Assembly: GCA_018268455.1 (NCBI GenBank)
Contig: JAFDWM010000297.1
Span: 1 to 43,085 of the forward strand
Direction of reading: 5' to 3'
From: Actinomycetota bacterium
GTDB lineage: Bacteria; Actinomycetota; Actinomycetes; Actinomycetales; Microbacteriaceae
Length of the DNA: 43,085 nucleotides
Made by a program: the position numbers and the translations under genes. Position 1 is the stretch's first letter. Each line of letters opens with the position of its first letter. The notes under the pieces are model-generated. The model was given only the letters and a program-made list of their open reading frames with translations, ran no database searches and was not told the origin of the DNA. This document shows, one piece after another, positions 1 to 43,085 of this stretch.

Positions 1-2810
<2,810 letters not shown>

Positions 2811-2814
<4 letters not shown>

Positions 2815-3710
2815 CCCGCAACCACCTCCGTTCCGATTCCCTTGCTGGTGAAAAGTTCGACGAGCACCGAGTGCGGCACGCGTCCGTCGATGATGGCCGC
2901 CGCATGCACGCCCGACTCCACGGCCTCCAGGCACGCGGTCATCTTCGGGATCATGCCCGACTCGAGAGACGGCAGGAGCGTGCGCAGCTCCCCCGTGGTC
3001 AGATGCGACACGAGCGAGTCGCGGTTCGGCCAGTCCGCGTACAGGCCGGCGACGTCGGTGAGGATCACGAGCTTCGCCGCTCCGAGCGCAGTCGCGAGGG
3101 CGGCCGCCGCGGCGTCGGCGTTCACGTTGAGCGACTGTCCCGGGTGATCGAGATCCGGCGCGATGCTGGAGACCACCGGCACCCGGCCGGCCGCGAGATG
3201 GTCGAGCACGGCGGTCGGATCCACATCGACGACGTCGCCGACACGTCCCAGATCCACCTCTTCGCCGTTCACCATGACGCCGCGACGACGACCACTGAAC
3301 AGCCCGGCGTCCTCACCGCTGAGTCCGGTCGCGATCGGCCCGTGGCTGTTGATCTTCGCGACCAGCTGCGGGTTGACGTGCCCGGTCAGCACCATCCGCA
3401 CAACGGTGATCGCCTCGGTGGAGGTCACCCGGTAACCGCCCTTGAACTCGCTCGGGATCGCCAGCCGATCGAGCATGTTCGAGATCTGCGGGCCTCCGCC
3501 GTGCACCACGACGGGGAGGACCCCGACATAGCGCAGGTAGGCGATGTCCTGAGCGAAGGCCTCCTGCAGCTCATCCGAGATCATCGCGTTGCCGCCGTAC
3601 TTGACGACGACGACCTGGTCGCGGAACTTCTTCAGCCACGGCAGGGACTCGATGAGCGTCTGCGCCTTGATCGCCGCCTCTTCCGGCGCGGTGTCCTGGA
3701 GGTCGCTCAT
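2811..3710 (-). CDS. argB: Acetylglutamate kinase
   Basis: Phosphorylates N-acetylglutamate, usually the arginine-feedback-controlled step of the cyclic pathway. The 299-residue protein has the amino-acid-kinase glycine loops KYGGNAM (near residue 40) and VVHGGGPQ (near 75). The reading frame is open upstream to 3890, but ATG at 3710 overlaps the argJ stop (ATGA) and gives the expected start. The N-terminal helix before KYGG (about residues 8-32) is of the type linked to hexamer formation and arginine sensitivity in arginine-inhibited family members; inhibition here is an inference. Confidence 0.95.
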
Positions 3711-4864
3711 GAGGAGTACGCACTGTTCTCGTGCACGTAGTCGTGCGTGAGGTCGTTCGTGCGGATCGTGGCCGTGGCCTCGCCATTGCGCAGATCGATG
3801 AGCACGTGCGTCGCGCGCGGGGTGAGGTCGACCTCCTCGCGAGGCCGGTCCGGCCCGCCGGCCGTGCAGACCCGCACGCCGTTCATCCACACGTCGACGT
3901 CGTAGGGGTCGAAATCGGCCGAGGTCGTGCCGATCGCCGCCAGCACGCGGCCCCAGTTCGGGTCGTTCCCGAAGATCGCGGCCTTGAACAGGTTGTTGCG
4001 GGCGACTGCGCGGCCCACGTCGACGGCGTCACGCTCGCTGACCGCGTGGGTGACCTCGATCGAGATCGCGTGGCTCGCGCCCTCGGCGTCGTCCTGCAGC
4101 TTCGCGGCGAGCTGGTCGGCGACCTCGGTGAGCGCTGCGGCGAAGTCATCGAGATCCGGGCGGACCCCGCTCGCGCCATTGGCCAGAAGCGTGACCTGGT
4201 CGTTGGTCGACATGCAGCCGTCGGAATCGAGCCGGTCGAATGTGGCCCCCGTCGCCCTGCGCAGCGCGGTGTCGGCGTCGGCGGCATCGAGGTCGGCGTC
4301 TGTGGTGAGCACGACGAGCATCGTCGCAAGACCGGGCGCGAGCATCCCCGCTCCCTTCGCCATGCCGCCGATGGTCCAGCCGTCGCGCTCGAGCACGACG
4401 GTCTTCGCGACGGTGTCGGTCGTCATGATGGCCTCGGCGGCAGCCTGGCCGCCGTCGGCGCTGAGCCGCGCGATGCCCGCCTCGACCCCGGCGAGCACCT
4501 TGCCGCGGAACACCTCATCCCCGCTGCCGATGAGTCCGGTCGAGCAGACCACGACGTCACCAGCGCTCACGCCGAGCAGCTCCGCGGCGCGCTCGGCGGT
4601 GAGGTGGCTGGTCTGGAAGCCGAACGCACCGGTGAAGCAGTTCGCGCCACCGGAGTTCAGCACCACCGCCTCGACCGTGCGGTCGGCGACGACCTGCTGC
4701 GACCAGAGGATCGGGTTGGCCTTGGCCCGGTTGCTGGTGAACACGGCGACCCCGACCTTGCGAGGCCCCCTGTTCACCACCACGGCGACGTCGGGCTTGC
4801 CGGTGCTCTTCAGGCCTGCGACGACGCCGGCCGCCTCGAATCCCTGGGGTGCGGTCACGCTCAT
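3707..4864 (-). CDS. argJ: Bifunctional glutamate N-acetyltransferase / N-acetylornithine acetyltransferase
   Basis: Recycles the acetyl group from N-acetylornithine to glutamate, which makes the pathway cyclic. ArgJ proteins cut themselves before a threonine that becomes the nucleophile. The cleavage site is visible as [14 protein letters not shown], with the Thr of ATML as the predicted nucleophile. The protein is 385 residues. ATG at 4864 was chosen over a longer upstream frame because it overlaps the argC stop by four bases and gives [14 protein letters not shown]. Presence of argJ explains why no argE or argA is needed in the operon; whether it also accepts acetyl-CoA cannot be read from sequence. 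Confidence 0.95.
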
Positions 4865-5913
4865 GGGGCGACTCCGTTGATGCTCAGCGCCGTGGTCTCG
4901 GCGAGACCGAGCGCGATGTTCATGGACTGGATGGCGGCGCCGGCCGTGCCCTTGGCCAGGTTGTCGACGGCCGTGACGATGACGACCCGGCCCGCGGCGC
5001 GGTCGATCGCGAGACCGACGAGCGCCGTGTTGGCGCCGAGCACGTCTGCCGTGCGCGGGAAGCTTCCCTCCGGGAGCAGGTGCACGAACGTCTCGTCGCC
5101 GTACGCGCTCTCCCACGCGTCGCGGATCTGGGCGTCGCTGACACCGGGCGCGATCGGCGCGGTCGAGGTCGCGAGGATCCCGCGGGACATCGGCACGAGC
5201 ACGGGCGTGAAGGAGATCCTGATGTCGGAGGCCGCCGCACCGCCCGTCGCGGCGAGGGCCTGACGGATCTCCGGGATGTGCCGGTGGGTGCCCCCGACCG
5301 CATAGGGGTTGGCACTACCCAGGATCTCGCTGGCGAGCAGGTTGGTCTTGGCGCTCTTGCCGGCGCCCGACGGGCCGACCGCGAGCACCGTCACGATGTC
5401 GGACGCGTCGATCACGCCCGCGGCGACACCCGGAGCGAGGCTGAGGCTCACGGTCGAGGCGTTGCAGCCGGGCGCGGCGATGCGGGTCGCGCCCCGGAGA
5501 TTCTCCCGCTGCTTGACGCCGTTCACGGTGAGCTCGGGCACACCGTACGCCCACGGCTCATGGAACGCGCCACCGTAGAAGGCGTTCCAGCTGTCGGCCG
5601 AGGTGAGCCGGTGGTCGGCGCCCGCATCGATCACGAGCGGCACCTCACCGAGCGCGTCGGTGTACTGCCCGGACTGGCCGTGCGGGAGGGCGAGGAAGAC
5701 GATGTCGTGGCCGGCGAGGATCTCGGGCGTCGTGTCCTGCAGTTCGAGGTGCGCCAGGGAGCGCAGGTGCGGCTGATGTTCGACGAGCTTCTGCCCGGCG
5801 TTCGAGTGCGCCGTGACGGTGCGGATCTCGATGTCGGGATGGTTCGCGAGCAGGCGAAGGATCTCGCCGCCCGCATAACCGGATGCGCCGGAGACGGCGA
5901 CGGTGTACGTCAT
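4861..5913 (-). CDS. argC: N-acetyl-gamma-glutamyl-phosphate reductase
   Basis: NADPH-dependent reductase making N-acetylglutamate semialdehyde; first structural gene of the arginine operon. The 350-residue protein starts with a Rossmann loop ([10 protein letters not shown], residues 8-17) and has the catalytic cysteine in APGCNAST. A clear ribosome binding site, AAGGTGG at 5918-5924, precedes the ATG. About 200 bases separate the start from the predicted transcription start; this leader holds the arginine-rich leader peptide and hairpins described separately. The AGGTG of the ribosome binding site could pair with CACCT at 5951-5955 on the same RNA. Confidence 0.96.
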
Positions 5914-5939
5914 GCTTCCACCTTAACGGTCGAGCCCGT

Positions 5940-6033
5940 CGACACGTCTCAGGTGTCGGCGCGGCTCAGCGGATCTGGGCCGGGGCGGCGACGCCTGCGC
6001 TCCACCGCACGACGGCGGGAGCGCGGGGTCGCC
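5940..6033 (-). promoter_or_regulatory. Candidate arginine attenuator region upstream of argC
   Basis: Seen in the minus-strand RNA: an outer stem GGCGAC (6033-6028) with GTCGCC (5992-5987) enclosing a hairpin GCGCTCC (6024-6018) with GGAGCGC (6003-5997). An alternative pairing exists between CGACGCC (6059-6053, inside the arginine codons of the leader peptide) and GGCGTCG (5995-5989). The two pairings share bases and exclude each other. Further down is a hairpin CGACAC/GTGTCG (5958-5953 with 5945-5940). The geometry resembles amino-acid attenuators; which fold terminates or blocks translation is not decided from sequence alone. Confidence 0.5.
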
Positions 6034-6110
6034 TAGAGTCGGCGGCCCGGACGGCGTCGACGCACGACGATGCCACCCGCGAGGGCGATCGAGTGCGGAG
6101 CCGAGAGCAT
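6033..6110 (-). CDS. Putative arginine-rich leader peptide of the arg operon (25 aa)
   Basis: A 25-codon open frame between the arg promoter and argC. It begins ATG at 6110 and ends TAG at 6033-6035. Its C-terminal part reads VVRRRRPGRRL, with six arginines in eight codons (17-20 and 23-24), immediately before strong hairpins. The ATG lies six bases after a TATCGT -10 box and has no ribosome binding site, so it would be translated from a leaderless mRNA, the same architecture as several genes in this window. Ribosome stalling at arginine codons would be a way to sense charged arginyl-tRNA. Too short for homology; the call rests on position, composition and the competing RNA folds. Confidence 0.55.
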   Translation of the reverse strand: MLSAPHSIALAGGIVVRRRRPGRRL

Positions 6111-6116
6111 GCGCCG

Positions 6117-6122
6117 ACGATA
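6117..6122 (-). promoter_or_regulatory. Predicted -10 box of the arginine operon
   Basis: TATCGT on the minus strand (TANNNT), six bases before the ATG of the leader peptide and four bases downstream of the thiamine-operon terminator hairpin. No good -35 hexamer is visible; that region lies inside the hairpin. Confidence 0.5.
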
Positions 6123-6126
6123 TCGT

Positions 6127-6162
6127 GCGGCGGCTCCCCGGGACAAATCGAGGAGCCGCCGC
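6127..6162 (-). terminator. Terminator hairpin of the thiamine operon
   Basis: Perfect 11-bp inverted repeat (6127-6137 with 6152-6162, GCGGCGGCTCC and its complement) with a 14-base loop, 15 bases after the stop of the thiED-tenA fusion. There is no T-run after it; the sequence runs straight into the arg -10 box. Confidence 0.65.
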
Positions 6163-6177
6163 GCGATCGCCACGGAC

Positions 6178-8331
6178 TCAGTCGCCGAGGTCTGCCGCAG
6201 CGAAGAACGCGCGCTCGTGCTCGCTCGAACGCACGTAGGCGATCCGCATCCGCTCACGCACCTCGGGCGTCGCCGCCGCCGCGTGCGCGGAGACGATCCG
6301 CACCGCGTCCTCGGTGGCCGTGGCGAACGCCGGATCCGAATACTCGTCCAGCCAACTCGCGAACGGATGCGCGGGGTCGCCTCCGGCCACAGCGTGCAGG
6401 CGGGTACCGATGTCCGAGTACAGCCAGAAGCACGGCAACAGGGCCGCGATCAGCACACCGTAGTCGCCGTCGAATGCGCAGCCGCGCAGGTGGTCGACGT
6501 ACGCGGTCGTCGCGGGCCCCGGCTCGGCGCCGAACGTCTCGGCGCCGACACCCTCCGGTGACAGCCACCGCGCATGCAGCTGCAGCTCGCCGACGATCGC
6601 ACCCTCCGCCGAGTGCGCCCAGAACGCCTGCTCCGCCGAGTTCGGCGCGATGCGGGCGGCCTCGGCGAGCGTGCGCGCATAGTCGCGCAGATACAGCGCG
6701 TCCTGCGCCAGGTACCAGCGGAAGGCGGAGACCGGCAGGGATCCGTCGGCCATCCGGCGCAGGAACGGCAGCTCGTCGATCGCTCGGCGCAGCGGGGCGA
6801 TCTGCTCCCACCAGTCCGCCGCGATCGCCGCGGGTTCCGGCGCGATGTCGAGTCCTCCGCGCTGCCACAGTCCGGCGAAGTGACTGACGGGTCCGTGGCC
6901 GGCGCCGACCCGCAGCGCGGAGCCCGCGGCGATCGATTCGCGCAGCCATGCGCGCACCTCGCCGACCGCTCCGCGCCAGTCGCGATCGGCCGCGCGGCGG
7001 GTCGCGAGGGCCGACGACAGCGAGCAGCCGGTGCCGTGCGTGCTGTCGGTCACGATGCGTGAGCCGGCGTACTCGCGGATCGCGCCGGACGGCCCGACGA
7101 GAGCGTCCGGCGCCTCATCGCCGCCGAGGTGGCCGCCCTTGACGAGCACGAGCGCGCCGGTCGCCGCGGACAGCCGCTGGGCCTGCGCGATCGCGCCGGT
7201 CCAGCTCGTCGCCTGGTGTTCGCCGACCAGCACGCCCAGCTCGGGCAGGTTCGGCGTGATCAGGTCGGCGAGCGGCAGCAGCGCACGCAGCCCCTGCTCG
7301 GCATCGGCGTCGAGCAGCCGGTCGCCGCTGGTGGCGATCATGACCGGATCCAGCACCACCGTGGGCGGGCGATGCGCCCGCAGCCAGTCGACGACCTCCG
7401 CGATGACGGCGGATCCGGCGAGCATCCCGATCTTGACCGCGTCGACGCGCACGTCGTCGCTGATCGCGTCGAGCTGGGCACGCAGGAAGTCCGCCGGCGG
7501 CACGTGCACGGCTCTCACGCCCTGGGTGTTCTGCGCGGTCAGCGCAGTGATGACCGCCATGCCGTAGCCGCCGTTCGCGGCGATCGACTTGAGGTCGGCC
7601 TGGATGCCGGCGCCGCCCGAGGGATCGCTGCCCGCGATGCTGAGCACCCGCGGGGTCCCGCCGCTCCCCCACGCCCGGAGGAGCTTGCGGGCGGCGACCT
7701 GCGGATTCGGTGCGGCGCAGATCGCGGACACCACCGCCACGCCGGCCGCGCCGGCCGCGCGCAGCGGCGCCACGTCGTCGCGGCCGATGCCGCCGATCGC
7801 CACGCACGGGATGGGGCTCTGCGCGGCGAATGCGGCGAAGCCCGCCACGCCGAGCTCCGGTGGATGGTCGGCCTTGGTCTGGGTGGGATGGATCACGCCC
7901 ACGCCGAGGTAGTCGACGGTCCCGGCCGGCAGCGACTTCGCCGCCGCGAGATGCGCCGGCTGGTTCGCCGTGAGTCCGATGATCGCGTCGGGGCCGAGGA
8001 CCGATCGCGCCACGAGCGGCGAGACATCGGACTGCCCGATGTGGATGCCGTCCACGCGCGCGCCGCGGCGGCGCGCCTCGACGACCGCATCCAGGCGATC
8101 GTCGACGACGAGCAGCGCCCGGCCGGCGATGACGCGGGAGAGCTCGATGAGCTGGGCGACGATCGACGCGTCGTCGGCGTCCTTGTCACGCAGCTGCACG
8201 ATGCGCACGCCGCCGGACACGGCCGCATCGACGACCGCAGGGACGCCGCGCTCGCCGCTGAGGCCCGGATCCGTGACGAGGTACAGCGCGAGATCGTCGA
8301 GCCGCAGCCGACCGGTGACGGAGGCGGTCAT
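6178..8331 (-). CDS. ThiE-ThiD-TenA fusion (thiamine phosphate synthase / HMP(-P) kinase / TenA)
   Basis: One 717-residue protein with three thiamine-pathway domains. Residues about 10-225 are thiamine phosphate synthase (Thi[36 protein letters not shown]). Residues about 228-495 are hydroxymethylpyrimidine (phosphate) kinase (Thi[20 protein letters not shown], catalytic [12 protein letters not shown]). Residues about 505-717 are TenA-like ([13 protein letters not shown] with the conserved Cys; SSEHERAFF with the conserved Glu). TenA enzymes recover pyrimidine from damaged thiamine. The ATG overlaps the thiM stop by four bases (ATGA). With ThiM the operon can rebuild thiamine phosphate from salvaged pyrimidine and thiazole; de novo ThiC or ThiG is not in this window. 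A longer upstream frame to 9090 is only chance openness through thiM. Confidence 0.93.
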
Positions 8332-9176
8332 GCCGCCGCCTCCGCGCCGACAGCGACGTGCGCTCGCGCGGCGAGCTCCTCCGGTTCGATGGCGGCGAGG
8401 GCGTCGAGCAGCCGGACCGCGAAGGATCCGGGTCCGGCGGCGGCGGCCGCCGCGTCCTCCGCGGCGAGCGTGTAGACCAGGGTGGCCGCCGCGGCAGCCA
8501 CGGCAGGGCTGTGCGCGGTGGCGCGCGCGGCACCGAGGAACGCAGCCATGACCGCGCCGAGTGCGCAGCCGCCGCCGGTGACGCGCGTGAGCAGCGCATC
8601 GCCGTTCGCGATCCGGATCTCGGAGGCGGCGTCGACGACGAGGTCGACCGGACCGGAGACGGCGACCGCTCCCCCGGTCTTCGCCGCAAGCTCGCGGGCG
8701 GCATCCCGCGCCGCCTCGGTGCCGTCCAGCGCGTCGACTCCCCTCCCTCCCGCGGAATGCCCCGCGAGGGCGAGGATCTCGGAGGCGTTGCCGCGGATGA
8801 CGGTCGGGCGCAGCGCGAGCAGATCCTGCGCGAGCGCCGTGCGCACCGGAAGCGCGCCGACGGCGACCGGGTCCAGCACCCAGGGCGTTCCCGAGGTGCT
8901 CGCGCCCCCGACGGCCTCGAGGCTCGCCGAGCGCTGCTCGGGCGTGGGCGTGCCGAGGTTGATCAGCAGCCCCGACGAGATCCCGGCGAACATGCCGGCC
9001 TCGCCCGTGATGTCGACCATCGCCGGTGCGGCCCCGAGCGCCAGCAGCACGTTCGCCGTGAACCCGGTCACCACCGAGTTCGTGATGCACTGCACCAGAG
9101 GCGGCTCGGCCCGCAGGCGGGCGAGCAGTGCGGTGGCGGATTCCACCACGGAGGACGATTCCAGACGCGCGTTCAT
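8328..9176 (-). CDS. thiM: Hydroxyethylthiazole kinase
   Basis: Phosphorylates 4-methyl-5-(2-hydroxyethyl)thiazole for salvage into thiamine phosphate. The 282-residue protein has the family start [20 protein letters not shown], the central [18 protein letters not shown] segment and the catalytic cysteine in [10 protein letters not shown]. It is the first gene after the TPP riboswitch; the ATG is only five bases after the 3' strand of the riboswitch. The stop overlaps the following triple-fusion gene, so the two are almost certainly co-transcribed and thiamine-repressed. Confidence 0.95.
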
Positions 9177-9181
9177 CGCGA

Positions 9182-9257
9182 CATCCCTTCGCTAGTACGA
9201 GCTAGATCAGGTTCGACGGGTGTGCTCTCAGCCGCGCATCGCGGCACCCCGTGTCAC
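9182..9257 (-). promoter_or_regulatory. TPP riboswitch (THI element)
   Basis: On the minus strand the conserved THI-element blocks appear in order: ACGGGGTGC, then GGCTGAGA, then ACCCGTCGAACCTGATC, then a 3' strand CGAAGGGATG. These match the established aptamer consensus. It precedes thiM and the thiE/D/tenA fusion, which confirms the pathway. The last block GAAGGGA sits 8-14 bases before the thiM ATG and is also the only ribosome-binding-site-like sequence, so ligand binding may hide it directly without a separate expression platform. Confidence 0.93.
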
Positions 9258-9265
9258 TGCCGGCC

Positions 9266-9271
9266 AGTCTA
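9266..9271 (-). promoter_or_regulatory. Predicted -10 box for thiM
   Basis: TAGACT on the minus strand, three bases after the pheT terminator hairpin and about eight bases before the 5' edge of the TPP aptamer, so the transcript would begin at the riboswitch itself. No convincing -35. Confidence 0.5.
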
Positions 9272-9274
9272 GGC

Positions 9275-9311
9275 GAAGAGACCCCGGCCCGGTGCGGGCC
9301 GAGGTCTCTTC
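9275..9311 (-). terminator. Terminator hairpin after pheT
   Basis: 16-base arms (9275-9290 and 9296-9311) with a five-base loop; the only non-Watson-Crick pair is G-U in the minus-strand RNA, which supports use in that direction. It follows the pheT stop by 20 bases. No T-run. Confidence 0.75.
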
Positions 9312-9331
9312 CGGAAGGAAGGGCGGCGTGA

Positions 9332-11860
9332 TCAGTCGCGGATCCGAGCGCCGAACCGCTCCGTCGCCACGGCGACGCCGGCGAGCTTCGCCTCGGTCGC
9401 CTCGGCGGCGGTCAGCGTGCGGTCGTCGGCCCGGAACCGCAGCGCGAAGCTGAGGCTCTTGGATCCTGCCGGGACGCCTTCGCCGCGGTAGTCGTCGACG
9501 AGCCGGACCGACTCGAGCAGCTCCCCCGCACCTTCGGAGAGGGCGGCGCCGACCTGCGCGGCGGGGACGCCGGCGTCGATCACGAGCGAGACGTCCTGCG
9601 TGGCGGCGGGGTAGGTCGACAACGACGCCGCGACCACACGCTCACCCGCCAGCGCGAGCGCGCGGTCGAGGTCGATTTCGAGCACGACCGCACGTCCGGG
9701 CAAGTCGGCGTCCGCGGCGACCTGCGGATGCAGCTCACCGACGTAGCCGATCTCCACGGCGGATCCGGTCGACGCGTCGGCGACGGTCAGCACACCGGTG
9801 CGCCCGGGGTGCAGCGCCGTGCGGGCGCCCTGGGCGACGTCGATGCGCACTCCCGCGGCATCGGCGATGACGCGCACGGCGTCCAGCGCCTCGCTGAGAC
9901 CGAACTCCTCGGCCGCGCGGCCCGGCTGGCGCACGGTCACGTGCCCGGTGAACAGGGCGGCGACGTGAGTGGCCTGGGGCGGGATCGAGGCGTTCAGCGC
10001 CGCGAGAGTGTCGTCGGACGGCTTCTCGCCGAGCGGAGGGACCTCGTCGGTGCCGTACGTGACGCCCGGCTCGGGCAGGAACACCGCGCCGGTCTCGAAG
10101 ACGGCGAGATCGACGAGCCCGCGCGCGATGTTGCGGTGCGCGATCTGCAGCAGACCCGGGATGAGCGAACGGCGCAGGTACGGCGCCTGTCCGTCCAGCG
10201 CGTTCGCCAGGCGCACGCCGGGCAGGCGCTCACCGGAGGCGGATCCGTGCAGGTCGTTCTGCTCCTGCGTCGTGAACGGGAACGCGGGGGTCTCGACCAG
10301 GCCCGCGGCGGCGAGGGCGTTCGCGACGCGCCGGCGCCCCTGCTGCAGTGCGGTCAGCCCGCGGCCGGACGGCGGCGTCGGGAGCACGGAGGGGATCCGG
10401 TCGAAGCCGTGCAGACGCGCGACCTCCTCGGCGAGGGTCCACTTGTCGGTGAGGTCGGGGCGCCAGCTCGGCGGGATCACGAACCAGCCGGATCCGGTCT
10501 CGGAGTCCGCGACCTCGGCGCCGATCCGCTGCAGCGCGGCGGTCACCTCGTCGTCGGCGTAGTCGACGCCGATGAGTCCCTGCACGAAGCCGCCCGGGAG
10601 GTCGATGCCCGCGATCTCGACCTCTGCGTAGAGCGCGCCGCCCTCGTCGGTGAGCGAGCCGCCGGCGAGGGAGACCATGAGGTCGGCCACGCGCCGGGCC
10701 GCGACGAACGGGATCAGCGGGTCCACGCCGCGCTCGAAGCGCTTGGACGCCTCGCTCGGAAGCTTGTGCCGTCGGGCCGAGCGCGCGATGGTCGTCGGGT
10801 CGAAGGTCGCCGCCTCGACGAGCACGTTGCGCGTGCTTGCGCTCATCTCGGTCGTGCCGCCGCCCATGACGCCGGCGAGGCCGATCGGCCCGGATCCGTC
10901 CGTGATGAGCAGGTCCTCCGGGTGCAGGGTGCGCTCCTGGCCGTCGAGCGTGACCATCTTCTCACCCTGCTCCGCGCGGCGGATCACGATGGTCCCGTCG
11001 AGCTTGTCCAGGTCGTAGCCGTGCACCGGGTTGCCGAGCTCGAGCATCACGTAGTTCGTGATGTCGATGAGCACCCCGAGCGAGCGCATGCCGGCCAGGC
11101 TCAGCCGGGCGATCATCCACGGCGGCGTCGGGCGGGAGGGATCCACACCGCGCACCACACGCGTGACGAACTCGGTCGCACCGGTGTTGCCGCGGATCGG
11201 GGCGCGATCCTCGACGATCGCGGTGAAACCGGTGCCGGGCTGCAGTTCGGCGAAGTCGCGTTCGGCCGGATCGCGGAACGCCGCACCGGTCGCGTGCGAG
11301 TATTCGCGGGCGACGCCGCGCAGCGAGAACGCGTAGCCGCGGTCGGGCGTGACGTTGATGTCGACGGCGACGTCATCGAGGCCGAGCAGGGCGATCGCGT
11401 CCGCGCCGACCGGCGCGTCGATGCCCAGCTCGGCGAGGATCAGGATCCCGTTGTGCTCGTCGCCCAGCCCCAGCTCACGGGCCGAGGCGATCATGCCGTC
11501 GGACACGTGGCCGTAGGTCTTGCGGGCGGCGATCGGGAACGGCCCGGGCAGCACGGCGCCGGGCAGGGTCACCACGACCTTGTCATCGGCCGCGAAGTTG
11601 TGCGCGCCGCAGACGATGCCGCGGACCCCGCCGTTCGCCTCGCCGACGTCCACCTGGCACCACCGGATGGTCTTGCCGTTCGACTGCGGCTCCTCGTCGA
11701 AGGAGAGCACGCGGCCCACCACGACAGGACCGGAGATGCCGAACTCGATGAGCTCCTCCTCCTCGAAGCCCACCGACACGAGCGCCGCGAAGACGTCGTC
11801 CGGCGTGGCCTCCGGAGCTACATCCACGTACTCGCGCAGCCAGGAAAGCGGAACGCGCAT
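9332..11860 (-). CDS. pheT: Phenylalanine--tRNA ligase beta subunit
   Basis: Beta subunit of the heterotetrameric phenylalanyl-tRNA synthetase; carries editing and tRNA-binding domains. The 842-residue length is typical for the bacterial form. Seen: the N-terminal MRVPLSWLREYVDV, a tRNA-binding (EMAP-like) domain over about residues 40-155, B3/B4 editing region in the middle, B5 domain, a catalytic-like core, and the C-terminal anticodon-binding FDX domain (SLSTYPAATQDVSLVID onward). ATG at 11860 overlaps the last base of the pheS stop (TGATG); a longer frame upstream is read-through of pheS in another frame. A strong hairpin follows the gene. Confidence 0.96.
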   Translation of the reverse strand: MRVPLSWLREYVDVAPEATPDDVFAALVSVGFEEEELIEFGISGPVVVGRVLSFDEEPQSNGKTIRWCQVDVGEANGGVRGIVCGAHNFAADDKVVVTLPGAVLPGPFPIAARKTYGHVSDGMIASARELGLGDEHNGILILAELGIDAPVGADAIALLGLDDVAVDINVTPDRGYAFSLRGVAREYSHATGAAFRDPAERDFAELQPGTGFTAIVEDRAPIRGNTGATEFVTRVVRGVDPSRPTPPWMIARLSLAGMRSLGVLIDITNYVMLELGNPVHGYDLDKLDGTIVIRRAEQGEKMVTLDGQERTLHPEDLLITDGSGPIGLAGVMGGGTTEMSASTRNVLVEAATFDPTTIARSARRHKLPSEASKRFERGVDPLIPFVAARRVADLMVSLAGGSLTDEGGALYAEVEIAGIDLPGGFVQGLIGVDYADDEVTAALQRIGAEVADSETGSGWFVIPPSWRPDLTDKWTLAEEVARLHGFDRIPSVLPTPPSGRGLTALQQGRRRVANALAAAGLVETPAFPFTTQEQNDLHGSASGERLPGVRLANALDGQAPYLRRSLIPGLLQIAHRNIARGLVDLAVFETGAVFLPEPGVTYGTDEVPPLGEKPSDDTLAALNASIPPQATHVAALFTGHVTVRQPGRAAEEFGLSEALDAVRVIADAAGVRIDVAQGARTALHPGRTGVLTVADASTGSAVEIGYVGELHPQVAADADLPGRAVVLEIDLDRALALAGERVVAASLSTYPAATQDVSLVIDAGVPAAQVGAALSEGAGELLESVRLVDDYRGEGVPAGSKSLSFALRFRADDRTLTAAEATEAKLAGVAVATERFGARIRD

Positions 11861-12930
11861 CACACCACCATCCCGAACTGCTCGCTGAAGCGCACATCGC
11901 CCTCGGCCATGTCGCGCATGTCCTGCACATCGCTGCGGAACATCAGGGCGCGCTCGACGCCCATCCCGAAGGCGAAGCCGCTGTAGACCTCGGGGTCGAT
12001 CCCGGCCGCGCGCAGCACGTTGGGGTTGACCATGCCGCAGCCGCCCCACTCGATCCAGCGTGCACCGCCCTTGAAGGTCGGGTGCCAGAGGTCGAGCTCG
12101 GCCGACGGCTCGGTGAACGGGAAGTAGTTGGTGCGGAAGCGGGTCTTCGCCTCCGGGCCGAACAGCTGCCGCGCGACGTGGTCGAGCGTGCCCTTCAGGT
12201 GCGCCATCGAGATCCCCTTGTCGACGACGAGGCCCTCGAACTGGGTGAACACCGGAAGGTGCGTGGCGTCGAACTCGTCGGTGCGGTAGACCCGCCCGGG
12301 GCAGAGCACGTAGATCGGCACCTCGCGGTCGAGCATCGAGCGCACCTGCACGGGGCTCGTGTGCGTGCGCATCACGAGGTGGCGGGAGGGCGGATCCACG
12401 TAGAACGTGTCCTGCTCCTGGCGCGCGGGGTGGTCGACGTCGAAGTTCAGCGCGTCGAAGTTGAACCACTCGTGCTCGAGCTCCGGGCCCTCCGCGATCT
12501 CCCAGCCCATGCCGACGAACACGTCGCTGATCTGCTCCTGCAGCAGCGTGAGCGGGTGGCGGGCGCCGACGCGGGTGCGCGAGGAGATCGCCGTGATGTC
12601 GACGCGCTCGGCCTCCAGCCGCGCGGCGGTCTCGGCCGCTGCCAGCTCCGCCTCCTTCGCGGCGAGCGCCTGCGTGACCCGGCCCCGTCCCTGGCCGATG
12701 AGCTTTCCGAAGGCAGCCTTGTGCTCGGGGGCGACCTGGCGCATGGACGCGTTCAGGATCGCCAGCGGCGACCCCTCCGCGACATGCGCCGCGCGTGCGG
12801 CTTTCAGCTCGGCGGTGTCTGCCGCGGATCCGATCGCGACGAGTGCCGCCTCGACGGCGGTCTCCACCGCCTCGGGGGTGAACATCGATTCTTCAGGAGC
12901 GCGGGGGGAAGTCTGTGCGTTGTCGGACAC
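11860..12930 (-). CDS. pheS: Phenylalanine--tRNA ligase alpha subunit
   Basis: Catalytic subunit that activates phenylalanine and charges tRNA-Phe. Class II motifs are visible: motif 2 region CPGRVYRTDEFDATHLPVF and motif 3 GFAFGMGVERALM, with an N-terminal coiled-coil rich in Ala/Glu. The start is uncertain: GTG at 12930 (356 residues, VSDNAQTSPRAPEES) is preferred because a TAGACT -10 box ends eight bases before it, implying a leaderless mRNA. ATG at 12885 would give 341 residues with only a weak ribosome binding site. No terminator separates it from the upstream transporter gene, so read-through is also possible. Confidence 0.95.
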   Translation of the reverse strand: MSDNAQTSPRAPEESMFTPEAVETAVEAALVAIGSAADTAELKAARAAHVAEGSPLAILNASMRQVAPEHKAAFGKLIGQGRGRVTQALAAKEAELAAAETAARLEAERVDITAISSRTRVGARHPLTLLQEQISDVFVGMGWEIAEGPELEHEWFNFDALNFDVDHPARQEQDTFYVDPPSRHLVMRTHTSPVQVRSMLDREVPIYVLCPGRVYRTDEFDATHLPVFTQFEGLVVDKGISMAHLKGTLDHVARQLFGPEAKTRFRTNYFPFTEPSAELDLWHPTFKGGARWIEWGGCGMVNPNVLRAAGIDPEVYSGFAFGMGVERALMFRSDVQDMRDMAEGDVRFSEQFGMVV

Positions 12931-12938
12931 GAGAGTCG

Positions 12939-12944
12939 AGTCTA
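12939..12944 (-). promoter_or_regulatory. Predicted -10 box for pheS, overlapping the gluD stop codon
   Basis: TAGACT on the minus strand; its first three bases are the TAG stop codon of the upstream permease gene. It ends eight bases before the pheS GTG. Confidence 0.5.
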
Positions 12945-13856
12945 CCGGCGCCGCCCCTTCGCCCCGCGCTGCTGCGCGATGACCTCGGTGACCGTCGTCT
13001 GGTCGTCGGCGGCGGGGTTGTCGTCCGCCGTCATCTGGACCTTCGGCGAACGCCGGGTGCGGATCTCGAGCCAGCGTGCGACGCCGGAGAGGATCAGGCA
13101 CATGGTGATGTAGATCACCGCGACCACGAGTCCCGCCTGCAGCAGCGGCCGGCCCGGCTGACCGCTGAGGTACTTCGCGTAGTAGATGAGCTCGGGATAG
13201 GTGATGATGAAGCCGAGCGCGGTGTCCTTCAGGGTGACCACGAGCTGGGACACGATGATGGGGAGCATGGCCCGCAGCGCCTGCGGCAGCAGGATGAACG
13301 CCATCACTCCGGACTTCCGGAGCCCGATCGCGTAGCCCGCCTCCTTCTGCCCCTTCGGCAGAGCCTCGATGCCGGCGCGCAGAGCCTCCGCCAGCACCGA
13401 TCCGTTGTAGAGCACCAGGCCGATCACGACGGCGGCGTACGGCGTCATGCGGAAGGTGCTGCCCGGGATGGAGTTGATGCCGTAGTAGAAGATCATCATC
13501 ATGACCAGCACCGGCACGGCGCGCAGCAGCTCGATCACGACCGTGACCGGCACCCGCACCCAGGCGTGCTCCGAGACGCGGCCGATCGCGAGAACGAAGC
13601 CCAGGATGAGGCTGCCGACCGCGGCCACGAGGAACGCGCTGATCGTGGCCCAGAGTGCCTGCGCCATGCCCTGCCACACCAGGCTGTAGGTGAACAGGTT
13701 CCAGCGCGCGGCGCTGAACTGCCCCGTCACGGCGAAGCGGTACACGATGAAGCCGATCACCGCGAGGACCACCAGCACGGTGACGACGCCGAGGATGGCG
13801 TTGCGGCGGACGGCCCTGGGGCCGGGGACGTCGTAGAGAACGGATGCGCCGCTCAT
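12942..13856 (-). CDS. gluD: Amino-acid ABC transporter permease (GluD-like)
   Basis: Inner-membrane permease of a polar-amino-acid ABC importer (HAAT family). The 304-residue protein has an N-terminal membrane segment (about residues 18-42), then the transport domain with ELLRAVPVLVMMMIFYY and the EAA loop EALPKGQKEAGYAIGLRKSG that contacts the ATPase. The C-terminal tail is long and charged, ending RGAKGRRR. ATG at 13856 overlaps the gluC stop by four bases. Glutamate as substrate is inferred from the gluABCD-like order and is not proven. The stop codon doubles as part of the pheS promoter. Confidence 0.9.
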   Translation of the reverse strand: MSGASVLYDVPGPRAVRRNAILGVVTVLVVLAVIGFIVYRFAVTGQFSAARWNLFTYSLVWQGMAQALWATISAFLVAAVGSLILGFVLAIGRVSEHAWVRVPVTVVIELLRAVPVLVMMMIFYYGINSIPGSTFRMTPYAAVVIGLVLYNGSVLAEALRAGIEALPKGQKEAGYAIGLRKSGVMAFILLPQALRAMLPIIVSQLVVTLKDTALGFIITYPELIYYAKYLSGQPGRPLLQAGLVVAVIYITMCLILSGVARWLEIRTRRSPKVQMTADDNPAADDQTTVTEVIAQQRGAKGRRR

Positions 13857-14509
13857 CGGACGATCCTCCACTTCTTCTCGAAGTGCCGCTGCAGCAGGCT
13901 CAGCAGGAACACCAGGATGATGAAGACCACGGCGACCCAGAGCAGGATCTCCATGACGGTGCCGGGACGGTCTTTGGAGTCGGCGACCGTGGCACGCAGC
14001 GTGGCGAGTTCCGCGACCGCGAATCCCGCGGCGACCGTCGTGTTCTTCAGGAGGGCGATGAAGACGCTCATCATGGGAGGCACGACCGAGCGGAAGGCCT
14101 GCGGCAGGATCACCAGCGACATCACCTGCCCGAACGACAGGCCGATCGCACGCGCCGCCTCGGCCTGACCGACCGGAACGGTGTTGATACCGGCCCGCAG
14201 CACCTCGGCGACGTAGGTGGCGGTGTAGATGCCGAGCGCGAGGATGCACAGCCAGACGATCGGGATGTCCGGCAGATCGAGCTTCGGGTATCCGAAGACG
14301 AAGAAGAAGAAGACCAGGGTCAACGGGGTGTTGCGGATCAGGTTGACGTATGCCGTGCCGACGCCACGCGCGATGGGCACGGGTGAGACCCGCATCGCGC
14401 CGACGATCGTGCCGAGCACGAGGGCCAGCACGCCGCCGCCGAGGAACAGCAGGATGGTGTTGATCGTCGCCTGGCCCCACAGATCGAGGTTGCCGAGCAG
14501 AGCGTCCAC
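13853..14509 (-). CDS. gluC: Amino-acid ABC transporter permease (GluC-like)
   Basis: Second permease of the importer, 218 residues. Membrane segments surround the conserved NLIRNTPLTLVFFFFVFGYP stretch and the EAA loop (INTVPVGQAEAARAIGLSF) that docks on the ATP-binding subunit. GTG at 14509 is preceded by a strong AAGGAGAG ribosome binding site. It is separated from gluB by 82 bases that contain a stable hairpin, and its stop overlaps gluD. GluC and GluD would form the heterodimeric channel. Confidence 0.9.
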   Translation of the reverse strand: MDALLGNLDLWGQATINTILLFLGGGVLALVLGTIVGAMRVSPVPIARGVGTAYVNLIRNTPLTLVFFFFVFGYPKLDLPDIPIVWLCILALGIYTATYVAEVLRAGINTVPVGQAEAARAIGLSFGQVMSLVILPQAFRSVVPPMMSVFIALLKNTTVAAGFAVAELATLRATVADSKDRPGTVMEILLWVAVVFIILVFLLSLLQRHFEKKWRIVR

Positions 14510-14544
14510 GCGGTCTCTCCTTCGAGACGGGAATGGTGAGGGAT

Positions 14545-14575
14545 GGTGCGGCCGGATCCCCCACCCGGCCGCACC
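14545..14575 (-). repeat. Hairpin between gluB and gluC
   Basis: Perfect 11-bp inverted repeat (14545-14555 with 14565-14575, GGTGCGGCCGG) and a nine-base loop, inside an operon. Likely a partial terminator or 3' stabiliser that lets the binding-protein gene be expressed above the permease genes. Confidence 0.6.
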
Positions 14576-14591
14576 CGCTTGTGAAGGTGCG

Positions 14592-15497
14592 TTACTTCGC
14601 GACCTCGGGCTGAGTGACCTTCATGCCGCTCGCGCCGAGGTTCTTCTCGAAGATCGCCTTCCAGGTGTCCCCTCCGTCGGTGAACATCGTGTTGATGAAC
14701 GTCTGCAGCGCGGTGTCATCCTTCGCCAGGCCCACGCCGTACTTCTCGGTGGTGAAGGGCTCGCCGACGACCTTCAGCTCGTCCGGGTCCTGCGCGGCGT
14801 AGCCGATCAGGATCGCCTGGTCGGTGGTGACCGCGTCGACCTGCTTGTTGATCAGCTGCTCCACGCAGGCGGAGTAGACGTCGAGGCCGACGGTCTTCGT
14901 GTCGGGGAAGTTCGCCTCGATGTTCTGCAGCGGCGTCGATCCGGTCGCCGAGCACACCGTCTTGCCGGCGAGGTCCTTCTCGCTCTTGATCGTGTCCTCG
15001 CTCTTGCGCACGAGCAGACCCTGGCCGGTGACGAAGTACGGGCCCGCGAAGGAGATCACCTGCTGGCGCTTCTCGGTGATGGAGTATGTGCCGACGTAGT
15101 AGTCGACGTCGCCGTTCACGATCGCCTGCTCGCGGTTCGCGGACGGGATCGCCTTGAACTCGATCTTGTCCTCGCCGTAGCCGAGGGAGGCGGCGACCCA
15201 GCGCGCGATGTCGATGTCGAAGCCGGTGCGCTCGCCGGTGGTCGCGTCCTTGTAGCCGAGACCGGGCTGGTCCTCCTTGACGCCGATCGTGACCTTGCCG
15301 TTCTTGGTGATGCGGTCGAACGTCGGGCTGCCCGTGAGCTTGACGTCCTTGGCGACCTCGAACAGCGGCTTGTCGCTGGTCGGGGTGGTGCCTTCGCCCG
15401 CGCCAGGGCTGGCGGGGCTGCCGCTGTTGCAGCCGGTGAGGGCGAGCAGGGCGACGGCGGCGATGCCGACGCCGGTGAGGATCCGGGACTTTCGCAT
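14592..15497 (-). CDS. gluB: Amino-acid ABC transporter substrate-binding lipoprotein (GluB-like)
   Basis: Extracellular binding protein of the importer, anchored to the membrane by lipid. The 301-residue protein begins with a lipoprotein signal peptide whose lipobox reads LTGC (Cys22). The mature part is a family 3 solute-binding fold: GKVTIGVKEDQPGLGYKD near the start, GFDIDIARWVAASLG, and YVGTYSITEKRQQVISFAGPY. These are typical of glutamate/glutamine/aspartate binders. It lies between the ATPase and permease genes, as in gluABCD. Confidence 0.92.
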   Translation of the reverse strand: MRKSRILTGVGIAAVALLALTGCNSGSPASPGAGEGTTPTSDKPLFEVAKDVKLTGSPTFDRITKNGKVTIGVKEDQPGLGYKDATTGERTGFDIDIARWVAASLGYGEDKIEFKAIPSANREQAIVNGDVDYYVGTYSITEKRQQVISFAGPYFVTGQGLLVRKSEDTIKSEKDLAGKTVCSATGSTPLQNIEANFPDTKTVGLDVYSACVEQLINKQVDAVTTDQAILIGYAAQDPDELKVVGEPFTTEKYGVGLAKDDTALQTFINTMFTDGGDTWKAIFEKNLGASGMKVTQPEVAK

Positions 15498-15559
15498 GGT
15501 GATTCTCCTTCGATGCAGGGGTTTCGGTGCAGGTGCTGTGCTGCGGGTACGTCGGGGGC

Positions 15560-16330
15560 TCAGTGCGTGAGCAGCTTGGAGAGGAAGTCCTTCGCACGGT
15601 CGGACTGCGGGTTCGTGAAGAACTCCTCGGGCGAGGCTTCCTCGAGGATGTGACCATCGGCCATGAAGACGACACGGTTCGCCGCCTTGCGGGCGAAGCC
15701 CATCTCGTGCGTGACCACGATCATGGTCATGCCGGACGCAGCGAGCTCGATCATGACGTCGAGCACCTCGGTGATCATCTCCGGGTCGAGCGCGCTCGTG
15801 GGCTCATCGAAGAGCATGACCTTCGGGTGCATGGCGAGGGCGCGCGCGATCGCGACGCGCTGCTGCTGCCCGCCGCTCAGCTGGGCCGGCAGCTTGGACG
15901 CCTGCTGGGCGACGCCGACCCGCTCCAGCAGCTGCATGGCTTCCTTCTCGGCGTCGGCCTTCTTCGCACCGCGCACCTTGATCGGACCGAGTGTGACGTT
16001 CTCCAGGATCGTCAGGTGGGCGAACAGGTTGAACGACTGGAACACCATGCCGACGTCGGCACGCAGATGCGCGAGCCCCTTGCCCTCGGCCGGCAGCTCC
16101 TTGCCGTCGATCGTGATCGAACCGCTGGTGATCGTCTCCAGGCGGTTGATCGTGCGGCACAGGGTGGACTTGCCGGAGCCGGACGGCCCGATGATCACGA
16201 CGACCTCGCCCTTGTGCACGGTCAGGTCGATGTCGGTCAGCGCCTGGAAGTCGCCGTAGTGCTTCTGCACGTGCTGCACGACGACGAGCGGAGCGCCGAG
16301 GGACGCGGCGGCGGGGGTTGCATCGGGCAT
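15560..16330 (-). CDS. gluA: Amino-acid ABC transporter ATP-binding protein (GluA-like)
   Basis: Cytoplasmic ATPase that drives the importer. The 256-residue protein has Walker [10 protein letters not shown], the signature LSGGQQQR and Walker [14 protein letters not shown], followed by the switch histidine in VVTHEMGFA. This is the standard polar-amino-acid ATPase. It is the first gene of the operon, with a GGAGA ribosome binding site. About 40 bases upstream of the predicted start site lie two tandem 11-bp repeats that could bind a regulator. Confidence 0.94.
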
Positions 16331-16377
16331 GCTGACTCTCCGTTGAATCGACTCGCCGGCGAACCCGGCGCACTTCG

Positions 16378-16429
16378 AGGCTATGGAGCCGATCCCTGGC
16401 CGTGTTGTTCCTTGAGGGTTTCTTGAGGC
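16378..16429 (-). promoter_or_regulatory. gluA promoter with tandem 11-bp direct repeat
   Basis: A TAGCCT -10 box (16378-16383, minus) lies 47 bases before the gluA ATG. Upstream of it are two head-to-tail 11-base units, 16408-16418 (TTCCTTGAGGG) and 16419-16429 (TTTCTTGAGGC) on the plus strand, identical at 9 of 11 positions and sited about -37 to -58. Tandem 11-bp repeats are a usual site type for OmpR-family regulators, and such a regulator gene lies 2.4 kb upstream. Confidence 0.45.
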
Positions 16430-16464
16430 GAGTCCAGGATGCGGCCGGCATCACATGATCCGAC

Positions 16465-17427
16465 TCAGCCGTGGGTCTGGCGGTAGTACCGCACGGCGCC
16501 GACGTGCAATGGGATCGGATCCGTGAAGATCGCCTGCCGGCGGTCCAGGAGCGCGACGACGGGCACCGCCGTGGCCATGGTCGCGCGTTCGTCGAACAGC
16601 ACCGCGAGCGCGTCGTGCACGAGGCCCTCGGGCGCGTCCGCGCGGGTGACGAGGTAGTTCGGCACGGTCATCGTGACGGTGGACGCATCGATCCCGTACG
16701 CGCCGATCGGGAAGTCGGCCTGCCGGTAGGCGCCCGCGTGCGCCGCATTCACGGCGTCGACCACGGCAGGCGGCACGGACAGCAGCCGGATCGGCGTGTC
16801 TGCGGCCAGCGTCTCGATGCCGGGTGTCGGCAGGCCGCCGACCCAGAAGAACGCGTCGATCTCGCGGCGGCGCAGGGCCGCGATCGAGTCGCTCAGTCCC
16901 AGCGCCGGGTTGTCGACCGCGGCCGGATCCACGTCGGCGGCGGAGAGGATCCGGCGCGCCACCCCCTCGACCCCCGACCCCGGGGCGCCCAGAGACACCC
17001 GGCGACCGGAGAGTGCGGCGATCTCGCGCACCGGGGAGTCGGCGCGCACGACGATGTGCACGTACTCGTCGTAGAGCCGCGCGGCTGCGACGATGGGAAG
17101 CGATTCCGGGAAGGCACCCGTCCCGGCGACCGCGTCCGCGACCGCGTCGCCCTGGGCGAAGCCGAGCACGGCCCTGCCGGATCCGATCCGTTCCAGGTTG
17201 TCGACGGATCCCGCCGTCTGCTGCACCTCGAACCGGGCACCGAGATCGCGGGAGAGCGCCTTCGCGAAGTGCTCGCCGAAGGCGTAGTAGACGCCGCTCA
17301 CGCCCCCGCCGGCGATCGCCTGGGTGCGGTCGGCCCAACCGCGATCGGCCGGCGCGCACGCGGCGAGCCCGACCGCGGCGGCCAGGCACAGCAGCAGGGC
17401 GAGCACACGCCGCATCATCCGGGTCAT
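16465..17427 (-). CDS. TAXI-family TRAP solute-binding lipoprotein (no TRAP permease nearby)
   Basis: Extracytoplasmic binding protein of the TAXI type. The 320-residue protein starts with a lipoprotein signal (VGLAAC lipobox). Its mature start AIAGGGVSGVYYAFGEHFAK, the VQQTAGSVDNLERI segment and RVSLGAPGSGVEGVARRIL are characteristic of TAXI proteins. TAXI proteins normally feed a TRAP permease (fused DctQM), but none lies here. Instead the ATG overlaps the stop of a histidine kinase gene by four bases, and a response regulator precedes that. The parsimonious reading is a ligand-sensing partner of the kinase; it could also serve a distant permease. Confidence 0.87.
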   Translation of the reverse strand: MTRMMRRVLALLLCLAAAVGLAACAPADRGWADRTQAIAGGGVSGVYYAFGEHFAKALSRDLGARFEVQQTAGSVDNLERIGSGRAVLGFAQGDAVADAVAGTGAFPESLPIVAAARLYDEYVHIVVRADSPVREIAALSGRRVSLGAPGSGVEGVARRILSAADVDPAAVDNPALGLSDSIAALRRREIDAFFWVGGLPTPGIETLAADTPIRLLSVPPAVVDAVNAAHAGAYRQADFPIGAYGIDASTVTMTVPNYLVTRADAPEGLVHDALAVLFDERATMATAVPVVALLDRRQAIFTDPIPLHVGAVRYYRQTHG

Positions 17428-18809
17428 CGCGCCTCCGCCGGCGGCAGCTGCAGGATCACGCGCAGGCCGCCGCCGTCCGCGGCCTCGACCAGCACCCGCG
17501 CGCTCACGCTCGCGAGCAGGTCCGTGACGATGGCCAGTCCGAGACCCGTGCCGGGGGCGGAGCGGGTGCGATCGCTGCGCCAGAACCGGTCGGTCGCGTG
17601 CGCGAGCTCGTCCTCGGGGATCCCCGGGCCGTGGTCGCGCACCGAGAGCTCGCACACGTCGCCCTCGCGCCGCACCCGCACGTCGATTTCGGTGTGCGCC
17701 GGGGAGAACTTCACGGCGTTGTCGATGACGGCGTCCAGGGCGCTCTCCGCGATCGTCTCGTCGGTGGCGGAGAGCACGGCTCCCTGCGCCTGCAGCACGA
17801 GTGTGACCCGCTTGGCTGCGGCGGTGTCCCGCCACGCGGCGACGCGACGGGAGGCGAGGGCGACCAGATCCACCGGCTCCCCCGGCGAGCCCGCGGGACC
17901 CGCGCCACCGCGCGCGAAGGCGAGCAGGGTGTCCAGGATCCTGGTCATCCGTCGCCCCTCCTCCCTGGTCGCCTCCACCTCCCCGTCCCAGCTCGCGTCG
18001 AGGCCGGTCGCGAGCGACTCCAGTCGCAGCAGCAGGGCGCTGAGCGGGTTGCGCAGCTCGTGCGAGGCGTTGGCGGCGAACTCCTGCTGCCGCGACACCA
18101 CACGCTCGATCTCCCCCGCCATCCGGTTGAACAGCAGGATCATGCGGTGCAGCTCCGGCGGGCCGGTGTCATCGGCGATCCGCGCCTCCATCTCGCCGCG
18201 TTCGATGGCCTCCATCGCCTCGTCCACGCGGTGGACCGGACGGAGCACCCAGCGGGCGAGTCCCAGCACCACCAGCAGACCGAGCCCGATGGCGAAGACG
18301 CTGCCGATGCCCAGCAGGATCCACTGCCGCACGATCTCGGTGCGCGGTGCGTCAACGCTCGCGGACATCACCACGGCGCCGATCACGTCGCCCTGATCGA
18401 AGATCGGCTCGACCAGGGACTGCTCCGCGAACTGCCACGGCAGCAGCGCGGGTTCGGGGAGGTCGCCGCGGCGCCCGGAGAGTGCGAGCTGCACCTTCGT
18501 CGAGGTCGCTTCATCGAGCACCGCGCCCTGCGCGGAGGGCGGAGACCACGGCCTGCCGGTGCGGTCGATGACGATCACCCTGGTGCCGTACAGGTCCTGG
18601 TAGCGGCGCAGCTCGCCGTCGAGCACCTGAGCGCTGCCGGAGAGCAGCGCCTGGCGGGCACTGGTCACGAACGTGCCGATGTCACCGACCTGCTGCGTGT
18701 AGAAAGCCTGCTGCACGCTGCGCGTGGCGACCCAGCCGTAGGCGCCCCCGAGCAGCAGCAGCACCGCGGCGAGCGGCACCAGGAAGACGACGAACAGCCG
18801 CGTCCGCAC
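17424..18809 (-). CDS. Sensor histidine kinase, HAMP type
   Basis: Membrane sensor kinase, 461 residues. Membrane segments at about residues 5-27 and 163-185 flank an extracellular sensor of roughly 130 residues. A HAMP linker follows, then the dimerisation helix with the phosphoacceptor His250 in ASHELRNPLSAL, and the ATPase domain with Asn364 (DAVIDNAVKFS), DHGPGIP and GTGLGLAI. The start is GTG at 18809, three bases after the regulator's stop; the stop overlaps the TAXI gene. The sensor domain resembles TctE-like kinases in layout, which respond to carboxylates; the actual ligand is unknown. Confidence 0.92.
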   Translation of the reverse strand: MRTRLFVVFLVPLAAVLLLLGGAYGWVATRSVQQAFYTQQVGDIGTFVTSARQALLSGSAQVLDGELRRYQDLYGTRVIVIDRTGRPWSPPSAQGAVLDEATSTKVQLALSGRRGDLPEPALLPWQFAEQSLVEPIFDQGDVIGAVVMSASVDAPRTEIVRQWILLGIGSVFAIGLGLLVVLGLARWVLRPVHRVDEAMEAIERGEMEARIADDTGPPELHRMILLFNRMAGEIERVVSRQQEFAANASHELRNPLSALLLRLESLATGLDASWDGEVEATREEGRRMTRILDTLLAFARGGAGPAGSPGEPVDLVALASRRVAAWRDTAAAKRVTLVLQAQGAVLSATDETIAESALDAVIDNAVKFSPAHTEIDVRVRREGDVCELSVRDHGPGIPEDELAHATDRFWRSDRTRSAPGTGLGLAIVTDLLASVSARVLVEAADGGGLRVILQLPPAEAR

Positions 18810-18812
18810 GGC

Positions 18813-19481
18813 TCACAACCCTGTCAGGCGGTAGCCCACGCCGCGCACGGTCTCGATGAGGGCCGGGCGCGCGAGCTTGCGCCGGATCGAAGCCACGTGC
18901 ACCTCGAGTGATCGGGCGAAGCTCTGCCATTCGGTGTTCCACACCTCGCGGATGATGCGGTCGCGGGGCACCGCGACGCCGGGGTAGCGCGCGAGCACCG
19001 CCACGATGTCGAACTCCTTGCGGGTCAGCTCGACCGGTTCGCCGTCGACGAGCACGCGGCGGGCGACGAGATCGATCCGCACGCCGTCGATGTCGATGTC
19101 GACCGGCCCCATCTCGCCCGGCATCGCCTGCACTCGACGGGTGACCGCCTCGATGCGCGCCAGCAGCTCCCGCACGTCGTAGGGCTTCACGAGGAAGTCG
19201 TCGGCGCCGGCCCGCAGGCCGCGGATCCGCTCATGCACCTGGCTGCGTGCGGTCGCGATCAGGATCGGCACTCCGCTCACCTCGCGGATGCGCCGGCACA
19301 GCTCGATGCCGTCGATGTCGGGCAGACCCAGATCCAGCAGCACCACCTCGGTCTCGGTGCTGAGCGCGGCCATGGCCGAGGCGCCGTCCGGTGCATGCTC
19401 GATCGCGTATCCGGCGCGGCCCAGGAAGCCGGCCAGCGCATCGGCCACGCGTTCGTCATCCTCGACGATCAGGATCCTCAT
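18813..19481 (-). CDS. OmpR-family response regulator
   Basis: DNA-binding response regulator, 222 residues. The receiver domain has the acidic pair Asp8/Asp9, phosphoacceptor Asp50 (VVLLDLGLPD), Thr77 and Lys99 (VKPYD). The C-terminal winged helix includes ELTRKEFDIVAVLARYPG and SLEVHVASIRRKL. It is the first gene of the regulator-kinase-TAXI unit and starts 26 bases after the upstream methyltransferase gene, so it may share that transcript. It is similar in layout to TctD-type regulators. The tandem 11-bp repeat before gluA is a candidate target, by inference only. Confidence 0.93.
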   Translation of the reverse strand: MRILIVEDDERVADALAGFLGRAGYAIEHAPDGASAMAALSTETEVVLLDLGLPDIDGIELCRRIREVSGVPILIATARSQVHERIRGLRAGADDFLVKPYDVRELLARIEAVTRRVQAMPGEMGPVDIDIDGVRIDLVARRVLVDGEPVELTRKEFDIVAVLARYPGVAVPRDRIIREVWNTEWQSFARSLEVHVASIRRKLARPALIETVRGVGYRLTGL

Positions 19482-19507
19482 GCGGTTCGGCTGCTCTTCC
19501 CGACGGA

Positions 19508-20308
19508 TCAGACGCGCTGGGCGAACGCGCTCTCATAGAGGCACACGCTCGCCGCGGTCGCAAGGTTCAGGGACTCGGCTCGTCCGAAGATCGGCAGGCG
19601 CAGCGCGCGGTCGGCCAGCGCCAGCGCCTCCGGTGCGAGTCCGTGGGCCTCATTGCCGAACAGCCAGGCCGTGGGCCGGGCCAGGACGCCGTCCGCGCGG
19701 GCGGAGAGCAGATCGTCGCCCTTCACATCGGCGGCGAGCACCTGCAGGCCTGCGGCCTGCGCACGCTCGACGACGTCGGCGAGGTCGCCCCCGATCGAGA
19801 CCGGCAGATGGAACAGGGAGCCGGTCGTGGAGCGCACGACCTTCGGGTTGTACGGATCGACCGTCTGGCCGGTCAGCACCACCGCGTCGGCGCCGGTGGC
19901 GTCGGCGGCGCGGATGATCGTGCCGAGATTGCCGGGATCGCGCACCTCCTCGCAGATCGCCACCAAGCGAGGCGAGGCGGCGAAGATGTCGCGCACCGAA
20001 GTGGGCGTCTGCCGAGCGACCGCCACGACGCCCTGGGGGGTGACCGTGTCCGCCATCGCCGCGAGCACGAACTCGGTGACGTACTCGAAGCGCACGTCCG
20101 CGCGGGTCGCGGCCTGGCGCAGGTCGCCGTGCCGGTCCCATGCGGAGGTGGTGGCGAACAGCTCGACGATGGCATCGGGCCGATAGGCCAGCGCCTCCCT
20201 GACCGCCTGCGGTCCTTCCAGGAGGAACAGGCCGGTCTCGGTGCGCGCGCTGCGCTTGGTGAGCTTGGCGACGGCGCGCACGCGCGGGGATCGGGGATTC
20301 TCCAGCAC
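19508..20308 (-). CDS. SpoU (TrmH/RlmB)-family RNA 2'-O-methyltransferase
   Basis: SAM-dependent methyltransferase of the trefoil-knot class acting on rRNA or tRNA. An N-terminal substrate-binding domain (FLLEGPQAVREAL) is followed by motif 1 RDPGNLGTIIRAADA, motif 2 WLFGNEAHGL and motif 3 LPIFGRAESLNLATAASV. The exact target nucleotide cannot be told. The frame opens with GTGs at 20314 and 20308. I choose 20308 (266 residues) because a TAGACT -10 box occupies 20315-20320, so transcription should begin near 20308 and the mRNA would be leaderless; an annotation pipeline might pick 20314. Confidence 0.9.
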   Translation of the reverse strand: MLENPRSPRVRAVAKLTKRSARTETGLFLLEGPQAVREALAYRPDAIVELFATTSAWDRHGDLRQAATRADVRFEYVTEFVLAAMADTVTPQGVVAVARQTPTSVRDIFAASPRLVAICEEVRDPGNLGTIIRAADATGADAVVLTGQTVDPYNPKVVRSTTGSLFHLPVSIGGDLADVVERAQAAGLQVLAADVKGDDLLSARADGVLARPTAWLFGNEAHGLAPEALALADRALRLPIFGRAESLNLATAASVCLYESAFAQRV

Positions 20309-20314
20309 GCTCAC

Positions 20315-20320
20315 AGTCTA
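20315..20320 (-). promoter_or_regulatory. Predicted -10 box for the RNA methyltransferase
   Basis: TAGACT on the minus strand, six bases before GTG 20308 and seven bases after the rplT terminator hairpin. Confidence 0.5.
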
Positions 20321-20327
20321 GGGACAA

Positions 20328-20363
20328 CGAAGAGGCGCCGCCCGCATGGACGACGCCTCTTCG
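20328..20363 (-). terminator. Terminator of the infC-rpmI-rplT operon
   Basis: 13-base arms (20328-20340 and 20351-20363) with a ten-base loop; the single imperfect pair is G-U in the minus-strand RNA. It begins 12 bases after the rplT stop. Confidence 0.75.
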
Positions 20364-20375
20364 GAAGTGCGATGC

Positions 20376-20762
20376 TTACGCGGCCGACTTGGGCGCGTTG
20401 ACGTCCGCAGGCAGGGCCTTACGGGCGGTCTCGACGAGAGCCGCGAACGTTGCCGGCTCGTTCACCGCGAGCTCGGCGAGCATGCGGCGGTCGACCTGGA
20501 CGCCGGCGAGGCCGAGACCCTGGATGAAGCGGTTGTACGTGATGCCGTTCTGGCGTGCAGCGGCGTTGATGCGCTGGATCCACAGACGACGGAAGTCGCC
20601 CTTGCGCTTGCGACGGTCCCGGTACGCGTAGACGAGGGAGTGGGTGACCTGCTCCTTCGCCTTGCGGTACAGACGCGAGCGCTGGCCGCGGTAACCCGAG
20701 GCGCGCTCGAGGATGACGCGGCGCTTCTTCTGAGCGTTGACGGCGCGCTTGACTCTAGCCAT
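20376..20762 (-). CDS. rplT: 50S ribosomal protein L20
   Basis: Primary-binding large-subunit protein needed early in 50S assembly, 128 residues. The basic N-terminus [19 protein letters not shown], the [15 protein letters not shown] helix and the globular part [28 protein letters not shown] are diagnostic. It lies 32 bases after rpmI, last in the classical infC-rpmI-rplT operon. In other bacteria L20 represses its own operon by binding leader RNA; a long structured leader upstream of infC is compatible with that here. Confidence 0.98.
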
Positions 20763-20794
20763 TTTCGTATTTCCTGTTCGTCAGATCGGACGCG

Positions 20795-20989
20795 TCAGCG
20801 GCCGAGGAGCTTCTTGGCGACCTTGCTGTCGGCGGCCGACAGAACCTGGTCCTGGTTCAGGCGGCGGGTGCGGCGGCTCGACTTGTGCTCGAGGTTGTGG
20901 CGCATCCCGGCCTGCTGCTTCTTCAGCTTGCCGCTGCCGGTGATCTTGAAGCGCTTCTTGGCACCCGAGTGGGTCTTCTGCTTCGGCAT
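20795..20989 (-). CDS. rpmI: 50S ribosomal protein L35
   Basis: Small basic protein of the large subunit, 64 residues. The start [20 protein letters not shown] and the end [14 protein letters not shown] match the family. An AAGGAAGAGA ribosome-binding stretch precedes the ATG. It lies 88 bases after infC and 32 bases before rplT. Confidence 0.98.
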
Positions 20990-21077
20990 CTTCTCTTCCT
21001 TCGTATGGCGCCCAGCTGGGCGACAGGGGTTTACCCGCGCGATGCGGGAGTCTGTGGGGCGTTCGGATCCGACCGGA

Positions 21078-21695
<618 letters not shown>

Positions 21696-21930
21696 GCGGA
21701 CTCCTTAGACGATGGTTTCGGCCACCGTGATCCGGACGGATCACGGGCGAAAGCGGAATCGTCCCACCCGCCGGCATTCAGACGCCGGCGGCACCCTGAC
21801 CCGACGCACCGCCCTCGCGGCGCACCGGCTACCGACGTGAATCGGCGGAGTGCTGGACCCGGTAGCCTTGAGCGGCAAGCGCGGGTGGGAAGTGAATCCT
21901 CTTTCGTGCCGGGACATAAGCCCCGGAGCC
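21696..21930 (-). promoter_or_regulatory. Long structured 5' leader of infC-rpmI-rplT
   Basis: About 235 bases of transcribed leader with several inverted repeats: 21725-21733 with 21738-21746 (9 bp perfect, CCGTGATCC, four-base loop), 21768-21775 with 21784-21791 (8 bp perfect, CCGCCGGC), and GGCTACCG pairing with CGGTAGCC over a loop of about 25 bases further upstream. This is the expected place for L20 or IF-3 autoregulation; I do not recognise a specific described family. Confidence 0.5.
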
Positions 21931-21936
21931 CGCAAG

Positions 21937-21942
21937 AGTCTA
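21937..21942 (-). promoter_or_regulatory. Predicted -10 box of the infC operon
   Basis: TAGACT on the minus strand, with TTTCCG 17 bases upstream as a possible -35. It faces away from the DUF1844 gene starting at 21975. Confidence 0.5.
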
Positions 21943-21974
21943 TCAGAAGGCACGCCCTTCGGAAAGCCGGCACC

Positions 21975-22373
21975 GTGAGCACCTCCGCACCCGACGGACA
22001 CCAGCACGTCTTCGACCCCTCCCCCGAGACCGTCGACGTCGACCAGGCCGCGGCGGACGCCGCCCGCGACATCGCGGATGTGGCCGCCGTCGAGGTCATC
22101 ACCACGGCCGCCGTGCACCTGCTCAGCGCCGCCGCCGTGAAGCTGGGCCTCGCCGACGACCCGGAGGCGCAGAAGGACCTGGATGAGGCGCGCAAGCTCA
22201 TCAACGCGCTGGCGGGCCTGATCACCGCGGCCGCGCCCGAGATCAGCGACATGCACGCGCGTCCGCTGCGCGACGGCCTGCGCTCCGTGCAGCTCGCCTT
22301 CCGCGAGGCGTCCGTGATCCAGGATCCGATCGGTCAGGGCCCGGGCGAGAAGTGGACCGGCCCGGTCAGCTGA
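21975..22373 (+). CDS. DUF1844 domain protein
   Basis: Small acidic, Ala-rich protein of 132 residues, conserved beside infC in many actinobacteria; function unknown. The core [14 protein letters not shown] and the segment [23 protein letters not shown] are typical of DUF1844. There is no signal peptide or membrane segment. The start GTG at 21975 follows a GGAAAG stretch by eight bases; the frame is open far upstream only because of GC bias. It is divergent from infC across 279 bases. Confidence 0.88.
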
Positions 22374-22407
22374 CCGCCGACTCCCGCGCGCTCCGCGAAA
22401 CATCATT

Positions 22408-22452
22408 TCCTGCATGAGACCCCCCCCTCCTGGCGTGGTGTCTCATGCAGGA
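22408..22452. repeat. Long inverted repeat between convergent genes
   Basis: Perfect 13-bp arms (22408-22420 TCCTGCATGAGAC and 22440-22452 its complement) around a 19-base loop that starts with a run of seven C. A further GAAAC/GTTTC pair lies outside after short unpaired bases. It sits between the DUF1844 gene and the SseB-like gene, both ending towards it, so it could terminate both. The outer repeat structure also resembles small interspersed palindromes. Confidence 0.65.
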
Positions 22453-22495
22453 TCTGGTTTCTCGCGCCGATGGTCGCGCGGGGCGGGAAACGCGC

Positions 22496-23308
22496 TCACG
22501 CGCTCGCGCGCAGTCGCACCGTGAGTGAGTCGACGAGCACCGCGATGCGGTCATCGACGGCCCAGCGCTGAGCCAGGCGGGCGAGCACGGCGTCCAGCGT
22601 CTCCCGGTCGAGTCCCTCGACGAGCTCGAGCGTGACGACCAGCTCCGGCCCGCGCAGCCGCGCCTCAGGATCGCCCGCCGAGACCTCGACGTCGATCACG
22701 GCCAGCTCGCCCCCCACGCTGGATTGCAGCCCGGCAAAGACCTCCGGCGAGAGGTAGCTCGGTTCCCACGGCTGCGCCTGCGCGACCGCCCACACCGCGG
22801 GGCGGCGCAGCACGAACTCCGTCTCGGATCCGGGATCCAGCACGATCAGATCGGCGTCACCCGAGGATGCGGACAGCGCGACCCGCACGGCCTCGACCGG
22901 GATCGGCCGCGCGACCGGGTCCCAGGCGCGCAGAGTGTCGACGCTGGAGAACGCCGGCTGCACCGTTCGGCCGTCCGGCGCGGCGACCGTGACGAGCGAC
23001 AGCTCCTGCGTCTTGTCGACGGCCAGCCCGGAGGGCGCGATGCCCTCCTCCCCCTTCTCCGCCACCAGCGGCACGAGCACACGGGCGGCGCGGAACGCCT
23101 CGACCACGGCGGTCTGCGAGCCTGTGCCGGCGCGGAAGGCGGTGAGCGCCGCCCACAGAGCGGGATCCGCGGATCCGTCGTCGTCCGCCCGGGTGTTCCG
23201 CTGGAACGAGCGCCCGGCCCACGGCACGCCCGCCGAGTCGCCGGGACCGGCGTGGGCATGGCCTCCGTGATCGCCGGGATGGCCGCACGTGTCAGGCTCC
23301 GGCGACAT
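22496..23308 (-). CDS. SseB-family protein
   Basis: Protein of 270 residues with an SseB-like fold. The N-terminus is histidine-rich ([20 protein letters not shown]) followed by a conserved [10 protein letters not shown]. The middle part ([35 protein letters not shown]) matches SseB N-terminal domains often found beside hisA in actinobacteria. Start ATG at 23308 overlaps the end of priA by 17 bases. Function in these bacteria is unknown; translational coupling to priA is likely. The His-rich start might bind metal, which is speculation. Confidence 0.85.
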
Positions 23309-24038
23309 CCAGCGCCTCGGCCAGGGTGAACGCACCCGCGTACAGCGCCTTGCCCACGATCGCGCCCTCGACGCCGAGCGGCACGAGCTCGCGCAGCGCC
23401 GCGATGTCATCGAGGTTGGCGATGCCGCCCGACGCCACGACCGGCTTCGGCGTGCGCACGGTGATCTCACGCAGCAGGTCGAGGTTCGGCCCCTTCAGCG
23501 TGCCGTCCTTGGTGACGTCGGTGACGACGTAGCGGCTGCAGCCGGCATCCTCGAGCCGCTCGAGCACGGTCCACAGATCGCCGCCCTCCTTCGTCCAGCC
23601 ACGCGCGGCGAGAGTCGTGCCGCGCACGTCGAGCCCGACCGCCACGGCCTCGCCGTAGCGCGCGATCACGTCGGCCGCCCACTCCGGGTTCTCCAGAGCG
23701 GCGGTGCCGAGGTTGATCCGGGCCGCGCCCGACTCCATCGCCGCCTCCAGGCTGGCATCATCGCGGATCCCGCCGGAGAGCTCGACGTTGACGCCCCGGA
23801 ACTGCTTGATCACCCGACGCAGGATCGCGGCGTTGCTGCCGCGCCCGAAGGCGGCGTCGAGGTCGACCAGGTGGATCCACTCGGCACCCTGGTCGACCCA
23901 TTCCGCGGCCGCGTCGAGCGGGTCGCCGTAGCTCGTCTCGCTGCCCGCCTCGCCCTGCGTGAGGCGCACGGCCTGGCCACCGGCCACGTCGACCGCCGGG
24001 AGCAGGGTGAGGGAGGGAGCCTGTGCGAAGTCGTTCAT
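23292..24038 (-). CDS. priA: PriA-type phosphoribosyl isomerase (HisA, probably bifunctional HisA/TrpF)
   Basis: A (beta/alpha)8 isomerase acting on ProFAR in histidine synthesis. In actinobacteria lacking trpF the same enzyme also works on phosphoribosylanthranilate. The 248-residue protein has [15 protein letters not shown] with the first catalytic Asp, and [12 protein letters not shown], which matches the Arg-x-Trp loop of dual-substrate PriA, then [22 protein letters not shown] at 24038 follows AAGGACGAC. Dual activity is inferred from the loop; trpF is not in this window. Confidence 0.93.
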
Positions 24039-24082
24039 GTCGTCCTTGATGTGTCGAAGCGTGTGCGGAGAGGACCGCGCGG

Positions 24083-24745
24083 TCAGAGAGTCGAGATCCA
24101 GTTGCGCAGCAGCTGGATGCCCGCCTCGCCCGACTTCTCCGGGTGGAACTGGGTTGCCGAGAGCGGACCGTTCTCCACCGCGGCGAGGAACCGGGAGCCG
24201 TGCGTCGCCCAGGTGAGTGCGGGCTGCGGGAACGGCGGGATCACGTCGAGCTCCCAGTTCTGCGCGGCGAAGGAGTGCACGAAGTAGAAGCGCTCGTTCT
24301 CGATGCCGCGGAACAGCACGCTGTGCTCTCCGGGTTCGACCGTGTTCCAGCCCATGTGCGGCAGGACCGGGGCGTCGAGCTCGGTGACGATACCGGGCCA
24401 CTCGGCGAGCCCGTCGATCTCCGCACCGCGCTCCACGCCGCCCGCGAACAGCACCTGCATGCCGACGCAGATGCCGAGCACGGGACGCCCTCCGGCCAGA
24501 CGCCGCCCGATGATCTCGTCGCCACCGTGCGCGGCCAGCGCTTCGCGCACCGCGGCGAACGCGCCGACCCCGGGGACGACGAGCCCGTCCGCCTCCAGCG
24601 CCTCGACGCGGTCACCGGTGAGCTTCGCATCGGCACCGGCGCGGATGAGCGCCTTGACGGCGGAGTGGACGTTGCCGGATCCGTAGTCGAAGACCGCGAC
24701 GGTCGGGCGACGTCCGCCCGTCACTGCGACGGGGGCCTCACTCAC
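24083..24745 (-). CDS. hisH: Imidazole glycerol phosphate synthase, glutaminase subunit
   Basis: Supplies ammonia from glutamine to HisF. The 220-residue class I amidotransferase has the oxyanion region [11 protein letters not shown], the nucleophile Cys in [10 protein letters not shown], and the His/Glu pair in [11 protein letters not shown] at 24745 overlaps the hisB stop by four bases (GTGA). A gap of 44 bases separates it from priA. The partner hisF is not in the window, although it often follows hisA. Confidence 0.95.
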
Positions 24746-25362
24746 AGGGCGCCCTTCGTGGAGGGCACGCCGGTGACGAGCGGGTCGAGCGCCTTGGCCT
24801 GGCGGAACGCACGGGCGAACGCCTTGAGCTCGGCCTCGGCGATGTGGTGCGGGTCCCGGCCGCTCACCACACGCACGTGCACGGTGAGCGCAGCGTTGTA
24901 GGAGATCGCCTCGAACACGTGACGCACCAGGGATCCGGTGAAGTGGCCGCCGATGAGGTGGTGCTCGAATCCGGCGGGCTCCCCCTCGTGCACGAGGTAG
25001 GGGCGGCCGGAGATGTCGACGACGGCCTGAGCAAGCGCCTCGTCCAGAGGGACGAGCGCGTCGCCGTAGCGCGAGATGCCGCTCTTGTCGCCGAGCGCGT
25101 CGCGGATGGCCTGTCCGAGCACGATCGCCACGTCCTCGACGGTGTGGTGGGCGTCGATGTGGGTGTCTCCCGAGGCGCGCACCGTGAGGTCGGTGAGCGA
25201 GTGCTTCGCGAACGCGGTGAGCAGGTGGTCGAAGAACGGCACGGACGTGTCGATGTGGCTCTTCCCGGTGCCGTCGAGGTCGAGCTCCAGTTCCACCGTC
25301 GACTCGGAAGTGGCACGGGAACGGGAGGCGGTCCTCCGGAAGACGGGCGGCTCGGCGGTCAT
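24742..25362 (-). CDS. hisB: Imidazoleglycerol-phosphate dehydratase
   Basis: Monofunctional dehydratase of histidine synthesis, 206 residues, lacking the phosphatase domain of enteric HisB. Manganese-binding histidine motifs are visible: [36 protein letters not shown] and [19 protein letters not shown] at 25362 overlaps the hisC stop (ATGA), and the gene's stop overlaps hisH. Histidinol phosphatase must be encoded elsewhere. Confidence 0.96.
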
Positions 25363-26444
25363 GAGGCAGATCCTATCGATGCGAGGGCGTCCAGGAACGC
25401 CGTGGTCTCGGCCTCCGTGCCGGCGGTGACGCGCAGGTGGTTCGGGATGCCGACATCGCGGATCAGCACACCCCTGTCGTAGAGCGCACGCCAGGTGGCG
25501 GCCGGGTCGGCGACGCCGCCGAACAGCACGAAGTTCGACCAGGACGGGTGCGGTGTGTAACCGAGCGCCTCGAGCGTCGCCGAGATCCGATCCCGCTGGG
25601 CGACGATTTCGTCGACCATCGCGAGCATGGTCGACGCATTGCGCAATGCCGCGATCGCCGCCGCCTGCGTGAGGACGCTGAGGTGATAAGGCAGTCTCAC
25701 CAGGCGCAGCGCGTCGATGAACGCAGGATCGGCTGCGAGGTAGCCGACCCGCGCACCGGCGAACGCGAACGCCTTGCTCATCGTGCGCGAGATCGCGAGT
25801 CGGGGACGGCCTTCGAGCAGCGTGAGCGCGGAGGGCGAGTCCTTCGGCGCGAACTCCTGGTAGGCCTCGTCGACGATCACGATGCCCCGTGCCGCCTCGT
25901 ACACGGCCTCGATCACATCGAGCGCGAGGGGCGTACCGGTCGGGTTGTTCGGTGCGCAGAGCAGGATGACGTCGGGATCGTGCCGGCGCACCTGGGCGAC
26001 CGCCTCGTAGACGGTGAGCTCGTAGTCGGGGCGTCGAGAGCCGGCGATCCAGGTCGCACCCGTGCCCTGCGCCAGCAGCGGGTACATCGAATACGTCGGC
26101 GCGAAGCCGAACACCGTGCGCCCGGGACCGGCGAACGCCTGCAGGATGTGCTGCAGCACTTCGTTGGATCCGTTGCCCGCCCAGATGTTGGACGCCTCGA
26201 GGCCGTGCCCGAGGTAGCCCGCGAACGACTCCCGGAGCTCGGTGAACTCGCGATCCGGATAGCGGTTGACGTCGCGCAGCGCGACGGCGATGTCGTCGAG
26301 GATGTCGCTCGCCACCTGCTCCGGCACCGGATGGGTGTTCTCGTTCACGTTCAGCGCCACGGGGAGCGGCGCCTGGGGGGCACCGTACGGGCGCAGACCA
26401 CGCAGGTCGGCGCGCAGGGGCAGATCGTCGAGGGAGACAGTCAC
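25359..26444 (-). CDS. hisC: Histidinol-phosphate aminotransferase
   Basis: PLP-dependent class I/II aminotransferase, about 361 residues. Motifs: NENTHPVP near the start, [20 protein letters not shown], and the PLP lysine in [18 protein letters not shown]. The frame begins with two consecutive GTG codons (26447 and 26444). I choose 26444 because a TAGCAT -10 box ends six bases before it, which predicts a leaderless message; using 26447 adds one residue. No ribosome binding site is seen. It heads the hisC-B-H-priA-sseB transcript. Confidence 0.94.
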
Positions 26445-26450
26445 CACCCA

Positions 26451-26456
26451 ATGCTA
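26451..26456 (-). promoter_or_regulatory. Predicted -10 box of the his operon
   Basis: TAGCAT on the minus strand, six bases before GTG 26444 and four bases after the hairpin that follows the LysM gene. Confidence 0.5.
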
Positions 26457-26460
26457 GGCG

Positions 26461-26479
26461 GCCGCGCTGCGCGCGCGGC
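26461..26479 (-). terminator. Short GC-rich hairpin after the LysM gene
   Basis: Seven-base arms GCCGCGC/GCGCGGC (26461-26467, 26473-26479) with a five-base loop, 36 bases past the LysM stop. Weaker support than the other hairpins because of the GC-rich background. Confidence 0.45.
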
Positions 26480-26515
26480 AACACATGTCGTCCGGCGACC
26501 GATCCGCGTGCGGTG

Positions 26516-26872
26516 TCAGCGCCCGACGGCGCCGTACTGCGCGGGGATCGCGAGGTGCTGTCCGACCGCGATGACGCCGCCGTCGACCAGGTTGAGCCGG
26601 GAGATCGCGGCGACCACGTCCCGCGGGTCTTCCTTCGGCGCGACCTCGCCCGCGATCGACCAGAGCGTGTCACCCGGCTGCACGGTGACGGTCGTGAACG
26701 AAGCGGGGGCCGTCCCCTCACCCGACGCGAGTGCTGATCCGCCGCTCAGCACCGCGAACGCGATCGCACCGGCGATCGGCAGCGCGACCAGCACGGCGAG
26801 CACGCGCCGACCGCGAGCGGTGATCCGCAGGCGGGTAGCAGGGACCTGTGCGCCGAAGGTGATGCTGCTCAT
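26516..26872 (-). CDS. LysM membrane protein, probable SOS-controlled cell-division suppressor
   Basis: Small protein of 118 residues: a basic cytoplasmic start, one membrane segment (about residues 24-44) and an extracellular LysM domain ([22 protein letters not shown] ends near residue 82 of a domain spanning about 60-112), which binds peptidoglycan. It is divergent from lexA. The same arrangement and domain layout are known for Bacillus YneA and mycobacterial Rv2719c, which delay division after DNA damage, so that role is inferred here. A strong GAGGAGAAG ribosome binding site precedes the ATG. The promoter overlaps a likely LexA site and the leader RNA is highly structured. Confidence 0.82.
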
Positions 26873-26898
26873 GGTGCTTCTCCTCTGATGTGTCTGTC

Positions 26899-26983
26899 GG
26901 TTCGCCTCTCCCCGGATCCGGACCTGTCAGGAGTGCTCCTCCGTCTCAGGGTGAGAGGATCCGTGCCTCTGGAGAGGCGAACC
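26899..26983 (-). promoter_or_regulatory. Structured 5' leader RNA of the LysM gene, unrecognised
   Basis: Perfect 13-bp stem: GGTTCGCCTCTCC (26983-26971) with its complement at 26911-26899, enclosing 59 bases. Inside are a hairpin AGAGG/CCTCT (26970-26954, seven-base loop), a GGAG/CTCC hairpin, and the palindrome CCGGATCCGG, whose GGATCCG could instead pair with CGGATCC at 26963-26957. The predicted transcription start (about 26986) lies just before the first strand of the stem. It matches no riboswitch class I recognise. Confidence 0.5.
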
Positions 26984-26992
26984 TACGTACCG

Positions 26993-27022
26993 AAACTACT
27001 TTCGAATTCGAACATCTGTCAA
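26993..27022 (-). promoter_or_regulatory. LysM gene promoter with overlapping LexA-like site
   Basis: Minus strand: TTGACA (27022-27017), an 18-base spacer, then TAGTTT (26998-26993), the best -35/-10 pair in the window. On the plus strand 27008-27023 reads TCGAACATCTGTCAAG; its left half and centre match the actinobacterial SOS box TCGAACANNTGTTCGA, and the poorly matching right half is the part that doubles as the -35. Confidence 0.6.
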
Positions 27023-27061
27023 GCATTCTTCGAAATCCACTTCGAAGAGTTGCCGACACGC

Positions 27062-27077
27062 TCGAACAGATCTACCG
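27062..27077 (+). promoter_or_regulatory. Second LexA-like half site upstream of lexA
   Basis: TCGAACAGATCTACCG keeps the left half TCGAACA of the SOS box but the right half is poor. It lies between a TTGCCG (27050-27055) and the lexA start, a reasonable place for autorepression. Confidence 0.3.
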
Positions 27078-27209
27078 ATTCCGCGGCCTACTCGGATACG
27101 GTTTCGATACGAAGACCTCATCACGGACCACCGACATTCGAATCGCACCCGCGAAACGACGCGGTCGCCCGGTTCGGGCACGAGGCACGACGCACACGAA
27201 GGAGATGGC

Positions 27210-27896
27210 ATGAGCGACCCAGCGAGCACCGGATCCGAGGCCCCGCGGACGCGGCGGCGCAAGAGCCTGAGTGCGAAGCAGATGGCGATCCTGGAGGTCA
27301 TCCAGACCTCCATCGCCCGCTACGGGTATCCGCCGAGCATGCGCGAGATCGGCGATGCGGTGGGTCTCAAGTCGCTCAGCAGCGTCACGCATCAGCTCGG
27401 CCAGCTGGAGCTGAGCGGCTATCTGCGCCGCGACGCGGGCAAGACCCGGGCGATGGAGGTGCTGATCGACCTGCCGGGCACGTCGACCGAGAACCCCGAC
27501 GATATGGGTCCCTCCGTCGGGGACGCGGCTCTCGTCCCGCTCGTCGGCCGCATCGCCGCCGGTGTTCCCATCACCGCCGAGCAGCAGGTCGAGGAGATCT
27601 TCCCGCTTCCCCGGCAGCTGGTCGGCAAGGGCGACCTGTTCATGCTCAAGGTCTCCGGCGAATCCATGATCGATGCGGCGATCTGCGACGGCGACTGGGT
27701 GGTGGTGCGTTCGCAGGGCACGGCGGAGAACGGCGAGATCGTCGCTGCCATGATCGACGGCGAGGCGACGGTGAAGACCTTCCGCCGGCGTGACGGCCAC
27801 GTGTGGCTGCTCCCCCGCAACAGCGCCTTCGAGCCCATCCTCGGCGACGACGCCACCGTGCTCGGGAAGGTCGTGGCGGTGCTGCGCGCGGTCTGA
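27210..27896 (+). CDS. lexA: LexA SOS repressor
   Basis: Repressor of the DNA-damage response, 228 residues. The N-terminal winged helix is typical ([40 protein letters not shown]). The C-terminal S24 self-cleavage domain shows the Ala117-Gly118 cut site in GRIAAGVP, the nucleophile Ser152 (SGESMID) and general base Lys189 (ATVKTF). A GAAGGAG ribosome binding site lies five bases before the ATG. It is divergent from the LysM gene with TCGAAC-type sites between them, as expected for autoregulation, and is followed by a very strong terminator. Confidence 0.97.
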
Positions 27897-27917
27897 CCCG
27901 CACCACCGCACAGGCAC

Positions 27918-27952
27918 AGAGGCCGCCCCGGATCGGATCCGGGGCGGCCTCT
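27918..27952. terminator. Bidirectional terminator between lexA and metE
   Basis: Perfect 15-bp arms (27918-27932 and 27938-27952, AGAGGCCGCCCCGGA) with a five-base loop, 22 bases after the lexA stop and 42 bases from the convergent metE stop. Confidence 0.85.
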
Positions 27953-27993
27953 CGTGTGCCGGCCGGCGGGCGCGGGCCCGCCGGCTCAGGGCA

Positions 27994-30315
27994 TCATGCT
28001 GAGACGGACACGTCCTCGCGGACGCGGCGGGTGGCCTCGACGATGTTGCGCAGGGACGCGTTGGTCTCCTCGTAGCCGCGGGTCTTCAGTCCGCAGTCCG
28101 GGTTGACCCACAGCTGTCGGGTCGGGATCTCCTCGACTGCACGGCGCAGCAGCGCCTCGATCTCACTCGTCTGCGGCACGCGCGGCGAGTGGATGTCGTA
28201 CACGCCGGGGCCGATGCCGTGGTCGAAGCCGCTCGCGGCGATGTCGGTGACGACCTCCATGCGGCTGCGCGCGGCCTCGATCGAGGTGACGTCGGCATCC
28301 AGCGCGCGGATCGCGTCGATGACGACGCCGAACTCGGAGTAGCAGAGGTGCGTGTGCACCTGGGTCGCGGCTTCGGCACCGGCCGTGGAGAGGCGGAACG
28401 AGGCGACGGACCAGTCGAGGTAGGCCGGCTGGTCTGCCTTCTTCAGCGGCAGCAGCTCGCGCAGCGCCGGCTCGTCGACCTGGATGACGCCGATGCCGGC
28501 GGCCTCGAGGTCCGCGATCTCGTCGCGCAGCGCCAGCGCCACCTGGTTGGCGGTCTCGGCGAGCGGCTGGTCGTCGCGCACGAACGACCAGGCGAGGATC
28601 GTGACGGGGCCGGTCAGCATGCCCTTCATCGGCTTCACGGTGAGCGACTGCGCGTACTGCGACCAGGCGACCGTGATCGGCGCGGGCCGGGACACGTCGC
28701 CCCAGAGGATCGACGGGCGCGTGGCGCGGGAGCCGTAGGACTGCACCCAGCCGTTCTCCGTGACGTCGAAGCCGTCGAGGTTCTCGGCGAAGTACTGCAC
28801 CATGTCGTTGCGCTCGGGCTCGCCGTGCACCAGCACGTCCAGGCCCAGCTCCTCCTGGAGCTCGACGACGCGGCCGATCTCGTCGCGCAGGAAGCCGTCG
28901 TACTGCTCCGCGCTGATCTCGCCCTTGGTGAACTGCGCGCGCGCTCGGCGGATCTCGCCGGTCTGCGGGAAGGATCCGATCGTCGTGAGCGGCAGTGCCG
29001 GCAGGCTCAGAGCGGCGTCCTGCGCGGCCACGCGGGCGTCGTAGTCGCCGCGGGAGAAGTCGGCGTCGGTCAGGGATCCGGTGCGGGCGCGGACCGCGTC
29101 CACGCGCACGCCGGGTGCGGACAGACGGTCGGCGAGCGCCGTGGAGGCGGCGTCGAGGTCGGCGGCGATCGCGGCGCGGCCCTGCGTGAGGCCCTTCGCG
29201 AGGGTCGTGACCTGCGCGACCTTCTGGTCGGCGAACGCGAGCCAGCTCACGAGGCGCGCGTCGAGCTTCGACTCGTCCTCGACGTCGTGTGGCACGTGCT
29301 GCAGTGAGGTCGACGTCGCGGCGGCGACGCCCGCCGCGCCGAGGCCGCGCAGCGCCTCGAGCGTGTCGAAGGCCGCGGCCAGGTCACCGCGCCAGATGTT
29401 GTGGCCGTCGATGACGCCGCCGACGAGCACCTTGTCGGCGAGCCCCGGAACGGCGGCCGGCACGGTGCCGCGGACCAGGTCGAGGCCGATCGCCTCGATC
29501 GGGGCGGCGGCGAGGACCGCGAGGTTGGCGTCGAGAGCGGCGTAAGGGGCGGCGACGAAGACGGCGGGGCGATCGGTCAGGCCCCCGAGAGCGGCGTAGG
29601 CGCGGGTCGCTGCGGCGCCGAGGTCTGCGACGGAGGTGGGCAGCGACTCGCTGACCAGCGCGGGCTCGTCGAGCTGCACCCATTCCGCACCGGCCGTCTT
29701 GAGTGCGCCGAGCAGCTGTGCGTAGACCGCGACCAGATCGTCGAGACGCGAGAGCGGGTCGAAGCCCTCAGGCGCCTCGTCCGCGGCCTTGGCGAGCGCG
29801 AGGAACGTGACGGGTCCGACGATCACCGGACGGGTGCGGAAACCGGCTGCGGCCGCCTCCTCGACCTGGCGCACGATGCGGTCGCTGGACAGCGAGAACG
29901 CGGTGTCAGGGCCGATCTCGGGCACGAGGTAGTGGTAGTTCGTGTCGAACCACTTGGTCATCTCGAGCGGTGCACGATCGCCCTCGCCGCGGGCGACGGT
30001 GAAGTACGCGGGCAGTCCGATCGTGCCGTCCGCCGAACGCAGGTCCTCGAACCGGGCGGGGATCGCGCCGACCGTGACCGCGGCGTCGAGCACCTGGTCG
30101 TAGAACGAGAACGATTCGGGGATCGCGGAGTCGGCGCGGCCCAGGCCCTGTGCGGCGAGACGCTCACGCGTCGTCGCGCGCAGCTCGGCAGCGGTGCGCT
30201 CGAGCTCGGCTTCGTCGATCCGTCCGGCCCAGAATGCCTCGACGGCCTTCTTCAGCTCACGGCGTCGGCCGATGCGCGGGTAGCCCAGGATGGTGCCCTC
30301 GGGGAATGCGGTCAT
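27994..30315 (-). CDS. metE: Cobalamin-independent methionine synthase
   Basis: Methylates homocysteine using 5-methyltetrahydropteroyl-glutamate, without vitamin B12. The 773-residue length fits the family. The N-terminal half starts with [19 protein letters not shown]. The C-terminal catalytic half includes [28 protein letters not shown], and the zinc ligands in [12 protein letters not shown] (His, Cys) and NPDCGLKTR (Cys). It lies 38 bases after metF, probably in one transcript. I see no B12 riboswitch upstream, so regulation is likely by protein or growth state. Confidence 0.97.
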
Positions 30316-30353
30316 GACGGTCCTCTCTGACAGAAGGGGGGAAGTGGGGCGGC

Positions 30354-31340
30354 TCAGGGTGTGCCGCTGAGGTGGACGGAGCCGGCGCGCGCCGGTGTGA
30401 TCCCGGCCTCCTCGAGCACGGCGAGCACGGTGCGGTGCTGGTTGAACGCGTACAGGTGCACGCCGCCGGCGCCGCCGGCGACGAGTTCGCGCACGAGCGC
30501 CGCAGCATGTGCGACGCCGATCTCGGTGCGTCCCTCGACAGTGGGCTCGACCTCGAGCGCGATGGACAGTTCGGCGGGCACCTCCTCGCCGCTGAGCTCG
30601 AGCACGCGGCGCAGACGGGCGGGCGAGGTGATCGGCATGATGCCGGGCAGGATCGGGATCGTGACACCGGCGCGACGCGCGCGCTCCACGAACGCGAAGT
30701 AGTCGTCGGGGTGGAAGAACAACTGTGTGATCGCGAGAGTGGCGCCGGCCGCCTGCTTCGCGAGCAGTGCCTCGATGTCCTGTCCGCGGTAGGTCGAGCG
30801 CGGATGCCCGTTCGGATAGGCGGCGACGGCGATGTTCACCTTGCGACGTGGTGTGACCTGCACGGCGCCGGGGACGCCGGGGATGGGGCGCTCCTGGTAC
30901 GGCGCGCGCTCGGCCTGGGCGCGGTCGATGAGCTGTACCAGCTGCGCCGAGCTCTCCAGGTCGCCGAGGAACGGCTCATTCTCGTCGAGCGGCGGGTCGC
31001 CGCGCAGTGCGAGGAAGCTGAGGATCCCGGCATCGAGGAATTCACGGATCAGCCGCGACGCGCCGGCATACGTGTTGCCGACGCAGGTGAGGTGCGCGAG
31101 CGGCTCGACGGAAGTGTGCTCGCGGATGTATCGCAGCACGTCGAGGGAACGGCCGCCGACGGATCCGCCCGCGCCATAGGTCACCGAGATGAAGCGGGGC
31201 GAGACCGCGGCGAGCTGCTGGATCGTCTCGTGCAGCGCTTCGATCGGCGCCGTGGTGCGCGGCGGATACAGCTCGAAGGAGATGGGCACGCGCGGCAGCA
31301 CCGCCCCGGCGGGGGCGAACGGCGGCGCGTCGAAGGACAT
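30354..31340 (-). CDS. metF: Methylenetetrahydrofolate reductase
   Basis: Flavoenzyme that makes the 5-methyl-tetrahydrofolate used by MetE. The 328-residue (beta/alpha)8 protein has the N-terminal PRVPISFELYPPRT with the catalytic Glu, FISVTYGAGGS, LAHLTCVGNTYAG and FLALRGDPP. The frame runs open upstream to 31796 across the promoter, but ATG at 31340 has a GGAG ribosome binding site. A TAACGT -10 box (31369-31374) would give a leader of about 22 bases, too short for a riboswitch. The pairing with metE is functional. Confidence 0.95.
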   Translation of the reverse strand: MSFDAPPFAPAGAVLPRVPISFELYPPRTTAPIEALHETIQQLAAVSPRFISVTYGAGGSVGGRSLDVLRYIREHTSVEPLAHLTCVGNTYAGASRLIREFLDAGILSFLALRGDPPLDENEPFLGDLESSAQLVQLIDRAQAERAPYQERPIPGVPGAVQVTPRRKVNIAVAAYPNGHPRSTYRGQDIEALLAKQAAGATLAITQLFFHPDDYFAFVERARRAGVTIPILPGIMPITSPARLRRVLELSGEEVPAELSIALEVEPTVEGRTEIGVAHAAALVRELVAGGAGGVHLYAFNQHRTVLAVLEEAGITPARAGSVHLSGTP

Positions 31341-31430
31341 GGAACTCCAGATTCGGGATGTCCTCCCCACGTTAGGTGTGCTCTGGCCGCAGTGCGTGCT
31401 GTGTTTCGCCATGTGTCGGCGAACGCCTTC

Positions 31431-31436
31431 TAGGCT
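31431..31436 (+). promoter_or_regulatory. Predicted -10 box for the S9 peptidase
   Basis: TAGGCT, exactly six bases before the ATG at 31443; no ribosome binding site is present, so a leaderless mRNA is likely. Confidence 0.5.
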
Positions 31437-31442
31437 CGAAGC

Positions 31443-33344
31443 ATGACATCGCCGTACGGATCCTGGCCTTCTCCGCTGTCCGCCGAAGCACTCGCGAGCG
31501 CGGGCAGCCGCATCGACGGCGCACGGTATGCGGACGGCGCGATCTGGTGGAGCGAGTCTGTGCCGACCGAGCGCGGGCGGATGCGGGTGCTGCGTCAGGA
31601 CGCCGACGGATCCGTGACCGAGGCGCTGCCCGCGCCATGGGGGGCGCGCTCCCGGGTGCACGAGTACGGCGGCGGGGCGTGGACCGTCGCCGAGGACGGC
31701 GTGCTGCTCTTCGTGGATGGCGATTCCCAGCGTGTGCACCGGCTGGATCCGGGCGCGACGGCACCCGTGCCGCTGACCACGGCGGGGCCGCAGCACGGAG
31801 GACTGCGACTGCAGCAGGGCAGGCTGTTCGCGGTGCGCGAGGATCTGTCGGCTTCACCGCACCGCCGTTCGATCGTGGAGATCCCGCTCGACGGATCGGC
31901 CGCAGATGACGACACCGCGGTCACCGTGGTGCAGGGCGGCGACGGTTTCTTCGCGCATCCCGCGCTCTCTCCCGACGGGACGCGGCTGGCCCTCGTCGCC
32001 TGGGATGAGCGCCGCATGCCCTGGGATGCCGCGTCCGCGGTCGCGGTGGATCTCGCGACAGGCACCCGCACGCCGATCCCTGCGCGGGCTCCCCTGCAGC
32101 CCGAATGGCTCTCCGACGAGGAGCTGCTGTACGCCGACGATATGACGGGCCGCTGGAATCTGCATCGGGCGCGGATCCGAGCACAGCCGTCGCCCCCGCT
32201 CCCGGCTCCCCCGGCGACCACGGAACCGTTCGCACTCGCCGACGCCGACACCGGCGGCGGGCTGTGGGTGCTCGGTCAGCGCTGGTTCCGGGTGCTCGCG
32301 GACGGCCGCATACTGGCGGTGCGCACGAACGGATCCGATGCGCTCGTGCTGCTCGGCACCGACGGCGCGGTCCTGCGCGAATTCGACGTGCCGTTCCTCA
32401 GTGACCTGAGCCTTGAGGACGCCGACGGCACCGCCGTCCTGATCACCGGACAGGGCGCCCGCGTCACGCCAGGACTGTGGGAGCTCGACGTCGATTCCGG
32501 AGCGGCTCGCGCGATCCGGGGCGGCGATCCCGTCGATGCGGCGTGGGTGCCGGGGGCGCGTGCCCTCACGTTCGACGGACCCCGTGGCCCGGTGCACGCG
32601 TTCGACCATGCCCCGGCCAACCCCGATGCCGAGCCGGAGCCGGGCACCCTGCCGCCGTACGTCGTGTCGGTGCACGGCGGGCCGACCGCGCACACGGCCG
32701 GAGCCCAGACCGGGTGGATCACCTACCTCACGAGCCGGGGAATCGGCGTGCTCGAGGTCAACTACGGCGGGTCGACCGGCTACGGCCGCGCGTATCGTCA
32801 GCGCCTCGACGGTCAATGGGGTGTGGTCGACGTGGACGACGTGCTCGCTGCGGCGCGAGGGCTCGCCGACGCCGGCATCGCGGATCCCGCGCGGATCGCG
32901 ATCCGCGGCGGATCCGCCGGCGGCTGGACGGTGCTGTCGGCGCTGGTGCGCGGCGGCGTGTTCGCGGCGGGGATCGACCGCTACGGCGTCGCCGACGCCC
33001 GTATGCTCGCCGAGGACACGCACGACTTCGAACGGCACTATCTGGATGGCCTCATCGGCCCGCTGCCCGAGGCCGAGCCGATCTACCTCGAGCGCTCCCC
33101 GCTCGCCCAGGCACACCGCATCGACGTGCCCGTGCTGATCCTGCAGGGCGCCGACGACCCGGTCGTCCCGCCCGCGCAGTCGGAGGCCATCCGCGATGCC
33201 CTCGCCGCCCGCGGCGTGCCGCACGAGTACGTGCTGTTCGAGGGCGAGGGACACGGATTCCGTCAGGCGAGCACGATCATCGCCGCTGCCGAGGCGGAGC
33301 TGCGCTTCCTGGGCGAGGTGTTCGGCTTCGAGCCGACGATGTAG
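31443..33344 (+). CDS. S9-family serine peptidase (prolyl-oligopeptidase/acylaminoacyl type)
   Basis: Cytoplasmic serine peptidase of 633 residues with no signal peptide. The N-terminal 370 residues look like a beta-propeller with repeated short strands; the C-terminal alpha/beta-hydrolase holds the catalytic triad: Ser491 in RGGSAGGWTV, Asp572 in GADDPVVPP and His604 in GEGHGFR. A typical family feature, PPYVVSVHGGPTAH, opens the hydrolase domain. Family members cut small peptides or remove N-terminal dipeptides or acylated residues; the substrate cannot be told. It is divergent from metF across 102 bases and probably leaderless. Confidence 0.92.
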   Translation: MTSPYGSWPSPLSAEALASAGSRIDGARYADGAIWWSESVPTERGRMRVLRQDADGSVTEALPAPWGARSRVHEYGGGAWTVAEDGVLLFVDGDSQRVHRLDPGATAPVPLTTAGPQHGGLRLQQGRLFAVREDLSASPHRRSIVEIPLDGSAADDDTAVTVVQGGDGFFAHPALSPDGTRLALVAWDERRMPWDAASAVAVDLATGTRTPIPARAPLQPEWLSDEELLYADDMTGRWNLHRARIRAQPSPPLPAPPATTEPFALADADTGGGLWVLGQRWFRVLADGRILAVRTNGSDALVLLGTDGAVLREFDVPFLSDLSLEDADGTAVLITGQGARVTPGLWELDVDSGAARAIRGGDPVDAAWVPGARALTFDGPRGPVHAFDHAPANPDAEPEPGTLPPYVVSVHGGPTAHTAGAQTGWITYLTSRGIGVLEVNYGGSTGYGRAYRQRLDGQWGVVDVDDVLAAARGLADAGIADPARIAIRGGSAGGWTVLSALVRGGVFAAGIDRYGVADARMLAEDTHDFERHYLDGLIGPLPEAEPIYLERSPLAQAHRIDVPVLILQGADDPVVPPAQSEAIRDALAARGVPHEYVLFEGEGHGFRQASTIIAAAEAELRFLGEVFGFEPTM

Positions 33345-33380
33345 CCCGGCCGCCTGGCGCGCGCCGGACTCCGGAGCCGG

Positions 33381-33857
33381 TCACTCCCCCAGACGGTTTC
33401 GGGTGCGCATCGCGCGCTCCGCCTCCCGGGAGTCCTGACGCTCCCGCAGCGCCTGCCGCTTGTCGTACTCGCGCTTGCCCTTGGCCAGGGCGATCTCGAC
33501 CTTGGCGCGGCCGTCGGAGAAGTACAGTCGCAGCGGGATGAGCGTGTAGCCGCCGGCCGAGACCGCATGCGAGAGCTTCGCGATCTCCTCCTTGTGCAGC
33601 AGGAGCTTGCGGATCCGCTTCGCCGAGTGGTTCGTCCAGTGGCCCTGCGAGTACTCCGGGATGTGCACCGCGTCGAGGAACGCCTCGTTCCCCTTGATGA
33701 AGGCATAGCCGTCGGTGAGGTTCGCACGCCCCTGCCTCAGCGACTTCACCTCGGTGCCGGTGAGCACGAGACCCGCTTCGTACGACTTCTCCACGGTGTA
33801 GTCGTGACGAGCGCGACGATTGGTCGCGATGACCTTCTCCCCGCGTTCCCTGGGCAT
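33381..33857 (-). CDS. smpB: SsrA-binding protein SmpB
   Basis: Partner of tmRNA in rescuing stalled ribosomes. The 158-residue protein has the conserved start [38 protein letters not shown] and the basic tail [19 protein letters not shown], which becomes helical in the decoding centre. A GCAGGAGA ribosome binding site precedes the ATG. It has its own TATACT promoter after ftsX. No tmRNA gene (ssrA) is visible in the window. Confidence 0.97.
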
Positions 33858-33910
33858 GGCAATCTCCTGCGTGCTCGATGTGGTGGATCCGGCCGGATGG
33901 CCAGCCCGCC

Positions 33911-33916
33911 AGTATA
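33911..33916 (-). promoter_or_regulatory. Predicted -10 box for smpB
   Basis: TATACT on the minus strand, 53 bases before the smpB ATG, in the short gap after ftsX; the -35 region is a GC-rich palindrome without a match. Confidence 0.5.
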
Positions 33917-33944
33917 TACGGGTGCGGCGCCGCCGCGGTTCGTC

Positions 33945-34859
33945 TCAGGCGCGCAGCCAGCGTCGGATCGCGAAGCCCGCACTGAGCGCCGCGAGGATCA
34001 CGCCGATGCCGATCAGCACCGGCACGACGAGCAGCGCATCCTGCAGGCCGACCCACGTGGTGATGAATCCGACGCGCTTGGTGAGGTAGTCCTGCACCCC
34101 GAACTGCACGCCCAGCAGCACGGCGACACTGGCGAGCACGGATCCGATCACCGCCGCGAACACGCCCTCGAGCACGAACGGCGTCTGGATGAAACGGTTC
34201 GACGCACCCACCAGGCGCATGATGGCGATCTCCCGCCGTCGCGCATACGCGGACAGCCTGATCGTGGTGCCGATCAGCAGCACCGCGGCGATGAGCATGA
34301 GCACGGCGATCCCGACCGCGACATAGGTCGCGACCGTGAGCGCATTGAACAGCGGATCCAGATACTCCAGCTGATCCTTGACCTCATCGACGCCCTTGAC
34401 GCCGCTGAATGCCTCGGCGATCACGGCGGACTGGGTCTGATCCTTGAGGTTGACCTTGAACACGGCGTTGACCTGGTCGGCGCTCAGAACGCCGGCGTAG
34501 TCCTTGCCGACGAGCTTGAGCGTCTCCTGGTAGGCCTGCTCGGCGGTCTGGAACGTGCTCTTCGCGATGAGGGGTTTGAGCGTGTCGCCGTCGAGCTCCG
34601 CCTGCACGGCCTTGATCTGCTCATCCGTGGCGATCCCGCCGGCACAGCCTGGCGTGGTGGACACCGACGAGCACATGTAGATCGCGACCTGCGCGCGGTC
34701 CTGCCAGTACGCGCGCATCGTGCCGATCTGCGCCTGCATCAGGATCGCGGCACCCACGAACGTGAGCGAGACGAACGTGACGAGCACGACGGAGATGACC
34801 ATGGAGGCGTTGCGGCGCAGGCCCGTGAGCGCCTCGCTGAGGATGAGTCCGAACCTCAT
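33945..34859 (-). CDS. ftsX: Cell division protein FtsX
   Basis: Membrane half of the FtsEX complex, which activates peptidoglycan hydrolases at the septum. The 304-residue protein has a membrane segment at about residues 20-42, an extracellular domain of about 130 residues with a Cys pair (YMCSSVSTTPGC) that may form a disulfide, and three C-terminal membrane segments with the conserved LSAYARRREIAIMRLVGAS. ATG at 34859 overlaps the ftsE stop by four bases. It is not an ABC importer; the type VII-like fold signals across the membrane. Confidence 0.95.
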   Translation of the reverse strand: MRFGLILSEALTGLRRNASMVISVVLVTFVSLTFVGAAILMQAQIGTMRAYWQDRAQVAIYMCSSVSTTPGCAGGIATDEQIKAVQAELDGDTLKPLIAKSTFQTAEQAYQETLKLVGKDYAGVLSADQVNAVFKVNLKDQTQSAVIAEAFSGVKGVDEVKDQLEYLDPLFNALTVATYVAVGIAVLMLIAAVLLIGTTIRLSAYARRREIAIMRLVGASNRFIQTPFVLEGVFAAVIGSVLASVAVLLGVQFGVQDYLTKRVGFITTWVGLQDALLVVPVLIGIGVILAALSAGFAIRRWLRA

Positions 34860-35845
34860 GAGACGGGACCCACTTCCTCGTCGTCGCTGCCGTCGAGTCC
34901 GAGTCGATCGGCCACGCCGAGCTCGGCGAGATCGACGGGCGCGACCGCGATCGGCTGCGTCGACGGGACCGGCTCGTCGACGGGCTTGACAGTCGGCTGC
35001 GCCGGGGCGCTCTTCTCCGGCTGATCGGCGGCCGGCGCTGGAGCCGGGATCGGCTCGGCGATCGCGGCCTCGGTCTCGCGGTGCACCTCGCGCACGGTCT
35101 GCAACGCGGCGGTGGCGGCCGCGCCGCGGATCGCCTCCGGCTCCAGGCGCGGAACGTTGGACGTGTCGCCGTACCCGCCGCCGACCTCGTCGCGCACCAT
35201 CTCGCCGTCGCGCAGCTCGATCACGCGGCGCTGCATCTGGTCGACGAACGCGGCCTCGTGCGTGGCCATGAGCACCGTGGTGCCGCCGGCGTTGATCCGG
35301 GCGAGCAGCTGCATGATGTCGACCGACGTGGCAGGGTCGAGGTTTCCGGTCGGCTCATCGGCGAGCACGATCTGCGGGCGGTTCACGATCGCGCGGGCGA
35401 TCGCGACGCGCTGCTGCTCCCCGCCGGAGAGCTCGTGCGGCAGGCGCTTCTCCTTGCCGCTCAGGCCGACCAGTGCCAGCGCCTCGGGCACCGCCTGCTG
35501 GATGAAGCCGCGCGACGCGCCCGTCACCTGCAGGGTGAACGCGACGTTCTGGTAGACCGTCTTCGACGGCAGCAGCCGGAAGTCCTGGAACACGGATCCG
35601 ATGCTGCGGCGGAAGTACGGCACCTTGCGGCTCGCGATCGACTTCAGATCGCGCCCGAGCACGGCGACGCGGCCGGACGTGGGCGACTCCTCTCGGAGGA
35701 TCAGCTGAAGGCAGGAGCTCTTCCCGGATCCCGACGCACCGACGAGGAAGACGAACTCGCCTCGCTGCACCTCGAAATCCAACCCGGACAGCGCGGGGCG
35801 CTTCGTCCCGCGGTAGCGCTTGGTGACGTTCTCGAATCGGATCAT
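34856..35845 (-). CDS. ftsE: Cell division ATP-binding protein FtsE with C-terminal extension
   Basis: Cytoplasmic ATPase of FtsEX. Walker A VGASGSGKSS (about residues 36-45), signature LSGGEQQR, Walker B IVLADEPTGNLDP and switch His in ATHEAAF are present in the first 225 residues, the usual full length. About 100 further residues follow: a linker, then a Pro/Ala/Glu-rich tail (PIPAPAPAADQPEKSAPAQP) and an acidic end (LDGSDDEEVGPVS), probably disordered. ATG at 35845 lies nine bases after a TAGGCT -10 box, so the mRNA may be nearly leaderless. Confidence 0.95.
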   Translation of the reverse strand: MIRFENVTKRYRGTKRPALSGLDFEVQRGEFVFLVGASGSGKSSCLQLILREESPTSGRVAVLGRDLKSIASRKVPYFRRSIGSVFQDFRLLPSKTVYQNVAFTLQVTGASRGFIQQAVPEALALVGLSGKEKRLPHELSGGEQQRVAIARAIVNRPQIVLADEPTGNLDPATSVDIMQLLARINAGGTTVLMATHEAAFVDQMQRRVIELRDGEMVRDEVGGGYGDTSNVPRLEPEAIRGAAATAALQTVREVHRETEAAIAEPIPAPAPAADQPEKSAPAQPTVKPVDEPVPSTQPIAVAPVDLAELGVADRLGLDGSDDEEVGPVS

Positions 35846-35854
35846 GGCTCATCG

Positions 35855-35860
35855 AGCCTA
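35855..35860 (-). promoter_or_regulatory. Predicted -10 box for ftsEX
   Basis: TAGGCT on the minus strand, nine bases before the ftsE ATG. Confidence 0.45.
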
Positions 35861-35947
35861 AGCGGGCGCCGCGTGCTCCCCGCGAGCGACACCCCCGGCG
35901 TGCAGGGTTCGGGACTATGAGGTGGCTGGGTTCGCGGCGCGCGGCTG

Positions 35948-36607
35948 TCAGAGCCGCACGAAGATCGGCGGGCCGGAGCTCGCCCAGGGGGCGTGGTGCT
36001 CGACGTAGCGACCCCAGTCGGGCGAGTCGATGATGCCGCCGGCGCCATCCCAGATCCCGATGTGCCGGCTGGGCCACCACACCAGGTCGCCGGCGCGCGC
36101 CTCGCTCTCCGGGATCACGGTACCGAGCGCCGCCTGGTTGTCGGCGCCGCGGGGCAGGCTGATCCCGAAGTGCCCGAACACGTACTGCACGAGGCCATCG
36201 CAGCCGAAGGAGTCGCTCGGGTCGTTGCCCCAGCCGTACGGCACGACACCCACGAACGTCTCCGCATATGCGACGACGGCATCACCGGAGAACTGCTGCG
36301 GGGCGACCTCGGACGGGGCCGCGGATGTCGCGGTCGCAGGCTCGGGTTCCGGTGCGGGCGGCGGAGGAGGCGGGGCGTAGAGCACATCGAACACGGCGCG
36401 GGTGGCCGTCGGCTTCTGCGCGGTGGTCGGTGCGGTGAAGGTCTGCGAGTGCGCCACGATGGACACGGTGCGGTCGGAGGCGACCGGCGCCGCGGGCTGG
36501 AAGGCGAACGCCGCCGTCGCCGCCACCGGGACGATCAGCGCCGCGATCGCACAGCCTGCCGCCGCGCGCCGTGTCACAGTCGTCGGGATTCTCCGTGTCA
36601 CAGTCAT
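35948..36607 (-). CDS. Secreted NlpC/P60-family peptidoglycan hydrolase
   Basis: Extracellular cysteine endopeptidase candidate, 219 residues. A signal peptide (basic start, hydrophobic residues about 17-37 ending AFAF) is followed by a Pro/Glu-rich linker with six consecutive prolines and a C-terminal NlpC/P60 domain from about residue 105. The catalytic Cys is in FGCDGLVQYVF, where the usual D-C-S-G is G-C-D-G, and the His is in RHIGIWDGAGG. It sits directly upstream of ftsEX, like hydrolases controlled by FtsEX in other actinobacteria; that link is inferred. The first codons contain an in-frame 24-base duplication, so the start is uncertain; a TAAGGT -10 box lies nine bases before this ATG. 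Confidence 0.87.
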   Translation of the reverse strand: MTVTRRIPTTVTRRAAAGCAIAALIVPVAATAAFAFQPAAPVASDRTVSIVAHSQTFTAPTTAQKPTATRAVFDVLYAPPPPPPAPEPEPATATSAAPSEVAPQQFSGDAVVAYAETFVGVVPYGWGNDPSDSFGCDGLVQYVFGHFGISLPRGADNQAALGTVIPESEARAGDLVWWPSRHIGIWDGAGGIIDSPDWGRYVEHHAPWASSGPPIFVRL

Positions 36608-36806
36608 CGGATCCCTACCTTACGACAGCTCAGCCGGGAGGTCACCTGGGAAGCTCCTGGGTCGCCTGCTCCCGGATCCATCCCGGATCTCGGGAACCAC
36701 CACGGCCTTGTCACGAGATCGGCTTGTCTGGGAGCATTCTGCGCAGGCGCCCTCGCTGTGCGGCACACCTCAGGGGGCACGCCGGCATCCTCGAGAGGAC
36801 AACGCC

Positions 36807-37685
36807 ATGAGCACACCCGCAGGCTGGTACGACGACGGATCGGGCAGACAGCGCTGGTGGGATGGCCAGAACTGGTCGGAGCACTACGCAGATTCGACGC
36901 CGGATCCGTTCGCATCTCCGGCGCCATCGGCACTGGGCGCTATCGCTCAAGAGGCGAGGCAGTTCACCACACCAGGGCCGTACGCCGCGACCACCGCGAG
37001 CGCGAAACCACATGTCCTCGCCATCATCGCTCTCGTCACAGCCGTCGTGGGTTTCGTGTTCGCCTGCGTGCCCGGTGCGCTCATCGTCGGATGGGTCCTT
37101 CTCCCGATCGCGTTCGTCCTGTCCATCGTCGCGTTGTTCCTGAAGGGGAAGAAGTGGCCCGCGATCGTGGGCCTCGTCGTCGCGGTCGTCGGGACGGTCG
37201 TCGGCTTCGTCGTGTTCTTCGCCATCATCGCGAACGCGGCGCGCGATGCGTTCAAGGATCTCCCCACCGCGCCGATCTCCTCGCCCACGCCCGGATCGAC
37301 CCAGGCCGCCAGAAGCTCGGTCTCCCCCGAGGACGACGGGAAGTACCAGGTCGAGATCGGTGACGCCACGAAGGGCACGGACTTTGAAGGGAACCCTGCG
37401 CTCATCGTCAACTTCACCTTCACCAACCACAGCAGCGAGGACACGAGCTTCATGTTCGCCGTGAGCGCGAAGGCCTTCCAAGACGGCGTGGAGCTCGAGG
37501 ACGCGATCGTGACGGACGATTCCGTCGACAGCGCGAGTGTGCTCAAGGACATCAAGCCCGGTGCATCGATCGTGGTACAGCGGGCGTACAAGCTCACGGG
37601 CACGAGCGACGTGAGCGTCGAGGTGAAGAAGTTCTCACCGTTCGACGACGCTCAGATCGCGAGCAAGACTTTCACGGTGGGCTGA
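36807..37685 (+). CDS. DUF2510/DUF5067 membrane protein
   Basis: Protein of 292 residues. The N-terminal AGWYDDGSGRQRWWDGQNWSEH is the DUF2510 motif. Two hydrophobic segments follow (about residues 71-115 as a long hairpin and 118-142). The extracytoplasmic C-terminal domain (about 170-292: YQVEIGDATKGTDFEGNPAL, VNFTFTNHSSEDTSF) looks like DUF5067, an immunoglobulin-like domain. Function unknown. A GAGAGGACAA ribosome binding site precedes the ATG. It interrupts the otherwise minus-strand prfB-ftsEX neighbourhood and ends 78 bases from the convergent prfB stop. Most likely a small surface protein gained or inserted here. Confidence 0.82.
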   Translation: MSTPAGWYDDGSGRQRWWDGQNWSEHYADSTPDPFASPAPSALGAIAQEARQFTTPGPYAATTASAKPHVLAIIALVTAVVGFVFACVPGALIVGWVLLPIAFVLSIVALFLKGKKWPAIVGLVVAVVGTVVGFVVFFAIIANAARDAFKDLPTAPISSPTPGSTQAARSSVSPEDDGKYQVEIGDATKGTDFEGNPALIVNFTFTNHSSEDTSFMFAVSAKAFQDGVELEDAIVTDDSVDSASVLKDIKPGASIVVQRAYKLTGTSDVSVEVKKFSPFDDAQIASKTFTVG

Positions 37686-37763
37686 GCGACCGCCGCCGAC
37701 GGCTCGGGGCCGGTGCCGCCTCTTCCGGTTCGACCCCGAACGATGCTCGTCTGCTTGCCTACC

Positions 37764-38873
37764 TCAGTCGTCGTCCTTGCGCTTGCGCCAGCGGATGCCC
37801 GCGGAGATGAAGCCGTCGAGATCGCCGTCGAACACAGTGGCCGGGTTGCCGACCTCGTAGCCGGTGCGCAGATCCTTGACCAGCTGCTGGCCGTAGAGGA
37901 AGTAGGAGCGCATCTGGTCGCCCCAGCTCGCGGTGATGTTGCCGGCGAGCTCCTTCTTCTTCGCAGCCTCCTCCTCCTTCTGCAGCAGCAGCAGGCGGGT
38001 CTGCAGCACGCGCATGGCCGCGGCGCGGTTCTGGATCTGCGACTTCTCGTTCTGCATCGACACGACGATCCCGGTCGGGAGGTGCGTGAGGCGCACGGCG
38101 GAATCGGTCGTGTTGACCGACTGGCCGCCCGGGCCGGAGGAGCGGAACACGTCGACGCGGATGTCACCCTCGGGGATGTCGACCTCCGTCGCCTCCTCCA
38201 TGAGCGGGATGACCTCGACCGCCGCGAAGGAGGTCTGACGCTTGTCAGCGGATCCGAACGGGCTGATCCGCGCGAGGCGGTGCGTGCCGGCCTCGACGGA
38301 GAGAGTGCCGAAGGCGTACGGCGCGTCTACCTCGAAGGTCGTGGACTTGATGCCGGCACCCTCGGCGTACGACGTGTCCATCACCTTCACCGGGTACTTA
38401 TGGCGCTCGGCCCAGCGCAGGTACATGCGCAGCAGCATCTCGGCGAAGTCGGTGGCGTCGTCGCCGCCGGCGCCCGAGCGGATCGTGATGATCGCGGACC
38501 GCTCGTCGTACTCGCCGTCCAGGAGCGTCTGCACCTCGAGCTGGCTGATGGTGTCGGTGAGGGCGGCGAGTTCGGCGCGCGCCTCGGCGGCCGAATCCTC
38601 GTCCTCCATCTCGTTGGCGAGCTCGATGAGCACCTCGAGGTCATCGAGGCGCTGCTCGACCTCGGTGACGCGCTTGAGCTCAGCCTGACGATGGCTGAGC
38701 GCGCTGGTGACCTTCTGCGCCTTCTCGGGGTCGTCCCACAGATCGGGGGCACCGGCCTCCTCGCTGAGGCGTTCGATGTCGGAGCGGAGCGAGTCGACGT
38801 CGACGACCTCGCGGATGTCGCCGAAGGTGTGACGGAGCGCCGCGATGTCGGCGGAGAGATCAAGTTCGAGCAT
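37764..38873 (-). CDS. prfB: Peptide chain release factor 2
   Basis: Ends translation at UGA and UAA. The 369-residue protein has the GGQ catalytic loop ([17 protein letters not shown]) and the stop-codon recognition motif SPF ([15 protein letters not shown]). The frame is continuous from ATG 38873, so the programmed +1 frameshift of many prfB genes is absent, as is common in actinobacteria. GGGGAGG precedes the ATG, but a TAGTCT -10 box ends only nine bases before it. It is divergent from the MFS gene with 25 bases between starts. Confidence 0.97.
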
Positions 38874-38882
38874 GGCCTCCCC

Positions 38883-38892
38883 AGACTACCGT
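38883..38892. promoter_or_regulatory. Overlapping divergent -10 boxes (prfB / MFS)
   Basis: Plus strand TACCGT at 38887-38892, six bases before the MFS GTG; minus strand TAGTCT at 38888-38883, nine bases before the prfB ATG. The TA at 38887-38888 is shared by both hexamers, a symmetric bidirectional promoter candidate. Confidence 0.5.
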
Positions 38893-38898
38893 GGAGAT

Positions 38899-40167
38899 GT
38901 GAGCGATCGAGCCCTGTCCGTGCTGTGGAAGTTCGGCCCGATGGTGTACCTGCCGACCCTGCTGTTCTCCATCGGCGAGGGCGCGGTGGTCCCGCTGATC
39001 CCTGTGATCGCCGCGAGCCGAGGCGCGACACTCGCCTCGGCCGGTCTCATCGCGTCGGCGCTCGTCGTCGGCCAGCTCTGCGGCAACATCCCCGCGGGCT
39101 GGCTCGTCGCCAAGGTCGGCGAGCGGTACACCATGGTGGTCGCCGGATCCGTCGCCCTCGTCGCCGTCTCCGCGAGCGCGCTGGCGACGAACCTCGCGCT
39201 GTTCAGCATCGCCGTCTTCATCGCGGGCATGTCCGCGGCGGCGTTCGGCCTCGCGCGGCACGCGTTCATGACGACCCGGGTGCCGCTGGCGTTCCGCGCC
39301 AGGGCGCTCTCGCTGCTGGGTGGATCCTTCCGTGCCGGGATGTTCGTGGGTCCGTTCCTCGCGGCGGGGCTCCTCGGAGTGTTCCACACCGAGAACGCCG
39401 CGCTCTGGTTCTTCGCGGTGTGCCTGATCGGGCTCATCCTGCTGGTGCTGCTCGGGCCGGATCCGGAGGCGCAGGCGGCCGCCGCGGACGAGGCGGATCT
39501 GATCGCGGAGGACAGCGGCGAGCCCGTGAGCGGATCCGTCCCCACGATCGAGCGGGCGGGTGTGTTCCGCACCATGTGGCGCAACCGCGGGGTGCTCTCC
39601 CGGCTCGGGCTGTCTGCCGCGAGTCTGTCCGCCGTGCGCGCGGCGCGCCAGGTGGTGCTGCCGCTGTGGGGCGTGTCGATCGGGCTGGACGCGTCATCCA
39701 TCGCCCTCGTCGTGGGCGTCTCCGGCGCGATCGACTTCGCCCTGTTCTATGCGAGCGGCCAGGTCATGGACCGCTTCGGACGGCTCTGGGCGGCCCTGCC
39801 CGCGATGGTGCTGATGGGCACCGGATTCCTCGCGCTCTCACTCACCCATGACCTCGACACCAAGACGCTCTGGTTCGGCATGATCGCCGCCGTACTCGGC
39901 GTGGGCAACGGGCTCTCCAGCGGGATCCTGCTCACCCTCGGAGCCGACGTGGCGCCGCAGAGCGAACCGGCGGCGTTCCTCGGCTCCTGGCGCACGCTGA
40001 ACGATGCCGGCGGGGCGGTGGCGCCGCTGATCTTCTCCGGCATCGCCGCGATCGCCTCGCTCGCCGTCGGCGCCGCCGCGATGGGTGTGATCGGCGTGCT
40101 CGGCGCGATCGGCTTCCTGCGCTTCATCCCCCGGTTCGTGCCGCGGCGAGCCGTCGACGAGGTCTGA
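38899..40167 (+). CDS. MFS transporter
   Basis: Inner-membrane major facilitator, 422 residues with about 12 hydrophobic segments. Features: ASRGATLASAGLIASALVVG, the loop GWLVAKVGERYTMV (motif A-like), FRARALSLLGGSFRAGMFVG (motif C-like), a central charged loop at about 185-215, and MDRFGRLWAALPA in the second half (motif A again). This resembles drug or sugar exporters; no substrate can be assigned. Start GTG at 38899 is chosen because TACCGT ends six bases before it (leaderless); the frame is open to 38845 upstream inside prfB. It ends five bases from the convergent pilus gene. Confidence 0.9.
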   Translation: MSDRALSVLWKFGPMVYLPTLLFSIGEGAVVPLIPVIAASRGATLASAGLIASALVVGQLCGNIPAGWLVAKVGERYTMVVAGSVALVAVSASALATNLALFSIAVFIAGMSAAAFGLARHAFMTTRVPLAFRARALSLLGGSFRAGMFVGPFLAAGLLGVFHTENAALWFFAVCLIGLILLVLLGPDPEAQAAAADEADLIAEDSGEPVSGSVPTIERAGVFRTMWRNRGVLSRLGLSAASLSAVRAARQVVLPLWGVSIGLDASSIALVVGVSGAIDFALFYASGQVMDRFGRLWAALPAMVLMGTGFLALSLTHDLDTKTLWFGMIAAVLGVGNGLSSGILLTLGADVAPQSEPAAFLGSWRTLNDAGGAVAPLIFSGIAAIASLAVGAAAMGVIGVLGAIGFLRFIPRFVPRRAVDEV

Positions 40168-40172
40168 CCGGT

Positions 40173-40607
40173 TCACTCGAACGCGGTGCGGCTCGTGCCT
40201 GTCGACTCGATCGTGATCATCGAGGGCACGAGTGCACTGAGCAGCGGCGGCGACCACGTCGTGCGCACCGTGACACGCGCCGAGATGCCGTCGGGCGATC
40301 CGGCCGTCACCAGCTGCACGCCGTCGTCGAGCACACCCAGCACCGCGGCCGCCTGCGCGGCGATCTCGGTGTCGTCGAGCTCCGCGCGCACGGCATCGCC
40401 GTCGACCTGCACCCGGAAGCCGTCGGCCCCGGCGAGCGCGGCCGCGTCGGCGGTCGAGTCGAGCCGCTTCTGCGCGATGTACAGGTCGGTCGCGCAGACG
40501 CACACGAAGACCAGGGAGATCGCCAGCACGAGGTAGCCGAGGATCAGCGGCATGGTGCTGCCCTCCTCGTCGGAGAACAGCCCTGCTCGCACGCGCATGC
40601 CGGTCAT
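40173..40607 (-). CDS. TadE/TadG-like pilus-assembly protein (Rv3654c-like)
   Basis: Small membrane protein of 144 residues, the last of the pilus cluster. After a short basic start comes EEGSTMPLILGYLVLAISLVFVCV, a pilin-like membrane helix after an acidic residue, and DLYIAQKRLDSTADAAALAGADG, characteristic of TadG/Rv3654c-type proteins. The rest is an extracytoplasmic domain. ATG at 40607 overlaps the preceding gene's stop by four bases. The frame is open upstream to 40778 without meaning. Confidence 0.82.
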   Translation of the reverse strand: MTGMRVRAGLFSDEEGSTMPLILGYLVLAISLVFVCVCATDLYIAQKRLDSTADAAALAGADGFRVQVDGDAVRAELDDTEIAAQAAAVLGVLDDGVQLVTAGSPDGISARVTVRTTWSPPLLSALVPSMITIESTGTSRTAFE

Positions 40608-41104
40608 CCGCCGGTCCAGGTGCGCGAGACCTTGTATGCGGACGACGCCTGCACGGGGACGCTGCCGACGCGATCGAGGCCGAACACCGGTGGCACGAAC
40701 GGCAGCGCGACGCGTGAGGTGACGGTGACGACGACCGTCGCCCCGGCGGAGGGGCAGGCGGCTCCGGCCGGGGCGCATCGGATGTCGACATCGACGGATC
40801 CGGGATCCATGCCGTACTCCTCGATCGCGGAGTGCACGGCGGCGTCGGCGCGGGCCGCGGCGTCGCCGGCGTCCACCGCGGCGCTCATCGTGCGGGCCGT
40901 GTGCCGGGACGCGGACTCCACACCGAGCATCTGGCCCTGGATCGCGCCGAGCGCGAGCACCAGGTAGATCAGCGGGACGAGCAGGATCACGCCCAGCCCG
41001 ATGAACTCGAGCGCGGCGGATCCGGTCTCCTCGCCGGCGAGGAACCGGCGCGATCGCGTACCCGCCTCCTCAGCCGGCGTCGGTGAAGGACTCCACGGGA
41101 GCAC
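40604..41104 (-). CDS. TadE-like pseudopilin
   Basis: Protein of 166 residues with a prepilin-like segment: EETGSAALEFIGLGVILLVP, i.e. a conserved Glu five residues into the hydrophobic helix, as in TadE minor pilins. The C-terminal extracytoplasmic domain has two cysteines (IRCAPAGAACPS) likely to form a disulfide. GTG at 41104 is the only usable start before the helix and lies 35 bases inside the preceding gene, indicating tight coupling. Confidence 0.82.
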   Translation of the reverse strand: MLPWSPSPTPAEEAGTRSRRFLAGEETGSAALEFIGLGVILLVPLIYLVLALGAIQGQMLGVESASRHTARTMSAAVDAGDAAARADAAVHSAIEEYGMDPGSVDVDIRCAPAGAACPSAGATVVVTVTSRVALPFVPPVFGLDRVGSVPVQASSAYKVSRTWTGG

Positions 41105-41486
41105 GGCCGGTCACCTCCAGCCCGGAGGGGACGCCGAGCAGCCCGATCAGCGGCAGCGTGGTGCGCACGGTGATCTCCATGGTCGGCACGCCCAGCGCGG
41201 TCGTCTCGCGCGTGCTGATGTCCTGCGCGTAGTCCGCACCGACCGCGCGCCCGATCACGACGGCAGTGCGCTGCACGCCCTCGCCGGGATCGGTGTCGGC
41301 CAGCGCCGCGACGTGCGCGCCTTCGACGGCGGCATCGTGCACGACGTTGCGCACGTACACGGCGAGCGCGAACTGCAGCACGCCGAGGGTGAGCACGGTC
41401 AGCAGGGCGCCGACGAGCACGAACTCGACCGGGCTGGATCCCCGATCGTCTCCGAGTCCCTCGAACCTGTGCCGCGCCGCATGCAT
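41070..41486 (-). CDS. TadE-like pseudopilin
   Basis: Protein of 138 residues with the TadE core DDRGSSPVEFVLVGALLTVL, then NVVHDAAVEGAHVAAL, typical of the helix following the membrane segment in TadE. A single membrane helix (about residues 20-45) anchors a small extracellular domain. It starts seven bases after the pilin-like gene and overlaps the next pseudopilin. Likely minor subunit or assembly factor of a Flp-type pilus. Confidence 0.85.
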   Translation of the reverse strand: MHAARHRFEGLGDDRGSSPVEFVLVGALLTVLTLGVLQFALAVYVRNVVHDAAVEGAHVAALADTDPGEGVQRTAVVIGRAVGADYAQDISTRETTALGVPTMEITVRTTLPLIGLLGVPSGLEVTGRAPVESFTDAG

Positions 41487-41493
41487 CGTCGGG

Positions 41494-41685
41494 TCAGATC
41501 CCGCTCACGCGAGCGATCGCCTGCTCGAACAGGTTCGTGAGGGCGGGCCCCGCGACGGCCCAGATCAGCACGACGAGCCCGGCCGTCATCAATGTGATCA
41601 GCACCCAGCCCGGGACGTCGCCGCGCTCGAGATCATCGGGGGAATCCGCCAGCCCGGGCGTGAGAGAGGTGTGAGGAGTGCTCAT
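41494..41685 (-). CDS. Small pilin-like protein (Flp candidate)
   Basis: Protein of 63 residues. A polar N-terminus with ERGDVPGW leads into one hydrophobic helix (VLITLMTAGLVVLIWAVAGP) and an amphipathic end LTNLFEQAIARVSGI. Size, position after the two F-domain genes and before TadE genes suit a Flp major pilin. It lacks the usual Glu at position five after a Gly cleavage site, so processing by a prepilin peptidase is uncertain. AAGGAAA precedes the ATG. Confidence 0.72.
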   Translation of the reverse strand: MSTPHTSLTPGLADSPDDLERGDVPGWVLITLMTAGLVVLIWAVAGPALTNLFEQAIARVSGI

Positions 41686-41716
41686 GAGGTTTCCTTTCGA
41701 GGACGGTAGAGGCGGA

Positions 41717-42643
41717 TCAGCCGATGCCGAGCCGCAGGATGAAGACGCCGGGGAAGACGGCGAAGAGAACGGAGAGGGGGAGGATCAGGAAGACCAGCGG
41801 AAGCATCATCAGGATCTCCTTGCGCCCTGCCTGCTCGATGAGCGTGCGCTTGGTCTCCTCCCGCGCATCGGAGGACTGCGCCTGCAGCACCGCCGCCAGC
41901 GGCGCACCGCGTTCGAGAGTAGCCACGATCTGATCGATGGCGCGGGTGAGCGACGGGATCTGAAGCCGGTGCGAGCACTCCCCCAGCGCGTCCGCGAGCG
42001 AGGATCCGGTGTTGACGGCGAGGATCACACCGCGCAGCTCGGCGCTCAGCTCGCCGGATCCCGCCGCTCCCACGCGGCGCAGCGCATCGGGCAGCGCCTC
42101 CCCCGCCGACAGGCAGAGCGCCAGGAACTCGAGCACGGTCGGCAGCTCCTCCCCGAGGCGGCCGACGCGTGCCTTGGCCCGCGCGCCCAGGACCATGTCG
42201 CAGGCGACACCGCCGATGACCGCGGCGAGCACCGGCAGCAGCACCACGGGGGCGGAGAGGCGGCCGGCGAGCACCAGCCCCACCGTCACGGCCGCGCCGA
42301 CGCCGAGTCCGACCAGCACCCAGAGCAGCTGGCGGCTGCGGAACACACCGGGACCTCCCGGCATCCCGGCCTGCGCCATGCGCAGAGCCACGCCGGCATC
42401 GCCTCCGCCGAACAGCCCGAAGACGTCTTTGAGCCGCGCGGGCAGGGACCCGCCGGCCGGCATCCGCCACGGCAGCCGCTCGGCCGGATCGGCGAGGTCG
42501 GCGACGTCGCGCAGGTGCGGTGCGATGCGGGTCGACAGGTTCGCCCAGCGCCAGCGCGGGAAGGCCGCAAGCACCAGCAGCGCGCCCGTCGCGAGCAGCC
42601 CGCCGAGCAGCACGGCGACGGCGATGTCGGAGAGAGCGCTCAT
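41717..42643 (-). CDS. Type II secretion F-domain protein (TadC-like)
   Basis: Polytopic membrane platform protein of the Tad pilus machine, 308 residues. Membrane segments at about residues 5-28, 110-150 and 280-305 flank the cytoplasmic T2SF domain with LPTVLEFLALCLSAGEALPDALRRV and KRTLIEQAGRKEILMMLPLVF. ATG at 42643 overlaps the stop of the preceding TadB-like gene by four bases (ATGA). The two form the inner-membrane core that couples the ATPase to pilin assembly. Confidence 0.88.
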   Translation of the reverse strand: MSALSDIAVAVLLGGLLATGALLVLAAFPRWRWANLSTRIAPHLRDVADLADPAERLPWRMPAGGSLPARLKDVFGLFGGGDAGVALRMAQAGMPGGPGVFRSRQLLWVLVGLGVGAAVTVGLVLAGRLSAPVVLLPVLAAVIGGVACDMVLGARAKARVGRLGEELPTVLEFLALCLSAGEALPDALRRVGAAGSGELSAELRGVILAVNTGSSLADALGECSHRLQIPSLTRAIDQIVATLERGAPLAAVLQAQSSDAREETKRTLIEQAGRKEILMMLPLVFLILPLSVLFAVFPGVFILRLGIG

Positions 42644-43085
42644 CGGAACCACCGCCGGGGCTCGGGCAGCCGGCCGATGCGCAGCATCACCCGGAACGCG
42701 ACGACCGAGACGGCGGCGCCACCCAGGATGAGCGCGACGCCCTCCGGACTCGTGTACGCCTCTGCACCCTCGGGACGCAGCAGCAGGAGCACCAGGATCA
42801 CCCAGGGCGCGATCGCCCCGAGGACAGCCGCCCCGCGGATCCAGGACTGCCGCGCCTCGACCTCGGCGCGCAGTGCGGCTTCGGCCCGCACTGCGCTGGA
42901 CAGCGCCCGCAGCACCGTGCTGAGCTCGGTGCCGCCCACCTCTCGCGCCATGCGCAGCGTCTCGACGATCCGATCCCCGACCGGATCCGCCAGTGCTTCC
43001 TTGAGTGTGACGGCGGCCGCGTCGAACCGGCCGGTCGCGTGCAGATCCCGCGCGAACACGGCGAATGCCGGCCGCAGCGGTCCCG
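42640..43085 (-). CDS. Type II secretion F-domain protein (TadB-like, partial, 5' end beyond right edge)
   Basis: C-terminal part (about 147 residues) of a TadB-like platform protein; the start lies beyond the window. The T2SF domain is visible as FARDLHATGRFDAAAVTLKE and REVGGTELSTVLRALSSAVR, followed by two membrane helices (AAVLGAIAPWVILVLLLL; GVALILGGAAVSVVAFRVML) and a basic end EPRRWFR. An ATPase (TadA) and possibly TadZ would be expected to the right. Confidence 0.85.
   Translation of the reverse strand, partial: GPLRPAFAVFARDLHATGRFDAAAVTLKEALADPVGDRIVETLRMAREVGGTELSTVLRALSSAVRAEAALRAEVEARQSWIRGAAVLGAIAPWVILVLLLLRPEGAEAYTSPEGVALILGGAAVSVVAFRVMLRIGRLPEPRRWFR

Follow-up and report, generated by a model that had tools for sequence, protein, structure and literature searches.

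A conserved arginine-codon leader ahead of argCJBDFH in Microbacteriaceae, a family in which ArgR was not found: a probable ribosome-mediated attenuator

Bacterial arginine synthesis is usually described as being controlled by ArgR, and leader peptides that govern amino-acid genes are familiar elsewhere from his, thr and phe. Leaderless polycysteine attenuators reportedly occur in mycobacteria (work attributed to Canestrari, 2020); the locus described here likewise appears to be of leaderless type with runs of regulatory codons, cysteine there and arginine here. Actinobacterial amino-acid leader peptides have been described for trp, leu, ilv and cys (excerpts of PMC11857589 and PMC1262725). 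Specifically, C. glutamicum ilvBNC, which is also discussed as leaderless (PMC11857589, in part), and M. tuberculosis ilvB1 (PMC13236596, in part) each have a leader-peptide attenuator with a terminator hairpin. The argC leader would share with both the regulatory codons and alternative RNA shapes gated by ribosome position but, unlike them, shows no terminator between 5850 and 6300. Actinobacterial Cys leaders are described, in the available portion of PMC1262725, as having regulatory codon runs near the stop and no conserved terminator hairpins, with Rho suggested. The argC leader resembles these in being a short ORF ahead of a biosynthetic operon with its codons near the stop and no terminator hairpin, but the Cys leaders sense cysteine. 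That report also notes no conserved RNA structures upstream of arginine operons in the actinobacteria it covers, Leifsonia xyli among them.

By analogy, the nearest mechanism is that of Salmonella orf34-speF (SpeFL; DUF2618/PF10940), where Arg codons sense arginine, ribosome pausing at them is proposed to allow a "downstream of stop" hairpin, and Rho is involved (excerpts of PMC6386406). Both loci have a short ORF with Arg codons and a hairpin downstream of its stop codon. As far as those excerpts go, orf34-speF differs in that it controls ornithine decarboxylase, has a Shine-Dalgarno sequence, uses the codons AGG and CGG and includes RNase G decay. The argC leader peptide, in contrast to SpeFL, had no Pfam match; 0 families, SpeFL/DUF2618 included, were found at E<=1, a weak test for 25 residues. 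The initial annotation had stated that no arginine attenuator of this kind is described. This needs narrowing, given that orf34-speF does sense arginine through Arg codons, although the excerpts of PMC6386406 describe control of a polyamine gene. Among the matches listed from the open-licence full-text literature, a scope that leaves out most subscription papers and preprints, we found no Arg leader for bacterial arginine biosynthesis, and a word search of the main text of two genome-wide RNA surveys (PMC11109978, PMC8632094) gave no arg leader.

The window analysed here is a 43,085-nt stretch of DNA from a member of the Microbacteriaceae. The genes 3' of the leader are argC-J-B-D-F by Pfam, followed by argH, which is cut by the window end and matches Lyase_1, and on the upstream side a thiamine gene fusion ends at 6178. 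The features, all on the minus strand, are as follows.

6144..6149, minus strand: GATTTG, -35-region motif of the leader promoter, conserved as GATT[TGC]G 21 nt ahead of the -10 box
6117..6122, minus strand: TATCGT, -10 box by conservation and spacing, with a predicted start at the ATG
6033..6110, minus strand: leader ORF, 25 codons plus TAG, by frame and conservation
6051..6062, minus strand: upstream Arg cluster CGT CGA CGC CGT, codons 17-20 (Arg frequency 0.42-0.63 at offsets -9 to -5)
6039..6044, minus strand: terminal Arg pair CGC CGA, codons 23-24 (Arg frequency 1.00 at -2, 0.69 at -3)
5987..6033, minus strand: hairpin P3 ("downstream of stop"), 5' arm GGCGACCC at 6033-6026 and 3' arm GG.GTCGCC at 5995-5987
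5931..5986, minus strand: stretch from P3 to the argC ribosome-binding site, C > G, a possible Rho-loading site
5920..5925, minus strand: TAAGGT, argC Shine-Dalgarno by sequence match (AAGG 5924-5921)
4861..5913, minus strand: argC by Pfam, first gene of argCJBDFH, ATG at 5913

The leader ORF runs from the ATG at 6110 (MLSAPHSIALAGGIVVRRRRPGRRL) to the TAG at 6035-6033, holds six Arg codons and ends 119 nt before the argC ATG. The 25-codon frame ending VVRRRRPGRRL, the TATCGT box and the six-base gap to the ATG are all present as the initial annotation had described them. No more than six bases separate TATCGT from the ATG, which suggests a leaderless leader transcript. A sigma-70 consensus scan of 5850-6300 returned no promoter, and the -10 box is called from conservation and spacing. 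Specifically, the box-to-ATG spacing is 6 or 7 nt in 79/79 Microbacterium-type leader rows and in 78/80 leader rows of other genera (5-8 allowed), and GATT[TGC]G lies 21 nt 5' of the box in 72/79 and 26/80 rows, respectively. At gathering scores Rfam gave no T-box or other match in the leader; the sole match in the whole window is a TPP riboswitch (RF00059, 72.5 bits) at 9167-9261 (minus strand), ahead of the thiamine genes located before argC. After these thiamine genes, window positions 6127-6162 form an inverted repeat (GCGGCGGCTCC/GGAGCCGCCGC) the loop of which holds the GATTTG of the leader, with a similar arrangement in L001, so the end of the thiamine operon and the leader promoter may overlap.

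The leader element is real and recurs beyond chance. A strict criterion (TANNNT, 5-7 nt, ATG or GTG, 15-40 codons with five or more Arg, and RR within the final two thirds) recovered it in 79/80 Microbacterium-type argC upstreams, which are the best 80 of 572 ArgC relatives with the window included (nearly all Microbacterium, with L077 from Frigoribacterium sp. JB110 and a handful of unclassified records among them), L027 being the exception. Among other genera it was recovered in 77/103 argC upstreams from 29 of the 49 genera sampled; L025 and L164, which run into contig ends, were dropped before this count. Dinucleotide shuffles (40 rounds) gave on average 0.1 and 0.28 matches in the two sets, with at most one in any round, and the reverse strand gave 2 and 1. 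A relaxed rule, allowing a spacing of 5-8 nt and T or C as the last base of the box, places the leader in 159/185 rows and 30/49 sampled genera. The remaining 19 genera, most of which rest on one genome, include none that carries the leader by this rule, although one of them (g24) has by eye a leader with a 9-nt spacing; such gaps in a family where ArgR was not found count against the attenuator reading. Other genera were taken where their argC was among the listed best matches (49 of 85 genera counted), and the sample thus leans to closer relatives. Genomes of the window's own genus (L111-L116) were kept out of these counts and checked apart; the leader is present in 5/5 that could be assessed, L111 being the window's own and L113 ending at a contig edge. 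Both the ORF and its Arg codons are thus kept in close relatives, the point on which the initial annotation had staked its proposal.

With the exact motif, the ATG and TAGGCGAC are a whole number of codons apart in 73/73 assessable rows out of 81, even though 12 different ORF lengths occur among 74 rows and the spacer to argC shows no phase. A looser motif puts 60/79 rows in one phase and 19/79 in another, and we take the conclusion from the exact motif. Entropy by codon position is 0.76, 0.66 and 0.83, only slightly higher at the third position. Given this weak signature, the case is carried by the frame and the Arg codons and not by a general coding signature. In-frame insertions also occur within the leader ORF: L023, L033 and L038 have a 30-nt insertion that resembles a dispersed repeat, and L005, L042, L061 and L069 have further inserts.

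Arginine is encoded in the leader by a distinct choice of codons. CGC, CGA and CGT account for 495/507 leader Arg codons in Microbacterium-type rows and 573/622 in the others. CGA makes up 162/507 (32%) and 164/622 (26%) in the leaders as opposed to 1/96 in window argCJBDF, and CGG makes up 11/507 (2%) and 49/622 (8%) as opposed to 25/96 (26%), all raw counts that ignore kinship. An inosine-bearing tRNA-Arg reads CGA and CGC in E. coli (PMC10325894, in part), and one inosine-type tRNA-Arg presumably reads both codons in these bacteria as well. The placement of Arg is likewise constrained, with a genus-averaged frequency before P3 of 1.00 at codon -2 (29 genera; the anchor required Arg at -3 to -1, which 113/114 rows had, while L146 lacks the P3 anchor), 0.69 at -3, 0.00 at -4 and 0.42-0.63 at codons -9 to -5. 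Leader residues other than Arg vary from genus to genus. Conservation of the frame, of Arg codon choice and of Arg position in peptides that are otherwise variable argues for sensing of charged tRNA-Arg, and from these sequence features we regard the leader as very probably Arg-sensing.

Peptides such as the fungal arginine attenuator peptide and SpeFL arrest their own ribosome, and an arresting nascent peptide that senses free arginine or ornithine from the exit tunnel would also fit a short conserved peptide with an Arg-rich C-terminus ahead of an arginine gene. We consider this very unlikely, as the non-Arg residues differ among genera and the shift to CGA, CGC and CGU is not explained by peptide sequence.

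The initial annotation had remarked that the operon lacks argR, and this extends much further than the operon. In the window's whole genome (99.97% complete) no ArgR was found, each ArgR domain scoring 0/1, and the searches of Microbacteriaceae returned the C-terminal domain in 0/299 genomes and the N-terminal domain in 0/150, with positive controls found in 8/14 and 9/14. Across the order ArgR is present in 181/198 genomes; the 17 without it comprise 14 Microbacteriaceae and 3 others, leaving 181/184 with ArgR outside the family. Arginine control of arg genes by ArgR/AhrC is in this respect comparable in outcome, but ArgR was not found in the Microbacteriaceae genomes searched. R1, a model of the leader, gave matches in 115/299 Microbacteriaceae genomes at E<=0.1 (about 30 by chance), 43 of them at E<0.001 among the matches listed. 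Outside the family but within the order, R1 matched 11/184 genomes at E<=0.05, which is about the chance level (G379 among them, at 7.4e-4). Because the element recurs in many genera of a family without ArgR, ribosome-based sensing of arginine shortage is probable, and in the genera that carry it the leader element probably took over the role of ArgR. The absence of ArgR throughout the family and a leader whose matches elsewhere do not exceed chance suggest that one mode of control replaced another. The genera of this ArgR-less family, 30 in which the leader was detected and 19 in which it was not, form a natural series for testing how control was replaced. The argG upstreams of the window's genus have no like leader at 15/15 loci. 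These same loci (L228-L237, L240, L241, L243-L245) show a TAGACT- or TAGAAT-like box 6-7 nt ahead of the argG ATG, and argG itself therefore looks leaderless.

We also analysed the RNA structure around the leader stop codon. In the window, the third base of the stop codon is also the first base of P3, and in most genera the hairpin is about 45-60 nt long. Its genus-mean z over a fixed 60-nt interval is -2.76, with 30/30 genera below 0 and 28 below -1, as compared to -0.04, -0.30 and -0.05 in control windows shifted by -60, -30 and +30. When the ends were picked by best energy, the mean z was -3.2, with 29/29 genera below 0, a result biased by the choice of ends. Rows from genera other than Microbacterium place the leader stop 5-8 codons inside P3 rather than at its base in 20/60 cases, and still keep the P3 arms. 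An alignment of 42 of 50 reference sequences (A2; L002, L004, L005, L173, L177, L178, L200 and L221 omitted) has basal P3 cells paired in 91.7%, versus 18-68% when slid and 90.6% when shuffled. The covariation that the initial annotation had offered as a check on its stems is not seen above shuffles: basal P3 scores 0.098 versus 0.095 when shuffled, four of its eight pairs are invariant, and RNAalifold on A2 retains just these four. Since covariation does not exceed shuffles, P3 is supported by energy and position.

Two mutually exclusive pairings had been proposed, and both exist in the window, CGACGCC 6059-6053 with GGCGTCG 5995-5989 and GGCGAC 6033-6028 with GTCGCC 5992-5987. Only the second, the stop-codon hairpin, is conserved, and the two are not supported as a conserved switch. 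The first, between upstream Arg codons and the P3 3' arm, was rejected in that role, the mean being 5.85 nt versus 5.69 nt in codon-shuffled sequences (29 genera), although it exceeds the null in Microbacterium (7.2 versus 6.2) and a few others. A possible zone for an alternative helix after P3 has z -0.70, with 20/29 genera below 0. RNAduplex mean z values were -0.83 and -0.35 for the 2:3 pairing and -0.26 and -0.39 for 3:4, which are uninformative in GC-rich RNA.

The locus has an ORF with tandem codons for the product of the operon that follows and a conserved RNA structure placed for control by a ribosome (judged by geometry, with translation presumed), features expected of leader-peptide attenuators. 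On this sequence basis it is probably a ribosome-mediated attenuator that controls the arginine operon by sensing charged tRNA-Arg. Transcription would start at the AUG of the Arg-rich leader ORF, as the -10 spacing suggests. When charged tRNA-Arg is scarce, mainly that reading CGU, CGC and CGA, the ribosome would pause at leader Arg codons, and when it is ample the ribosome would reach the stop codon; this codon is part of the P3 5' arm in the window and in most genera with the leader. Given this geometry the position of the ribosome would decide whether P3 forms. With the ribosome leading edge set 12 nt after the first A-site base, 113/113 rows have at least one Arg codon where a stall leaves the P3 arm free (genus mean 5.5 upstream codons) and at least one where a stall covers it.

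Which state P3 represents is, in our estimate, an even bet on ON. By analogy to orf34-speF, ribosomes stalled at the upstream Arg cluster would let P3 form and transcription enter argC, while an unstalled ribosome at the stop would block P3 and leave the C-rich stretch open to early termination, perhaps by Rho. Geometry counts against this assignment in one respect, as a stall at the terminal Arg would leave P3 masked by the ribosome. The opposite polarity, somewhat less probable, takes P3 as the OFF state, an aid to pausing or termination: a terminal-Arg stall covers the GGCG base of P3 and argC is on, whereas a ribosome that finishes leaves, P3 forms and argC is off. Consistent with it, Arg occupies codon -2 in all 29 genera (anchored), where a stall covers the invariant P3 GGCG, each of the 113 rows carries one or more Arg with this property, and actinobacterial Cys leaders likewise carry their codons near the stop (PMC1262725, in part). 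The upstream Arg codons present in all 113 rows argue otherwise; their stalls leave P3 free, so under this polarity severe starvation would turn the operon off. An output at transcription rather than translation is slightly favoured. A further idea, which we advance tentatively as possible rather than likely, is that ArgR was given up family-wide and that many genera use a leaderless two-stage ribosome sensor, in which the upstream Arg cluster frees P3 and the terminal Arg covers it, so that mild and severe shortage would give different outputs without an intrinsic terminator.

Regarding how transcription might end, no intrinsic terminator (GC-rich hairpin plus U run) was found in 5850-6300, and TTTT occurs between the leader stop and argC in 5/159 rows. 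The stretch from P3 to argC has genus means of 37% C and 22% G, with C > G in 28/28 genera, a count that takes in some Shine-Dalgarno bases in other genera because the argC start of loci L141-L222 was set one base off; the leader and P3 counts, which used the same starts, are hardly affected. The C excess is mild, as the genus mean is equalled or exceeded in 11.7% of background windows, and the window itself has 23 C and 19 G in 56. This stretch is slightly less structured than shuffles (z +0.31).

A Shine-Dalgarno sequence precedes argC in 79/79 Microbacterium-type and 77/80 other leader rows; among the three without one, two apparently have a start called too far downstream and one reads TAAGTTGG. 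Control of translation, with leader conformations that hide or free this Shine-Dalgarno, would be one way to use it. State-constrained folding shows a weak tendency in that direction, with the Shine-Dalgarno more open by >0.1 when stalled in 21/79 and 16/80 rows and the reverse in 4 and 5. However, mean openness differs little (0.476 versus 0.417 and 0.541 versus 0.516), only 19/30 genera go in the expected direction and the Shine-Dalgarno lies outside P3. Sequestration as the control is not supported by so small a difference with mixed sign across genera, and we regard attenuation of translation as improbable.

It is also very unlikely that there is no attenuation at all, that is, a promoter with an unrelated small protein or a structural 5' UTR, and argC expressed constitutively or from TAAGGT. 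Such a view can draw on TAAGGT, which is -10-like in 79/79 Microbacterium-type leader rows and in 58/77 other rows that match NNAGGN. But in other genera the outer bases drift and AGG is kept (TAAGGC 6, AAAGGT 3, GAAGGT 3, CAAGGA 2, AAAGGA 2), and we rejected TAAGGT as a -10 box alone. Moreover the frame, the Arg codon choice and their placement relative to P3 are all conserved. From its TANNNT form, TAAGGT could possibly serve also as a second, leaderless argC promoter.

Additional analysis of the 24 other-genus rows without a detected leader revealed 12 (12 genera) with a leaderless-type argC, defined as TANNNT and no Shine-Dalgarno (g5 being ambiguous), and 12 with a Shine-Dalgarno. The leader is absent in all 12 genera with a leaderless-type argC (Fisher p 5e-7, ignoring kinship), which fits a leader and argC that are carried on one mRNA. 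Eleven loci (L140, L145, L148, L151, L160, L161, L166, L170, L171, L175, L176) combine no leader with a leaderless-type argC in the family without ArgR.

Finally, several loci bear a resemblance to the end of pheT. In L141, L154 and L156 (g5, g32, g36) no leader ORF was detected, and the pheT 3' end (..RFGATLRD* or like) carries GGCGAC opposite a stretch of GTCGCC or CGCCGCC type ahead of argC, as though it supplied the P3 5' arm; folding of L141 gives -23.1 kcal/mol. In L143, L159, L173, L178 and others the leader reads through, and its tail (R L S A T S P R *) resembles the C-terminus of pheT (R F G A T L R E *) in length and look, with the stop at +6 codons in 8 genera. Identity between leader tail and pheT tail is 0.45 versus 0.29 when codon-shuffled, a comparison that is biased because it is anchored on Arg and GGCG. 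From this resemblance the leader tail may possibly derive from the pheT tail.
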